Shown: one piece after another, positions 1 to 64,000 of the stretch
Layout of the letters: each line of letters starts with the position of its first letter
Numbering within the stretch: the stretch's first letter is position 1
Source of the DNA: Acidimicrobiaceae bacterium
Lineage (GTDB): Bacteria > Actinomycetota > Acidimicrobiia > Acidimicrobiales > RAAP-2
Assembly: GCA_003170315.1 (NCBI GenBank)
Contig: PNAH01000010.1
Span: forward strand, 101,543 to 165,542
Length of the DNA: 64,000 bases
Direction: 5' to 3'
The notes under the pieces: model-generated
The model's database searches: none
Told to the model about the DNA's origin: nothing
The model's input: only the letters and a program-made list of their open reading frames with translations
Position numbers and translations under genes: made by a program

Positions 1-741
1 GAAGATTCGATCAGGTCGGCCACGTTTCTCAACACCAACACCGACTTCAGTGTCCCCGGGGTACTCGGTTTGTTCACCGACGAGTCCACGATCGCCGGGA
101 TGGAAAAGCAGATGGCCCGCGACGGCTACCTCGAGGCTGAGTCCATGGCCCACGTGTTCGACCTCCTTCGGGCCAACGACCTCGTCTTCCAGTACGTCGG
201 CAACAACTGGCTGCTGGGCAAGCAGCCCGCCGCCTTCGACTTGCTCGTCTGGAACAACGACAGCACGCGAATGCCCGCGAAGATGCACTCGGAGTATCTG
301 CGCTCGTTCTACCTGAACAACGAGTTCGCGCGCGGCACCTTCGTGATCGACGGCTTCACCCTTGACCCCAAAGCCGTGGACGTCGACACCTACGTCGTCG
401 CGGCGATCAATGACCACATCGTCCCGTGGGTCTCGGGTTACAAGACCGCGCAGATGTTCTCCGGTGTCAACCGCTTCGTCCTCTCGACGCAGGGCCACAT
501 CGCCGGTGTGGTCAATCCACCGAGCCCTAAGGCGCAGCATTGGACCAACGACGAGCGGCCGACCGACCCCGAACAGTGGAAGGACGCGGCGCAAATGGTC
601 GACGCCACGTGGTGGATCGACTGGGCCGAGTGGATCGGTACACGAGCTGGCGACCTCATCGATTCACCCTGGGTCTTGGGTGCCGCGGACTACCCGCCCC
701 TGGAGCCCGCCCCCGGCGACTACGTGCGGGTGCGGGCGTGA
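1..741 (+). CDS. phaC: Poly(3-hydroxyalkanoate) synthase, C-terminal part (5' end outside window)
   Basis: Frame 1 is open from base 1; protein contains LLVWNNDSTRMPAKMHSEYLRSFYLNNEF and HIVPWVSGYKTAQMFSG...FVLSTQGHIAGVVNPP, typical of PhaC. Confidence 0.93.
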   Translation, partial: EDSIRSATFLNTNTDFSVPGVLGLFTDESTIAGMEKQMARDGYLEAESMAHVFDLLRANDLVFQYVGNNWLLGKQPAAFDLLVWNNDSTRMPAKMHSEYLRSFYLNNEFARGTFVIDGFTLDPKAVDVDTYVVAAINDHIVPWVSGYKTAQMFSGVNRFVLSTQGHIAGVVNPPSPKAQHWTNDERPTDPEQWKDAAQMVDATWWIDWAEWIGTRAGDLIDSPWVLGAADYPPLEPAPGDYVRVRA

Positions 742-1523
742 GAGCAACCTCGACCTTGGTCGAGACTCGAGAAATTGACGTCGGAGGACTCGCCGTCCGC
801 GTGCGGGTCGAAGGTGAGGGCGAGCCGGTTCTCTTGTTGAGCGGACTGGGCCAACCCCTCGAGAGCTGGGACCCGTTCGTGGCGTCCCTGGGCGAGCGTC
901 GAATCGTTCGCTTCGACGCTCCGGGCGTCGGCCACAGCGCGACGCCGATCTTTCCGCCCTCGATGGCGTCGCTCGCGACGATCGCCGCGGCCGTCTTGGA
1001 CACCGCGGAGATCGACCAGGCGGACGTGGTCGGTTTCTCCTTGGGTGGAGCGCTCGCCCAGCAGTTGGCGCACTCGTCGCCGACCAGAGTTCGCCGGCTG
1101 GTGTTGATCGCGACCTCGTGCGGACTCGGCACGACTGCGGGGCGATGGGACAGTCCTGACGCCTGGACCGCACCGGCGTTCGCCGCGACCATGGCCCGAT
1201 GGCCTTCGCTCGGATGGCAATCGCTGGCCTTCGTGACGTGGTCGAGCATCCCCTTTCTGGGAAGTCTCACGCAGCCCACCCTCGTCATCTGCGGTCGCGA
1301 TGACGTGATCGCCCCCCCGGTGAACGGCCGGGTGTTGGCCTCGCGCATCCCTCGCGCCCGGTTGGTCACTCTCGCCGCCGACCACGGCATGCTGCGACCG
1401 GGACCGGCCACCGAACTGGCGCACGTCGTCGAAGGGTTCCTGCGCCGTCTCGACGTCGACCCCGACACCGATCCCATCGCGGGTCGACTCACCCGGCTCC
1501 CTTCGTCAACCTCCGGCACCTAG
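738..1523 (+). CDS. Alpha/beta hydrolase fold protein
   Basis: GFSLGGALAQQLA nucleophile elbow, LLLSGLGQPLESWDPF, CGRDDVIAPP, DHGM; GTG start overlaps the phaC stop (GTGA). Confidence 0.85.
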   Translation: MRATSTLVETREIDVGGLAVRVRVEGEGEPVLLLSGLGQPLESWDPFVASLGERRIVRFDAPGVGHSATPIFPPSMASLATIAAAVLDTAEIDQADVVGFSLGGALAQQLAHSSPTRVRRLVLIATSCGLGTTAGRWDSPDAWTAPAFAATMARWPSLGWQSLAFVTWSSIPFLGSLTQPTLVICGRDDVIAPPVNGRVLASRIPRARLVTLAADHGMLRPGPATELAHVVEGFLRRLDVDPDTDPIAGRLTRLPSSTSGT

Positions 1524-1535
1524 AAAGGCCACACC

Positions 1536-2444
1536 ATGCAAGAACTTCGTCTCGACGGACGCGTCGCCGTCATCACCGGAGCGGGCGGCGGGCTGGGCCG
1601 ATCTCACGCCCTCGAGCTGGCGCGACGGGGCGCCTACGTGGTGGTGAACGACCTCGGCGGCGCGCTCGACGGCCAAGGCTCGTCAGAATCGGCGGCCCAG
1701 CACGTGGCCGACGAGATTACGGCGCGAGGCGGCGTCGCGGTGGCCAATCACGACAGCGTGGCGACCCCCGAGGGCGGCGAAGCCATCGTCCAGACGGCGA
1801 TCGACGCCTTCGGTCGGGTGGATGTGCTGATCAACAACGCCGGCATCCTGCGCGACAAGGCGTTCCACAAAATGGACGCCGACGTGATCAACCAAGTGAT
1901 CGACGTGCACTTGAAGGGTGCCTTCTTCGTCACCCAGCCGGCCTTTCGGCGCATGCGCGAGCAGCGCTACGGACGAATCGTCAGCACCACCTCGGCGTCG
2001 GGTCTGTTCGGCAACTTCGGACAGGCCAACTACGGGGCGGCGAAGGCCGGCCTCGCCGGCTTGACTCGGGTGCTAGCCATCGAAGGAGCCGAGCACGGTA
2101 TCGCGGCCAACGCCATCGCCCCGATCGCGAGCACCCGCATGACCGAGGGCATCCTCGGTGACTTGTCGCCACGAGTCTCGCCCAGTTCGGTGAGTCCGCT
2201 CGTCGCCTACCTCGCCAGCGAGGAGTGCTCGGTCAACGGCCACATTTATTCGGTGGCCGGCGGACGTATCGCCCGGATCTTCATCGGCGAGACCGAAGGA
2301 CTGGTGCTCGCCGAGAACAGCGCCGAAGCCATCCGCGCTTCCATCGGGGCTATCGGTGAGGTCGACACCACCGGTTTCCACGAGCCGTCGTCACTCGACG
2401 CCGAGACCACGATCATCGCCAAGGCACTCACCGACGTGTCCTAG
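1536..2444 (+). CDS. SDR family oxidoreductase, (3R)-hydroxyacyl-CoA dehydrogenase/MFE-2-like
   Basis: VAVITGAGGGLGRSHALELARRGAYVVVNDLGG, NNAGILRDKAF, YGAAKAGL. Confidence 0.88.
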   Translation: MQELRLDGRVAVITGAGGGLGRSHALELARRGAYVVVNDLGGALDGQGSSESAAQHVADEITARGGVAVANHDSVATPEGGEAIVQTAIDAFGRVDVLINNAGILRDKAFHKMDADVINQVIDVHLKGAFFVTQPAFRRMREQRYGRIVSTTSASGLFGNFGQANYGAAKAGLAGLTRVLAIEGAEHGIAANAIAPIASTRMTEGILGDLSPRVSPSSVSPLVAYLASEECSVNGHIYSVAGGRIARIFIGETEGLVLAENSAEAIRASIGAIGEVDTTGFHEPSSLDAETTIIAKALTDVS

Positions 2445-2548
2445 GCGTTCACGTCGCGACCTTCGCGATGGACGCAAGAGACATTGGTAGCAACACAACT
2501 TTTTGTTCTTCGGACGTTCCCTCACTAAGTTGGTGCAGGGGTGGCAAA

Positions 2549-3289
2549 ATGAGTGAGACAAAAGTAGCGTTGGTGACCGGCGGAACCCGCGGCATCGGGC
2601 GCGCAATCACGTTGGACCTGGCCGAAACCGGGGTTCACGTCGCGGCGGGTTATTTGTCAAATGGGGACGCGGCCCAAAAGCTGGTCGACGAAGCGAGCGC
2701 CAAGGGCTGGTCGGTCAGCGTGCACCAGATGGACGTCAGCAGTCCCGAGGATTGCGTGCGCTTCGCCAACGAGGTGATCGAGGCCCAGGGCCAGGTTGAT
2801 TACCTGATCAATAACGCCGGCATCAATGTCGATCGCACCGTTCGTCGGATGACGATTGACGAATGGCACAGCGTCATGCGGGTCAACATCTCCGGGTGTT
2901 TCTACATGATCAAGGCAGTCATCGAGCACATGGTGGAGCGAAAGTCGGGACGAATCGTCAACATCAGCTCCATCATCGGTCAGACCGGCAACGTGGGCCA
3001 GGCCAACTACGCGACCTCTAAGTCCGGGCTGTTCGGCCTGACAATGTCACTGGCCCAGGAACTCGCCGGCAAGGGCATCACCGTCAACGCGGTCGCCCCG
3101 GGATTCATCAGTACTGACATGCTGGCGTCGGTGCCCCAGAACGTCCTGGACGGGATCGTCGCGCGTATTCCCGTCGGCCGACTCGGCCATCCCGAAGAGG
3201 TGGCGTTCGCCGTGACTAATCTCCTCAGTGATCGGGCGGCTTACATCACGGGCGCGGTGATCCCGGTCAACGGTGGGCTGGACATGTAG
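2549..3289 (+). CDS. phaB: Acetoacetyl-CoA reductase / 3-oxoacyl reductase (SDR)
   Basis: VALVTGGTRGIGRAI, INNAGINVDRTVRRMT, NYATSKSGLFGLTMSLAQELAGKGITVNAVAPGFI; next to phaC. Confidence 0.85.
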   Translation: MSETKVALVTGGTRGIGRAITLDLAETGVHVAAGYLSNGDAAQKLVDEASAKGWSVSVHQMDVSSPEDCVRFANEVIEAQGQVDYLINNAGINVDRTVRRMTIDEWHSVMRVNISGCFYMIKAVIEHMVERKSGRIVNISSIIGQTGNVGQANYATSKSGLFGLTMSLAQELAGKGITVNAVAPGFISTDMLASVPQNVLDGIVARIPVGRLGHPEEVAFAVTNLLSDRAAYITGAVIPVNGGLDM

Positions 3290-3629
3290 CTTCGCCCTCT
3301 CGGAGCTCGGTTCACGATTACCCGGATTCCATTAGTCAGATCTCAGGGTGAAGGTATCCGTGTACTGGTGTTCCCTCTGAAGCGAGAATTTAATCTCCGC
3401 TCCCAGAGCACCGGTTCTTACGGTCACGTGTCCGCCTCATCGCAGAGTTCGCACGCTCGCGACGGCGGACTCCGGGTTTGTTCCGCCGAAACCCGATGGG
3501 GCGAATGCCCAGTGGTTTCCCAACTTGCCAATCAAGCCCAAGATGAAGGACCAAGCGCGGAAGGGTCCGGGCGGCAATTAATTCGCTATGTTTGGCGTGC
3601 AGACACCGGAATCACGCGTTCATTGGGGG

Positions 3630-5654
3630 ATGAGCATGACGAGCGGACCGCAAAGTGTGTATGGGCAATGCAGCAAAGTAAAGGGCCAACTACGTTCGCG
3701 AGAGTTGGCGGGTGCTGGCTTGGCCGCGCTCGCCTTTTCGCTGTTCTCATTCCAGCTTCTCGTGGCTCAACCCGCAATGGCCAGTAAGGTCGCCGCCGGA
3801 GTAACGCCGCCGAGTTCGGTGTCAATGGACATTCGCTTTGTCCAAGCCGAGTTCGCTACGCACTACACAACGACGATCGCAGTGAGCGAAGCCGCCACGT
3901 ACAGGTGGACGCTCATTCCCCCTTCAGTTGATCCCGCGTGCGACAACCACGGCGTCGTGACTTCAATAACGAGTGAATTCATCTGGCACCACCCCAGTGC
4001 CATCGACAGCGTTCCTTACAACTACTACCACTGCAACCACAACGTGGAGGGACTCGAGGGCCACCTCGGGACCGTCTCGGTCGTGGCGACGGGCGGCTAC
4101 TACACGGTCAGTGGCGCGACGAAGCCGTCGTGGCGCTGCACGGCGTCCTATCTCGGGACCAATGCGCCCAACGGCGCTCCCAACTATACGGTCCCCATGA
4201 AATGTGAGTCCCTCGTCGCGGTCGCGCCGACATCATCGCCATCATCGGGAGCGCCAGTTGGATTGATCGTGGGCGGTATTGCCGTCGTCGCAGCTCTTGG
4301 CGCGCTGGTCGTTGTCAAGCGTCGGGCCACGGCCGATGATTGTGCAGAACTTCGTCGACGCTGCGAAGAGTTGAAGGCCGCGGCCGCCGCCGCTCGCGCG
4401 AAGGCCCTGCAAGCAGCCAACGCTGCGGCCGCGGCCGAAGCCGCGCTTGCGGCCGCCAATCAGGCGGTCGCGACGGCGCAACACGCGTTGGATGTCGTAC
4501 AGGGTCCTGACCAATCGTCATCGTGGGTCGAGGACCCCGATACCGGTCGACGAATCACCGAATACGACCTGGCCCTCCAACGCGCCGACGAATCCGCTTC
4601 GGGTCAGGTGCCGGATTACACGCCGGAGTACCAAGCGGCGTTGCGTCAAAAGGGTATTGATCGGGCCAGCTCCGCGCTGGGCGCCGCGAAGAGCGCACAG
4701 TCGAAAGCGAATGAAGCGGCCCAGAACGCCCGGGCGGCCGCCGCAGCCGCCGCCGGCACCGCAGCGGACCTGGCCGCTCAAGCCGAACAGGCCTGTGCCG
4801 CAGCCGCCGAGTGCGCCGATGAAGTCGCCGCGGCCCCAACTGAGGTGCCTCCAGTCGCTGCACCCGTACCCCCGACGCCGCCCGTACCTCCAACGCCGCC
4901 TGTACCGCCGACGCCGCCCGTACCACCAACAACCTCGGCACCGAGCGCGCCCGAGGCTCCTCCTCCGCCCAAGACCGTTGTTCACCAAGCCACGGCCCCC
5001 GAATGCGGCCCCGGCGATACCCGCGTGCTCGCCGATCTCGAGCACCATTTCGACGTCGAGCTCTACGTGGTCGCCGCCGCCAACGTCCTGGTGTCTGGTG
5101 TATACGCGATGTCCAACGACGACGTCGAAGCGGCGATGCGAGGCTTCGAGCACTTTAAGGCGGCCGTCGATATCGCCGAAGGCGTTGAAGGTTTCGCCGG
5201 CAGCGGCGGCGACATCGTGCAAGGCGCGGTCAGTCTTGATACGGCACTCAACGCGTTCAGCACCGGGGTGGGAGCGGCGACGAACGCTTTTGATCCGGGC
5301 GCCACACTCGAAGACAGTGTGGTTGATTCGCTGAAGGAGCTCATCAAGCGGATGAACCGGGTCCGTTCGGTTGGTTACTACTCCATGAGTTGTCCGCTCG
5401 TCAGGGTGCGGGTCAGCTGCACCCCCACCGAGAAATGTGCGGGAGGACACTGGGTGCCCGGCCCACCCCTGTTCACTCTCACGTACGGCGAGCGACTCCC
5501 GTCGCCTCCAAAAGAGGCAGACCCCTATGACATCGTTCACCCGGAGGAAGCTCCGCGAGTAATTGCGCGTCTTCGCGAGCGGTTCAATCGGTTAAACGAT
5601 CCGGCAATGAAGCAAATCCGTGATGCCGAGAGGGCCTGCGCGAGCGGTCACTAA
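3630..5654 (+). CDS. Predicted exported/membrane protein with internal TM helix, Ala-rich coiled-coil region, PVPPTP repeats and a C-terminal domain of unknown function
   Basis: N-terminal hydrophobic signal-like segment, VGLIVGGIAVVAALGALVVVKRRA helix, AAAAAARAKALQAANAAAAAEAALAAAN, PVPPTP repeats; start codon uncertain (3588 or 3630). Confidence 0.7.
   Translation: MSMTSGPQSVYGQCSKVKGQLRSRELAGAGLAALAFSLFSFQLLVAQPAMASKVAAGVTPPSSVSMDIRFVQAEFATHYTTTIAVSEAATYRWTLIPPSVDPACDNHGVVTSITSEFIWHHPSAIDSVPYNYYHCNHNVEGLEGHLGTVSVVATGGYYTVSGATKPSWRCTASYLGTNAPNGAPNYTVPMKCESLVAVAPTSSPSSGAPVGLIVGGIAVVAALGALVVVKRRATADDCAELRRRCEELKAAAAAARAKALQAANAAAAAEAALAAANQAVATAQHALDVVQGPDQSSSWVEDPDTGRRITEYDLALQRADESASGQVPDYTPEYQAALRQKGIDRASSALGAAKSAQSKANEAAQNARAAAAAAAGTAADLAAQAEQACAAAAECADEVAAAPTEVPPVAAPVPPTPPVPPTPPVPPTPPVPPTTSAPSAPEAPPPPKTVVHQATAPECGPGDTRVLADLEHHFDVELYVVAAANVLVSGVYAMSNDDVEAAMRGFEHFKAAVDIAEGVEGFAGSGGDIVQGAVSLDTALNAFSTGVGAATNAFDPGATLEDSVVDSLKELIKRMNRVRSVGYYSMSCPLVRVRVSCTPTEKCAGGHWVPGPPLFTLTYGERLPSPPKEADPYDIVHPEEAPRVIARLRERFNRLNDPAMKQIRDAERACASGH
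4863..4928 (+). repeat. In-gene ~18-nt repeats encoding PVPPTP
   Basis: Four successive units of the cccgtacccccgacgccg type. Confidence 0.85.
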
Positions 5655-6008
5655 CGCGAGTGGAGCGAGGATTCGTGAGTTGTTCCGTACGCAATGCTTC
5701 GCTCCACACGCTGGGCGCTCCGGCGCAATATTCACCGTCAATTTGAGCTCAGCGACAATCAGTTCCTCGCTGCCCCGGTTAACTGACCCCGAAAGTTCAC
5801 GCTCAGAAGCCCTGCGGCAATCCCCAAGGTGCCAATCATGAGCAGGCAACTATCACGAGCACGGGCCAGACCGGGCGGCCATACCCCTCTCGTCTCCGAA
5901 GAGCAATTAACCAACGGCTATGGTCCCTCAGTCGCCGCTCGAAAGTTCACAAGTCCCGAGCAGCAAAGGTTAGATTCTCGAGATATCGCAACCTCGAATC
6001 ACTTTTGC

Positions 6009-6281
6009 TCAGGCTTCCCCGCTCACCTCATAGACCGCTGTGGACACAAGCTGAGGACCTCCAGTCGGTGGCTTCATCGCTTCCATGGCGGCGGCTGCGT
6101 TGTCAGCACTATCAAACACGATGACACCCATCCCATCGAGTCCGTCGTGCATCCATTTTCCACTCTTGAATCCGGACTGGGACTTCGCTAGGGGAATCAC
6201 GATTTCGCGCAACATCGTAATCCCGGCGTCGGGCGTATCGGCTTCAGGCAATTTGACCTTCATAACCACTGCGTGATCCAT
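6009..6281 (-). CDS. Small conserved hypothetical protein (possible dimeric alpha-beta barrel-like)
   Basis: MDHAVVMKVKLPEADTPDAGITMLREIVIPLAKSQSGFKSGKWMHDGLDGMGVIVFDSADNAAAAMEAM; composition resembles monooxygenase-like small proteins. Confidence 0.55.
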   Translation of the reverse strand: MDHAVVMKVKLPEADTPDAGITMLREIVIPLAKSQSGFKSGKWMHDGLDGMGVIVFDSADNAAAAMEAMKPPTGGPQLVSTAVYEVSGEA

Positions 6282-6438
6282 GGGCTTTCTCCATTCTTGG
6301 AGCCAACGGTGGCACCTAGGGCGAAATCCTATGCCCGGCGCAAAGCGCCTGCCTGACCAAGGACCGATGCCCTTTGATCCGCTCACTCTGCCCCCTTGGT
6401 CGCAGTGGCTGTAACACCCCGTAAATAAGGTCGAACAT

Positions 6439-8478
6439 ATGTTGGCTTCTCATCGAGAACTCAACGCGAGACAACGTGAGGCCGCCTCCTTTGGGGACGG
6501 GCCCCTGCGAGTCATCGCGGGACCTGGAACTGGGAAGACCACGACGCTTACGGCCAGAGTTGAAATTCTTCTCGAGCGCGGTGTCGCGCCGGAGCGAATT
6601 CTGCTCCTGACCTTCACCCGCCGCTCGTCGCGCGAGATAGTAAGCCGTGTTCGCGCACTTCGAGGCGCTGACCAAGGACGCAGGGTCTCGGGCGGGACCT
6701 TTCACTCAGTGGCCCACCACACGCTTCGCCGCCACCACGCCGCCCTGGGTTTGCCTGCAGGTTTCGGTGTTCTGGATCGAGGCGACGCTGCCGACCTCAT
6801 GGACCTTGTTCGCGGCGAACTGGGGATACTGAGCAAAGATCGGCGACTGCCGAAGAAGTCGACTCTGGGTGCACTGTACTCGCGAACGGTGAACACGGGG
6901 ATGCGACTCGCCGATGTCATGCGCGAAAACACGCCGTGGTGCGCCGAGAGCTCCGAAGAAGTCGCTTCGCTTTTTACAACCTTTGTGGCCCGAAAGCAGT
7001 CACTCGGACTTCTGGATTTTGATGACCTGCTCTTGTACTGGAGGGTGGCCGCGCAGGACGATGCCTTGGGTGAAGAGCTCGGCGCGGCCTACGACCACAT
7101 TCTGGTCGACGAGTTCCAGGACGTGAACCTTTTGCAGTTAGACGTACTCGTCGGGCTGCGCCGAACGGATCCTCGATTGACGATCGTCGGTGATGACGCG
7201 CAGGCCATCTATGGATTTCGTGGCGCGACGGCGAGGTTCTTGCTCGATGCCGAGCGCTATTTCAACGGACTAGCAACTATCACCCTGGACGTCAACTACC
7301 GCTCGTCCGGGGCCATCCTTCGGGTGGCCAACGCCATCGCCGCCGACGCGCCCGAAGGATTCTCCTCAGTCCTTCGCGAAGAGGTCCCGGTTAGTGGCGC
7401 GAGCCAGCCGCTGCTCGTCCACTGCGCCGACGAACGCGACCAGTCAGAATCCGTCGCCGACCGCGTCCTTGAGTTGTATGAACAAGGCATCGCTCTGCAG
7501 AAGCAGGCGGTGTTGTTTCGAGCGGCGCACCATAGTGCCGACCTTGAGATTGAACTCGCCCGGCGACGGATCCCCTTCGTCAAGTACGGAGGTCTGCGCT
7601 ACCTCGAGGCTGCGCACGTGAAGGACCTACTCGCGGCCTTTCGTCTCGCTGACAATCCTCGTGACGAGATGGCGTGGTTCCGACTCCTACAGCTCTTGCC
7701 CGGAGTAGGCCCAGCCAAGGCGAGGCGGGCCATCGACGCACTCCGAGACATGGACGGGGGTATTCCCCTATCCCACGGCGAAATCCAACGACGGTGGTCG
7801 AGCATCGTCGATGAGTTACCGATCGATGTCCGAGAAATGTCACAAAATCTCGCCGATGCTCTGTGCGAAAAGGAATTGGAGCCGGTCGAGTTGCATGCGG
7901 AGCGAATTCGCCGAGCGATCGTGCCGCTCATTTCATCGACGTATGACGATGCGGCGGCGCGGCTTGAGGATCTCGGGGCACTCGTGCTGGCGTGCACCGG
8001 GACGTTACGACTGAGCGATGTGGCGGCCGAGCAGGCACTAGAGCCGCCTGCGTCCACCGGAGATCTCGCTGGCCCTCCGATGATTGACGAAGACTGGCTG
8101 GTCCTCTCGACCGTGCACTCAGCCAAGGGTCTCGAGTTCGACGCGGTTCATGTCATTCATGCCGCGGACGGTAACTTTCCCTCGGACATGTCGCTGGGGT
8201 CGCCCGAAGGGCTCGAGGAAGAACGCCGTCTCTTCTATGTCGCGATCACGCGGGCACGGAGAAATCTTGCCATTTACGTACCTCTTCGCTACCACCATCA
8301 TCGAGTTCGTGATGATCACTCCTGGGCCCAGCCATCGCGCTTCTTGAGTGAATCGGTCCGCTCGACCCTCGTGGATATACCCGCTGCCGGCAAGAGCCAA
8401 CAAATCCCTGGGTCGCCTTCGACGGTCGCTATCGATGCTTCAAGTGTCGTCGAATGGCAACTGTCCAAGTTGTGGTAA
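6439..8478 (+). CDS. UvrD/PcrA-like superfamily 1 ATP-dependent DNA helicase
   Basis: LNARQREAA, VIAGPGTGKTTTLTARVEILL, ILVDEFQDVN, IVGDDAQAIYGFRGA, LSTVHSAKGLEFDAVHVIH, EERRLFYVAITRARRNL. Confidence 0.95.
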   Translation: MLASHRELNARQREAASFGDGPLRVIAGPGTGKTTTLTARVEILLERGVAPERILLLTFTRRSSREIVSRVRALRGADQGRRVSGGTFHSVAHHTLRRHHAALGLPAGFGVLDRGDAADLMDLVRGELGILSKDRRLPKKSTLGALYSRTVNTGMRLADVMRENTPWCAESSEEVASLFTTFVARKQSLGLLDFDDLLLYWRVAAQDDALGEELGAAYDHILVDEFQDVNLLQLDVLVGLRRTDPRLTIVGDDAQAIYGFRGATARFLLDAERYFNGLATITLDVNYRSSGAILRVANAIAADAPEGFSSVLREEVPVSGASQPLLVHCADERDQSESVADRVLELYEQGIALQKQAVLFRAAHHSADLEIELARRRIPFVKYGGLRYLEAAHVKDLLAAFRLADNPRDEMAWFRLLQLLPGVGPAKARRAIDALRDMDGGIPLSHGEIQRRWSSIVDELPIDVREMSQNLADALCEKELEPVELHAERIRRAIVPLISSTYDDAAARLEDLGALVLACTGTLRLSDVAAEQALEPPASTGDLAGPPMIDEDWLVLSTVHSAKGLEFDAVHVIHAADGNFPSDMSLGSPEGLEEERRLFYVAITRARRNLAIYVPLRYHHHRVRDDHSWAQPSRFLSESVRSTLVDIPAAGKSQQIPGSPSTVAIDASSVVEWQLSKLW

Positions 8479-8564
8479 TAAGCGCCAAACGCAGCGAGCC
8501 CCTTCTACCACCGTCTTGAAACAGAACTTGACGAAACTTTAACAGTGTGCAAGTATTACGAACG

Positions 8565-9188
8565 ATGACCAATATTGCAGCGACGACTGACTGGCGCGAA
8601 GCCCGGCGGCGTTCGGCTCACAATGCAATTATCGACGCTGCGTGGTCGCTAGTAAGAGAAGAGGGTCTGGCTGGCTTGTCACTGCGGGATCTGGCCCGTC
8701 GAGCGGGAATCACTGCGCCAACGGTGTACGCCTATTTCGACTCGAAGAACGCGATCTACGATGCCATGTTCGGCCGAGCGGCGACGGAGTTCGCCGAAAG
8801 AATGGCCGAACCGTACGGCAGCGATAATCCTCGCGAAGTTCTCGCGGAGAGCGCCAGACGGTTTTCCCAGTTCTGCACTAATTCTCAAGCGCACTATCAG
8901 CTGCTGTTTCAACGCACGATTCCGGGATTTGAACCGTCACCAGAGTCGTACGCACCAGCGGTGCGTTCCTTGTCGCTCGCCCGGGAAAGGCTAGCCCTCA
9001 ATGGGATAACCAAGGCGCGCCATCTCGATATGTGGACCGCACTGATAACGGGCCTGGTCGACCAGCAGGTCTCCAATGATCCCGGAGGGGATCGTTGGAC
9101 TCGTCTCATCGACGAATCAGTTGACATGTTCCTCGCTCACTGCCAGCCAACCCGAGCCGTGCGAAAGCCCACGTCTCGCCGAACTTAA
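8565..9188 (+). CDS. TetR/AcrR family transcriptional regulator
   Basis: IIDAAWSLVREEGLAGLSLRDLARRAGITAPTVYAYFDSKNAIYDAMF. Confidence 0.92.
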   Translation: MTNIAATTDWREARRRSAHNAIIDAAWSLVREEGLAGLSLRDLARRAGITAPTVYAYFDSKNAIYDAMFGRAATEFAERMAEPYGSDNPREVLAESARRFSQFCTNSQAHYQLLFQRTIPGFEPSPESYAPAVRSLSLARERLALNGITKARHLDMWTALITGLVDQQVSNDPGGDRWTRLIDESVDMFLAHCQPTRAVRKPTSRRT

Positions 9189-9205
9189 GTTAAAGGAATC
9201 CGCAC

Positions 9206-9967
9206 ATGGCGACGATCGAAATCTCAACTATCGAACCGTTGACTCATCTGGAGGCAATGCGCCTTCAGGCCGACGAATTGGCGTTAACACTCGCGTTACT
9301 TCGATCCCTTGATGACGCAGAGTGGTCGACCGCAACCGACTGCCCCGCCTGGGACGTCCAGGCGATGTACCAACATGTCCTCGGCGCATGTGAATCGGGC
9401 GCGTCCATGCGCGAGAACATCCACCAACTACGTCGGGCTCGGGCCTACCGTAAGCAAGAAGGTGGACCGCTCGAAGCCGCACTGTCAGCGGTGCAGGTGC
9501 GCGAGCGTATGGACCTCAGCCCCGTCCTGATTGTCGAGCGACTCGCGGCCATTGCGCCCAAGACCGTTCGGGGCCGTAACCGCACTCCAGCACTCGTGCG
9601 CAATCACGCGAAACTCGCCGTGGATGGACCGGTGTACGAGAAGTGGAAATTTGGCTACCTCATCGACACCATCTATCTACGCGACCTGTGGATGCACCGC
9701 GTCGACCTGTCTCAGGCCCTCAGCCGGCCACTCGTTCTCAACGCCGACCACGATGGTCGCATCGTCGCCGACGTTGTCGCCGAGTGGGGACGCCGTCATG
9801 CAAAGCGCTTCGTGCTCGAATTGACTGGCCCTGCCGGTGGGACGTACGCCCATGAACCTGAACTCCCCGGAACTGAACATATATCGATTGACGCAGTCGA
9901 ATTCTGCCGCACGCTCGCTGGCCGTGCACCCGCCACTGGCCTGCTCACCACCGTCGTGCCGTTCTGA
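9206..9967 (+). CDS. Maleylpyruvate isomerase N-terminal domain / DinB-like protein
   Basis: LALLRSLDDAEWSTATDCPAWDVQAMYQHVLGACE; IYLRDLWMHRVDLSQAL. Confidence 0.75.
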   Translation: MATIEISTIEPLTHLEAMRLQADELALTLALLRSLDDAEWSTATDCPAWDVQAMYQHVLGACESGASMRENIHQLRRARAYRKQEGGPLEAALSAVQVRERMDLSPVLIVERLAAIAPKTVRGRNRTPALVRNHAKLAVDGPVYEKWKFGYLIDTIYLRDLWMHRVDLSQALSRPLVLNADHDGRIVADVVAEWGRRHAKRFVLELTGPAGGTYAHEPELPGTEHISIDAVEFCRTLAGRAPATGLLTTVVPF

Positions 9968-10002
9968 TCGACGACACCGTACCCACACCAAGGAGAACAT
10001 CA

Positions 10003-10728
10003 ATGGACACACGCATCGACGAAGTCGCCAATCGCATTTACCGATTTTCGACATTCGTCCCCGACATCGGGCCCACTGGCTTTACATTCAATCAGTACTT
10101 CATCGACGACGATGAACCTTTGCTGTTCCACACCGGACCGCGCGCCATGTTCCCCTTTTTGGCTGAAGCCATTTCCACGATCACCCCACTCGAGCGACTT
10201 CGTTGGATCACGTTCGGCCACCTTGAGTCCGACGAGTGCGGCGCCATGAACCTGCTGCTCGCTGCCGCGCCCCACGCAGAGGTGGCCCACGGCACTCTCG
10301 GGTGTTTGGTGTCATTCAACGACTTGGCAGACCGAACGCCGGTGCCGCTCGCCGACGGTCAAGTGATCCAGCTGGGAGAGCATCGCGTACGCCACATTGA
10401 TACGCCTCACGTCCCCCACGGTTGGGAGGCGCGAGTGTTGTTCGAGGAGTCAACTAAGACGCTGTTGTGCGGCGACCTATTCACCCAACTCGGCGATCCG
10501 CCCGCCATCACGACTGACGACATCCTCGAGACCTCCTCACTGGCCGAAGACGTTTTTGGCGCTACCTGCATCACGCCGCGGACTGGGTTTACCATTCGGA
10601 ACCTCGCAGGTCTCGCCCCTGCCACCCTGGCCGTGATGCACGGCTCATGCTTCGCCGGCGATGGGGCTAAGGCTCTCCTCGAACTCGCTGACGACTACGA
10701 TGATCGCCTTGCCAAGGCAATCGAGTAA
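10003..10728 (+). CDS. MBL-fold metallo-hydrolase (ODP/flavodiiron beta-lactamase-like)
   Basis: FNQYFIDDDEPLLFHTGPRAMFP, FGHLESDECGAMN, DTPHVPHGWEA, LLCGDLFTQLGDPPAIT. Confidence 0.78.
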   Translation: MDTRIDEVANRIYRFSTFVPDIGPTGFTFNQYFIDDDEPLLFHTGPRAMFPFLAEAISTITPLERLRWITFGHLESDECGAMNLLLAAAPHAEVAHGTLGCLVSFNDLADRTPVPLADGQVIQLGEHRVRHIDTPHVPHGWEARVLFEESTKTLLCGDLFTQLGDPPAITTDDILETSSLAEDVFGATCITPRTGFTIRNLAGLAPATLAVMHGSCFAGDGAKALLELADDYDDRLAKAIE

Positions 10729-10745
10729 TCTTCCACTCGCCGGAC

Positions 10746-10774
10746 TCCTTCGCATTATCTCCGAATGCGAAGGA
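10746..10774. terminator. Candidate bidirectional intrinsic terminator between convergent genes
   Basis: Perfect 11-bp stem tccttcgcatt / aatgcgaagga, 7-nt loop atctccg. Confidence 0.65.
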
Positions 10775-10810
10775 TTAATGTTTCGGCCCCAGACGAGCGA
10801 CGCCTAACAA

Positions 10811-11731
10811 CTACTCCAGCGGTTCCAGTGGTGTGCTCGCGGGCTCGCGCTGCCGATACGCCACGACAGCAATTGCGGTGAGGCCAATCCCAACACCCGC
10901 AATCTGCAGCGCGGTCATAACCTGACCGAGGATTACGACGGCGGCGACCGCGGCCACGAGAGAGCTCAGGTTGCCAATCACCGACGAGATTGAGGCGTCG
11001 ACGTAGAGGTGCGCCCAGTTCATAATCAGATGACCACTACCCGGCACGATAGCGAGCAGAATAATCCAGAACCAGTCGCCTCCATTGACCCGGCCGAGAT
11101 GTTGACCCGTGACCAAGATCACGAGCGTAACTGCGAAAGCCGCCGTGATCGTCGCGCCGGTCGTGTACTCCAACGCGTCGAGGTGGCGGCGCGATCGTTT
11201 GGAGACTAACCAGTACGCGGTCCAAAAAAGCAGCGCGCCGAAGGCGAAGAGGTCACCGTCGATCTGTTGGTGACCGTGCGACCTGGCGCCCACCACCGTC
11301 AACACGACTCCGACCATTGCCAAGGCGATCCAGAGAATGTCCCAACGATGGAACGATTCGCCGAACATCCGTCGCGCCAACACGAAGACGAGCGCCGGCT
11401 GAAACGCCCCAATCAGTGACGCGACCACGATGCTCGTGAGTTTCACGGCACTGTAGAACGAAATGAGATCGCCCGCAAAAAGAAGACCGCCAAGCCAGCT
11501 GACCCTCATCGTCATCCACGTCAAACGACGGCCCGTCGCGAAAGTGATGGCGGTCAGTGCCACCGTGCCAATCCAAAGCCGGTAGAAGGTCAACGCCGCC
11601 GCCGAGGAGGATGCGAGTTTCACGATGATGCCGCCGAATCCCCAGAGGGCCGCCGCTACCACGGCAGCACCTAGGCCGAGAGTTTTCCGCTTCTTCCCAC
11701 TTACCCGAGAAGATTCATTTCGCACATTCAT
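10811..11731 (-). CDS. DMT/EamA family transporter
   Basis: Ten-TM-like hydrophobic pattern; AAALWGFGGIIVKLASSSAAALTFYRLWIG. Confidence 0.85.
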   Translation of the reverse strand: MNVRNESSRVSGKKRKTLGLGAAVVAAALWGFGGIIVKLASSSAAALTFYRLWIGTVALTAITFATGRRLTWMTMRVSWLGGLLFAGDLISFYSAVKLTSIVVASLIGAFQPALVFVLARRMFGESFHRWDILWIALAMVGVVLTVVGARSHGHQQIDGDLFAFGALLFWTAYWLVSKRSRRHLDALEYTTGATITAAFAVTLVILVTGQHLGRVNGGDWFWIILLAIVPGSGHLIMNWAHLYVDASISSVIGNLSSLVAAVAAVVILGQVMTALQIAGVGIGLTAIAVVAYRQREPASTPLEPLE

Positions 11732-11809
11732 CTCAGCGGTACGCGTGAGGAAACGTTGTCGAATTGGGACGCGTCGCGTGGCCCATTGCGATTCACGACG
11801 TCTATGAGG

Positions 11810-12649
11810 TCATTCGACAATTCGAATCTCCCGCGAAGCGTCGAGCGGGACCGGTTGCGGGTGCGACGCGAGCAGCGATTTGGTGTACTCGTCTTGCGGA
11901 TTGTGAAAGACCTCGGCCGTCGTACCGATCTCGACGATGACGCCGAGATGCATGATCGCCACGCGGTCGGCGACTTCGGCGATCACCGAGAGTTGATGGG
12001 CGACGAAAAGGATCGCCAGGCCCAACTCGTCGCGGAGATCAAGAAAGAGGTTGAGAAGCTGGGTCTGGATCGACACGTCCAGAGCACTCACGGCCTCGTC
12101 GGCGATCAATACCTCGGGACCGATGGCCAGGGCGCGCGCCACCGCGACGCGTTGACGCTGTCCCCCCGAAAGCTCACTCGGGTGGCGCACCGCCATGGAC
12201 GCCGGGAGGCGCACCAGATCAAGGAACTTCGACACGAAGGCGTCGCCGTCTTCACTGCCAGGTTGGTGGTGGACGCGGCCGGCCTCGAGAATCGCAGTAC
12301 CGACCGTCATTCTCGGGTTGAGTGAGGCGTACGGGTCTTGAAAGACCATCTGCATGCGCCGGCGAATCTCGCGCAACTCGTGACCACGGGCGTCGCGAAC
12401 ACTACGACCGTCCACCGTGATCACACCCTCGTCCGGCTCAACCAAGCGAATCAACATTCTCGCCAGGGTTGTCTTGCCGCTCCCCGAGCCACCGGCGAGA
12501 CCAAGAATCTCACCTTTGGCGAGATCGAAGCTCACGTGATCGACCGCCAGCGCGCTATCACCCGGTTGCCGCGTCACGAACTCCCCCAGGGAGCGACGCA
12601 ACCGGAACCGCTTGGTGAGGTCCTGGACGCTGAGCAGTGTCTCGCTCAC
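11810..12649 (-). CDS. Oligopeptide/dipeptide ABC transporter ATP-binding protein (OppF/DppF-like)
   Basis: GLAGGSGSGKTTLARML, MVFQDPYASLNPRMTVG, LSGGQRQRVAVARALAIGPEVLIADEAVSALD. Confidence 0.92.
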   Translation of the reverse strand: MSETLLSVQDLTKRFRLRRSLGEFVTRQPGDSALAVDHVSFDLAKGEILGLAGGSGSGKTTLARMLIRLVEPDEGVITVDGRSVRDARGHELREIRRRMQMVFQDPYASLNPRMTVGTAILEAGRVHHQPGSEDGDAFVSKFLDLVRLPASMAVRHPSELSGGQRQRVAVARALAIGPEVLIADEAVSALDVSIQTQLLNLFLDLRDELGLAILFVAHQLSVIAEVADRVAIMHLGVIVEIGTTAEVFHNPQDEYTKSLLASHPQPVPLDASREIRIVE

Positions 12650-13641
12650 GCGCCACCCGCTTCGCTGGTCGCGCTGACGTTCCGCACGAAAGGACAGGCC
12701 GTCGCGTGGGCGTCGCCCACGACTTCGAGGCTCATGTCGACACCCGCGCACTCCGGTCGCGCGAAGGCACAGCGACCGGCGAACGGACATCCCGCACCCA
12801 TCTCACCGGCGGAGGGCGGTTGACCAGGGATGCCGGCGCGTCGAATGTGATGGCCGGCCGACTCGAGACTCGGGATCGATTCGAGCAACGCGCGCGTGTA
12901 CGGGTGCTGCGGTCGGGCGCATATCTCGGCGACTGGTCCGGCTTCCACCACGTAGCCGCCGTACATCACGGCGACGCGCTGGCAGGCCTGTGCAATGACG
13001 CCGAAGTCGTGCGACACGAGCAAGACCGCCATGTTGAGATCACGACGGCGTTGCTCTATCAACTTGAGAATCTGCGCCTGCGTCGTCACGTCGAGCGCCG
13101 TCGTCGGTTCGTCGGCGATCAAGAGTCGAGGACCGGCGGAGATCGCGATGGCGATCATGACGCGCTGGCGCATGCCGCCGGAGAGTTCGTGCGGGAAGGC
13201 GCGGTAGCGCTGCTCCGGTCGGTCAATCTCAACGCTCGCGAGCAGTTCAATCGCGCGGACATGGGCGTCGGACTTGTCCATTCCCGCGTTCACGCGCAGG
13301 GTCTCCGCCACCTGTTCTCCGATCCGCTTGGTGGGATTGAAGCAGCTGAACGGGTCCTGGAAGATCATGCCGACGCTGTGGGCTCGGTGATCGCGAAGTG
13401 CTTTCCTTGACATGGCCATCACATCACGACCGTCGAACTGAACGTTGGCCGTCATCTGGGCGTGCGAGGGCATTAGGCGAATGATCGACCGACACGACAG
13501 GCTCTTGCCTGATCCCGACTCACCAACCAGACCCACGGTCTCGCCTTGCTGCACCTCGAGGTTGACCCCTCGCACGACCTCGGTGGATCCCCCGCGCGCG
13601 GGGAATGCAATTCGCAGATTCTCGATCGTGAGCAGACTCAT
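12646..13641 (-). CDS. Oligopeptide/dipeptide ABC transporter ATP-binding protein (OppD/DppD-like)
   Basis: GLVGESGSGKSLSCRSIIRLMP, MIFQDPFSCFNPTKRIGEQ, LSGGMRQRVMIAIAIS...LIADEPTTALD, GCPFAGRCAFARPEC. Confidence 0.93.
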   Translation of the reverse strand: MSLLTIENLRIAFPARGGSTEVVRGVNLEVQQGETVGLVGESGSGKSLSCRSIIRLMPSHAQMTANVQFDGRDVMAMSRKALRDHRAHSVGMIFQDPFSCFNPTKRIGEQVAETLRVNAGMDKSDAHVRAIELLASVEIDRPEQRYRAFPHELSGGMRQRVMIAIAISAGPRLLIADEPTTALDVTTQAQILKLIEQRRRDLNMAVLLVSHDFGVIAQACQRVAVMYGGYVVEAGPVAEICARPQHPYTRALLESIPSLESAGHHIRRAGIPGQPPSAGEMGAGCPFAGRCAFARPECAGVDMSLEVVGDAHATACPFVRNVSATSEAGGA

Positions 13642-14516
13642 TGTGACCCCAAGGTCAAGTCGCCCCGCGTGATGCCGTCGCCAATGAGACTGACTCCGAT
13701 GCCAAAGAGCATGAGCACGACGCCCGGGATCGTCGTGATCCACCACGCGGAGAGCAGGTAACTCTGACCGCTCGCAATGATCGAACCGAGGTCGGCACCG
13801 GGCGCCTGCTGGCCGAGTCCGAGGTAGGAGAGTCCCGCGATGACGAGCATGTTCACCACGACGTCGACCGTTGAGTAAACGAGGCTCGTGCGAATCAGGT
13901 TCGGTAGCGCGTGGCGAAAGATTGCCCGAAGGTGCGAGTAGCCGAGCGCCTTGGTCGCCATGATGAAGGGCTGTTCGCGCATAACGAGCATCTCAGAACG
14001 CGCCAGTCGAAAGTACAGAGCCCATCCGACGACGACGATGCCGATGCCGACGCCCTTTAGACCTGGTCCGACGATCGCCACCACGGCGAGGACGAGCACG
14101 ATGAAAGGAAAGGCGATGACCGTGTCCGCGACGCGACCAATGACCGCGTCGAACCAGCCACCGACGTATCCGGAGATGGTCCCCAGCGTGACGCCGACGA
14201 TGAGCCCGAGGTACGTTATGACCGCGACCACGAGTAGGTCAACGCGCAGGCCGTAGAGCACGCGGCTGAAGACGTCGCGGCCGACGAAGTCCGTCCCCAT
14301 CCAGTGGTGCCAGGAGGGCGCCTGGAGCGAGTCGACAATATTGATCTGGTTCGGATGGTAGGGCGCGATGTAGGGAGCGAGCAGCGCCGCCCACACCATG
14401 ATCGCAATGACGACGAGGCCCGTCGACAGTTCCCAATTCTGCGCCCGGCGGAACGAGCGCCATAGTCGATAGATACGTCGTCGTTTCATGACCGGTCGGG
14501 TGGCGAGATCAGACAC
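13638..14516 (-). CDS. ABC transporter permease (OppC/DppC-like)
   Basis: HHWMGTDFVGRDVFSRVLYGLRVDLLV; GTG start overlaps the upstream permease stop. Confidence 0.9.
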   Translation of the reverse strand: MSDLATRPVMKRRRIYRLWRSFRRAQNWELSTGLVVIAIMVWAALLAPYIAPYHPNQINIVDSLQAPSWHHWMGTDFVGRDVFSRVLYGLRVDLLVVAVITYLGLIVGVTLGTISGYVGGWFDAVIGRVADTVIAFPFIVLVLAVVAIVGPGLKGVGIGIVVVGWALYFRLARSEMLVMREQPFIMATKALGYSHLRAIFRHALPNLIRTSLVYSTVDVVVNMLVIAGLSYLGLGQQAPGADLGSIIASGQSYLLSAWWITTIPGVVLMLFGIGVSLIGDGITRGDLTLGSQ

Positions 14517-15456
14517 TCTTCGCTCCCGGTCGCACGCGAGGGTCGACCGCCGCCTGCAGCAAGTCGGTCCCCAAGTTGAGGAGAACCACCAAGGACCCGG
14601 CGAGTACCGCGAGGGATTCAACGAGCGGGTAGTCGCGCTGTTCGACGGCCTGGAACAAAAGGGTACCGAGACCCGGTATCTGGAAGACCTGCTCCAAGAC
14701 CACGGTCCCGCCAATTAAGAAGCCGACGCTGACGGCGAGCACCGTGACCGTCGGCATAACTGCGTTTCGAAACACGTGACGAATGAGGACCCGACGGGTC
14801 GTGAAACCGCGGGCCCGGGCCGCCTCGACGTACTCGAGGGACATGGTGTGGCGAAGGCTCGAACGCAGCGTTCGCACGATGACCGCCAACAGCGACAGGC
14901 CGAGCGCGATCGCCGGCAGCGTGAGCGAACGCACGATCCCCCCGAAGCCCGCGCCGTAGCCCGAAACCGGCAACCATCCGAGCTTGAGGCCGAAGATGAT
15001 GGCGAGAATCAACCCCGACCAGAACGTTGGCATCGCGAAACTGACCGACGTGAACACTCGAACCGCGTGGTCGGTCGCGGTCTCAGCCTTCAGCGCGGCA
15101 ATCACCGCCAGAGGCACTCCGAGCACAATCGCCACGATCGTCCCGTAGCTGATCAAGGCAATGCTCGGCACGACGCGCTGAGTGATCAGCGAAGAGATGC
15201 TCTGGCCGAAGGTGATGGACTGGCCAAAGTGGAACGTCACGAGGTGAACCAGGAATAGCCAGAACTGCTCCGGTAACGGCTTGGTGAGCCCGAGGCGCGC
15301 GCTGACGAGATTGATCTCCCTCGACGTCGCCCGCGGACCGAGCATGTTCGCGATTGGATTACCCGGCACGAAGTGAATCAACATGAACGCGAAGAAGGCC
15401 ACGCCCAGTAACTGAACCACGCTGATGCCGATTCGCCGAACGACGTACGCCCCCAT
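14509..15456 (-). CDS. ABC transporter permease (OppB/DppB-like)
   Basis: VRRIGISVVQLLGVAFFAFMLIHFVPGNP, YVEAARARGFTTRRVLIRHVFRNA. Confidence 0.93.
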   Translation of the reverse strand: MGAYVVRRIGISVVQLLGVAFFAFMLIHFVPGNPIANMLGPRATSREINLVSARLGLTKPLPEQFWLFLVHLVTFHFGQSITFGQSISSLITQRVVPSIALISYGTIVAIVLGVPLAVIAALKAETATDHAVRVFTSVSFAMPTFWSGLILAIIFGLKLGWLPVSGYGAGFGGIVRSLTLPAIALGLSLLAVIVRTLRSSLRHTMSLEYVEAARARGFTTRRVLIRHVFRNAVMPTVTVLAVSVGFLIGGTVVLEQVFQIPGLGTLLFQAVEQRDYPLVESLAVLAGSLVVLLNLGTDLLQAAVDPRVRPGAKSV

Positions 15457-15519
15457 CGCTACGTCACGGCACCATTCATGTCGGGACTACCTCACGTCAA
15501 CTTGGAGCATTGACTCTTT

Positions 15520-17142
15520 CTACTTTGCGATCCACGTGTACTGCAACGAGTCCGCGCCCAGTGGGTCGAGCACGGTGCCACACACGTTGTCGCGATGCGC
15601 GTTCAGGAACGGCAGGTCCATGACGTTGATGAACGGCGTCTGGTCCTGCATCGCGGCCTGGATCTTCGGCCACTGGATTGCCTGCGTCGCTGCGCTCGCG
15701 GTGTGGTCGAAGGTCGTCACCATCTTGGCGATGGTCGGATCGTTCCACCACGAGTAGAAGCTGTAGCCGCCTCCGCCGTAGGTGGTGACGAAGGTCGCGT
15801 ACTCCTCGGGCACCGTCACGTCGCTCGTGAACTCGGCGTACGGGAAGGTCATGTCGTACTGACCCTTCATGTACAGTGCGGTCTCGGTCGCTTGGTCCAC
15901 GGCCTGCAACTTCACGTGGACGCCAATGGATGCCCACTCGGCTTGGAGAATCAGCACGAGGTTGGTGTACTCGACGTAGCCGCTCGGGTACTGCATCGTG
16001 ATGGTGAAGCCCTTCGGGTAGTCGGACTTCGCCATGTACGACTTGGCGAGACTCAAGTCGTAACTGTAGGGCTTGACGACACTGTTCGGCGCGTCGAACT
16101 TCAACTGCGGCAGGACGCTATTGGGGATGGTGCCCAGCCCGTCGAAGACCGTCTTGTTTATGAGCGGACGGTTGATCGCGTACTCCAGGGCCTTACGCAC
16201 GTCGAGATTCTGGAAGGGCTTGCGCTTGAAGTTCATCCACAGGCCGACCCAGTAGGGGATCTTCACCGACTGGAGCGTCAGGTTCGAGTTGCTCTTCACG
16301 GTCGCCACCTGGTTGAACGCGATGCCGTCGGCCATCTGAGCCTGATTGTTCTCGACGTCGAGCAGTCGCGTGTTGTCATTCAACGCGTACTGATAGGTCA
16401 CCGAGTTGAGATAGGGCAAGCCGGACTGCCAGTAGTAGGGGTTGCGCACGAAGGTGATCGACGAGCCACGAACCCATTTGCTGAGCTTGAAGGGACCAGT
16501 GCCCACGGGGTTGTCCCAGAACTTGGCGCCTTCCTTCGTGACGAGAGCCTTGGGCACGATGAACGCGTCAAAGATGCTCATGTTGTAGATAAGGCCCGGC
16601 GTCGGCGCCGTGAGCTTCATCAGCACCGTCGAACTATTGACCGCTGTCGCGCTCTTGAAGCCGCCCGACAGTACCGCGGTCTCGTCCAGTTTCGGGTTGG
16701 CGAAATAGTCGAGTGAGAAGACGACGTCGGCCGCGGTGACCAGTGTGCCGTTAGAGAATTTGATCCCGGGGCGAATGTGGAAGGTGTAGCTCATTCCGTT
16801 GGCCGCCTCGCTCCAACTGCTCGCCACGGCGGGCACGATATTCGGCGTCTTACCCGTGGGGTCGGGCATCACGAGTCCTTGGTACAGCAAGGTGTCAGCG
16901 AAGATGTCGCCATTGCCGTTCGTTGGGAAGAAGGGATTAAGGGTCACGGGGCCGGCTTGGCGGGCGTAGACGAGGTTGCCACCCTTGACCGGCGTGCCAC
17001 TGCACGTGACCTGCGACGCCGTCGCCGACGACGTGACGGCGATTGGCGCGATGGCCACTGCCGCTACGAGTGACGTTGCGAGGAGAGCGGAGACGGCGAG
17101 TCTCGAACCTCCCCGTACCCTCAGTTGCTTCACTTTGGACAC
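15520..17142 (-). CDS. ABC transporter substrate-binding protein, family 5 (OppA/DppA-like)
   Basis: GNLVYARQAGPVTLNPFFPTNGNGD, FHIRPGIKFSNGTLVTAADVVFSLDYF, GTGPFKLSKWVRGSSITFVRNPYYW; signal-like N terminus. Confidence 0.9.
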   Translation of the reverse strand: MSKVKQLRVRGGSRLAVSALLATSLVAAVAIAPIAVTSSATASQVTCSGTPVKGGNLVYARQAGPVTLNPFFPTNGNGDIFADTLLYQGLVMPDPTGKTPNIVPAVASSWSEAANGMSYTFHIRPGIKFSNGTLVTAADVVFSLDYFANPKLDETAVLSGGFKSATAVNSSTVLMKLTAPTPGLIYNMSIFDAFIVPKALVTKEGAKFWDNPVGTGPFKLSKWVRGSSITFVRNPYYWQSGLPYLNSVTYQYALNDNTRLLDVENNQAQMADGIAFNQVATVKSNSNLTLQSVKIPYWVGLWMNFKRKPFQNLDVRKALEYAINRPLINKTVFDGLGTIPNSVLPQLKFDAPNSVVKPYSYDLSLAKSYMAKSDYPKGFTITMQYPSGYVEYTNLVLILQAEWASIGVHVKLQAVDQATETALYMKGQYDMTFPYAEFTSDVTVPEEYATFVTTYGGGGYSFYSWWNDPTIAKMVTTFDHTASAATQAIQWPKIQAAMQDQTPFINVMDLPFLNAHRDNVCGTVLDPLGADSLQYTWIAK

Positions 17143-17270
17143 GACGACCCCCCCAGGTTTCGACAGGTCCGGCGCCCCCACGACCCCGGATCCGGTGTTG
17201 CAATCTTTGGGCAACCATACGTGACTGATGTCGCTAACGCAAGCCGGACGTCCAATAAAAAAAGTGAGCG

Positions 17271-18227
17271 CTACTTGATCGCCAGCGCGTTCGCCGGTGA
17301 GCCGATGCCCCCCGTGACGTTCAGTGGGGCGCTGGCCAGAAGGAACTCGTAGACCCCGTCGACGGCGCAGTCGTCCGCCAGATCCTCCAGATTCCATAGT
17401 TCGCCGATGGCGAAACCGAGCAGACCAATCAGCACGCGGTGCAAGAAGCCGTACGGTCGAGCGGCCTCAGAGAAGTCCGGGGGCCAGACCTCGGTCGCGA
17501 ATGAATCCGAGACGACGGCGGCGGCACCACTGTCCCAGAGGTACCGGGCCATCGCTTCGGTGTGTTCGATTCCCGGCGCACGCAGGTCCGAGGCGAGCGA
17601 GCGTCGCGCCTCGTCTCCCAGTTCCCGATAGTTGGCGAGGAATCCAGTGCGCACCACGATCGCACATCCCTCGCTGAACGAGAGGCCCGCGGCCTTGCGC
17701 GCGGCTTCGAGGTCCGCTACTGTAATCGAGCCATCAGGCGAAGATGAGAGTTCTCCCTTCGCGTGGTCGCGCGCGACGTCCAACAAGACGCCTCGCGTCA
17801 CGACACCGTGACGCGACCAGTGATCGATCGTATTGAATCCTCCGCTGAGGACGTCGTCGACCGATCGACCATTGTAAAAGACGCCGGGTCGAGCGGCGAC
17901 ATGCGCGAGTGAGTCCCATTGGCTTGCAATCTGAGGAAAGTAGTCGTCGAGAACGTCGTCGAGGTCCTCGACGGCCCCGGTTCCGCCGCGCAACACCCGG
18001 TGACGCGCCGGCATCCTCGTCGAATCGAGCGGAGGGTCGAAGGCCCAGACCGGCGTGTCGAGGCCGAACGTCGCTCCACGACGCACCAGACCGACGGCGT
18101 CGCGCACTACGTCGGACGTGATCAGATTGAGTCGACCAATCGAGTCGTCGGCGCCGTAGAGGCCCCACGCGGTCCCCGCCCCGGAGAGGTCACGGGGAAG
18201 TTCGTCATACGTCGGACTCGTGGCCAC
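17271..18227 (-). CDS. Cyclase family protein (kynurenine formamidase-like)
   Basis: DDYFPQIASQWDSLAHVA, FNTIDHWSRHGVVTRGVLLDVAR, GCAIVVRTGF, DSFATEVWPPD. Confidence 0.82.
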   Translation of the reverse strand: MATSPTYDELPRDLSGAGTAWGLYGADDSIGRLNLITSDVVRDAVGLVRRGATFGLDTPVWAFDPPLDSTRMPARHRVLRGGTGAVEDLDDVLDDYFPQIASQWDSLAHVAARPGVFYNGRSVDDVLSGGFNTIDHWSRHGVVTRGVLLDVARDHAKGELSSSPDGSITVADLEAARKAAGLSFSEGCAIVVRTGFLANYRELGDEARRSLASDLRAPGIEHTEAMARYLWDSGAAAVVSDSFATEVWPPDFSEAARPYGFLHRVLIGLLGFAIGELWNLEDLADDCAVDGVYEFLLASAPLNVTGGIGSPANALAIK

Positions 18228-18236
18228 GGGCTCCTC

Positions 18237-19496
18237 TCAGTCGGCGGCGCGAAGCTCAGAGAACGCCGCGTCGGTGGCCGACAGGGCGAGCTCCAGATCC
18301 GCGTCCGTCAGCGCGGCCGAGATGAACCAGTTGTGGCGTGGGTGTAAGTACAGGCCGCGACGCAACGCGCTCGCCGCAAACCTGTTGGCCATCGCCTTGT
18401 CGACGTCGCCCACAAAACTCATGTACGGCATCTGTGAGGGTCCGGTCTGGAGCACCTCGATCCCCCAGCGCTCGGACTGTTCCGCCAATCCCGTTCGCAA
18501 CGCGTCGCCCATTGCGACCATGCGCCCGACCGCATCGTCGCGTTGCAGCACCGTGAGCGTGGCGAGACTCGCGGCCATAGGCACTGACGAGAACCAGAAT
18601 GATCCGGTCGTGAACAGCGAAGCGGCCGCGTCGCGGAATCGGTCGTTGCCCAAGACGGCCGCGAGCGGATGACCGTTGGCGATGGCCTTGCTCCACGCCG
18701 AGAGGTCGGGGGCAACCCCGATGGTTTCCCAGCTCCCACCGAAGTGGAGGCGCATGCCGCAGCGCACGTCGTCCAGGATGAGTGCCGCTCCCGACGCGTC
18801 GCAGAGTTCACGTAGTCCGCGCGCGAACGCGGGATCGACCAACTCCTGGTCGAAGCCGGCGTCGTGTCGAAACGGCGAGACCAGAATGGCCGCGACGTCG
18901 TCGGAGAATGCTGCCCGAACGCTCTCGAGGTCGTTGTACGTGTAGCGAACGAGGTTCGCGCGATCTTCGCTCGTCGTACCGGTCTCGACGGGCGTGCACC
19001 ACGGCGCGGCACCGTGATACGCGCCCTTCGCCACAAGGATCTTTCGCTTACCGGTCGCGGCGCGTGCGATTGTGCAGCACAGGGTGGTGGCGTCGGTACC
19101 GTTTTTCTGGAGCATGGCCCAGTCGGCGTGGGCGACTACCGCGACCAGCCGCTCGGCGAGCTCGACCATGCGTTCCGAGGGTCCATCGAGGCAGTCGCCG
19201 AGCGCGGCCTGACGCGCCGCGGCCTCTTCCACCTCCGGGTGTTGGTGACCCAAGAGAACCGGGCCCCAGCTACACATCAAGTCGACGAACTCTCTCCCGT
19301 CCACGTCAACGACGCGGGCGCCGCGTCCGCTGGCGAAGAACTGTGGGTACTCGGACGGCAGGGCGTTCATGTTGAGGTGACCGTACATGCCGCCGGGGAT
19401 CACGGCTCTGGCCCTCACGCGAAGTTCGGCGTCCCTCGGTCGAGATCGATTATCCACGTCCGTCGGCAGTCCACTGGTTCGTAGCGTCATATCCAC
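18237..19496 (-). CDS. Class III aminotransferase (glutamate-1-semialdehyde 2,1-aminomutase-like)
   Basis: ARVVDVDGREFVDLMCSWGPVLLGHQHPEVEEA, AMLQKNGTDATTLCCTIARAATGKRKILVAKGAYHG, LILDDVRCGMR, SAWSKAIANGHPLAAVLG. Confidence 0.88.
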   Translation of the reverse strand: MDMTLRTSGLPTDVDNRSRPRDAELRVRARAVIPGGMYGHLNMNALPSEYPQFFASGRGARVVDVDGREFVDLMCSWGPVLLGHQHPEVEEAAARQAALGDCLDGPSERMVELAERLVAVVAHADWAMLQKNGTDATTLCCTIARAATGKRKILVAKGAYHGAAPWCTPVETGTTSEDRANLVRYTYNDLESVRAAFSDDVAAILVSPFRHDAGFDQELVDPAFARGLRELCDASGAALILDDVRCGMRLHFGGSWETIGVAPDLSAWSKAIANGHPLAAVLGNDRFRDAAASLFTTGSFWFSSVPMAASLATLTVLQRDDAVGRMVAMGDALRTGLAEQSERWGIEVLQTGPSQMPYMSFVGDVDKAMANRFAASALRRGLYLHPRHNWFISAALTDADLELALSATDAAFSELRAAD

Positions 19497-19515
19497 TTCC
19501 TCCTCAATCGGTTAC

Positions 19516-20523
19516 TCACGCGTCAATGAATTCCTGTAGTCGATGGGCCGCAGCCCGGGCCGCATCATCGTTGTATCCATTGAGCAACGTAGCGACCTGT
19601 TCGAGACCCGTGATACCAGCGTCGGATCCGAGTCCCGTCGCCACGAGCCCCCCGCAGACAGTGCCGATCCACGCCGCTGACGCCGGGTCCAGTCCGCAGA
19701 GCAGTCCAATCAGAAACCCTGCGTCGAATCCATCACCACAGCCCGTCGTGTCCACCACGTCGATGTCCATCGCGGGAATGGACACGTCGATCTTACGGGT
19801 GACCACTCGGCATCCCTTCTCGCCCCGAGTGACCGCGACACCACCGGCGCCGGCCTCGAGCATGACGAGAGCGGCCTCGAGCACGTCAGTGCACTCCGCG
19901 AGGCCGAGTAGTTGCTCTTCGTTGGGACAGAACCAATCGGTGTGGCGTAGGACCGGACCGAGGTTGTTAAGGGATCGGCGATCACCGTTGCGCAACACGT
20001 CCATCGTCACGAGCGCACCATTGCGGCGCGCCGTCGCCACGAGCTGACCAATCACTTCGGGATCCATGGCGGGCATTGCGTCCAGGCCGCCCACGTGGAT
20101 GACACTGGCGGACAAAACGGCGTCGCGCTGCTCGTTAGTAAGGTCCGTCGCATTGAAAATGGCATTGGCGCCGGGCACGTGCAGCGCTGGACGTTCGCCA
20201 TTCGGACGAATCGGCAGGATGGTCGCGGAGGTCGCACCGGCGAGTCGCAGGAGAAGACTTGAATCAACGCCCGCGTCGTCGAGGAGGCGCACGACGAAAT
20301 CACCGAGGATATCGTCGCCGATCGCGCCCACGTTTCGCACGTGGATGCCCATTTTCGCGAGATCGACGCTGGTTCCCGCGGCCGTTCCGGCGGCCGTCGC
20401 GCGTATCTCATCGATCAGGATCGAGTGTTGCCCCGGCGGGATCGTCGTGACCGGTCGGCCCAGGATGTCAAGAATATGGACACCCAGGCATACGACGGAA
20501 CCGAGTCCCTTGAGGTCGCTCAC
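19516..20523 (-). CDS. PfkB family carbohydrate kinase
   Basis: VVCLGVHILDILGRPV...AGTSVDLAKMGIHVRNVGAIGDDILGDFV, VVDTTGCGDGFDAGFLIGL. Confidence 0.9.
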   Translation of the reverse strand: MSDLKGLGSVVCLGVHILDILGRPVTTIPPGQHSILIDEIRATAAGTAAGTSVDLAKMGIHVRNVGAIGDDILGDFVVRLLDDAGVDSSLLLRLAGATSATILPIRPNGERPALHVPGANAIFNATDLTNEQRDAVLSASVIHVGGLDAMPAMDPEVIGQLVATARRNGALVTMDVLRNGDRRSLNNLGPVLRHTDWFCPNEEQLLGLAECTDVLEAALVMLEAGAGGVAVTRGEKGCRVVTRKIDVSIPAMDIDVVDTTGCGDGFDAGFLIGLLCGLDPASAAWIGTVCGGLVATGLGSDAGITGLEQVATLLNGYNDDAARAAAHRLQEFIDA

Positions 20524-21203
20524 CGTGCTCCGTCTTCGAGCGCCGGCCCGCCGTAGCGACGGCGACGGACCTCGGCCTCCACCTCGGCCAATTCGTCCGC
20601 GGTGAGAATGCGGGGATCGCCGTAACCGAGTGAGAGTCGATAGACCTTGGCCAACCACTCAAGGAGCAGCGCACGCTCGTACGCCTGCTGCAGCGTGGCG
20701 CCACGAGTTACCGCCCCGTGGTTCTGCAGAATCGCGGCGTTACGACTCGCCATAACCGAGATCGCACCATCCGCCAAACCGTCAGAGCCGAAGCGCACAT
20801 AGTCGACCACTGGCACCGGGCCCCCAAGACCGGCGATCACGTAGTGAACGGCGGGAAGTTCCGACTGTGAAAGCGAGAGAGCCACGACTTCAGCGGAGTG
20901 CGTGTGCACCACGGCGCGAGCGTCGGTACTGCGGTAGATACCCGAGTGCATGGGCCACTCCGACGACACGGTGGCTTTGCCTGAGAGTTTCTGACCGTCG
21001 AGGGATACCACGCAGACGTCCTCGGGCGCGATCTCGCGATAGAGGATGCCACTCGGACTGATCGCTACGACGTCGCCCACGCGCACGCTGAGATTGCCGG
21101 CCGTGCCAACGGCGAGCCCGTCCTCGAGCATTCGCACGCCGTAGGCCACCAGATCGCGACGAGCGAAGTCAAGCTCGCGCTCGTCAGCTTCCACTCGACC
21201 CAT
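20520..21203 (-). CDS. Class II aldolase/adducin family protein (fuculose-phosphate aldolase-like)
   Basis: LAVGTAGNLSVRVGDVVAISPSGI, SSEWPMHSGIYRSTDARAVVHTHSAEVVALS, AILQNHGAVTRGATLQQAYERALLLEWLAKVY; GTGA overlap with kinase start. Confidence 0.92.
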   Translation of the reverse strand: MGRVEADERELDFARRDLVAYGVRMLEDGLAVGTAGNLSVRVGDVVAISPSGILYREIAPEDVCVVSLDGQKLSGKATVSSEWPMHSGIYRSTDARAVVHTHSAEVVALSLSQSELPAVHYVIAGLGGPVPVVDYVRFGSDGLADGAISVMASRNAAILQNHGAVTRGATLQQAYERALLLEWLAKVYRLSLGYGDPRILTADELAEVEAEVRRRRYGGPALEDGAR

Positions 21204-21344
21204 CCCCTATCCCCCGTTCGGTGCACGCGCTACGCCGCCGGATTTTATACGGATGACCGACAAAAATCAATCCCGAATCAGTAATCTGCTTGCGAGTGCC
21301 CGATATCGTAGGGCGCTACCACTGAGAGTGAGGCGAGGAGGTCC

Positions 21345-21947
21345 GTGCCCAAGATCGTCGATTGGGAGGTCCGCAAGGACTCAATCTTAGAAGCGACGTG
21401 GCGCGTCATCGCCCGCGACGGACTGGCGAACACGACCGTGCGCGCCATTGCTCGCGAGGCCGATTGTTCACAGGGAATTCTCTCGCACTACTTTGACGAC
21501 AAACTGGACATCCTCGCCTCGGCCTTGTTGCTGTCACACCGTCGAGTTCGCGAGCGCACAGAAAAGAAGGTGAAGGTTCTTCGAGGCATGTCGGCCCTTC
21601 GCATCGCAATGCAAGAGGCGCTCCCCCTTGACGCCGAGCGTGAACTTGAAGCTCGCATCGAGGTGAGTTTCTGGGGACGAATGCTGGGAGACGCTCGACT
21701 CGTCGACCTAGGTCGGAGCGAAGTCGACCTCCTCCGTGACCGGCTCCGTGGCCACCTGATCGAGGCGCTTGACGCGAACGAACTACGTCCGGACCTTGAC
21801 CTGGAACTCGCGACGCAAGAATTGCTCATATTGATTGACGGCATCAGCGTCGAGCGCGTTCATTTCCCGAAATCCGTGTCGCCGTCCCGTCAGTTGGAAC
21901 TCCTTGAGCGCAGACTTTCCTCGTTCCAAGAAGTGCCGGTCCAATGA
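21345..21947 (+). CDS. TetR family regulator (BetI-like)
   Basis: ILEATWRVIARDGLANTTVRAIAREADCSQGILSHYFDDKLDILASALLLSHRRV. Confidence 0.92.
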   Translation: MPKIVDWEVRKDSILEATWRVIARDGLANTTVRAIAREADCSQGILSHYFDDKLDILASALLLSHRRVRERTEKKVKVLRGMSALRIAMQEALPLDAERELEARIEVSFWGRMLGDARLVDLGRSEVDLLRDRLRGHLIEALDANELRPDLDLELATQELLILIDGISVERVHFPKSVSPSRQLELLERRLSSFQEVPVQ

Positions 21948-22030
21948 CGCCCAATTTGAATTGACTGAGGTCGCATGATCATTCGGTCACTCATGTTGCT
22001 TTCAACTATTGAGGCTGTGAGGCACCCCAA

Positions 22031-23599
22031 ATGACCGCTGCTGACCGTCCCATTGTCCCGACGCCCGTGAGCGCCTCGCGCAACCGGTGGACGCTGATCG
22101 CGGTCTGCGCGGGCACCTTCATGCTGCTCGTTGACGTGACGATCGTGCAAGTCGCGCTGCCGACGATCCAACGGCACCTCGGCGCCTCATTCACCGACCT
22201 CCAATGGGTGATCGACGCTTACGCGCTCAGCCTTGCCGCGTTCATCCTCACCTGGGGTTCGATCTCAGACCGCTTCGGACGGAAGCGGGTCTTCATCGCC
22301 GGGCTCGCAGTGTTCACGGCGTCGTCACTGCTCTGCGGGCTCGCCCAGTCGATCAACATGCTCATCTGGTCGCGCGCCTTACAGGGCGTCGGCGGCGCAG
22401 CGATGTTCGCGACCGGTCTCGCCCTCATCGCCCAGGATTTCCAAGGCCCGGCGCGCGGCAAGGCGATCGCGGCGTGGGGCGCAACCGTCGGCGGCGCGGT
22501 AGCGATCGGGCCGCTCGTCGGCGGGGTGCTCACGAGCGGCGTCGGCTGGCGCTGGATCTTCATCGTCAACGTGCCCATCGGCGTCGTGGCGATCTGGCTC
22601 TCCTCGACGAAGATGCGCAACAAGAAGGACCCTGGCGCGACTCGCCTCGACGGTCTCGGCCTCGTCAGTTTCTCTGCGGCGATGTTTCTGCTTGAGCTCG
22701 GTCTCATCCGGGGTAACTCTCTCGGTTGGTCGAGCGGGCCGATTGTAGCGATGTTCTGTGGCTCAGGGGCCGCCTTTCTCGCCTTCGTCTTCATTGAACT
22801 CCACCAGGTCCGGCCAATGTTTGACCTCTCGCTCTTTCGCAAACCCGGCTTCAGCGGAGTCTCGCTCGGCACCTTCGCGGTCGGCGGCGGAATGTTCGCC
22901 CTCATCCCGTACCTCACCTTGTACCTGCAGAACGACCTCGGCTACTCTCCGCTCAGCGGAGGTCTGCGCCTCTTGCCGATGACCGTGCTCACCTTCCTCG
23001 TGCCATTCATCTTCCGCGCCCCCGCACAGAAACTCCCGCCCGGCGTCGTGCTCGGTGGTGGCATCGCGATCACCGCCAGTGGCATCGTCGCGTTGCTCGC
23101 GGTTGGGGCCAGCTCCGGCTGGACCGTCCTGATCCCGGGGATGGTGCTCTCCGGCATCGGCATCGGCATCGCCAATCCGGCCATCGCGCGCGTTGGTCTT
23201 GGTGTCGTACCACCTGAACGCAGCGGCATGGCGTCGGGTATCAGCAACACGTTCCGCATCGGCGGGCTCGCGACAGGGGTTGCGGCGCTCGGCGCGGTGT
23301 TCCAGCAGCGGATCACCTCCTCGATGTCGGCAAGTATCGGCGCGCACGCCGCTGCGCTGGGCCGCGTCATCTCCTCGGCTGGCGTCAAGGCGGCCGCACA
23401 CGGCCAAATAAGGATCGCTGACGCTGCCCGCGTCGCCTTCGTCTCGGGGCTGCGCACGATCCTCATCATCGGCGCGTTTGTCGTCGCGTTCGGTGCGGTC
23501 GCCGCCGCGTGCCTCGTCCGATCCAAGGACTTCCACCCTGCAACCACGCCGGTGTCCAAACCCGAGCCCGCCCCACCCATCGCGACCGAGCCCACTTAA
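22031..23599 (+). CDS. MFS transporter, DHA2/EmrB-QacA-like
   Basis: MLLVDVTIVQVALPTIQRHLGASFTDLQWVIDAYALSLAAFILTWGSISDRFGRKRVF; 14-TM-like length. Confidence 0.93.
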   Translation: MTAADRPIVPTPVSASRNRWTLIAVCAGTFMLLVDVTIVQVALPTIQRHLGASFTDLQWVIDAYALSLAAFILTWGSISDRFGRKRVFIAGLAVFTASSLLCGLAQSINMLIWSRALQGVGGAAMFATGLALIAQDFQGPARGKAIAAWGATVGGAVAIGPLVGGVLTSGVGWRWIFIVNVPIGVVAIWLSSTKMRNKKDPGATRLDGLGLVSFSAAMFLLELGLIRGNSLGWSSGPIVAMFCGSGAAFLAFVFIELHQVRPMFDLSLFRKPGFSGVSLGTFAVGGGMFALIPYLTLYLQNDLGYSPLSGGLRLLPMTVLTFLVPFIFRAPAQKLPPGVVLGGGIAITASGIVALLAVGASSGWTVLIPGMVLSGIGIGIANPAIARVGLGVVPPERSGMASGISNTFRIGGLATGVAALGAVFQQRITSSMSASIGAHAAALGRVISSAGVKAAAHGQIRIADAARVAFVSGLRTILIIGAFVVAFGAVAAACLVRSKDFHPATTPVSKPEPAPPIATEPT

Positions 23600-23639
23600 T
23601 GGGCGCGCGCTCGTTTCAACGCCGACTCCTGATAGCGGG

Positions 23640-23673
23640 CTCGAGTCGCCAGCGTTTAGTAGCAGATCTGTTG
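23640..23673 (+). repeat. 34-nt imperfect direct repeat, copy 1
   Basis: ctcgagtcgccagcgtttagtagcagatctgttg; 29/34 identical to 24191-24224. Confidence 0.7.
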
Positions 23674-23779
23674 AGGCGATACCATCAAACGCGCAGAGCG
23701 AGATTGTTCAACATAGTCAACCTCAACATTCGAAGGAAAGTTGACCTATGATCACTTTGTCCTTGAGAAGGGATTTACT

Positions 23780-24013
23780 GTGTCCGCTGGTCGCAATGCC
23801 CTCATTACGTTATTGGTACTGATCGGTCTCATTTTTATCGCGGTAGGCATCGTGTACTTCACGGTGAAAGCTGGATCGTTACCGTCGTTCATTCCAGGAC
23901 ACATCGCTCATTCAAGCGCCCACCGCTCCAAGCGCGGACTGATCGCCGTCATCCTCGGTGCGGTCGTGTTGCTGGTCGCGATGGTTGGCGCATCGGTCGG
24001 GCGGCGGCGCTAG
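23780..24013 (+). CDS. Small two-TM membrane protein
   Basis: VSAGRNALITLLVLIGLIFIAVGIVYFTV...KRGLIAVILGAVVLLVAMVGASVGRRR; GTG start. Confidence 0.65.
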   Translation: MSAGRNALITLLVLIGLIFIAVGIVYFTVKAGSLPSFIPGHIAHSSAHRSKRGLIAVILGAVVLLVAMVGASVGRRR

Positions 24014-24190
24014 ATAAATCCAGCCGAAGCCGAGTCACGACAAAATACGGCCCTGAGATTCTGCGTTCTCTAACGGATTGCTTCAACTCTGCTTTGGTGA
24101 TACTGCCTCAGCGAGCAGTACCCCAATCATTGAGATAACGGGAAATTTTCGGCGATTGCTTCTCCAGATTTGCAGTCATGACCTGTTTCA

Positions 24191-24224
24191 CTCAAGCCGC
24201 CAGTGCTTGGTAGCAGATCTGTTG
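24191..24224 (+). repeat. 34-nt imperfect direct repeat, copy 2
   Basis: ctcaagccgccagtgcttggtagcagatctgttg. Confidence 0.7.
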
Positions 24225-24336
24225 CTTCGGTTCGCCGATCTCAACCCACACTTCGAACTGCTCACTCAGTTGCTCATGGATCAACTTTGGAGGGAGTTAA
24301 TCCTCCCAAGAATCGAAGGTTTACGGGAAAAATCGA

Positions 24337-24373
24337 TGGGTCGTACAGGACTTGAACCTGTGACCCCTTGCGT
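24337..24373 (-). repeat. tRNA 3'-end fragment (T arm and acceptor 3' strand), candidate att direct repeat
   Basis: tgggtcgtacaggacttgaacctgtgaccccttgcgt matches 51960-51996 of tRNA-Val at 34/37 positions in the same orientation. Confidence 0.8.
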
Positions 24374-24374
24374 A

Positions 24375-25760
24375 TTAATCCTTGGTTGTACTCGGAGTAT
24401 GGATCAACTTCTTGTTCACGAACTCTTCGATGCCGTAGGGACCGAGTTCGCGACCCACGCCGGATCGCTTCGTGCCACCGAATGGCAACTCAGCGCCGCC
24501 GCCCTCCGGTGTGTTGATCCACACCATGCCCGTGTCGAGGCGGTCGGCCACGTCGAGCGCCAACTTCTCGTTGGCACTGTAGACACTCGCGCCGAGGCCG
24601 TATGGCGTGTCGTTCGCTAGGGTCACGGCTTCGTCGGCGTTAGCGACACGGTAAACCACGGCGACTGGTCCAAAAAGTTCCTCACGGAACGCGCGCATCG
24701 CGGGCACTACGTCAGTAAGCACACTCGGTTCGAAGAACGCACCCGGTCCGCTCACTCGACTTCCGCCGGTGCGCACGGTCGCGCCCTTGCTAACGGCGTC
24801 ATCAACTTGCTCTTGCAAGTTCCTCGCGGCCTGCTCGGATGACAGTGGGCCGTACGAGGTGTCCGGGTGAGTCGGGTCGCCAGTCTTGCGGGACGCCATC
24901 GCGTTGGTGAACTGTTCGACGAAATCGTCGTAGATGGCGTCGGCCACGATAAAGCGCTTTGATGCGTTACAGGCCTGACCGCCATTCTCCATGCGCGCGC
25001 CGACCGCCTCGCCAACCACTTTTGCTAGATCGTCAGTGTCGAGGACAATGAACGGATCTGACCCACCGAGCTCAAGGACGACCTTCTTCAAGTTCTTTCC
25101 CGCAATGGCCGCGACGGCGGTTCCTGCGCGTTCACTTCCGGTCACGGACACGCCACAAATACGAGGGTCGGCAATAATCTCGGCGACCTGTTCGTTCGTG
25201 GCGAAAATATTGATATACACATCGGCCGGAAGTCCAGCGTCATGGAAGATCTTTTCCATCGCGAGCGCCGACTCGGGACACTGTGGCGCGTGCTTGAGCA
25301 AGATGGTATTGCCAATCATGATGTTGGGTGCGGCGAACCGAGCAACCTGGTAGTACGGGTAGTTCCACGGCATGATGCCCAGTAGCGCGCCGACTGGAGC
25401 TTTGCGAACCCACGCGGTGCCGCCCGTGTTGGATGCGAGGGGTGCGTCGGCCAGCAGGGTCGGCCCCTGGTCGGCGTAGTACCGGTAAATATCGACCACA
25501 AAACTAATTTCGCCCAGTGCTTCGGCGGTCGTCTTACCCATTTCGCGCGTGATGACTGCGGCAAGCGTGTCGGCCCGATCACGATAGAGATCGGCCACTC
25601 GATGCAATATCTTCGCGCGTTCTGTCTTCGCCGTGGTACGCCATGATTGGTAGCTCTCGTGAACGCGAGCGAGGACGTCGGCAATCGTGGCGTCTGTCGC
25701 AGTCGGGAATTCACTCAGGGTCTGGCCGGTGGCGGGATTAACGACTTGGTACAGGCTCAT
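24375..25760 (-). CDS. NAD(P)-dependent aldehyde dehydrogenase (succinate-semialdehyde dehydrogenase-like)
   Basis: GIMPWNYPYYQVARFAAPNIMIGNTILLKHAPQCPESA, VVLELGGSDPFIVLDTDDL, NGGQACNASKRFIV. Confidence 0.92.
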   Translation of the reverse strand: MSLYQVVNPATGQTLSEFPTATDATIADVLARVHESYQSWRTTAKTERAKILHRVADLYRDRADTLAAVITREMGKTTAEALGEISFVVDIYRYYADQGPTLLADAPLASNTGGTAWVRKAPVGALLGIMPWNYPYYQVARFAAPNIMIGNTILLKHAPQCPESALAMEKIFHDAGLPADVYINIFATNEQVAEIIADPRICGVSVTGSERAGTAVAAIAGKNLKKVVLELGGSDPFIVLDTDDLAKVVGEAVGARMENGGQACNASKRFIVADAIYDDFVEQFTNAMASRKTGDPTHPDTSYGPLSSEQAARNLQEQVDDAVSKGATVRTGGSRVSGPGAFFEPSVLTDVVPAMRAFREELFGPVAVVYRVANADEAVTLANDTPYGLGASVYSANEKLALDVADRLDTGMVWINTPEGGGAELPFGGTKRSGVGRELGPYGIEEFVNKKLIHTPSTTKD

Positions 25761-26303
25761 AGTGAAATTCCTCTTTCAATTGTGGCAGGGGGGCCGAGAA
25801 CCCTCATGCCCGGCCGACGGTATAACAATCGATCTACTTACTTCTTAAGTCCGTCGACGTCACGTCCACGGACTCAGGGGCACGGTGGCGCCGTTCCCCA
25901 GTTCAGTGTAATGACGTCAGTCGAGCCGGGTTTCTTAGTCATGAAAGTCCTCAGAGTAGGGTCTGCCCCCGAATTAGTTGACTCCTTGACCTGACCTCAA
26001 GATTTCGCGTCCCAAGTTCGCGTGGAGTTCCCGCGACTAAGAAAAGTGAAGAACCTGCCGTTAGAAACACCAGTTGATTAGCGATTATCCTCGCTCCAGT
26101 TAGAAAGGACCTCCGCCCTTTCAAGATGGCGTGAGTAATTCGAACCCCATTTAGTGGGTCCCTTAGCCTCTACCAATGTTCGACGCGCGCCGAGATTGAC
26201 TTCGACTTCGTCATACCGGACAAGGTTTTTGGTCGCCGAAATCACTTTTGACCCTCAACGGAATTATCGGCTCACCAGCCAATATTCTCACGAATGTTCC
26301 GAA

Positions 26304-27980
26304 CTAATTCGCCGCCGGCGGGCGCACCGTACCAACATAGGGCACGGTCATCGGGCCGATTGCATTGAGATCAACCTCGACCACGCAAGGCTCCCGATCA
26401 GCAAGCGCTCCCTTGACGGCCGACACGTAGTCCCCGATTGATTCGACGCGAGCGGCACGAATCCCGAACGCGGTTGCAAGGCCGCAGAAATCTGGCCGTC
26501 CAAGGTCCACGCCGATCCGGCCGTCCTCGTGCCCATACTGGCGATCCTGGATGTTGCGAATAACTCCGTAGCCGCCGTCGACAAAGACGATCACCACGAT
26601 CGGAAGCTGCTCCTGCGCGACCGTCGCGAGTTCAGATGCCGCAAGCAGGAAACCGCCATCTCCGGCGAGAAGCACGACTGGCGCCTCCGGCGACCCGACG
26701 GCGGCACCAAGTGCTTGCGGCAGACCGAGCCCGATCGCGAAACTGTTCGACTGGATCGAGGTACGAGGCCGACGCACCGGCAATAGCCGGTTGCCCCACG
26801 TGTAAGCCGAGATGGTCGAGTCCTTCACAACGACGGTACCGGGATGGAGGCATGGGGCCAATCCGTCGAGAAGACCTACTTGCGGCCCGAGAGTGCCCCG
26901 CAGCCACTTCCGGCTGGAGTCTTTGACGGCGACGACCCGCTCAAGCCAACCGGCCTCAGCGAGAACCTCCGGAGCGCCGATCCCGTCGAGCGCGTCTAGC
27001 AACGCCTTTGTCGATACCTTCGCGTCGGCCACGATCGCGGCTTCAACGGGATAGTTCCGACCGGGCACGGCGGGATCGATATCGAGATGCACAAGACGCG
27101 CGGGCAGCTCCATCTTCCAATTCTCAGTGTGCGGCCCCTGAAATCGAGTCCCTATCGCTACCAGGAGGTCCGCCTCTCGGCACAGGGCCCGTACTTCGGG
27201 GTCCCAGGAGAGGTTGCCGATGCACATTGGATCGTCTTCGGGAAGGACCCCTCGCCCGTTTGGGCTCGTCAGCAGTCCGGCACCGAGTCGGCGCACCAGC
27301 ATCACAACTTCGTCCACAGCTCCGGCAGCGACGACGCCGCCGCCCGCCCACACGATGGGTCTCCGGGAACCCGCGATAATCTCGACCGCGTGAGCCACTT
27401 CGGCCTCATTAGGCCCAACCGCTGCCTTCGAAACGGCTGGGACCAGGCCCGGCTCGGTGGAGCAAGGCGCGTACTGGAGGTCGATTGGGATCTCCAGCGA
27501 CACCGGACCGCGTCGGCATGCCATTGCCTCTGACGCAGCGGTCGTGACTAGCTCACCGATGCTATTGGTGGACGTGGCGCAAAAATGGGCCTTAGACAAC
27601 GACGCCAACATGCCGAGCTGGTCGGGTACTTCATGGATGAAGCCTCGGCCCTGATCCAGGAATCGGCTATCGATCTGGCCAGTTAGATGCAAGACCGGCG
27701 ACGACGAGACGTACGCCTCGAGTTGTCCGCCCATCGCATTCGCTGCTCCCGGACCGGTGGACGTAATGAACACACCGAGGCGCCCTGTGGTTCGTGCGTA
27801 CCCGTCGGCCGCTCCGCTGGCACCTTGCTCATGTCTAACGGTGATCGCGCGAATCTTACCGTCGCGTCTAATCGCGTCGTAGATGGGCAGGTTGTGGACA
27901 CTCGGGATGCCGAAGACAACGTCGACGCCCGCCCGCTTGAGCCCATCCACGACCGCATCACCACCGGTTCGATCAGTCAT
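26304..27980 (-). CDS. Thiamine-pyrophosphate enzyme (acetolactate synthase / 2-oxoacid decarboxylase-like)
   Basis: VFGIPSVHNLPIYDAI, VRHEQGASGAADGYARTTGRLGVFITSTGPGAANAMGGQ, LLAGDGGFLLAASELATVAQEQLPIVVIVFVDGGYGVIRN. Confidence 0.92.
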   Translation of the reverse strand: MTDRTGGDAVVDGLKRAGVDVVFGIPSVHNLPIYDAIRRDGKIRAITVRHEQGASGAADGYARTTGRLGVFITSTGPGAANAMGGQLEAYVSSSPVLHLTGQIDSRFLDQGRGFIHEVPDQLGMLASLSKAHFCATSTNSIGELVTTAASEAMACRRGPVSLEIPIDLQYAPCSTEPGLVPAVSKAAVGPNEAEVAHAVEIIAGSRRPIVWAGGGVVAAGAVDEVVMLVRRLGAGLLTSPNGRGVLPEDDPMCIGNLSWDPEVRALCREADLLVAIGTRFQGPHTENWKMELPARLVHLDIDPAVPGRNYPVEAAIVADAKVSTKALLDALDGIGAPEVLAEAGWLERVVAVKDSSRKWLRGTLGPQVGLLDGLAPCLHPGTVVVKDSTISAYTWGNRLLPVRRPRTSIQSNSFAIGLGLPQALGAAVGSPEAPVVLLAGDGGFLLAASELATVAQEQLPIVVIVFVDGGYGVIRNIQDRQYGHEDGRIGVDLGRPDFCGLATAFGIRAARVESIGDYVSAVKGALADREPCVVEVDLNAIGPMTVPYVGTVRPPAAN

Positions 27981-28109
27981 CTTGCCTCCATCCTCCGATC
28001 CAATGTACGGAGGCCCCCGGACGGCGGTAGGCCTCGTAAGTTTCGTGGCCTTGAACGGGTAGTTCTTCCGACTTCCCAATTCGTGTTAAGTCCGTGCGTC
28101 TGACTTGAA

Positions 28110-28451
28110 TCACGCCGCGCCGCTCGTAGGCTGTTGACAATCGAGCCGCCACTTTGCACGGTGGAGAACCTGAATGTCGGTGAACTCGAAGAATCCCCAC
28201 GGCCCGATTTCAACCCCAAGTCCGCTCCACTTGGTACCACCAAACGACTGATGAGGCGCCAGGGCAAGGTGGGCGTTCACCCAAGCGGTGCCAAAGTGAG
28301 CCTTGGCAAAGGCGTCCATCGCAGCGTCGAGTTCCGAGCGCGAGCACTCAGGCGCCTCCGCATAAACATCGCCCGACGCAGGATTGACCACACCGAAACT
28401 CCCGCTCGTGGTGAGTGCATCACCGCCAACCGTCATCGTGAACTGAGACAT
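28110..28451 (-). pseudogene. Aldehyde dehydrogenase remnant: N-terminal ~50 aa joined in frame to the C-terminal ~60 aa, catalytic core absent
   Basis: GSFGVVNPASGDVYAEAPECSRSELDAAMDAFAKA followed directly by HFGTAWVNAHLALAPHQSFGGTKWSGLGVEIGPWGFFEFTDIQVLH; no catalytic Cys or LGG motif. Confidence 0.85.
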
Positions 28452-28540
28452 GACACCACTTCCTCCCGATCGGCTGGCGAAGATCGCCCGCCGCAGTCAT
28501 TGACGACACGCGTGCATCCCTGCTCAAGCGTAAGAACTCT

Positions 28541-28942
28541 CTATGACACCTCGAGAGCCGCGGTCACATCTATTTCAACCTCCACGCCCACCCTGAATCC
28601 GATCCCGGGCAAAGTCGTTCGCGCCGGCCGATGATCCCCGAACATCTCGGCATAGGTGGCGTCCATCTCCGCGAAAGCAGACGGATCACGCAAGTAAACC
28701 ATGGCCCGAAGTACCTGTGTGAGGTCACTGCCGACGCCACTGAGGACGATCTCGAGGTTTTGAATCGCTCTGCGCGTCTGCGCCGCGACCCCGGCAGCCA
28801 TCTCACCGCTCACCGGGTCAATGCCGAGTTGCCCCGAGCAATAGACAATCCCACGATGCACCGTCGCGTGAACGTACGCGCCTTTCGGTATTGGCAAACC
28901 CGCTACTAAAACCCGCTCAACTGACCCGATGCTCTCGTTCAT
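28541..28942 (-). CDS. RidA/YjgF family enamine/imine deaminase
   Basis: HATVHRGIVYCSGQLGIDPVSGEMAAGVAAQTRRAIQNLEIVLSGVGSDLTQVLRAMVYLRD...RPARTTLPGIGF...VEIDVTAAL. Confidence 0.92.
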   Translation of the reverse strand: MNESIGSVERVLVAGLPIPKGAYVHATVHRGIVYCSGQLGIDPVSGEMAAGVAAQTRRAIQNLEIVLSGVGSDLTQVLRAMVYLRDPSAFAEMDATYAEMFGDHRPARTTLPGIGFRVGVEVEIDVTAALEVS

Positions 28943-29144
28943 ATTTCCTCCTCTCGAAGTGCCCCCATGTCCCCACCAAAAGCCCTTTACCTCAATCAAT
29001 ACGACCTTCATGTTTCGCCGTTGCAACCTCATTCGCGCTTCGACCGCACTATTCGAAATCCTCATTCGACTTCCACCTGCCCTCTGGTCAGACCTCTTCG
29101 TAACTAACGAGCCGCCTGCCAGGCGCCGCCAAGGGGCCTTCTCG

Positions 29145-30311
29145 TCAAGGGGTTGGGAGTGCTGCGACAAGGCGTTCTATATCGGTCCAGTCGTTGAACA
29201 GATGACAAGAGATTCGCAGACGTCCATCGCGCACGGCACAAGAGACGTTTTTTTCGGCGAGCGCCGCGCGCACACGCTCCGCATCCCCGTCCGGAACGTC
29301 GGCTGAGACAATTCCCGACCGCTCACCATCACGAGTCGAGCTCGACACCGGGTAGCCTTTTTCTTCTAGCGCTTCAGCCAATCCCGCACTAACCTCGAGA
29401 ACCCAGTCGTTGATGAGTTGGACGCCGGCGCCAGTGAAGAGATCAATGCTCGCCCCGAGCCCGTACATACCCGCCAAATTCGGAACGCTATTTTCATAGC
29501 GCCGTGCATCCGAGGCGTATCTTAAGTTGTACTGCAACTGCTTCTCGAGAAATGGGGCGTCTTCGATGTTCTTCCACCCCGGGGCGGAGACCTCGAGCAC
29601 CTCTCGCAGCTTCGGAGCTACATAGCAAAAGCCGATCCCGTACCCTGAACAGAGACTCTTATAGCCATGCGCCGCCACCAAATCAGCTCCCAGGGAGCCG
29701 ACATCGACAGTGAGCGCCCCGACAGCCTGCACCACGTCGGCTAATAGCAATGAACCATTCGAGTGGCAGAGTTTGGAGATCTCCTCGATCGGAGCTCTGA
29801 ATCCGTGAAAGCAGTTTACGAGGCTTATACAGACAACACGAGTACGGTCCGACAGTAAGGCTTCGACATCTTCGACATCGAAGCGATGGCGACCCAGGTC
29901 TTCGATAAATCGAACGATTACCCCCCGCTTCTCGAGCGCAAGCCAAGGGTAGACACCGGCCGGAAACTCTTGGTCATAGACCACGACTTCGTCCCCGACA
30001 TTCCAGTCGAGCCCGAGCGACACGAGGCTGAGGCCTTCAACGGTACTGTGCAGAAGTGCCACATCACGCGGATCGCACCCTATAAGGGTGCCCACCTTGC
30101 TTCGAACTTCCGCCGCCCCTTCCCACCAATGCCCTACTCCTTTCGCACCAGCGCCCATCATCATCCCCTCGAGGAATTCCTTCTGGGCATTCACGTTCGT
30201 CACCGGCAACGGTCCATACGTGGCGGTATTGAACCAGGTCTTATTCTCAGTAACCGGAAACTCCTCCTGGCGCAGCCTGTGCATCGCTTGATTCTGATGT
30301 TTGGAACTCAT
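29145..30311 (-). CDS. PLP-dependent aminotransferase class V (isopenicillin N epimerase/cysteine desulfurase-like)
   Basis: FPVTENKTWFNTATYGPLP, ALLHSTVEGLSLVSLGLDWNVGDEVVVYDQEFPAGVYPWLAL, LLLADVVQAVGALTVDVGSLGADLVAAHGYKSLCSGYGIGF. Confidence 0.88.
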   Translation of the reverse strand: MSSKHQNQAMHRLRQEEFPVTENKTWFNTATYGPLPVTNVNAQKEFLEGMMMGAGAKGVGHWWEGAAEVRSKVGTLIGCDPRDVALLHSTVEGLSLVSLGLDWNVGDEVVVYDQEFPAGVYPWLALEKRGVIVRFIEDLGRHRFDVEDVEALLSDRTRVVCISLVNCFHGFRAPIEEISKLCHSNGSLLLADVVQAVGALTVDVGSLGADLVAAHGYKSLCSGYGIGFCYVAPKLREVLEVSAPGWKNIEDAPFLEKQLQYNLRYASDARRYENSVPNLAGMYGLGASIDLFTGAGVQLINDWVLEVSAGLAEALEEKGYPVSSSTRDGERSGIVSADVPDGDAERVRAALAEKNVSCAVRDGRLRISCHLFNDWTDIERLVAALPTP

Positions 30312-30335
30312 GGATCATTCCTCCTTGATCTGGAC
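30271..30335. repeat. Tandem duplication copy 1, spanning the aminotransferase start codon and RBS
   Basis: 56/65 positions identical to 30339-30403, offset 68 nt. Confidence 0.85.
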
Positions 30336-30379
30336 CGACGCAGCCTTTGCATCGATCGATTCTGATTTTTGGAACTCAT
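30308..30379 (-). CDS. Candidate 23-aa upstream ORF made by the duplicated gene start, ATGA-coupled to the aminotransferase
   Basis: ATG AGT TCC AAA AAT CAG AAT CGA TCG ATG CAA AGG CTG CGT CGG TCC AGA TCA AGG AGG AAT GAT CCA TGA; stop overlaps the ATG at 30311. Confidence 0.5.
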   Translation of the reverse strand: MSSKNQNRSMQRLRRSRSRRNDP

Positions 30380-30403
30380 GGATTCTTCCGCCTTAATCGG
30401 GAC
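30339..30403. repeat. Tandem duplication copy 2, carrying a second start codon and RBS-like site
   Basis: cgcagcctttgcatcgatcgattctgatttttggaactcatggat... Confidence 0.85.
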
Positions 30404-30461
30404 CCATCACGCTTCACCTGTCGGTGTGACGGCCCTCCGATGCGAGCACGCACCGCCCCAG

Positions 30462-31658
30462 TCATTTCGTCGAGCCACTACTCCACCTTCGAATCGCAAA
30501 GCGCTCCACCCGCTCCGGCACCACAGGAAAACCATTTCCAGGGCGTGACGGAACGCTGATACAGCCGTCCAGTTCAATGTCGAACGTCGGTTCTACGAGA
30601 TCCTCCTCATAGAAGATGCGAGCCGGTGACATATCAGCGTGCATCGTGAATCCCGGAAGCGAAGCGAGGGCAAGGTTGAAGCCCCGGCCGATACCCGTCT
30701 CCAACGTTCCGCCACACCACGCGGGAACTTCGAGATCAACGCAGAGATCGTGAACCGCAAAACATTCCAGGAGTCCACCGAGTCTCGGGGGCTTAATGTT
30801 AACGATGCGACCTGCCCCTAAGTGCAAGGCCGTTCTCGTCGTGTTGTAACCAGTGGCACTTTCATCAAGGCAGATAGGCGTTTGCAAAGTGGACTGGAGC
30901 GTTGACAACTCCATGAGCGCGTCGCCCGGCAGCGGCTGCTCAATCATGAGCAAGTCGAGGTCATCGAGCTCTTTCCACGGGCCCGATTCGACCGTGTAAC
31001 CGCAGTTTGCGTCGACCGATAGCGGAGTCCCCGGGAAAGCATTCTTGACCGCCGAGACGACGGAGACATCCCAGCCAGGGGCAATTTTCAACTTGATCCG
31101 GCTGAATCCTTCCTGCAACCGAAGAGCGATCTCATCAAGCAGAAGTTCGGTGTTGTCATAAATGGAGAAACTCTCTCCGACAGGAATCCTCGCTCGGACT
31201 CCGCCCCACATCAAGGCGAGCGGCACACCCATCTTTTCCGAGGCAATCGCCCACGACGCGGACTCGGCGGCATGTTTAGCGTAGTGCTGACCGAGAAGGT
31301 CCTCCCACGTTTTGGCGAGTTGACTCGGCCCACTAAATGTTCGAGCCATAACTCCGGGCAGGATCAGGTCCGCCAAGACCGACCAGGTACCTTCAGGAGT
31401 ATCAGTACCGTAAACGGGCCGCTCCGGTGCCGGTGCCTCACCCCATCCCACCGTTCCGTCATCGTCTTCCAGCCTGACCAGGATCGCTCGCTTCATGCCA
31501 GTTGACGCGCCATAAGCTGATTTGAAGGTCCGACACATTGGCAACGACAGCATGAAGAGATCTGCTCGGCGAAGTCGTATCGGAGTTTCAATTGCTTTCG
31601 CCCGCTCAAACGAGCCAGGACTCATGGGGTCCCCACCGGTGTTCGCTGAAGTTTGCAT
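30462..31658 (-). CDS. Enolase superfamily (mandelate racemase/muconate lactonizing; OSBS/N-acylamino acid racemase-like)
   Basis: FKSAYGASTGMKRAILVRLEDDDGTVGWGEAPAPERPVY, RIKLKIAPGWD, PLSVDANCGYTVES, IEQPLPGDALMELSTLQSTLQTPICLDES, NIKPPRLGGLLE. Confidence 0.9.
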   Translation of the reverse strand: MQTSANTGGDPMSPGSFERAKAIETPIRLRRADLFMLSLPMCRTFKSAYGASTGMKRAILVRLEDDDGTVGWGEAPAPERPVYGTDTPEGTWSVLADLILPGVMARTFSGPSQLAKTWEDLLGQHYAKHAAESASWAIASEKMGVPLALMWGGVRARIPVGESFSIYDNTELLLDEIALRLQEGFSRIKLKIAPGWDVSVVSAVKNAFPGTPLSVDANCGYTVESGPWKELDDLDLLMIEQPLPGDALMELSTLQSTLQTPICLDESATGYNTTRTALHLGAGRIVNIKPPRLGGLLECFAVHDLCVDLEVPAWCGGTLETGIGRGFNLALASLPGFTMHADMSPARIFYEEDLVEPTFDIELDGCISVPSRPGNGFPVVPERVERFAIRRWSSGSTK

Positions 31659-31666
31659 CTTGCCCC

Positions 31667-33043
31667 CTATAGCATTTCTCGATATTCAGCAATCTCCCAG
31701 TCACTCACGTGCCCGAGATAGCGTTGCCAATCAAAGCGCAGCAACTCTGTATAGGTCGTTGAGAAAACGACTCCCAGTGCCGCCCCCAGCTCACCGTCGC
31801 TTGCAAGAGCGTCCAATGCCTCGACAAGGCTCATCGGAAGACGATCAAAGCGGACGTCGTTGAAGAGGTTCCCGTCGGTTGGATCACCGGGATCAAGACC
31901 TCTCCTGACGCCGTCAACTCCCGCTGCAACCATGGCCGCCGCGAGAAGGTAGGGGTTGGCATCCGAACTCCCCAACCGATTCTCAATCCTGGTGTTTCTG
32001 CCATCGGGCAGGGCCCGCGCCAGAGCTGTTCGATTCTCGACACCCCAAGCGATCCGAACGGGTGCCCAGGTGCCCGGTCGGTATCTCTTGTAGGCCGTCA
32101 CCGTTGGAGCAGCTAATGCAGTCATGCCTCGCGAGTGAAGCAATTGCCCGGCGATGTAGCTTCTGGCAATCTCTGATAGACCGTGCGGCGCTGAGGGGTC
32201 GAAGAAGAGATTCTCTCCGTCAGGGCTCAAGGCCGATTGGTGCACGTGATAGCCACTCGGCGGCGTCTCGTCGCGATTGGTCGGCTTCGCCATAAAGGTC
32301 GCCCTTAGGCCCAGTGAAGACGCAACCTCCTTGATCGCAATCTTGAGCGCGACGACGTGGTCAATGGCCCCGACACCGGATCGCGGCTCGAGATTCACTT
32401 CGAATTGCCCGGCACCGTGCTCGCTGAAGATCTCGTACAGCGGTATCCCCATCTTGCTAGCCGTGTCCTGAAGCGCATCGACGAACTCTTGGGCCTGCCC
32501 TAGCGCGTGGATGGAGAACCAGGACTGCATGCCATGGATCGTGTTGAATCCATCATTGCTCGGCTCAGGCTGAAAGACGTAGAACTCAAGTTCGTTGCCA
32601 AATACGGGCTCCAAGCCAATAGAGCGGGCATCGTCCAACACTCGACGAAGCACAGACCTCGGCGTTGCCACCACGCTGCCCGCCTGGTCGTAGAGATCGG
32701 TAAGCACGTGTGCCGTATCCGGCGTCCAGGGAAGTGCGGTAAAGGTCGATGGGTCTAAGATAAGGACACCATTCCTATATCCGATGTCTTTACCGTATTC
32801 GGTCTCATTCGGCGAGTGCGTCTCCCAGAGATTGCACGCCAGAAGCGGAATCGCGAACGGGTGCCCTTCGGAGAGAGCGCGCTCGAATCGTTCGACGGGA
32901 ATCACTTTTCCGCGTGGCACGCCGTACATGTCGGTCACGACAAGACGTACCTTACGGATGCCCTCATCACTGATTCGCTGAAGCACTCGGGCCCTTAGCT
33001 TCGCCGTATCCTCCTCGACGAATGAAGCCTTCTCAGTGTTCAT
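31667..33043 (-). CDS. Glutamine synthetase-like gamma-glutamyl ligase (GlnA-like/PuuA-like)
   Basis: VTDMYGVPRGKVIPVERF, GNELEFYVFQPEP, SGYHVHQSALSPDGENLFFDPSAPHGLSEIARSYIAGQLLH, NRLGSSDANPYLLAAAMVAAGVDGVRRGL. Confidence 0.92.
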   Translation of the reverse strand: MNTEKASFVEEDTAKLRARVLQRISDEGIRKVRLVVTDMYGVPRGKVIPVERFERALSEGHPFAIPLLACNLWETHSPNETEYGKDIGYRNGVLILDPSTFTALPWTPDTAHVLTDLYDQAGSVVATPRSVLRRVLDDARSIGLEPVFGNELEFYVFQPEPSNDGFNTIHGMQSWFSIHALGQAQEFVDALQDTASKMGIPLYEIFSEHGAGQFEVNLEPRSGVGAIDHVVALKIAIKEVASSLGLRATFMAKPTNRDETPPSGYHVHQSALSPDGENLFFDPSAPHGLSEIARSYIAGQLLHSRGMTALAAPTVTAYKRYRPGTWAPVRIAWGVENRTALARALPDGRNTRIENRLGSSDANPYLLAAAMVAAGVDGVRRGLDPGDPTDGNLFNDVRFDRLPMSLVEALDALASDGELGAALGVVFSTTYTELLRFDWQRYLGHVSDWEIAEYREML

Positions 33044-33254
33044 ATCGCTCCAATACTTAACGCGTCACGTACCTCGCCGACGCTCAAATGGCTAAAGCGA
33101 GAGCCGCACACGACACGGCCGGACGGACCACTGACTTCGCTCATCGCGCACGCCCACCAAGGACCCCTGAAATTAGCAATCTGGCCCGCGTCGCGCTGGC
33201 TGCGCGTCGCCGCCTTGGCCCTCGCGAAACTGAGCACGGTTTGAGTGGCAAGAG

Positions 33255-34013
33255 TCAACTCGGGTCCGATGGCACTTCCTCAACGCCCTGTGCAGCGAGG
33301 GCGGCACTCACAGCGCGCGCGGTAGCATCAATGTGAACCCGCATCACCGCGCTGGCTCCTGGAGCGTCACGCGCATCGAGGCAGTCAATGAGTTGCCCAT
33401 GGCACTCGACTGATTGTCTTCTACGGTCACTTGTAGATTTGAGTAGATCCAACCCTGGCGCCAACTTGACGCGAATGTCTTGTACGGCGTCGATTAGATA
33501 GGCGTTTCGACTTGCTTTCGCAATGATCTGATGGAGTGCCACATCAATCGCACGAAACCGGTCACGTTCCACCCTTGGCTCGCGCAGCTCCTCCTCGTGC
33601 AGCAGGCGGAGCCGAGAAAGTTCGCTTTCACTTATTCTTTCGGCGGCCAACGCAGCGACAAGCGGTTCCACCGCCGTTCGGTATTCGAACAACTGCCGCA
33701 GATCGGCGGCTCTGCCGGCAAGCCGATCCATGACAACATCGAGTTCTGGGTCCAAAACGAATGCGCCTCCATTGCGCCCCCTTTTCATCCGAATGTATTT
33801 GTGATCCTCAAGCCAGCGCAGCCCCTCGCGCACAGCCATACGATTCACGCCAAGTTGGGTGCAGAGTTCCATTTCGGTGGGCAGGCGCTCCCCGGGCATA
33901 AACTCATGGAGTCTGATGGCCGTCAGGATGAGATCAGCGACTTGCTCTCCCAGCCGATAACGCAGCGGTTGCACAGCGGCGAGGTGGCTCAAGTCAGGCA
34001 TCCTGTCGCTCAC
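33255..34013 (-). CDS. GntR/FadR family transcriptional regulator
   Basis: ADLILTAIRLHEFMPGERLPTEMELCTQLGVNRMAVREGLRWLEDHKYIRMKRGRNGGAFV plus FCD-like C-terminal half. Confidence 0.9.
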   Translation of the reverse strand: MSDRMPDLSHLAAVQPLRYRLGEQVADLILTAIRLHEFMPGERLPTEMELCTQLGVNRMAVREGLRWLEDHKYIRMKRGRNGGAFVLDPELDVVMDRLAGRAADLRQLFEYRTAVEPLVAALAAERISESELSRLRLLHEEELREPRVERDRFRAIDVALHQIIAKASRNAYLIDAVQDIRVKLAPGLDLLKSTSDRRRQSVECHGQLIDCLDARDAPGASAVMRVHIDATARAVSAALAAQGVEEVPSDPS

Positions 34014-34053
34014 GAAAGGAGCCTTTCCAAAACCACTGCGACGCGACGACCGC

Positions 34054-34728
34054 TCATAACGTTGCGCGCCCCTCAACAACCCTTCTTTCGGTCGAATCCA
34101 GAAAGACCAGGTCGAAAAGTGAGTTATCTGACGAATGTAATTGGGTAGCAGCCATCACTACATCACTCATTCGAAAGGTCCAAAGCCGATTCCCTTCATT
34201 ACTGCTATAGAGCGCGATGGCTCCCTCGTTGTCGATAGCCGCGAGATTCGCCGGTCCGCCAAGTTTTGAGTGGGCAATCTGCATCGATTCATCCATGGGA
34301 ACCCCCGCGGCGACGAGGTCCTCGAACATCAAGAATCCAACCTCGCTGTCGGCTGCTCCAACACATCGGTCGGCATACGCTGGTCGATACTCCATCTCAT
34401 TAATAAATCGCCCATTGTGAACGAAAGCCATGGACTGTTCTTCGTCCAGGAACGGCTGCGTATCCTCGATTTGAACCGTCGACAACTTACTCGGTCGTCG
34501 AAAATGTATTAGGAAATGTGTTGACTCCACGTCGTTCAGAAAGTTGGCATCTTTCGCATCATCGGCTAGTCGGCCCACGTTTCTGTAACGTCGCACCTTG
34601 CCCGAATCGAGCCACGCGACGCCCCAACCAAATTTGGCCGAGCCGTAATACTCCATTTTACGACCCAGTTCCTTGAATTCCAAGAAACGTCTTGGCGTTT
34701 TTGATCTCACGACCAAGATCTCACACAT
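34054..34728 (-). CDS. Stand-alone class II glutamine amidotransferase (Ntn hydrolase) domain protein
   Basis: Begins MCEIL (Cys2 nucleophile); FGWGVAWLDSGKVRRYRNVGR, STHFLIHFRRPSKLSTVQIEDTQPFLDEEQSMAFVHNGRFIN, DSEVGFLMFEDL. Confidence 0.85.
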   Translation of the reverse strand: MCEILVVRSKTPRRFLEFKELGRKMEYYGSAKFGWGVAWLDSGKVRRYRNVGRLADDAKDANFLNDVESTHFLIHFRRPSKLSTVQIEDTQPFLDEEQSMAFVHNGRFINEMEYRPAYADRCVGAADSEVGFLMFEDLVAAGVPMDESMQIAHSKLGGPANLAAIDNEGAIALYSSNEGNRLWTFRMSDVVMAATQLHSSDNSLFDLVFLDSTERRVVEGRATL

Positions 34729-34751
34729 GGCGGGCCTTTCCTTCCTTATAG

Positions 34752-36227
34752 CTACTGATCACTGACATAGACGTTCTTTATCTCCGTATAGTCCCAAAGC
34801 CCATCGAGACCTTGCTCCTTGCCGAGTCCGCTTCGTCGGTAACCGCCAAACGGAGCTTGAATGTACGAACTCGAGTCGGAGTTGATGCTCAAAAGTCCGG
34901 TACGAATCCCGCGTGCCACACGAAGCGCTCGACCAATATCGCGCGTCCACAGCGAGCCACTGAGACCGTACTGAGTCCCATTGGCCAAAGCAATCGCTTC
35001 TTCCTCGTCATCGAAAGGAAGAATGGTGGCTACCGGTCCGAATATTTCCTCTGTTGCAATCTCGCTATCGGGAGTCGCGCCGGTAACAATGGTCGGCGCT
35101 ATCGCATTCCCTGCCTCGAGGCCTGCGGCGCTCACCACGTTACCTCCGCACACAAGCTCGGCGCCGCCGGCCCTCGAACGATCAAGGAAACCGAGAACGC
35201 GATCGCGCTGATCCGAGGAGATCAGACTTCCTAGAGTCATGGTCGGATCCATCGGATCGCCTTGGCGAACTTTTGACGCATTCTTGGCCAGCAATTCAAC
35301 GAACTGTTCCACGACCGGACGCTCGACGATCATGCGACTTCGGGAGCAACAATCCTGACCCGAATTCGCAAAAACCGCGCCCATTGCCGATTTAGCGACA
35401 TCGGCCAGTGGCGCGTCGGCGAACACGACATTCGGAGATTTCCCGCCGAGTTCGAGACTCACGCGCTTTATCCCCGCAGCGGCTCTAGTCAAAATGTCGA
35501 CACCGGTGGTGGTGCTGCCAGTGAAACTAATCTTCGCAACGTCAACGTGCGCCACCAATTGTTGACCAAGTTCTCGAGTCGATCCCGTGAGGACGTTAAT
35601 CACTCCGGCGGGTACACCGGCTTCTTCGCATATTCGCGCAAGCCTCAAAGTCGTGAGCGGGGTAGGTGGTGCCGGCTTCAGAACGACGGAGTTGCCCGCC
35701 GCGAGCGCGGGCGCGGCCTTCTTTGCAGCAATAGCAATTGGTCCGTTCCAGGGCATGATGAGGGCACAAACTCCGATTGGCTCTCGTAATGTGAAGTCGA
35801 GTCCGCTTGCGTTGACAGGAATGGTCTGGCCGGTAAGGTGATTCACCGCCGATCCGTAAAACCGAAAATACCTCGCAGCCGCTCGAACCTCGGCATGGCA
35901 ATCCACGATGGGCTTTCCAGAACAGAGCGATTCTAGATGCGCAAGTTCTTCCTCATTCGATTCGATAGCCGCCGCGACTGCAACGAGAATCTCGCCACGT
36001 TGTGGCGGCGGGAGCTTCCGCCAACGACCCGTTTCAAACGTCCTTCGGGCAACCTGAACCGCCAAGGAAACATCGGCCTCGCACGCCTCGGCTACTTGAG
36101 CAACAATTGCGCCGTTCGCAGGATTTCGAACGATATAGGTAGCTCTACTGGCGGAATCCAAGTCGGCACCGTCGATCCGCAATTGAGCTTCGATCACATC
36201 GCGCACTTGCTTAGTAGAACTGGTCAT
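34752..36227 (-). CDS. Aldehyde dehydrogenase
   Basis: GVCALIMPWNGPIAIAAKKAAPALAAGNSVVLKPAP, VSLELGGKSPNVVFADAPL, NSGQDCCSRSRMIVER, PFGGYRRSGLGKEQG. Confidence 0.93.
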   Translation of the reverse strand: MTSSTKQVRDVIEAQLRIDGADLDSASRATYIVRNPANGAIVAQVAEACEADVSLAVQVARRTFETGRWRKLPPPQRGEILVAVAAAIESNEEELAHLESLCSGKPIVDCHAEVRAAARYFRFYGSAVNHLTGQTIPVNASGLDFTLREPIGVCALIMPWNGPIAIAAKKAAPALAAGNSVVLKPAPPTPLTTLRLARICEEAGVPAGVINVLTGSTRELGQQLVAHVDVAKISFTGSTTTGVDILTRAAAGIKRVSLELGGKSPNVVFADAPLADVAKSAMGAVFANSGQDCCSRSRMIVERPVVEQFVELLAKNASKVRQGDPMDPTMTLGSLISSDQRDRVLGFLDRSRAGGAELVCGGNVVSAAGLEAGNAIAPTIVTGATPDSEIATEEIFGPVATILPFDDEEEAIALANGTQYGLSGSLWTRDIGRALRVARGIRTGLLSINSDSSSYIQAPFGGYRRSGLGKEQGLDGLWDYTEIKNVYVSDQ

Positions 36228-37006
36228 ACAGCGGTATACCCTCCGTCCACGACAAAGAATGCACCCGTGATCCAACTGGAGTCATCGGAGGCAAGGAACA
36301 GCGCCATCTTCGCGATGTCTTCTGGCTGACCCCATCGACCAAGCGGCACGTGGCCCTCAACTGCTCGAACGTATTCGTCCGTGAACGGTCCAGCTAATGG
36401 TGTCATGATCGCGCCGGGAAAGATACAGTTACACCGGATCTTTTCAGGAGCGTGGAACACTGCGAGGGTCCGAGTCATCGCAGCCACGCCACCTTTGGCC
36501 GCGGTATAAGCGTCCGACGCACCGGACCCGACGCGCAGAGCAGCGATGCTCGAGACGTTGATGATCACTCCGCCGCCGACCTTCCGCATTTCTGGAATCG
36601 CATATTTGCAGCCCAAATATGTTCCCTTTAAGTTCACATCGATGGTCCGATCCCAGATGTTCTCTTCAAGGAGTGGCGATGGCGCGTCGGTGAACCCCGG
36701 TCTGTAGTTCCCTTGGGCTGAAAACCAGAGACCAGCGTTATTGTAGAGAACATCGAGTCGACCAAATTTCTCTGAGGCCAATTGAACTGCGGCTTGCACT
36801 TGAGTCGCGTCCGACACGTCACACAACGCGAACGCAGCCGCCGCTCCCGACTTGATGAGTTCGTTTGTAACTTCTTTTCCCGTTTCGATATTCACGTCCG
36901 CAACAACAACGGAAGCCCCTTCCGACGCGAACAACCGAGCGGCAGCCGCTCCCTGGCCACTGCCGGCGCCGGTAATTAGTGCCACTTGATTCTCAAGTTT
37001 TGCCAT
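36224..37006 (-). CDS. SDR family dehydrogenase
   Basis: VALITGAGSGQGAAAARLFASEGASVVVAD, YNNAGLWFSAQG, YTAAKGGVAAMTRTLAV; stop overlaps the downstream ALDH start. Confidence 0.92.
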   Translation of the reverse strand: MAKLENQVALITGAGSGQGAAAARLFASEGASVVVADVNIETGKEVTNELIKSGAAAAFALCDVSDATQVQAAVQLASEKFGRLDVLYNNAGLWFSAQGNYRPGFTDAPSPLLEENIWDRTIDVNLKGTYLGCKYAIPEMRKVGGGVIINVSSIAALRVGSGASDAYTAAKGGVAAMTRTLAVFHAPEKIRCNCIFPGAIMTPLAGPFTDEYVRAVEGHVPLGRWGQPEDIAKMALFLASDDSSWITGAFFVVDGGYTAV

Positions 37007-37357
37007 ATTTTTTTACCTTTCCATGGTTAGGATTCGAATGATCCACGTCGAATCATCGCGATTGAAACCCTGCTCCTCGGACGCGAAACTGCTGTAGGTT
37101 CACCATCTTCTCAAACTTCCGTATACCACTTCGTCGCTTCGCTAAAACATTGAAATAATAGTACAATTACACATGATAAGGCAGGTGACATCAAGCCGGC
37201 CGAATAGGCGCACAAAAGCAAGACCGACACGACGAGATCAAGACCGTCCGCCAACTGCGCTGATTGGTCTCAAATATCAAGCGCCCAGGAATTCGCAGCT
37301 CCGAACACGACGAGTAATGGCGCGGGTGAGACCTTTGTCCGAAGAGCGGAAAGTGAG

Positions 37358-37399
37358 TTGACAATGACACTAATTAGTTATATGTTTCCAACCAATGCC
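37358..37399 (+). repeat. 42-nt dispersed repeat, copy A
   Basis: ttgacaatgacactaattagttatatgtttccaaccaatgcc; 35/42 identical to 50823-50864. Confidence 0.7.
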
Positions 37400-37624
37400 C
37401 GTGTCTCTGAAAATCTTTGTGGCGCGCTTCACCTTTTCATCACCACAATCGATTCGAATCGTGCCTATTGCAGCATTTATAGGACTGCCTAACTTCGACA
37501 CAGGCCGCGCTGATTGCCGTCCAAACTGAGGCGCGATTGAAATGTATGTATTCAGATCGATGTTCGGATAAGAAAGCATTGATAGCGACCGTCGCTAGCA
37601 GCTCAAAGGAATGGGGGGTTCCAG

Positions 37625-39103
37625 ATGACAACGGTGAATAAAGAGGAGCACGAGCTCAGAAGACACTCGGTTCCATTTCTTGGAGTATTAGCCCAATCGA
37701 CTGGGCACATCGGGCCTAGCGCGGGGATCGCGCTCTATGTCGCCTATATATTTTCAGTGGGCGGACAAACCTCGTGGTTAACCTGGGCGTTCACAACCGT
37801 AATCATGCTCTTTGTGGCTATCGCCATTTCCCATTTTGCTCGGCGTATGTCCAGCACAGGCGACCTCTACGGGTTCGCCAACAAGGGCGGTGGGTCGGGG
37901 CTCGGCATTGTTACTGCCTGGTCCCAGCTTCTGTTTGGGGCAACCGTAACGGGCGGTGGCTCAATCATCTTCGGCATTTACGTGGCGGATCTTCTTGTGG
38001 CCGCACACGTGCCTAACAATCGAGGAATGATTTTACTGTGGTGCGTACTCCTCATAGTCGTCGCGAACTACCTAACCTACCGTGATGTTCGTCTCACAGC
38101 GCGATTCATGCTGTATGTAGAGGCACTATCGCTCGCCGCCATTTTCCTGCTGTTGGTTGTCACTCTGTTTCGCCACCATGGACCTATCATCGATAGCCAA
38201 CAGTTCAACTTTACCGGGTTTTCGTTTCATACCTTGCTGTTGGGCATGGCCATCGTCGTATTCGCGTTCTCGGGATTCGAATCATGCAGCGTTTTCGGCC
38301 AAGAGGCAAAGGATCCGCTGCGCACAATCCCAAGGTCACTAGTGGGCAGCGTCGCAATATGCGGTGTGTTATTTGTCATCGCCGCGTACATCGTAGTTCT
38401 CGGATTTCATGGGACCAAGTACAACTTGGCAACATCCAGCAACCCCTTGGCAGACCTTTCGATTATCAACGGCTGGGGACCATTCCAGTACGTGATCGAT
38501 GCTGGAGTCGCGATTAGCATATTTTCAGTAGCGGTAGCTGCCACGAACTCCACTTCGCGGCTTATGTTTACGCTGAGTAGGGAGCGATTATTCCCCGCTG
38601 CATTTGCTCGAGTAAGTAAGCGGCACCTTACTCCAGTGGTCGGGATAGTGGCCTTGGCCGCCCTCGACATAGTCATACTCCTAATTCTGGAGATTGCTAA
38701 CAGGGTCAATGACACGTGGTTTAACTTCATCTCTGTCTTCGGTGGATACGGTGCGATTATTGCTTACATTTTCATTTGTGTGGCGGCTTTGGGCTATCTG
38801 CGGAAAATTGGAAAACTCAATCCGGTCAACGCTTTGGCTAGTCTGATCGCTTTAGCGGGGCTGGCTTACACCATCTATGCGAACTTTGTCCCGACGTTAG
38901 CGCCGCCTCTCGACTACCTTCTCGACGTTTTCTGCGGGACTGTGGTCGCGGTCGGAATCGTATGGAGCGTCCTCGTCGTTCGGCACTCCCCGATCGTGGA
39001 CCGAGTCGGTACTTCCGTTGATGAAGACACCCAGGATGCACTGCTCGAAGAGAAGGCCGCCGAACTTGGACAGGGTCCTACGGCCAATTCGCAATCGAGT
39101 TAG
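37625..39103 (+). CDS. APC superfamily amino acid/amine permease
   Basis: SVPFLGVLAQSTGHIGPSAGIALYVAYIFSVGGQTSWLTWAF, FAFSGFESCSVFGQEAKDPLRTIPRSLVGSV, NSTSRLMFTLSRERLFP. Confidence 0.9.
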   Translation: MTTVNKEEHELRRHSVPFLGVLAQSTGHIGPSAGIALYVAYIFSVGGQTSWLTWAFTTVIMLFVAIAISHFARRMSSTGDLYGFANKGGGSGLGIVTAWSQLLFGATVTGGGSIIFGIYVADLLVAAHVPNNRGMILLWCVLLIVVANYLTYRDVRLTARFMLYVEALSLAAIFLLLVVTLFRHHGPIIDSQQFNFTGFSFHTLLLGMAIVVFAFSGFESCSVFGQEAKDPLRTIPRSLVGSVAICGVLFVIAAYIVVLGFHGTKYNLATSSNPLADLSIINGWGPFQYVIDAGVAISIFSVAVAATNSTSRLMFTLSRERLFPAAFARVSKRHLTPVVGIVALAALDIVILLILEIANRVNDTWFNFISVFGGYGAIIAYIFICVAALGYLRKIGKLNPVNALASLIALAGLAYTIYANFVPTLAPPLDYLLDVFCGTVVAVGIVWSVLVVRHSPIVDRVGTSVDEDTQDALLEEKAAELGQGPTANSQSS

Positions 39104-39249
39104 GGCGGCATAGCCACGAAACATTCAATTGATGTCGATTCGGATGAGTGAGAGCCTTTCTAACGTCTCTGATTGCTCCGCTGGCGGGGCCATTGCCTCA
39201 GTTCGCCCCCACATGGAGGACATTCTCAATGGCCTCGCCAAATCGGTGT

Positions 39250-39298
39250 GAGACCAGTGCCAAGCCGATCACATCAAGTTCGGTCTGGCACTGGTTTC
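39250..39298. other. Inverted repeat downstream of the permease gene
   Basis: gagaccagtgcca / tggcactggtttc, 12/13 paired plus one wobble, 23-nt loop. Confidence 0.5.
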
Positions 39299-39542
39299 AC
39301 AGAAGTTATTGCCGTGACACAGCATCTTGCATCGGCCGGGTATGTGACTTGAGTACATCGTTGGCGCCTCCAATATTTTCCGTCCGCAAAGACCTGGTTG
39401 CCGACAATTTGTTAACTCATGTGCGACGGGTCTCAAAGCATCCCAGGAGATATGACTTGCTCAGACGCACCACGTTCTTGAAAAACCAAGGATCTCCCTC
39501 AGGTTGTGGTCCGATCGGTGGTCGCGCATCGTGACGCTGCCA

Positions 39543-40298
39543 ATGTTTTCCGGCGTCGGGGTCGCACTGTTGACAATTTTTGATTCCTCGGGGGCTGTGG
39601 ACGCCAGCGCCACCGCTGATCTTGCAAGTCGTTTAGTAGATCTAGGAATGCAGTCCGTGCTCGTCGCAGGAACCACTGGAGAGGCAGCATCCCTTACAAC
39701 CGAAGAGCGAACGAAGGTGGTGCTGGCTGTCAAAGCTGCATTACCAAGAGACGTCATATTGTTGGCAGGATCAGGAGCGCCTTCTGCGCAGCAAGCCGTC
39801 AATTTGACCAAGGCGGTCCTCGATGCGGGGGCGGACGCGGTGTTGGTGCTCTCGCCCCCGCAGAGCTCCGACCCACGCAGGTACTACGACCTCGTGGCAA
39901 GTGCTGCGGGTGAAGCTAGCGTGCTCGCGTATCATTTCCCCACTGCCTCCGCCCCAGGGCTACCAATTGCCATGCTTGCGGAACTTCCCGTCGTGGGACT
40001 CAAGGACTCCAGTGGGGATCTCCGCCGACTGTACGATGAACTTGAGGTTTTTGCCGGGTGGTTATACACGGGCTCAACAAATCTGGTTTTGCTTGCCGGT
40101 GCTTTGGAATGCGCGGGCGCAATTCTGGCAATTGCAAATCTGCAGCCAGAGTTGTCAATACGTGCATTTGCTGGTGATGGGAGTGCACAGCGACAACTCG
40201 TTGCCGCTGCCGATAAAGTGTTCGCCCGCCGTCCGCATGGTTTGAAAGAAGCGGTCGCTGCACGCTTCGGCACATCTTCAACCACTCGCATGGGATGA
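39543..40298 (+). CDS. Dihydrodipicolinate synthase/N-acetylneuraminate lyase family protein
   Basis: VLVAGTTGEAASLTTEERTKVV, AYHFPTASAPGLPIAMLAELPVVGLKDSSGDLRRLY. Confidence 0.88.
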   Translation: MFSGVGVALLTIFDSSGAVDASATADLASRLVDLGMQSVLVAGTTGEAASLTTEERTKVVLAVKAALPRDVILLAGSGAPSAQQAVNLTKAVLDAGADAVLVLSPPQSSDPRRYYDLVASAAGEASVLAYHFPTASAPGLPIAMLAELPVVGLKDSSGDLRRLYDELEVFAGWLYTGSTNLVLLAGALECAGAILAIANLQPELSIRAFAGDGSAQRQLVAAADKVFARRPHGLKEAVAARFGTSSTTRMG

Positions 40299-40433
40299 AG
40301 GAGCGAGTTTGACTGCTGGAGGCATGCTCTTGAGTTGCGCGCACCAACCGCGGTTGCGTGCTCGCGATTGGGTAACTAGAACCTCGACATCCGTTCTCAT
40401 TTCGTATCTCGCATCTGTCCTATCCAAACGCTA

Positions 40434-41108
40434 ATGATCGGAAAACAAGTGTCGAGCCTCGCCGAGGCAATCAATGGAATTCATTCCGGCGCAACCGTCC
40501 TCGTCGGCGGGTTCGGTGACGCCGGAACGCCCGTTGCGCTTCTGGAAGCTCTGCTCGAAGATGACATAAGAGAACTGACCATCGTGGCGAACAACGCGGG
40601 GTCGGGGAATCGGGGGCTGGAATCGTTGTTGCGCGAAGATCGGGTACGAAAAGTAATATGTTCGTTTCCTCGTTCTAAAGGATCGGTCTGGTTTGAACGC
40701 AGATACCTGGCCAATGAGGTCGAACTCGAGATCGTGCCCCAAGGGACTCTGACGGAGCGAATAAGAGCCGCGGGGGCTGGAATAGGCGGATTCTTCACTT
40801 CCACTGGAGTTGGAACGGAACTGGCTTCAGGCAGAGAGACCCGTATCATTGATGGTCGCGAATATCTCTTCGAGACGCCGCTTTTCGGAGACGTGGCGCT
40901 TATCAAAGCGCACCGAGCTGATCGCTGGGGTAATCTCGCTTATCATGCGAGCGGGCGAAATTACGGTCCCACCATGGCCGCAGCCGCGCAACTGACGGTC
41001 GTGCAAGTAGACGAAATCGTACCGCTGGGCTCCATTGATCCGGAAAACGTAGTCACGCCGGGAGTTCTAATCGATCGTGTCGTCAAGGTTGAGGCGGGCA
41101 AAACGTGA
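40434..41108 (+). CDS. 3-oxoacid CoA-transferase subunit A
   Basis: INGIHSGATVLVGGFGDAGTPVALLEALLE, GGFFTSTGVGTELASGRETRIIDGREYLFETPLFGDVALIKAHRADRWGNLAYHASGRNYGPTMA. Confidence 0.93.
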   Translation: MIGKQVSSLAEAINGIHSGATVLVGGFGDAGTPVALLEALLEDDIRELTIVANNAGSGNRGLESLLREDRVRKVICSFPRSKGSVWFERRYLANEVELEIVPQGTLTERIRAAGAGIGGFFTSTGVGTELASGRETRIIDGREYLFETPLFGDVALIKAHRADRWGNLAYHASGRNYGPTMAAAAQLTVVQVDEIVPLGSIDPENVVTPGVLIDRVVKVEAGKT

Positions 41109-41803
41109 GCCGTCATGCGGCGGGTCCTTCCGAATCACCTCTTCAAAATGTCGTGGGTCGGCGGACATCGCGAGAACTCGCCGCCCGGCTCGCCAACGAC
41201 ATCCCAGACGGATGGTTCGTCAATATCGGCATCGGAAAGCCAACGATTATTGCAGACGTCGTCGAGCCAGAACGCGAGATTGTCTTTCACAGTGAGAACG
41301 GCATAATTGGCGTTGGCCACTTTGCTGAGGGATCTGCCCAAGACGATGATTTGATCAACGCGAGCAAGGAGCCCATCCTCATTGTGAGCGGCGCAGCATT
41401 CGTCAATCACAGTGACTCGTTTGCCCTCATTCGCGGCGGCCACCTTGACCTTGCGGTGATGGGCGCGTTTCAGGTGGCCGAGAACGGTGATTTCGCTAAC
41501 TGGAGCATTCCTGGTGAGAAGATTCCTGCCATTGGTGGAGCGATGGACCTTGCCGTCGGGGCAAAGCGGACATGGATCATGATGGATCTGTTCGACCGTG
41601 CTGGAGTATCGAAGCTCTGCGAGCGCTGCACCTACCCGTTGACGGCTCGAGGCGCGGTTGAACGGGTGTATACAGAGCTCGCTATTTTTGAAATCTCAAC
41701 CATCGGTTTCGTCGTCCGTGAACTCGTAGAGGGATTGAACCTTGAGGAGCTGCAACGTTATGTACCGGTCGAAATACGATTGGAGGATTCTCATTTGATA
41801 TGA
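41105..41803 (+). CDS. 3-oxoacid CoA-transferase subunit B
   Basis: DGWFVNIGIGKPTIIADVV, FHSENGIIGVGHFAEG, GGHLDLAVMGAFQVAENGDFANWSIPG; ATGA-type overlap with subunit A. Confidence 0.93.
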   Translation: MSRHAAGPSESPLQNVVGRRTSRELAARLANDIPDGWFVNIGIGKPTIIADVVEPEREIVFHSENGIIGVGHFAEGSAQDDDLINASKEPILIVSGAAFVNHSDSFALIRGGHLDLAVMGAFQVAENGDFANWSIPGEKIPAIGGAMDLAVGAKRTWIMMDLFDRAGVSKLCERCTYPLTARGAVERVYTELAIFEISTIGFVVRELVEGLNLEELQRYVPVEIRLEDSHLI

Positions 41804-41859
41804 CCAGTTTCCTGTGGTTGTTTTGTGGATTCGCCGCTGGCGCTATGTAAAATGGACGT

Positions 41860-42657
41860 ATGACCAAAAAAGTAATTCTCATCACCGGCGCGTCAGTGGG
41901 CATCGGGCGAGCGTGTGCGGATCATCTCCATCACGAAGGTTGGGACGTCGTGGGTGCGAGTCGCGGCGACGTGGAAGATGTTGGTTGGCACGTCCTACGG
42001 ATGGACGTTGACGACGACGCCTCAGTCGCAGAGGGCGTGGCTCGGACTCTTCACGAACGGGGTCGTCTCGACGCCGTCCTCACTTGCGCGGGGTGGGGTC
42101 TCGCCGGGCCCGTCGAAACGACGCCCATCGACGACGCCAAGGCCCAGGTAGAGACCAACTTCTGGGGTGTCGTGCGAGTCGTGCAGGCTACCTTGCCTGC
42201 GCTGCGCTCGAACGGGGCGGGACGACTCATCCTCATGAGTTCCATCGGTGGTCTACTTGGTATCCCATTTCAGGCCTTTTACAGCGCGAGCAAATTTGCC
42301 CTCGAAGGCTACGGCGAATCCCTGGCATACGAGATAGCACCCTTTAACGTAGCGGTCACGCTAGTCGAGCCCGGCAACTACAAGACGGACTTCACCGCGC
42401 GCCGTCGGAAATACAACGCCGGGGGACCATACGCTACGGCTTGTACCAAGTCAGTGAGCCGTATGGAGCGCGCTGAAATCAACGGCGCGAATCCTCACGA
42501 CGTAGCTGAGCTCGTTGAAAAGTTATTACACTCATCATCCCCACCGCGCCGGGTTACGGTGGGCACGAGAGGTGAACGGATGGGGGCCGTCAGAAGACGG
42601 CTGATGCCTTTTCGCCTCTTTGAGCGGCGGGCGCGCTCAAGACTGCTTGGCGACTGA
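41860..42657 (+). CDS. SDR family oxidoreductase, paralogue of the gene at 52893
   Basis: VILITGASVGIGRACADHL, YSASKFALEGYGESLAYEIAPFNVAVTLVEPGNYKTDFTARRRK. Confidence 0.92.
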   Translation: MTKKVILITGASVGIGRACADHLHHEGWDVVGASRGDVEDVGWHVLRMDVDDDASVAEGVARTLHERGRLDAVLTCAGWGLAGPVETTPIDDAKAQVETNFWGVVRVVQATLPALRSNGAGRLILMSSIGGLLGIPFQAFYSASKFALEGYGESLAYEIAPFNVAVTLVEPGNYKTDFTARRRKYNAGGPYATACTKSVSRMERAEINGANPHDVAELVEKLLHSSSPPRRVTVGTRGERMGAVRRRLMPFRLFERRARSRLLGD

Positions 42658-43124
42658 TCGAGCCATATCTTTAGCGACTCAATTGTCGCCACCGGATGTC
42701 TCGACGGTAAGCATCAACTTCGTGTGGATCCGGGCGAGAGAGAGCCCACTACGTGATCACGTGTAACATCTTCCAACGTTCGGGGCCGTATCTCGATCCA
42801 CACCAACCGGGCCGCCCATCGAAGTTGAGTAACCAACGGTTGGGCACCTACTCGACGGTTCTGTCGAGCGTGTAAGCATTGGACTGACAACCACAGTACA
42901 GATTGAGCGTCGCTGTGCGGTCAACAAACCTTTTCTTAATAAGCGTAATCATGCAATTATTTATATGTCTTTGTGAAGCGTGGCACCGGGATAGCACTGG
43001 GGAGTTGTTTGAGCAAGGCGGAGAACCGACCGGGGTGTCGCGCTCAAGTTTTGGACACGGAATCCGGTGTCGCCTCGGCGTTACTCAACGCGTAACTGGA
43101 CAACGACGGGCCTCGAATCAGCTT

Positions 43125-44063
43125 TCAGGTCGCCAATTCAGCGACGACTTTCGCGAAATCAATTGCAACCGGCTGAAGGATTGTGAAGTATGAATATCCC
43201 CACCGCTCGCGAAGGGCGTAGAGACGGTCCACAATCTCGCCCACACTTCCTACGAGAACCCGGGGTGACGAGCGGACTTCCTCTTCCCCAGCTCCAAACG
43301 AATCAGTGAGCTCATCAACTATTGAAGAGTGGTCATTTGTAACGTGCGTGTGAGGCACCCAGGCGTGCAACTCCAACTCTGCAAATCTGTCACCCGCAGC
43401 CTCGCGAATCCACGACAGTTTCTCATCAATGCTTGAAGGCAGGCCATTTCGGTTTGCGGCTGGCCTCGCGTCGCTTGAAGGCAAGCTTACGTTCACGCCA
43501 ATAATGTCCGCGTGAGTTGCTGCAAAGGTCAGCATGCGCTTGCCGCCGCCGGCGATAAAAATGGGAGGTCCGCCCGCAGTGTGCGGAGCCGGCACCCCTT
43601 TAAGGTCTGAAACGTTGAAGTAGGTGCCGTGAAAGGTGAAGGGCTCTTCGCGGAAGAGTCCGCGCAGAACGGCTACGTACTCCATCAGACGACTCACTCG
43701 GATTCCCGGTGGGTCCATTGGGATGCCCGATGACGCGTAGTCGGCGACGCTGTAGCCTGCGCCAAGTCCCACCTCAACTCGGCCCTTCGATATGAGATCA
43801 ATTGTCGCTAACTCCCGCGCTAAAACAGCCGGATGCCGAAAGTCAGGGTCCAAGACGGCAGAAGCAACCTTTAGTGTCGTCGTTGCCGCCACTGCCACTG
43901 CCATGCCAGTGACCGGACCAAGTCCTTCGTCGAAGTGGTCGGAGACAAAGAGCGTCGAGTATCCAAGGTCCTCAAGCCTTCGGGCCGACTCAGCCCAAGA
44001 CAACCCTTCGAATGGTTCGAGCATCTCGACACCAAACCTAAACTTCCGAGGATGCGTCACCAT
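43125..44063 (-). CDS. Luciferase-like (LLM) class oxidoreductase, possibly F420-dependent
   Basis: FRFGVEMLEPFEGLSWAESARRLEDLGYSTLFVSDHFDEGLGPVTGMA, HPAVLARELATIDLISKGRVEVGLGAGY. Confidence 0.9.
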   Translation of the reverse strand: MVTHPRKFRFGVEMLEPFEGLSWAESARRLEDLGYSTLFVSDHFDEGLGPVTGMAVAVAATTTLKVASAVLDPDFRHPAVLARELATIDLISKGRVEVGLGAGYSVADYASSGIPMDPPGIRVSRLMEYVAVLRGLFREEPFTFHGTYFNVSDLKGVPAPHTAGGPPIFIAGGGKRMLTFAATHADIIGVNVSLPSSDARPAANRNGLPSSIDEKLSWIREAAGDRFAELELHAWVPHTHVTNDHSSIVDELTDSFGAGEEEVRSSPRVLVGSVGEIVDRLYALRERWGYSYFTILQPVAIDFAKVVAELAT

Positions 44064-44605
44064 TCTTCCCATTTTGTTAAAGCACCAGCGCCCCGTCATC
44101 GTAGTCGGTTCGTCGGGACGGTTGTCCAGTTTTATCTGGAGCTAATTAGATTTCGACGGCTCGATTAGAGTGCAATCTTGCACCATTACGCACCTCTGGA
44201 AGAGCGTTTCGGATACTTGAGTACGCAGAATTCCCGGAGGCACCTGGCCATGTTCGTTCTGGATGGAATCTCTTTGGTCCCAACGATGAGATTGAGATCG
44301 GACTGCTGAACTTGCAAACGCTGGATCCAATTATGTCGGCATCCCGGAGGGCACCGAGTGCCCATTCGACGACAATGTGGATACTACTATCGCCAACTTT
44401 GAAGTCAATGGGATTTCTTGGCTCACGTCGACTACGGCACGAGTAGCTTCTCGCCAAGATCGACCGGACGCTAGGTGACGTGGTGCTGCTTCACACAGAG
44501 AGTTACTTCGCTGGTATGTAGACCAAAATACCGTGATCCGCTCGTCGCTTGTGTCCGCTGCGACTCTTGCCTCATTCGTTACGCATGACCAATAACCGAC
44601 GGCGT

Positions 44606-45415
44606 TCAAGTCGGTCGCGTCATCTCGGTTCTGGCGGCGATCGCTGCCTTGCTATAAGCACCGTCAATCGAAATATTCGCGCCCGTAAGGAATGGTGCCG
44701 CACCGCTGCAGAGGAATACCGCACTATCAGCAACCTCGTCTACGGTACCGAATCGACCGATTGGGTGACGCGATAGCAGGATCTTCTGGTAAATACCTCC
44801 GTCGTTCGTGCTCTCCATGATTTCTTCGTGGAGGGCGGTTCTCACTGCCCCCGGCATCAAGGTATTCGAGACAATGCCCCTAGATCCATACTCCACGGCA
44901 ATGTGGTCCGAAAGCATATTGAGCGCGGCCTTCGACATGTCGTACGCGCAGTCTCCGACCCATACGGTCACGGCGCACACCGAGCTGATGTGGAGCATGG
45001 ACCCACCTCCCGCCGCTAACAGGTGAGGAATCGAATACTTGGCAACGAGAAAGGGGCCACGCGTGTTGACGGCCAGGATCTGGTCAAAACTCTCAACCGA
45101 CCAGTCAGCAACGTCGTGCCGGTCATTGGCGTCGATCCCGGCATTGTTAACGACGATGTCCAGACCACCAAGCCCATCGACCGACCTGTTCACCAATTGT
45201 TCGACTTGCTCGACCTGAGAGACGTCACCAACTACACCCACGGCCCGACCTCCAGTATCTTGAATCAGAGCACATGTCTGGCGAACCCGGTCCTCATCAC
45301 GTCCTCCTACGGCGATCGCCGCCCCTTCATGAGCGAACTTCAAAGCAATGGCCAGTCCTATGCCACTCGAAGCTCCGGTCACTAGTGCCCGCTTGCCATT
45401 GAGACATCCCATCAC
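44606..45415 (-). CDS. SDR family oxidoreductase
   Basis: KRALVTGASSGIGLAIALKFAHEGAAIAVGGRDEDRV, VNNAGIDANDRHDVADW, YDMSKAALNMLS. Confidence 0.92.
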   Translation of the reverse strand: MMGCLNGKRALVTGASSGIGLAIALKFAHEGAAIAVGGRDEDRVRQTCALIQDTGGRAVGVVGDVSQVEQVEQLVNRSVDGLGGLDIVVNNAGIDANDRHDVADWSVESFDQILAVNTRGPFLVAKYSIPHLLAAGGGSMLHISSVCAVTVWVGDCAYDMSKAALNMLSDHIAVEYGSRGIVSNTLMPGAVRTALHEEIMESTNDGGIYQKILLSRHPIGRFGTVDEVADSAVFLCSGAAPFLTGANISIDGAYSKAAIAARTEMTRPT

Positions 45416-45704
45416 GGCTCCCCTTTGTCATGTCCTCAAGTAGAACACTTGAGATGATTAGCCAACAACTCAAACTAAGAGGTTATGTGCACTTCGCTGA
45501 GAGTAGTTCCGCTTGGAGTTGACAACGACACCCCTAAAGCGCCTCGGCGCCCTTCGTTCCAGGGGAGGAATTGTTCCACTTCGATCTGTCTCAAAAATCC
45601 GCGGCAGACAATTGTTGGCACTGGTCGAGAGCGCGATAGTCGTAATCGCGACACCCAGGCAATTCATAACAGCAAGCCACTTCGTAAGGGATTGCAAGTC
45701 GTTG

Positions 45705-45735
45705 GCCAGACCGGTACATCCTGAACCGGTCTGGC
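45705..45735. other. Perfect inverted repeat (11-bp arms, 9-nt loop)
   Basis: gccagaccggt acatcctga accggtctggc. Confidence 0.7.
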
Positions 45736-45951
45736 ACCACTCATCGAAGAGACCAGTTCGCAAAGCGAATGCTTTGCTCGGCGACTTCCGAGCGTCTGAC
45801 TACGATTCGAGGGGCGGGTGTGAAGTCGAAGATGATCGATCCGGCTTTGGCTAAACTCCAAAATTTCGCTGGCGAACAGACGCCTGCGCACTTGCGTCGT
45901 CGAAGCGGCGATGAATCTCGCGACCGCAACGGGGCCGCCTACTGTCTTCAA

Positions 45952-46004
45952 CCGGTCAATACCGAAAGGTCGCTCGTGAATGAAGACCTTTCGGTACTGA
46001 CCGG
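45952..46004 (-). terminator. Strong hairpin just downstream of the sugar-ABC operon (terminator or mRNA 3' stabiliser)
   Basis: 20-bp arms ccggtcaataccgaaaggtc / gacctttcggtactgaccgg with one mismatch (G-U wobble in minus-strand RNA), 13-nt loop, 26 nt past the stop of the binding-protein gene. Confidence 0.6.
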
Positions 46005-46029
46005 CGAAGGGAGAATCGTTGCTACCTCT

Positions 46030-47424
46030 CTAACCGCTGCTCTTAATCGTCTCGACACTGTTCGAGCCAAGTTGTTGAGTGATCAACGACTTCATCGTCG
46101 ACAGCGCCGACGACACGGTTTCCGTGTTCGGGTTTATGGCAAAGTCCTCCGTTGCCGTGTTAATCGCTCGCGTGTAGACCGTGAAGTTCGCGTTGTTCGG
46201 AAATGGAGTGCCGATGGCCGCGTACCGGCTGAACTGCAACTGGAACAATGACGACGTATCGAACGCTTTTGAAGTGGCAACACTGGTGTCCGGCGGAATG
46301 AAACCCGACTCAGTGGCCATGCTCAGCTGGTTGGCCGGCGATTCCAGGAGGGTGATGAATTTAAACGCCGACGCCTTATTTGTACAGGTCGCCGAGATCG
46401 CGTAGGCCCAGCCCCCAATGGTGCTCGCGATGCCCGGAGCCTGACCGTTCTCCGTCGGCATCGGAGCTGCGCCTACATCCTTGGACGCGGCGGGCCACGG
46501 CTCGGCTGAACCAGGTAACCAGGTACTTGGGAACCAGTTGGCGCCGAATGAGATGGCAAGCTTTCCTTTTTGCATGAGCGCCGGCGGCTCCGCGAGCGAG
46601 TCAGCGTTGAGTAGTTGGGACACCGGCGCACCGAGTCCATCCTTGGCGACCGTCTGATAGAACTTCAACGTCGCGGCCAAACCAGGGCTGTCGACAACCC
46701 ACTTGCCAGTCTTGGAGTCGAACATCTGAGGGTTGGTTGAACCAAAGATCAGGTTTCCAACCCCTTGCAATATGCCCGTGGGACCTGAAGCAACGCCGGT
46801 TTCGGCCCACAGTGCATAGACCTTCGGTTCTGCCTTATGCACTGCTTTCGCGGCCGCGATGATGTCGGCCCACGTCTTCGGAACCCAAGGCATCTTGATG
46901 CCGGCCTTCTCGAGCATCAACTTGTTGTAGACGATACCCCCGTCAGTATTGCCTAGGTTGACCGCGTAAACCTTGCCACCGATCGTGCTCATCTCTTGGA
47001 CAGCCTTGGGCATGCCTGTCCAAAACGCTGGAGCCGACGAGCCTGAGACGTAACTGTTCAGCGACGCGAGGTACCCCGAGGACGCGAACTCACCGACATA
47101 CGTCGTGGGCATCTGGATCACACAGGGGGTCGTTGACGGACTCCGGAAGAGAATTGCAGCCTTGTTCATCTCGTCAATGTCGGTTCCACCGACGCCGACC
47201 GGAGTCAGCGGCGTTGACGGATTGGCCGTCTTCCACTGATTTTCGACCGACTTCCACCATGCGTTAGCGAGCGCGTCGGTGTCCTGAACATAGTTGTACG
47301 AATAAAGCACCGAGATGCCCTTCTTCGAGTTGGACGCAGACGCCGCACCCCCACCGGCAACGGCCACCGCAGCTGCAATAACACAACTTGCGGTAAGCGT
47401 CACCCTTATTCTGTTGAATCGCAT
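46030..47424 (-). CDS. ABC transporter extracellular solute-binding protein, family 1 (sugar/glycerol-3-phosphate type)
   Basis: Signal-like N terminus; LFRSPSTTPCVIQMPTTYVGEFASSGYL, GGIVYNKLMLEKAGIKMPWVPKTWADIIAAAKAV, GGWAYAISATCTNKASAFKFITLLESPANQ. Confidence 0.88.
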   Translation of the reverse strand: MRFNRIRVTLTASCVIAAAVAVAGGGAASASNSKKGISVLYSYNYVQDTDALANAWWKSVENQWKTANPSTPLTPVGVGGTDIDEMNKAAILFRSPSTTPCVIQMPTTYVGEFASSGYLASLNSYVSGSSAPAFWTGMPKAVQEMSTIGGKVYAVNLGNTDGGIVYNKLMLEKAGIKMPWVPKTWADIIAAAKAVHKAEPKVYALWAETGVASGPTGILQGVGNLIFGSTNPQMFDSKTGKWVVDSPGLAATLKFYQTVAKDGLGAPVSQLLNADSLAEPPALMQKGKLAISFGANWFPSTWLPGSAEPWPAASKDVGAAPMPTENGQAPGIASTIGGWAYAISATCTNKASAFKFITLLESPANQLSMATESGFIPPDTSVATSKAFDTSSLFQLQFSRYAAIGTPFPNNANFTVYTRAINTATEDFAINPNTETVSSALSTMKSLITQQLGSNSVETIKSSG

Positions 47425-47503
47425 TTTTTTCTCCTACCCTATGGAATGAAATCCTAAGTATTCCTAATTATTTCGTACTTCTCTGAATGGTCCCCCTTTC
47501 AAT

Positions 47504-48601
47504 TCAGTTCAGGCGATTAGTGCTCTCGTTGTCAAACAACTTCATCTGTGGAATGTCGAACTCGAGTCGAATTGCGTCACCTGTCGAGAGACCCGTACGG
47601 GCTGGCAACTTACATGTGATGACTTGATCCATAACGCGAACCACGACGTTGGTTTCCGACCCGAGCGGCTCCACGAGCTCGACAGTTGCCGAGACCACGT
47701 GAAGTCCGTCCACGCCTTGTGGCGCCAACCGGATGTCCTCTGGTCTGAATCCGACCGTAACTTCCGTGACCGGAAGCTGTGAAAGCTTCTCTCCGAGAGA
47801 TCCGTTGAGTCGCTTGGTCAAGGAAAGGAAGTTGAGTTGAACACCATCGCTCTCTCGGCGTAACTTGCCCGGAAGCAAGTTGATCTTCGGCGTGCCCACG
47901 AAAGAGGCGGCAAAGATATTCGTTGGCTGTTCGTACAGCGTTTCAGGCTTTGCGATCTGCTGAAGTCGACCGCCATTCATGAGCGCGACTCGATCCGCCA
48001 TTGTCATCGCCTCCACCTGATCGTGCGTCACATAGATCGTCGTCACCGGATACTGCGAGTGGATACGCTTCAGTTCGACGCGCATTTGCGCCCGAAGCGC
48101 GGCGTCAAGGTTCGACAATGGCTCATCGAGAAGGAATACTTGAGGTTGCCGCAGTAACGCGCGCCCGAGTGCGACACGCTGACGTTCTCCGCCCGAGAGT
48201 TCGCCGGGCTTGCGCCCGAGCAGCTGGGAGATGCCGAGCATGCCCGCGATCTCCTCAACTTCCTTCTTGATCGATGACCTTGGGTTTCTGCGAATCTTCA
48301 TCCCAAAGGCGAGATTCTTCTCGATGGTCATGTGCGGAAACAACGCGTAGTTTTGAAATACCATCGCGAGGTTGCGGTCCTTCGGCGGAATCCGGTTCAT
48401 CACCTTGCCGCCAATGCGAAGTGTCCCTTTGGTCGGAGTCTCGAAACCAGCGAGCATCCGAAGGGTAGTCGTCTTACCGCACCCCGATGGTCCAACCACG
48501 ACAATGAATTCACCGTCTTCCACTTCCAGATCGAGGTCGTAGACAGCTGGCGTTTCTCCGTTGAAATACTTCGATACTCCCTCGAGAACGACGTTTGCCA
48601 C
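47504..48601 (-). CDS. ABC transporter ATP-binding protein (UgpC/MalK-like)
   Basis: VVVGPSGCGKTTTLRMLAGFE, MVFQNYALFPHMTIEKNLAFGMKIRR, LSGGERQRVALGRALLRQPQVFLLDEPLSNLDAALRAQMRVELKRIH, YVTHDQVEAMTMADRVALMNGG. Confidence 0.95.
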   Translation of the reverse strand: MANVVLEGVSKYFNGETPAVYDLDLEVEDGEFIVVVGPSGCGKTTTLRMLAGFETPTKGTLRIGGKVMNRIPPKDRNLAMVFQNYALFPHMTIEKNLAFGMKIRRNPRSSIKKEVEEIAGMLGISQLLGRKPGELSGGERQRVALGRALLRQPQVFLLDEPLSNLDAALRAQMRVELKRIHSQYPVTTIYVTHDQVEAMTMADRVALMNGGRLQQIAKPETLYEQPTNIFAASFVGTPKINLLPGKLRRESDGVQLNFLSLTKRLNGSLGEKLSQLPVTEVTVGFRPEDIRLAPQGVDGLHVVSATVELVEPLGSETNVVVRVMDQVITCKLPARTGLSTGDAIRLEFDIPQMKLFDNESTNRLN

Positions 48602-48662
48602 GGTTGCCCCTACGCCATCAATCCGGTGCGCGCAATGGCATCTAGAAATGGTACGAACATGT

Positions 48663-49559
48663 TCAACCTTTCACCCCGCCGGCAAAAGCAAAGCCACCGT
48701 TCAGCCAGCGAGAACAGATGAGATACATCAGCACGACGGGCGCTGAGAAGATGATGCTGTACGCAGCGAGTGGCCCAAAGTGAACCACGCCGTTCGCACT
48801 CATGAATTGAAAGATCCCGACCGCTCCAGGCTGATCCTTCGGGTTGGCATCGAGCACTAGCGGGATCAAGAAAGCCCCCCAACTGTTTATGAACGTGAGA
48901 ATCGAGGCCACGAGTATTCCCGGCATGGCCAATGGGATGACGATCCCCCAGAGGATACGCAGATCGCTCGCCCCCTCGATCGCGGCGGCTTCCTCGAGCT
49001 CCCGGGGCACCTGATCAATGAAGTTCTTCAGCAACCAAATGGCGAAGGGTACTGAGGTTGCAGCGAGCACGAGCGATGTGTAGAACGGTGAGTTCAACCA
49101 TCCCAGGTGAACGTATATCTCGAAAATGGGAATCAGCAGGAGCGTCACCGGCAGGCCCGCCAAAAACAGGATCACGAGGAGCAGGCTTGCCTTGAACGGC
49201 ACACGGTGACGTGAGAGAGCAAAGGCTGCAATCGTCGACACCGATGTTGCCACGATCGTCGAGACCATTGCCAAATAGAGGCTGTTTTTGATGGCGCCGC
49301 CGGCGCCCGCTGCGAGCGCAGCCCGAAAGTTCGAGAGGGACCACGCGGGTCCAGTCAACGCGGCCGACGCGTGGGGATTGAGCGCGGCGTCGACCAGCCA
49401 GATCAGTGGCAAGAGGAACGCTGCGCCGATGATCGCCAGCAGCAGATTCACGCTGATCACCTGAAGGCGCCCTCGCTTGATACCGTGAGTCGTCAAACCG
49501 TCATCGGTCCCGTTCGAGTCGACAGCTACCAACGTGTCTTCTAGCCGTTCAGCCGTCAC
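48663..49559 (-). CDS. Sugar ABC transporter permease (MalG/UgpE-like)
   Basis: SLYLAMVSTIVATSVSTIAAFALSRHRVPFK; EELEEAAAIEGASDLRILWGIVIPLAMPGILV EAA loop. Confidence 0.93.
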   Translation of the reverse strand: MTAERLEDTLVAVDSNGTDDGLTTHGIKRGRLQVISVNLLLAIIGAAFLLPLIWLVDAALNPHASAALTGPAWSLSNFRAALAAGAGGAIKNSLYLAMVSTIVATSVSTIAAFALSRHRVPFKASLLLVILFLAGLPVTLLLIPIFEIYVHLGWLNSPFYTSLVLAATSVPFAIWLLKNFIDQVPRELEEAAAIEGASDLRILWGIVIPLAMPGILVASILTFINSWGAFLIPLVLDANPKDQPGAVGIFQFMSANGVVHFGPLAAYSIIFSAPVVLMYLICSRWLNGGFAFAGGVKG

Positions 49560-49613
49560 GCCCTCCCCCGATGTTCGTAGAAGGCACGACCGAGTCGTGG
49601 CGTGAGCGCCATG

Positions 49614-50579
49614 CTATTGCGCCTTTTTTAGTTCGGGCCGTAACTGGCGGACATAGATGATCGAAAGCAACGCGCCTACTACGATGAGAGCTAACGCGAT
49701 GGCGGTGCCGTAACCCAGGTCGTTAAATTGGAACGCCTGAATATACATGTATACAGGCAGAATCGCTGTTTCGTTGCCCGGTCCACCCTGCGTCATCGCC
49801 CAGATGAGTGTGAAGTCGGAGATCGTACCGATCGTGATCAGCAACATGTTCACCATGATCGTCGAGCGCATAATGGGTATGGTCACGCGCCACAGGCGCT
49901 GCCAGTAGGAGGCGCCCTCGAGTTGCGCAGCCTCGTCCACTTCAGCGGGAACATTCCGCAAACCCGCGCTCAGGATCAGCATGGAGAAAGCCGTACCACG
50001 CCACGCGTTGGCCACGCAGACGATCAGCAGCGGCACTGTGGCGAGTAAGTCGTCGCCTGGCCGAGCGATCAGCTCGCTGAGCGTTCCCCCCGCTTGTCCG
50101 AACGCATACCAAATAAATGCCACCGTGATTTCCGGCAACACCCACGCCAGAATCACGATCGATCCCACGGTGGCCCGCAACGAGATTTTGGCACGTTGGC
50201 CGAGCAGAGCCAGCGCGAAACCTAGCACCGTCTGGGCGATGATGCCCGACCCAATAACGAATACGAGGGTCATTTTCACCGACGACCAGAACACCGGATC
50301 GTGAATCATTCGGTCGAAATTCGAGAGACCAGTGAAAGAAAGATGCTGCGCAAACGGACCCAGCAATTGCATGTTCGTGAAACCGATATACAACGCGTAA
50401 ATCGTCGGCAATACGAACAATGCCATGACGAGGATGCCGGCTGGCGAAAGCCACAGAATGCTTGACCACTTGAACTTCTTGATGTCGGCGCGATCCACTG
50501 GGATTCCATCAAACTGCAATTCGGAAGCGTCGTGAACGGCGGTCATCGTCCTTCCCGTCGCCTGTGCGAATGTGGCCAC
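49614..50579 (-). CDS. Sugar ABC transporter permease (MalF/UgpA-like)
   Basis: AEVDEAAQLEGASYWQRLWRVTIPIMRSTIMVNMLL EAA loop; multiple TM segments. Confidence 0.93.
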   Translation of the reverse strand: MATFAQATGRTMTAVHDASELQFDGIPVDRADIKKFKWSSILWLSPAGILVMALFVLPTIYALYIGFTNMQLLGPFAQHLSFTGLSNFDRMIHDPVFWSSVKMTLVFVIGSGIIAQTVLGFALALLGQRAKISLRATVGSIVILAWVLPEITVAFIWYAFGQAGGTLSELIARPGDDLLATVPLLIVCVANAWRGTAFSMLILSAGLRNVPAEVDEAAQLEGASYWQRLWRVTIPIMRSTIMVNMLLITIGTISDFTLIWAMTQGGPGNETAILPVYMYIQAFQFNDLGYGTAIALALIVVGALLSIIYVRQLRPELKKAQ

Positions 50580-50822
50580 CTCAATGGCACACCGATTCGA
50601 TGTTCCTTACTTGCCTTACGGTCGCTTGACGCTTCCTGCGAGCAAGAACGCGGAAAACGAAAGGCGCTCTCTCGACCGTTATCGCCAACAATTCTTTTCC
50701 CGACAAAAATTCCAGATCCCACAACCCCCAGCGCTTCGGTCACGATCCTCTGAGCCTCCCTTACTCGCCGGCGATTGGGCAAAATGCAGGTCGTAGAGAC
50801 TTGGCGCCCGGCCTCGCAAAAA

Positions 50823-50864
50823 TTGACAATAACACTAAATAGATATATGTTTCCTGTTAATGCC
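50823..50864 (+). repeat. 42-nt dispersed repeat, copy B
   Basis: ttgacaataacactaaatagatatatgtttcctgttaatgcc. Confidence 0.7.
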
Positions 50865-51005
50865 TATTTATCGACATTCGGGACGCGTCGAGTGGCGTAT
50901 GGGGTTCGCCACGCACATACCGCCTCCCACCGCCTCGGCCAACTGCACCCAAACCGCCGCCAAGACCTGCAACTCCGCCACCACCGAAGCCAACACCGGC
51001 TCCTG

Positions 51006-51890
51006 TTAAGCCTCGTATCTCAGCAATGAAGGAGAGAGCGGCATTCGGCGCCATGGACCAAGCTCTTTGGAACGGAATTCGTCGTAAAGATGAAGCCAGT
51101 ATCGGTCCAGAGTTCGTCCATCACGATTCGCTCCTCCTCTTGCCGCCTGCGGTGCTCCATTAGCAAATTCACCTATCGCCGTCTCGTCGAAATCTTGCCA
51201 CTTCAAACCTGAGGCTTCGCCCCACCGCAAACCTGTAGAGAGCATCAGGGAATGCAACGCCTCATGGCGATGTCCTTCAAGTTCCTTTTGGAGTCTTCGC
51301 GCCTGCTCGTAGGTGAGCGTCCGGCCCTCACATCGTTCTTGCTTGGGCGACCTTGAGAGTCGTGCGACGTTTCTGTTGACGCAACCCCACCGCATTCCTT
51401 GATCAATGGCCTGACCCGAAACGCCCCGAATACGTTGCACCGTGGAGACTGAAAGTCCGCTGTCCAATTTCGACGACAGCAGTCGGTCGACGTCGACTGT
51501 TGTACGGTTCACAATCCTCTTGCTGCCCAAGTTCGGTATGATGTGATGTTTCGCGATGGTCCAATAGCTCAGCGCGGCGCTAGGGGCCACCTGGTGTCTG
51601 AGGACTTCGTCGTGCCAATGATTGAGCAGCTGAGCCACAGTCATTTTCATGTCGGGAGCAGGCAGTGGGTCATCGAGTTGTCGTTGGAGCTTCTTCAGTT
51701 TGCCAACCACCTCGGCCCGGGTCTTCGCCGAAACGGTCTTGCGAACCACACGTCCGTTGATGTCGCGCCCGATTGTCACTACGCCGAGCCAGCGTTTATC
51801 GGACGATCGCTGATAAATCGATCCTTCGCCATTGCCTCTAGAACCGGCCACAATGCCTCGTTTTCTCGTTGCTGACTCAACTGCTGACAA
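51006..51890 (-). pseudogene. Tyrosine-type site-specific integrase, C-terminally truncated or degenerate
   Basis: GEGSIYQRSSDKRWLGVVTIGRDINGRVVRKTVSAKTRAEVVGKLKKLQRQLDD, SAM-like core domain, TGLRWGEASGLKWQDFD; no recognisable HxxR or active-site Tyr afterwards. Confidence 0.85.
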
Positions 51891-51959
51891 CGGTCGCTCG
51901 AGACGTATTTTGGTTAAAAGTGGTTAAAGGTCACTGCCTCTCACGAGGTATTTTGATAG

Positions 51960-52033
51960 TGGGCCGTGCAGGACTTGAACCTGCGACCCCTTGCGTGTCA
52001 TGCAAGTGCGCTACCAGACTGCGCCAACGGCCC
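51960..52033 (-). tRNA. tRNA-Val (anticodon GAC)
   Basis: GGGCCGT...ACGGCCC acceptor, CTTGC-ATGACAC-GCAAG anticodon arm, GCAGG-TTCAAGT-CCTGC T arm; no encoded CCA. Confidence 0.95.
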
Positions 52034-52091
52034 CTCAGGGTGACAACCCTACCATTCCGAGAAGTTCGAACTCGCCGGCCAACAACGGCGA

Positions 52092-52781
52092 CTACGGCGA
52101 ATCGAACGATGCGACAAAGTCCACGGGATCAGAGAGGAGATCGAGCGAGGCCTGTCCCGCGTTGTTGTGGACGACCTGTTCCAGGAACACTTCGACCGCG
52201 GCCCGCGCGTCGCTTAGCGCGTCGTGTCCTCCCGGCTTAATGCCGTAATGACGACATAGATACTCTTGACCTCGTCGAGGTCGGAACTCTCGACTGGGAT
52301 CGATCGCCAGGTCGTGATCGACCACGTCGATGATTCGCAGAAGCGAGATATCGAAATATCCGTCGTTGAGCTCCATGCCGAGCACCGAGATGCAACTGCG
52401 ACGGAGCATCTCTAGGTCGAAACGAACGACGTTCGAGCCCACGACGTACGCACCGAGTGCGTGGTAGTCACGCAGTATCTGGACGGCACGCGTCAGACCC
52501 TTTTCGACGTTGAAGACGAATGCGCTCCCCCGTCTGGCTTCGATGTCCTCGACCGAGAGTCCGTGCACTCTTTTGGCCCCGGCCGAGATTGGACGATCGG
52601 GTATGACGAAGAACTGTTCGGACCAGACCGGAACTCCGAAACGGTAGGCGCAGAAGCCGTAGGAAATAGCGCGCTCACTCGAGACACTGAGCCCCGTGGT
52701 CTCGGTGTCGAATCCCAAGATGAGTTCTGGGACTCGCTGATATCTCTTTGCCACGAGCCCATCCTTGCATTTTCCTGTCAC
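52092..52781 (-). CDS. DEDDh 3'-5' exonuclease (DNA polymerase III epsilon-like)
   Basis: LILGFDTETTGL, GSNVVRFDLEML, GHDALSDARAAVEVF. Confidence 0.88.
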   Translation of the reverse strand: MTGKCKDGLVAKRYQRVPELILGFDTETTGLSVSSERAISYGFCAYRFGVPVWSEQFFVIPDRPISAGAKRVHGLSVEDIEARRGSAFVFNVEKGLTRAVQILRDYHALGAYVVGSNVVRFDLEMLRRSCISVLGMELNDGYFDISLLRIIDVVDHDLAIDPSREFRPRRGQEYLCRHYGIKPGGHDALSDARAAVEVFLEQVVHNNAGQASLDLLSDPVDFVASFDSP

Positions 52782-52892
52782 ACGTCAGTCGACTCCATCT
52801 CGGGAATGCGAAACGCCTCGCACCAAATCGACGAGCCGGGAATGGCTAATCGGGACGTTTGACGGGCGATGCCCGGTGCGCAAGAGTGTCCC

Positions 52893-53693
52893 ATGAACAA
52901 GTCAGTCATCCTCGTCACCGGCGCATCCGCGGGCATCGGACGCAAATGTGCCACCCACCTCGCGAGCGCCGGATGGACCGTCATTGGCGCGAGTCGTCGC
53001 GGTACTTCGAGCGACTCATGGCGCGGCGTTCCGATGGATGTCGACCGAGACCGTTCAGTTGAGCGAGCCTTCGAAATCGTCGACGCCGAGTACGGTCAGC
53101 TGAACGCAGTTCTCGCCTGCGCTGGATGGGGACTCGCCGGAGCGGCCGAGCGCACGTCACTGGAGGACGCCAAGGCGCAGTTCGAGACCAACTTCTGGGG
53201 CGCGGTGCGTGTAGTGAACGCGACGTTGCCACGGCTTCGCGAGCGAGGTGGTGGACACGTGGTGTTGATGAGTTCCATCGCCGGGATACTCGGCATCCCC
53301 TACCAAGCGTTCTACAGTGCGAGCAAATTCGCCCTCGAGGGCTACGCCGAATCGCTCGCGTATGAAGTCGCACCGTTCAACGTCCACGTCACGCTCGTGG
53401 AACCGGGCAACTTCAAGACCGACTTCACCGCCGCTCGACGAAAGGTGGAGCTCTCGGTCAACGACCCTTACCGAGGGGCGTGCGAGAAGGCGATCACCGT
53501 GATGGAACGCGACGAAGTGAATGGCGCTGATCCCGTCGACGTCGCGCGGGCGGTCGAAAAGATCTTGCGCAGCAAGAACCCACCGCGTCGCGTTTCGGTC
53601 GGCAAATTCGACGAGCGAATGGGCATCATGGGAAAACGGCTCCTTCCCTTTCGGCTCTTCGAACGGGCCGCGATGAGCAGTCTCGGCGTCTGA
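52893..53693 (+). CDS. SDR family oxidoreductase, paralogue of the gene at 41860
   Basis: VILVTGASAGIGRKCATHLASAGWTVIGASR, YSASKFALEGYAESLAYEVAPFNVHVTLVEPGNFKTDFTAARRK. Confidence 0.93.
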   Translation: MNKSVILVTGASAGIGRKCATHLASAGWTVIGASRRGTSSDSWRGVPMDVDRDRSVERAFEIVDAEYGQLNAVLACAGWGLAGAAERTSLEDAKAQFETNFWGAVRVVNATLPRLRERGGGHVVLMSSIAGILGIPYQAFYSASKFALEGYAESLAYEVAPFNVHVTLVEPGNFKTDFTAARRKVELSVNDPYRGACEKAITVMERDEVNGADPVDVARAVEKILRSKNPPRRVSVGKFDERMGIMGKRLLPFRLFERAAMSSLGV

Positions 53694-53750
53694 CCACGCA
53701 CGGTCAGTAATTTTGCGTCGCCACGTCGCCGCACCACATATGGTGAGGAA

Positions 53751-54782
53751 ATGGAACTACGAACCCTCGGCCGTACCGGCCTCAAAGTAAGCCCCCTCTG
53801 TCTCGGCGCCATGATGTTTGGCGAGTGGGGCAACACCGACCACGACGAGTCGATCAAGATCATCCACAAGGCATTGGATTCCGGGATCAACTTCATCGAC
53901 ACCGCCGACGTGTACTCCCAAGGGGAGTCCGAAGAGATCGTGGGCAAAGCCCTCTCGTCGATCGACCGCTCCCGCGTCGTCGTCGCGACCAAGGTCCACG
54001 GTCAGATGGGCGATGACCCTCTATCCCAGGGCAACTCGCGGCGCTGGATCATGGCCGAGGTCGAGCACAGCCTGAAGCGCTTGAAGACTGACTACATCGA
54101 CCTCTACCAAATTCACCGACCCGACGAGTTCACCGACATCGAAGAGACCCTCGGTGCCCTCACCGACCTGGTCCACCAAGGAAAGATTCGCTATTTCGGA
54201 TCGTCGACCTTTCCGGCCGAGCAGATTGTCGCCGCCCAGTGGGCCGCCGAGCGACGAGGGTACGAACACTTCCGAACCGAGCAGCCTCCCTATTCGATCC
54301 TCGTGCGCGGCATAGAGCGCGACGTGCTGCCGACTGCCCAATCATTCGGCATGGGCGTTATTCCCTGGAGCCCGCTCGCGGGAGGCTGGCTCGCCGGCAA
54401 GTTCGGCGAAGGCCAGAAGAACTCGAGCCGACGGGCCGCGCGTCTTCCCGATCGCTACACCCTCGACTCTCCGGGCAACCAGCGCAAGCTGGAGGCAGTC
54501 AACCAACTCACGGCCCTCGCCGACGAGGCCGGCATCACGTTGATCGAACTCGCTCTGGCCTTCGTGCTCGAACATCCTGCCGTGACCTCACCGATCATCG
54601 GACCACGAACCATGAAACACCTGGACTCCCAGCTCAAGGCGACCGACGTCCGCCTGGAGAGCGGCGTGCTCGAGCGAATTGACGAAATCAACCCTCCGGG
54701 TATCAACGTGAACCCCGCGGATGCCGGCTGGGCACCGTCGGTTCTGACCAACCTGCGACAACGTCGACGCCACCACGCTTAG
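53751..54782 (+). CDS. Aldo/keto reductase
   Basis: MELRTLGRTGLKVSPLCLGAMMFGEWG, GINFIDTADVYSQGESEEIVGKAL, DYIDLYQIHRPDEFTDIEETLGALTDLVHQGKIRYFGSST. Confidence 0.95.
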   Translation: MELRTLGRTGLKVSPLCLGAMMFGEWGNTDHDESIKIIHKALDSGINFIDTADVYSQGESEEIVGKALSSIDRSRVVVATKVHGQMGDDPLSQGNSRRWIMAEVEHSLKRLKTDYIDLYQIHRPDEFTDIEETLGALTDLVHQGKIRYFGSSTFPAEQIVAAQWAAERRGYEHFRTEQPPYSILVRGIERDVLPTAQSFGMGVIPWSPLAGGWLAGKFGEGQKNSSRRAARLPDRYTLDSPGNQRKLEAVNQLTALADEAGITLIELALAFVLEHPAVTSPIIGPRTMKHLDSQLKATDVRLESGVLERIDEINPPGINVNPADAGWAPSVLTNLRQRRRHHA

Positions 54783-54896
54783 TTGGCGCGCAGTTCGATC
54801 GATGCGCTCGTCGAAGACGTTGAATTCTCATTGAATTGCTCGTCTCGCGACACTACTGACGTTGGGTGAGCGGGTTGGCCCGGTAAACTTTCGAAA

Positions 54897-55871
54897 ATGC
54901 AGTACGCCAAGAGCCCCCTCCTTAGTTGTACTGTTGCGGCCTCGATTCTGGTCGGTTCCCTCGTCGTCGCGCCCTTTTCGCTTTCGGCCAACGCCGCCCA
55001 AGGCAATAATTCTCTCGGTCGTCGTACTGGGACGATCGGCACCCGCTACTCACACGTCGCTTTCTCGATCCGCCTCGAAGATCAACTCCTCGCCACGCTG
55101 CATTACTTACCCGTGAAGTTCGTGCCGAAGAGGTCCGTCACGAAGACCACAATTCCCCCGACGACCACGACGACATCGACGACCACTCCCTCCACCTCGA
55201 CGACCGCGCCCGCCTCGACGACCACCACCGTGCCGACCACCACCACCACGAAGCCTCGACCAAAGCCCCGACCCAAAAAGAGGTCGAGTCCGACGTCACT
55301 TCAGAAGGGTCAGTTCGTCTGGCGTTTTCCCAAGATAATCGGGCCCCTCCACTCGTTGTGGTCGGTGGGCACCAACAACATCATTCTCCAGAGCGCCGTC
55401 ATGAACTTCCAGGCGGTCCACGGGCTCCCCTGGAATACCGGCATGACCACCCAAACGTGGCAACTCATCCTCCAGGCCGCGACGAAGCGACAAAACGATC
55501 CGAACAGTTACGACTACGTCGTCGTGAGCCAGGGCACCCCCGAGTTGCTCAAGCTCTTCGTGAGTGGACACCTCGTCTACATTTCACCCGTGAACACCGG
55601 CATAAGTAGCGCGCCAACGTCGAACGGCACCTATCCGGTGTACGTTCGCTACACCGTCACGACGATGTCGGGCACCAACCCCAATGGCTCGCATTACAGC
55701 GACCCGGGTATCCCGTGGGTGTCGTACTTCCACGGCGGCGACGCCCTGCACGGATTCTTGCGCTCACAGTACGGGTACCCCCAGAGCCTGGGGTGTGTGG
55801 AGATGCCCTTCGCCAACGCCAAGCGCGTCTGGCCCTTCACACCGATCGGCACACTGGTCAGCGTCATCTAA
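54897..55871 (+). CDS. Secreted L,D-transpeptidase (YkuD) with Thr/Pro-rich linker
   Basis: Signal-like N terminus; TTTTTSTTTPSTSTTAPASTTTTVPTTTTTKP linker; GDALHGFLRSQYGYPQSLGCVEMPFANAKRVW. Confidence 0.88.
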   Translation: MQYAKSPLLSCTVAASILVGSLVVAPFSLSANAAQGNNSLGRRTGTIGTRYSHVAFSIRLEDQLLATLHYLPVKFVPKRSVTKTTIPPTTTTTSTTTPSTSTTAPASTTTTVPTTTTTKPRPKPRPKKRSSPTSLQKGQFVWRFPKIIGPLHSLWSVGTNNIILQSAVMNFQAVHGLPWNTGMTTQTWQLILQAATKRQNDPNSYDYVVVSQGTPELLKLFVSGHLVYISPVNTGISSAPTSNGTYPVYVRYTVTTMSGTNPNGSHYSDPGIPWVSYFHGGDALHGFLRSQYGYPQSLGCVEMPFANAKRVWPFTPIGTLVSVI

Positions 55872-56203
55872 TCGCCGATTTGCCAATTCAGTCCGACTGG
55901 CGCCGCTAAAAGTTGGAGTCATTGCGGTCCGATGTTCAACCACGTCGAGTTCGTTCGGGCCCTCACGGTGCCCGGCGCGTTGTGACGCAATGACACTCGG
56001 CAAGATCCCGACGGGTTGAATTCACAGTCGTCATAGGACAATCCCTCACCCACGCCGTGAGCAATTGAGGCTCTCACGAATACAGACGCCTAGACTTATC
56101 TTTCATTTGTAATTGGTCAATTCGGATCGGTGCAGCTGTCGTGCAACAAAATCCATTCTTGCAATTTACTTCAATGAACTTCCACCAATAGGGGCCTTTT
56201 CTC

Positions 56204-57121
56204 GTGATACCAACCTTCGTTATTTTTCTTCGCGAGGGAATTGAAGCGTCCATGATTGTGGCAATACTTCTCGCGTACTTGCAGCGGATCGGTAAACGTC
56301 GGCACTTTCGCGATGTCTTCAGCGGCGTTGCTGCCGCACTCGTGTTGACCCTTGGCGGGGGTATCGCTGCTTTCTTCCTCATAAGACACTACGAAGGCTC
56401 AAATGTTCAGACCTATTTCGAAACTGCCACCTACCTGCTCGCGGCGGTGATTCTCACTTATATGACGTTCTGGATGCAACGGCACGCCAAGGGTATGGCC
56501 ACGGAGCTCGAGCATCGAAGCGATCTGGCGCTGTCGAAAGGGAGGCGGTGGGGATTGGGACTGCTCGCTTTCCAGGCCGTGGGACGCGAGGGTCTAGAGA
56601 CGATGGTATTCACACTGGCGATAATCTTTGCCGCCGATCGACAGGCGGCATCGCCCGTACATGGCAAACTCCTCTTGATTGGGGCGGGCCTCGGGTTAGC
56701 GCTAGCGCTGGGCGTGGCCTTCGCCATATTCAAACTGGGCGCCAAGCTCAACCTGCGGAGATTCTTTCGAGTGCTCGGGATCGCCTTGATGATCTTCGCC
56801 GCGGGTCTATTGGCTGACGCGGTGGAAAACATGCAGCAATTGCATTGGTTGGGATTTGGTGGCCACGTGCTTTGGAATACCTCTGGCACGATTTCGGAGG
56901 CGTCGAATTTCGGCGATGTCCTTCATTCGCTGCTCGGCTACGCGGATCGTCCGACGGTGTTGCAGGCATTCGTATGGCTCATCTATGTGGTGGTCGCCAC
57001 GATTCTCTTCATTCGCGTGGGCAAAAGCGGTGGTCGTCACGGACGAAGGGGTGAGAGTTCTCACCTGGCGGGAAGTCAGTCGGACGGGCGTCTGGCGTCG
57101 ACCCCTAATAGCGAGACCTGA
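56204..57121 (+). CDS. FTR1-family iron permease
   Basis: FLREGIEASMIVAILLAYL and VGREGLETMVFTLAIIF (two REGLE-type motifs), multi-TM. Confidence 0.92.
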   Translation: MIPTFVIFLREGIEASMIVAILLAYLQRIGKRRHFRDVFSGVAAALVLTLGGGIAAFFLIRHYEGSNVQTYFETATYLLAAVILTYMTFWMQRHAKGMATELEHRSDLALSKGRRWGLGLLAFQAVGREGLETMVFTLAIIFAADRQAASPVHGKLLLIGAGLGLALALGVAFAIFKLGAKLNLRRFFRVLGIALMIFAAGLLADAVENMQQLHWLGFGGHVLWNTSGTISEASNFGDVLHSLLGYADRPTVLQAFVWLIYVVVATILFIRVGKSGGRHGRRGESSHLAGSQSDGRLASTPNSET

Positions 57122-57135
57122 CTCGCCATTCCTCG

Positions 57136-58005
57136 TTACGCCGCGATGCGGTCGAGCTCAACCAGATCATCGTCGGACAGCGTTAACGATGCACCCGCGA
57201 TGTTGTCTCGGAGATGCGCGCGTGACGAGGTGCCCGGAATCAACAGTACGTTGGGTGAGCGCTGCAAGAGCCACGCCAGGGCAATGGCCAGCGGTGAGGT
57301 GTCGAGTCGGGTGGCGACGGACGCGAGTTCCACGGACTGCAATGGGCTGAATCCTCCGAGTGGAAAGTAGGGCACGTAGGCGATGTCTTGCGCGGCGAGC
57401 GAATCGACCAGATCGTCGTCGATTCGGTGGGCGACGTTGAAGAAGTTCTGGACGCACACGATTGGTGCGATCGACTGCGCCTCCTTGATCTGTTCGGCGT
57501 TCACGGTGCTCAGGCCGATATGACGAATCAGACCTTGCTGTTGGAGTTCGACCAGGGCTTCGAACGGTTCCGCGAGGGAAGCGGCCTCAGCACCGGCGAA
57601 CCCACCGAGTCGCAGGTTGACCACGTCGAGCGCGTCCAGACCCAAGTGGTCCAGGTTCTCGTGGACGGCCTGACGAAGATCGTCCGGTTTCCGGGCCTCC
57701 GGCCAGGCGCCCTCGGCGTCACGGCGAGCGCCCACTTTGGTGACGATGTGCAGCGACGCCGGGTAGGGGTGCAGGGCTTCTTTGATGAGCTCGTTGGTGA
57801 CGAAAGGGCCGTAGTAGTCACTCGTGTCGATGTGGGTGATACCGCTCTCGACGACCTCGCGAAGTACGGCGATTGCTTCGTCGCGGTCCTTCGGTGGTCC
57901 GAAGACCCCCGGCCCGGCGAGCTGCATCGCCCCGTAGCCCATCCGAGTGACGTTGAGGCCTGGTGCCAAAGCAAACGTTCCGCCGGGCAATTTCGATTCG
58001 CTCAC
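57136..58005 (-). CDS. Aldo/keto reductase
   Basis: NVTRMGYGAMQLAGPGVFGPPKDRDEAIAVLREVVESGITHIDTSDYYGPFVTNELIKEAL, LLQRSPNVLLIPGTSSRAHLRDN. Confidence 0.92.
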   Translation of the reverse strand: MSESKLPGGTFALAPGLNVTRMGYGAMQLAGPGVFGPPKDRDEAIAVLREVVESGITHIDTSDYYGPFVTNELIKEALHPYPASLHIVTKVGARRDAEGAWPEARKPDDLRQAVHENLDHLGLDALDVVNLRLGGFAGAEAASLAEPFEALVELQQQGLIRHIGLSTVNAEQIKEAQSIAPIVCVQNFFNVAHRIDDDLVDSLAAQDIAYVPYFPLGGFSPLQSVELASVATRLDTSPLAIALAWLLQRSPNVLLIPGTSSRAHLRDNIAGASLTLSDDDLVELDRIAA

Positions 58006-58087
58006 AATTCAACCCCTTTCGCAATGGAACGGACCTGCCGACCTTATGGGATTCAGACACGACCGATCTCGTGTTTATAGTTTTAGC

Positions 58088-58834
58088 GTGAATAACGTTG
58101 AAGGGTCTTCTCAGCGAACTCTCTACGTGGATGGGCTAGTGAATGCACGCGACTTGGGCGGCCTTCGTCGGCTCGATGGTACAACTACGCCACGCGGTGT
58201 CTTCTATCGTTCTGAGAACGTTGACGGAATAACGCCGGCCGGCTGGGAGCAGATCTATCAAGCTGGAATCAGAACGATCGTCGATCTTCGCGATCCTAAT
58301 GAGCGTGCAAGCGATCGAAACGAACGGCCGAGTTGGATTCGCACCGTGACGGTTGAACTCAACGGGTTCGACGACGAGTTTTGGCGTGACTATCTACCCA
58401 ACGGTCTTGCGAGGACAGCCCTCTATTTCCTTCCACATCTTGAAGCCATGCCGAATCGAGCGATTTCCGCTCTTTCGGCGATTGCCTCGGCACCTCCGGG
58501 CGGGGTTCTCTTTCACTGCGTGCGAGGTAGGGATCGAACAGGAATGATCTCACTGCTTCTGTTGTTAGCAGTGAACACCGATCCGGAGGAGATTGTGGAT
58601 GACTACCTCGAAACGATCCGTCGCGGCGACCTGCGCGCGGCTTGGTCCTACGAGAACAACGAGGAGGCGGCCATCGAAGCCTTCTGCCAGTCGTTAGGAA
58701 CCAGCACCGAGAACGCCTTTCGGGCAGCGCTAGAGGCCATTGATCTACGTCGAGTGCTGTCTCAAGCCGATGTCAGTCCGGTCGTTCAAGAGGCCCTTAT
58801 GAGTTGGCGTGGAACCGTCCAGCCTCACTACTGA
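58088..58834 (+). CDS. Tyrosine-protein phosphatase-like protein
   Basis: NARDLGGLRRLDG...RGVFYRSENVDGITPAGWEQIYQAGIRTIVDLRDPNE; P-loop HCVRGRDRTGM. Confidence 0.88.
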   Translation: MNNVEGSSQRTLYVDGLVNARDLGGLRRLDGTTTPRGVFYRSENVDGITPAGWEQIYQAGIRTIVDLRDPNERASDRNERPSWIRTVTVELNGFDDEFWRDYLPNGLARTALYFLPHLEAMPNRAISALSAIASAPPGGVLFHCVRGRDRTGMISLLLLLAVNTDPEEIVDDYLETIRRGDLRAAWSYENNEEAAIEAFCQSLGTSTENAFRAALEAIDLRRVLSQADVSPVVQEALMSWRGTVQPHY

Positions 58835-58995
58835 AGCGATTCGAAGCCTTCCGCAGAGTCCGCCCAAACGAACCGGAGAAACCAGCGGTCAAATGTGCCG
58901 TCACCTTCGATGGCTCAGTGTGGACAGTAGGATCGCCGCCGCACTAGACCGCTCTTTCAAATTGACCCAATGCTGAGGCTAACGCAAGATAGTGA

Positions 58996-59373
58996 TTACC
59001 TGGATGTGTAGTGCAACTTGCACGAAGTGTGATCGGGATCCGTAATGTTCAATACGTGCGTTCCCTTTGGCGTACCGAAAGCGATCGTTACCTCGACGAC
59101 GAGCTCGTTGCCATAGTCGTGAATGACGACGAACTTCGTTCCCCCTTCGTTACTGACAATTGACGGCTTGCCGTGAAAGCCATCACCAAAGATATTTATC
59201 TCTTCGGTAAAGCCCCCTCTGCCGAAACCATGGTCATGACCACAGTGAAGGCCATGCGGAAAGGTCGGCGGTGGGTACTTTGTCGCGCTAGCCGAGGTGA
59301 TGCCGACGCCAATCGTCGTCGCAAATACCAGGGCCAAGACACCTGGAATGGCAAGAATCCTTCGACCAGTCAC
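58996..59373 (-). CDS. Small predicted secreted protein of unknown function
   Basis: MTGRRILAIPGVLALVFATTIGVGITSASA signal-like N terminus, His/Gly-rich FPHGLHCGHDHGFGRGGF. Confidence 0.65.
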   Translation of the reverse strand: MTGRRILAIPGVLALVFATTIGVGITSASATKYPPPTFPHGLHCGHDHGFGRGGFTEEINIFGDGFHGKPSIVSNEGGTKFVVIHDYGNELVVEVTIAFGTPKGTHVLNITDPDHTSCKLHYTSR

Positions 59374-59474
59374 TTAGGCCTCCCTCCTCATTGGCTCGTA
59401 CTCGCCAATAGGAACTTGATTGAACGGTACCACGCACTGAGTGGGTCCGTCTGGCAACGTAAATTTATTCTAAG

Positions 59475-61286
59475 TTACGGGACGGCGACGAGTGAATACG
59501 TCAAGGTTGTGGGACGAAGTAGTGAAAATGAGCCCTTGGGCCCCGAAACAGCCCACCCGACGCCGTGGACTGAAACTGACACTGTCGCTGGATTGAGCGT
59601 CGGCTGGGGCGCCAGATGCAGAACGAACTGGCCCCCAACGACCGCGAGCGGTAGGTAGGTCGCGAACGGCGTCGACGTCGAGTGTTGGGCGAACACGTCC
59701 GTCGAAAATGCGTTCAACACGAGGCCCGACTCCGACTTGCCGCCGATGACCTTTGAGCCCGCCGGCGACCACAGGCAGATATTGGACACGTACTCCCCCG
59801 GTACGTGGGAGTTGATGTTGTCCGGGCCCAGCTGGTACGAAGGAGCTTGACCGGCGGGCGCGGCGTTGTGCACGGTAACGATGGTCGCGACCCAAGCGTC
59901 ACCACCAGGTTGGACGGTCACGTTGAAGGATTCGTGAACCGAGACGAAGTAATCCAACTTCGCCGCGACCGCGCTCTCGACGGCAACGTGGAAGGTCCGC
60001 TTGGGCAGCACCGTGTCAATCTCGCCCGACGCACCGAGCTGGACAATGGCTCTTTCGACGGAAGGATCCGCGCTCCAGAGCAGCAGGTGGCGTCCAGGGA
60101 TCTCTCCAGTAAGTGCGCGCAGGTACGACACCTGATCGTGACGAGCGGAACGAAGTCGTTGCAGGAGTGCCGTCGCAATATCGTTCAGCTCTGTTTTTCG
60201 CGGAACCTGGGTGCCGACCGGGTACTGTGCGTAGAGATCGTGCAGCACGACCGTTGAGAAGTTGGCCGTGGTGAGCTGCTCGGGAATACCGGGAATCGTC
60301 AGCGGACCGGTCACGCCCACGAGGGCGGCCATCGTGGGGACATCAACGGCGATGACCGCATTCACCGTAATCCCGGTCGCCTTTTTGAACATTGCGGCGG
60401 CGGTTGCTCCCGTCCACGAGAAGTCTGCCGTGCTATTCACGGACTGAAAGATTTCATTTGCCCCCGCAGGGTAAAAAAATGCCTTCGTGCCGGGACTCAC
60501 TGGGACATTCAGCGGTGAAGTGAGATTGATGTCAGCCACTGGGCCGGAACGAAGGACCGTGAACGATGCGCCGCGCGTGCGCACGAGACTGTAGGAGAGG
60601 ATGACTCCCTGATCGCGCATCTCCGCGTTGTTCTCGGGCAACACAAGAATCGTCGAGGTCATTCCGACGCCAAGAATCTCCCGTCCAACGCTGAGGCCAC
60701 TACTCACGTTTTTCAACTCACTCACAGCGCGCGCGACCTTTCCGTTAAACATTGCTCGTTCGCGACCAACCGGCCCGAAGAGGTTCCCGACGGGCCGATT
60801 GAGCGATGTGATTTTCGACGTCGCTAGGGCCACCTCTCGCTGCAGTGCAGTGAGACTGACGCTCGAAATGTGGCCACTAGCATCGCTCGCTTGAAACGTG
60901 TCGAGCCCATGGAGAATATCCAGTCCACTCGATGCGGCGGTGGACGCGTCGGCGAACAAGGTCGACGCCCCCTTGATCTCGCTACCGAAATAAGGGATCC
61001 ATTGCACCGCGCCGAGCACCACGGTGGACGTCAGCGAGGTGCTCGCCGTTTGGCTCTCACGTAGTGCCGTCTCGAGGTGCGCCTCGAGATTTAGCCGCCC
61101 AGGTGTAGTCGCAGCACTCGCAAGGTTGCGTTGGACGTATTGAAACTCAGTAAGCGCGCGTAACGCGTGAGAACGAGCGGTCAGCGCTGAGTAGACCGCC
61201 AGACCCACCAAGACGAAGAGAACAGTGAGAACGCCAACAACCCAAGGCCATTTATGTCCGCGAAGTGAAGAGTCCCGTCGTTTCAC
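59475..61286 (-). CDS. DUF4012 domain-containing membrane-anchored protein
   Basis: N-terminal TM; LPENNAEMRDQGVILSYSLVRT; FSWTGATAAAMFKKATGITVNAVIAVDVPTMAALVGVTGP. Confidence 0.8.
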   Translation of the reverse strand: MKRRDSSLRGHKWPWVVGVLTVLFVLVGLAVYSALTARSHALRALTEFQYVQRNLASAATTPGRLNLEAHLETALRESQTASTSLTSTVVLGAVQWIPYFGSEIKGASTLFADASTAASSGLDILHGLDTFQASDASGHISSVSLTALQREVALATSKITSLNRPVGNLFGPVGRERAMFNGKVARAVSELKNVSSGLSVGREILGVGMTSTILVLPENNAEMRDQGVILSYSLVRTRGASFTVLRSGPVADINLTSPLNVPVSPGTKAFFYPAGANEIFQSVNSTADFSWTGATAAAMFKKATGITVNAVIAVDVPTMAALVGVTGPLTIPGIPEQLTTANFSTVVLHDLYAQYPVGTQVPRKTELNDIATALLQRLRSARHDQVSYLRALTGEIPGRHLLLWSADPSVERAIVQLGASGEIDTVLPKRTFHVAVESAVAAKLDYFVSVHESFNVTVQPGGDAWVATIVTVHNAAPAGQAPSYQLGPDNINSHVPGEYVSNICLWSPAGSKVIGGKSESGLVLNAFSTDVFAQHSTSTPFATYLPLAVVGGQFVLHLAPQPTLNPATVSVSVHGVGWAVSGPKGSFSLLRPTTLTYSLVAVP

Positions 61287-61731
61287 TTACCTATAATGCC
61301 ATGGCTTAGCCCTCCGACTCTTAGGTCCTTGGGAGTTGCTTGGCGTAAAATCGATCGCTTTAGGGCGAGATAACCGAAACCCGAGAAAAGTGAAATTGAC
61401 CAATCTCACCAGAAAAATGATTTGATCGATAACATTGACGCCGTCCCTCGATCAACAAAACGAATCTTGAGCGACGATGTGAAACTCGCCATTCGCGTTG
61501 CCTGCGACTACACCACCGAAGGCGACCTCGTTGGGCGCGAAGATATTTTGTGTTCATCGATTACCGAGTCACCAATAGAACGTGACTCTGGGCACCTCGG
61601 GGCAAAGTCGTTTGATAGTTTTCACCGTAACTTGCGACACGTCAAACCCCTGCGCGAGACAAATAAACGACTTCAAGAAAATCTCATGAAGAATATTTGG
61701 AGAAACTGAGGCGATGGCATCGACACGGTCA

Positions 61732-62796
61732 TCATCCGTCGCTCGCTTCATAAGCGGGACCAGAAGGGTCATTCCAAAAATGGCCAATCAGGCTCGGCAA
61801 CGCCAGGTATCCAACCGTCAATATCGCAATCCCGACGTCTGCGACGAGGCGCGCTTGAATGGATCCGAACAAACTGATCGACCCCAACGCCGAGGACAAC
61901 GCGACAATTATAAACACAACACCGGTTGTTCGCGTATGACTCCACCCACGATCAACTAACTGTTGGTACGTGTGTTGACGATGCGCCTCGTGCCATGCGT
62001 CGTGCCTAAGTACGCGACGCGCCAAAGTCAATCCAGTGTCCGCCACATAGAGCGTAACTGGGGCAAGCATCGCCTCCGCGGGGATGGACGCTTGCAGCCC
62101 AATAACTACCATCACAGCAATCCATGAACCTATAAAATAACTACCAACGTCCCCAAGAAATAAACGAGCTTTTGGAAAGTTGAATGGGACGAAGCCGATT
62201 GCGCCCGCGGCTAGAGCGAACCCAGCTGCCTGCAGTGCATATTGGTGCTCGTTTCGAGCCATGAAACCGAAGGCGACACCGGCAACGATCCCTTCGGCAC
62301 ACGAGATTCCATTGATGCCATCCATGAAGTTGGAAGCATTCACGAAGGAGATAATCCAGACCAACGCAAGGAAACACGCCAACGCCAACGGCACAACTCC
62401 GAAGGAATGGTGATTCCAGATCAAAGTCGTAACTATAAGAGCAGCGACTAACTGCAGGACCATCCGAGTCCTAATTGAAATACCGTTCGTCAGGTCGTCA
62501 GCGAAACCAATCGCGCCGAAAGAGATGCCCGCGACGCACAGCGCGATATCTGCTGACCTGAAAATCCAACTAGCGGCCACTGCCAATGCGACAAGTGTTC
62601 CAAAGGCCAAACCGATGCCCCCTCCTCGAACCGTCGGTGTTTGGTGCGAGGATCGGTGATTAGGAACGTCAAAGACTCCCCTTCGACCAAGCAGTCGGAG
62701 GGTCAGGGCGGTGACGAGGGCGCTCGCGATGATCCCGTCCAAGACGGCAATTAGTAGAACCATTCCACTGAGGCCTTCCCCGCAAATTCCGGACAC
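61732..62796 (-). CDS. Glycosyltransferase family 4, MraY/WecA/TagO-like
   Basis: FDVPNHRSSHQTPTVRGGGIGLAFG, AIGFADDLTNGISIRTRMVLQL, NASNFMDGINGISCAEG, ARLFLGDVGSYFIG. Confidence 0.93.
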   Translation of the reverse strand: MSGICGEGLSGMVLLIAVLDGIIASALVTALTLRLLGRRGVFDVPNHRSSHQTPTVRGGGIGLAFGTLVALAVAASWIFRSADIALCVAGISFGAIGFADDLTNGISIRTRMVLQLVAALIVTTLIWNHHSFGVVPLALACFLALVWIISFVNASNFMDGINGISCAEGIVAGVAFGFMARNEHQYALQAAGFALAAGAIGFVPFNFPKARLFLGDVGSYFIGSWIAVMVVIGLQASIPAEAMLAPVTLYVADTGLTLARRVLRHDAWHEAHRQHTYQQLVDRGWSHTRTTGVVFIIVALSSALGSISLFGSIQARLVADVGIAILTVGYLALPSLIGHFWNDPSGPAYEASDG

Positions 62797-62836
62797 ATTC
62801 CGATGCCGTCTGAACTTGACTCCGAGCGAATTGTAA

Positions 62837-63240
62837 CTGCCACTCGATCAGCGTCATGACGTTGCCGAGTGAATACTGACGAAATCCATTGCAACGATCA
62901 ATCCATCCGGTGATTGTTCGTCGAACGTCAGCTCTCGAAGCGAAGCGGTATCAATGAATAAACTTTAGCTTCATTGTCGCCCAGAGAACTTCGGTGACGG
63001 CGCTATCGTCGCACGATCCAGTGCGTCCGACCGACTGGGCAATGCGGCTACGTTCGCACTGCGTTCACAAGTCACCCGACATGTATTGTCTGTCGCGATC
63101 GTGAAGAGCGTCGCCGCCTCGAATGTCGTCCGTCATGGGGAGAGCCCGCCTCACGAGTTCGGTGCGCGTGTTGTCGTCCAAGGCGCAATCGACGATTCGC
63201 CGTAAACCAAGTTCGAGCACATCGACTTAAATGATGCCTT
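62837..63240 (-). pseudogene. Degenerate IS3-family transposase (orfB/rve integrase domain C-terminal remnant)
   Basis: Minus-strand translation RIVDCALDDNTRTELVRRALPMTDDIRGGDALHDRDRQYMSGDL*TQCERSRIAQSVGRTGSCDDSAVTEVLWATMKLKFIH*YRFASRADVRRTITGWIDRCNGFRQYSLGNVMTLIEWQ; two in-frame stops. Confidence 0.85.
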
Positions 63241-63349
63241 GGTGTCCAAGTTGGTCGGCAATTAATACTGGAAGCATCCAACTATCCGAATCTGAACGGC
63301 GTTGATACCAGCACCTCAGGGATCCGCGGTTTTTTAGACCAACCACCAC

Positions 63350-64000
63350 TTAAACCTGCACAGGTGGGCTCGATTCGGTCAGACTCAAAGTCTTCATCGC
63401 CTCCTTCACCCGCTCGGGCGAAGCATTAGCCTCGATCAACCAACAGGCTGCTGCGGGAATTGGGGGAACCGAACAACTTGTGATCGAAGAGTGAATCTTA
63501 CGGGGGTCAGCATCCCCGACACCAAAAAGACTTTCATGCAACTTCTCCCCTGGACGAAGCCCAGTAAAGACAATTTCGACGGGTGTTTCCAACTCTTCGA
63601 CGATTTGCTTGGCTACATCAATGATTCGAACCGGTTGGCCCATCTCGAGTACGAGAACCTCGCCGCTTTTGCCTCGTGCAGCAGCCTGCAGCGTTAGCTG
63701 AACTGCTTCAGAAATCGTCATTACGTAGCGTGTCACGTCGGGGTCGGTTATGGTGATCGGACCCCCAAAAGCCGCCTGCTTTCTGAACGCCGGGAGAAAT
63801 GAGCCGCGACTGTTCAGAACATTCCCAAATCGGACACTAATGAATTCACCATCATGGTACGAGGCGGTCAACCTCTCGGCGAGGCGCTTCGAGTATCCGA
63901 GCACGCTGATTGGATCCGCGGCCTTATCGGTGGAGATGTTTACAAAAATTTCAACACCATGGTCATGGCACGCCTCGAGTACGTTGATCGATCCCCAAAC
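63350..64000 (-). CDS. Polysaccharide biosynthesis NAD-dependent epimerase/dehydratase (CapD/FlaA1/WbpM-like), N-terminal part outside window
   Basis: VWGSINVLEACHDHGVEIFVNISTDKAADPISVLGYSKRLAERL, VRFGNVLNSRGSFLPAFRKQ, TGLRPGEKLHESLF; frame open to window edge. Confidence 0.9.
   Translation of the reverse strand, partial: VWGSINVLEACHDHGVEIFVNISTDKAADPISVLGYSKRLAERLTASYHDGEFISVRFGNVLNSRGSFLPAFRKQAAFGGPITITDPDVTRYVMTISEAVQLTLQAAARGKSGEVLVLEMGQPVRIIDVAKQIVEELETPVEIVFTGLRPGEKLHESLFGVGDADPRKIHSSITSCSVPPIPAAACWLIEANASPERVKEAMKTLSLTESSPPVQV

Follow-up and report, generated by a model that had tools for sequence, protein, structure and literature searches.

A tandem duplication of an aminotransferase gene start and its overlapping leader frame, most likely a by-product

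Introduction

In bacteria, short open reading frames (ORFs) ahead of metabolic genes are familiar from attenuator leader peptides of the trpL type. Short ORFs can also act without any peptide function: nonsense ORFs with an internal strong Shine-Dalgarno (SD) site near the target AUG raised expression in E. coli about 5-20-fold, and the synthetic versions worked best when they carried both a start and a stop codon (PMC13255528). Likewise, overlapping stop/start pairs are usually coupled, as was the case for 13 of the 14 that were tested (PMC6728339). In the literature collection that we searched, no direct precedent for a tandemly duplicated ribosome-binding site came up. Here we describe such a duplication at the start of an aminotransferase gene, found in a window of 64,000 nucleotides (the whole stretch of DNA that was analysed) from an Acidimicrobiaceae bacterium, together with the short leader ORF that it contains.

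Results

Gene context and relatives

The gene whose start is duplicated and the gene that precedes it have the same orientation:

29145 to 30311, minus strand: class-V aminotransferase / cysteine-desulfurase-like PLP enzyme, 388 aa (Pfam PF00266, E=7.7e-42)
30462 to 31658, minus strand: enolase-superfamily gene (MR_MLE, o-succinylbenzoate-synthase-like; PF13378, E=9.1e-36; TIGR01928, 254.8 bits against a cut-off of 200.65)

When the aminotransferase was compared with the NCBIfam models, none reached its cut-off. The enolase-superfamily gene lies upstream and ends 82 nt ahead of the leader ATG and 150 nt ahead of the aminotransferase start. Both genes stand in a same-strand series formed by a GntR/FCD regulator, a glutamine-synthetase-like (GS-like) enzyme, the enolase-superfamily enzyme, the aminotransferase and a Rid-family protein. 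A wider cluster (28541-36275, minus strand) additionally holds a class-II amidotransferase and an aldehyde dehydrogenase (ALDH). Parts of it have counterparts in two MAGs, one from the Streptosporangiaceae (L004) and one from the Chloroflexi (L002), and it has the look of an uncharacterised, mobile pathway for amines or amino acids. At 28110-28451 (minus strand), a 113-aa ALDH remnant consists of an N-terminal stretch followed only by the C-terminal Pfam part (profile positions 409-459 of 461). This points to the loss of a large internal segment; the window also has a full-length ALDH at 24375-25760.

The nearest relative found for the aminotransferase was that of the Streptosporangiaceae MAG (69% identity). 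There the order is regulator, GS-like enzyme, enolase-superfamily enzyme, permease and aminotransferase, the shared proteins are 63-70% identical and in the same order, and 8 nt separate the permease stop from the start of the aminotransferase. This APC-type permease (3431-4981 in L004) is missing at the corresponding position in the window, whose own APC permease (37625-39103) is only 27% identical to it. The duplication was absent from the aminotransferase start of the Streptosporangiaceae MAG and from the Chloroflexi MAG (48% identity), and a homologous leader was not found in the relatives searched, these two included. Conservation was further searched at the DNA and protein levels in 61 relatives, in samples of the order, the phylum and the class (about 400 genomes apiece), and in 172 genomes of the family. 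In none of these searches did a relative of the aminotransferase exceed about 37% identity. Specifically, the best other matches in the order sample were 35-37% identical, the class and phylum samples gave no match at E<=1e-80, and no close homologue occurred among the 171 further species of the family to which this genome belongs. Judged from these comparisons, the gene is probably accessory and horizontally acquired.

The tandem repeat

The two copies of the repeated unit are:

30337 to 30404, minus strand: upstream copy of the 68-nt unit, with the SD AAGGCGG, an ATG and 14 codons
30269 to 30336, minus strand: downstream copy, with the SD AAGGAGG, the credible true start of the aminotransferase and its first 14 codons

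The repeat finder and TRF reported a tandem direct repeat at 30271-30336 / 30339-30404 (period 68, 86% matches, 0 indels, TRF score 205), and pairwise comparison over the clean 68-nt unit gave 58/68 identical positions with 10 substitutions and no indels. Read on the minus strand, GGTCCCGATTAAGGCGGAAGAATCCATGAGTTCC... is followed immediately by GGTCCAGATCAAGGAGGAATGATCCATGAGTTCC...; the copies are contiguous with nothing in between, as in a simple tandem duplication, and unit and period are both 68. Both have ATGAGTTCCAAA and some 14 codons, along with an SD-like site that reads AAGGCGG in the upstream copy and AAGGAGG in the downstream copy. This agrees with an earlier note on this DNA, which had described two 65-nt copies (56/65 identical, offset 68 nt; essentially an equal count), each with an RBS-like site, a start codon and about 14 codons. 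In 304 kb of this genome (genome sampling comprised twelve 20-kb stretches) no other tandem repeat with a period of at least 30 nt occurred outside a low-complexity array, and the repeated sequence is single-copy in the genome. The repeat is therefore real and not a chance similarity, and the duplication of the aminotransferase initiation region is an ordinary tandem micro-duplication.

Elsewhere in the assembly, at 16806-16879 of L043 (G000:C25:1-20000), an N-terminal fragment resembling RecA (ATGGCAACCGACGACCGCGAGAAGGCT...AAGGGCTC) continues into NN, and a second, similar recA start follows about 480 nt later (~17279-17360). That arrangement is probably a scaffold-join or contig-end artefact of this assembly.

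The leader ORF

Translation of the upstream copy gave one short frame:

30308 to 30379, minus strand: leader ORF, 23 codons, MSSKNQNRSMQRLRRSRSRRNDP followed by the stop; its last codons hold the aminotransferase SD and its TGA overlaps the aminotransferase ATG (ATGA)

The frame runs from 30379 to 30308, out of frame with the aminotransferase, and the ATGA overlap occupies 30311-30308. The earlier note was right that the upstream copy forms an open frame ending in a TGA that overlaps the gene's ATG. Two features expected of coupled pairs are present, namely a stop that overlaps or lies near the downstream start, and an SD for that start within the upstream ORF (AAGGAGG in leader codons 18-20, -12.4 kcal/mol). 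The upstream SD, AAGGCGG, reached a duplex energy of -6.6 kcal/mol. For comparison, 196 ATG-started long ORFs sampled in this genome had a median of -5.8; only 3% of them had an SD as strong as that of the aminotransferase, while the leader SD, close to the genome average, surpassed 62% of genes in strength and was equalled by 20% of random sites. The downstream ATG is a credible true start, since homology to the Streptosporangiaceae protein begins at residue 7 and an SD of this strength is so infrequent. Translation of the leader appears plausible from the SD data, which do not require it, and the leader is possibly a weak coupling element that would modestly feed ribosomes to the aminotransferase.

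Seven of the 23 leader residues are arginines. Codons 17-20 read AGA TCA AGG AGG and overlap the second SD region, so three of the seven arginines arise because that region is read as codons. Between the copies, four codon differences are nonsynonymous (N/H, R/Q, S/A, Q/H) and one is synonymous, a ratio that gives no sign of purifying selection on the leader peptide but has low power over 14 codons. No single relevant amino acid is encoded by a run of codons in the leader, no terminator-like site was found in 29900-30700, where an attenuation leader would have a terminator hairpin downstream, and the locus had no Rfam match.

We then asked how readily chance supplies this layout by simulating all tandem duplications of 40-129 nt around the aminotransferase start, and by mutating the downstream copy with 10 random substitutions as a model of neutral decay. 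The exact 4-nt ATGA overlap occurred in 33% of the simulated duplications, and the start was kept with the frame open to the ATGA in 57% of the decay simulations. With a period of 2 mod 3 and a gene that begins ATGA, the upstream frame must meet the TGA in the real start. An open leader frame and an ATGA overlap thus come cheaply from duplication. The layout does permit translational coupling, as the earlier note had proposed, but its word "preserving" is too strong for an overlap that arises automatically.

Folding prediction placed the aminotransferase SD in a loop:

30313 to 30330, minus strand: predicted 5-bp hairpin, GATCA-AGGAGGAA-TGATC, with the aminotransferase SD in the loop

The upstream copy keeps 4 bp of this hairpin, with one compensatory change from C-G to T-A, and a 4-bp stem with such a double change arose in 2.1% of neutral simulations. 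We take this as a faint hint of RNA-level selection, too weak to rely on given that the comparison was post hoc and uncorrected for multiple looks.

Discussion

The leader ORF is most likely a by-product of duplication, with no sign of a functional new peptide. We consider it fairly probable that a single slippage-type event accounts for the locus as a whole, with a functional downstream copy, a drifted upstream copy, a non-functional peptide and possibly modest coupling. In this scheme, replication slippage would have copied a 68-nt stretch that included the aminotransferase SD and start codon as well as its first ~14 codons; this origin is our inference, as is the choice of the ancestral copy. 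The downstream copy would have stayed the functional start and the upstream copy would have drifted, as its 10 differences in 68 nt and weaker SD suggest, remaining open only through inherited coding sequence and by running into the ATG-A of the real start. Low or moderate translation of the leader is possible, and ribosomes terminating on it would be released atop the real SD and ATG, modestly adding to or coupling aminotransferase translation, while the peptide itself would be a non-functional by-product. A contiguous, indel-free 68-nt repeat is as expected of one tandem duplication, and the 4:1 ratio of nonsynonymous to synonymous differences matches the neutral expectation. The two SD duplex energies, the 33% and 57% from the simulations, the lack of the duplication in the Streptosporangiaceae relative, and the published findings on nonsense ORFs and overlapping pairs also speak for this reading. 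Counted against the by-product reading are the lack of any stop, frameshift or start loss in the leader at 15% divergence (expected in 57% of neutral cases), a leader SD that is still genome-average, and the compensatory change that keeps the SD-loop hairpin (2.1% of simulations).

Could the two copies instead be one gene start from two related strains, whose contig ends overlapped by 68 nt and were joined end to end? The genome is MAG-like (36 contigs, 94.5% complete, 3.44% contamination), a recA start fragment elsewhere in the scaffolds runs into NN before the full recA start, and a length of 68 nt is comparable to assembler overlaps. Nevertheless, the window is without any N, and copies that match at 86%, with nonsynonymous differences in excess and the upstream SD the weaker, do not resemble two functional orthologues. 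Genes on both sides are equally identical to their Streptosporangiaceae counterparts (68.8, 69.7, 68.8%) and similar in GC3, although two related strains would give the same picture. We regard such an artefact as improbable. A duplicated DNA or RNA regulatory site, with the ORF irrelevant, is very improbable in our view: the predicted hairpin of 5 bp, whose loop displays the SD and whose counterpart in the other copy carries one compensatory change, would suit an SD-presenting structure, but short stems of this kind are common by chance. For an operator of the nearby GntR/FCD regulator, no TNGTNNNACNA FadR/FCD-type motif was found in 30001-30600, and neither a sigma-70-like promoter nor an Rfam family was detected. 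An RNA family, a promoter or terminator and a GntR operator were all tried as explanations, and all these searches came back empty. The suggestion that the leader is a regulatory peptide or a new Arg-rich microprotein, the latter already raised in the earlier note, we find scarcely credible. The frame is open, its SD is plausible and arginine makes up 7 of its 23 residues; on the other side stand the excess of nonsynonymous differences, the three arginines encoded by AGA/AGG at or beside the second SD, a leader SD weaker than the gene's own, the missing run of one relevant amino acid's codons, terminator and Rfam match, and an occurrence in one genome only.

It is also conceivable, though in our judgement unlikely, that the duplication was selected as an expression element, in which the leader loads ribosomes and termination-reinitiation at the ATGA raises or couples aminotransferase translation, perhaps replacing the coupling present in relatives where the aminotransferase directly follows another gene. 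In having an internal strong SD and an ATGA, the leader ORF fits both the boosters of PMC13255528 and the coupled pairs of PMC6728339. The Streptosporangiaceae gene lies 8 nt after its permease whereas 150 nt precede the gene here, and the leader SD is average for the genome. Yet the aminotransferase has an SD that already ranks within the top 3% and shows no obvious need of help, one in three such duplications gives the layout by chance, the leader has the weaker of the two SDs, and the genomes searched yielded no relative that could show conservation. That the locus is a natural, one-step, frame-shifted ribosome-loading leader kept for boosting translation, and so a natural counterpart of the synthetic nfORF booster, seems to us more doubtful still.

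If the leader truly loads ribosomes, one slippage event would be enough to create a coupled upstream ORF, which, if true, would offer a simple route to short bacterial ORFs and 4-nt overlaps. If it does not, the case shows that duplicating a gene start yields open short frames and ATGA overlaps at no cost, and that these are no evidence of a microprotein.

Comparison with known systems

Like the attenuator leaders of the trpL type, the leader described here is a short ORF preceding a metabolic gene; unlike them, it has neither a terminator-like site nor a run of regulatory codons. With overlapping ATGA pairs that undergo termination-reinitiation (PMC6728339) it shares the 4-nt overlap and an SD inside the upstream frame, but here a 23-codon duplicate of the aminotransferase start stands in place of a functional upstream gene, and coupling is putative. 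As for HESP/nfORF (PMC13255528), the nfORF was built synthetically and its expression measured in E. coli, whereas the present leader is natural, derives from a tandem duplication and is known from its sequence; in both, a short frame-shifted ORF lies just upstream of the gene, the gene's strong SD sits beside the stop of that ORF, and peptide function is dispensable.
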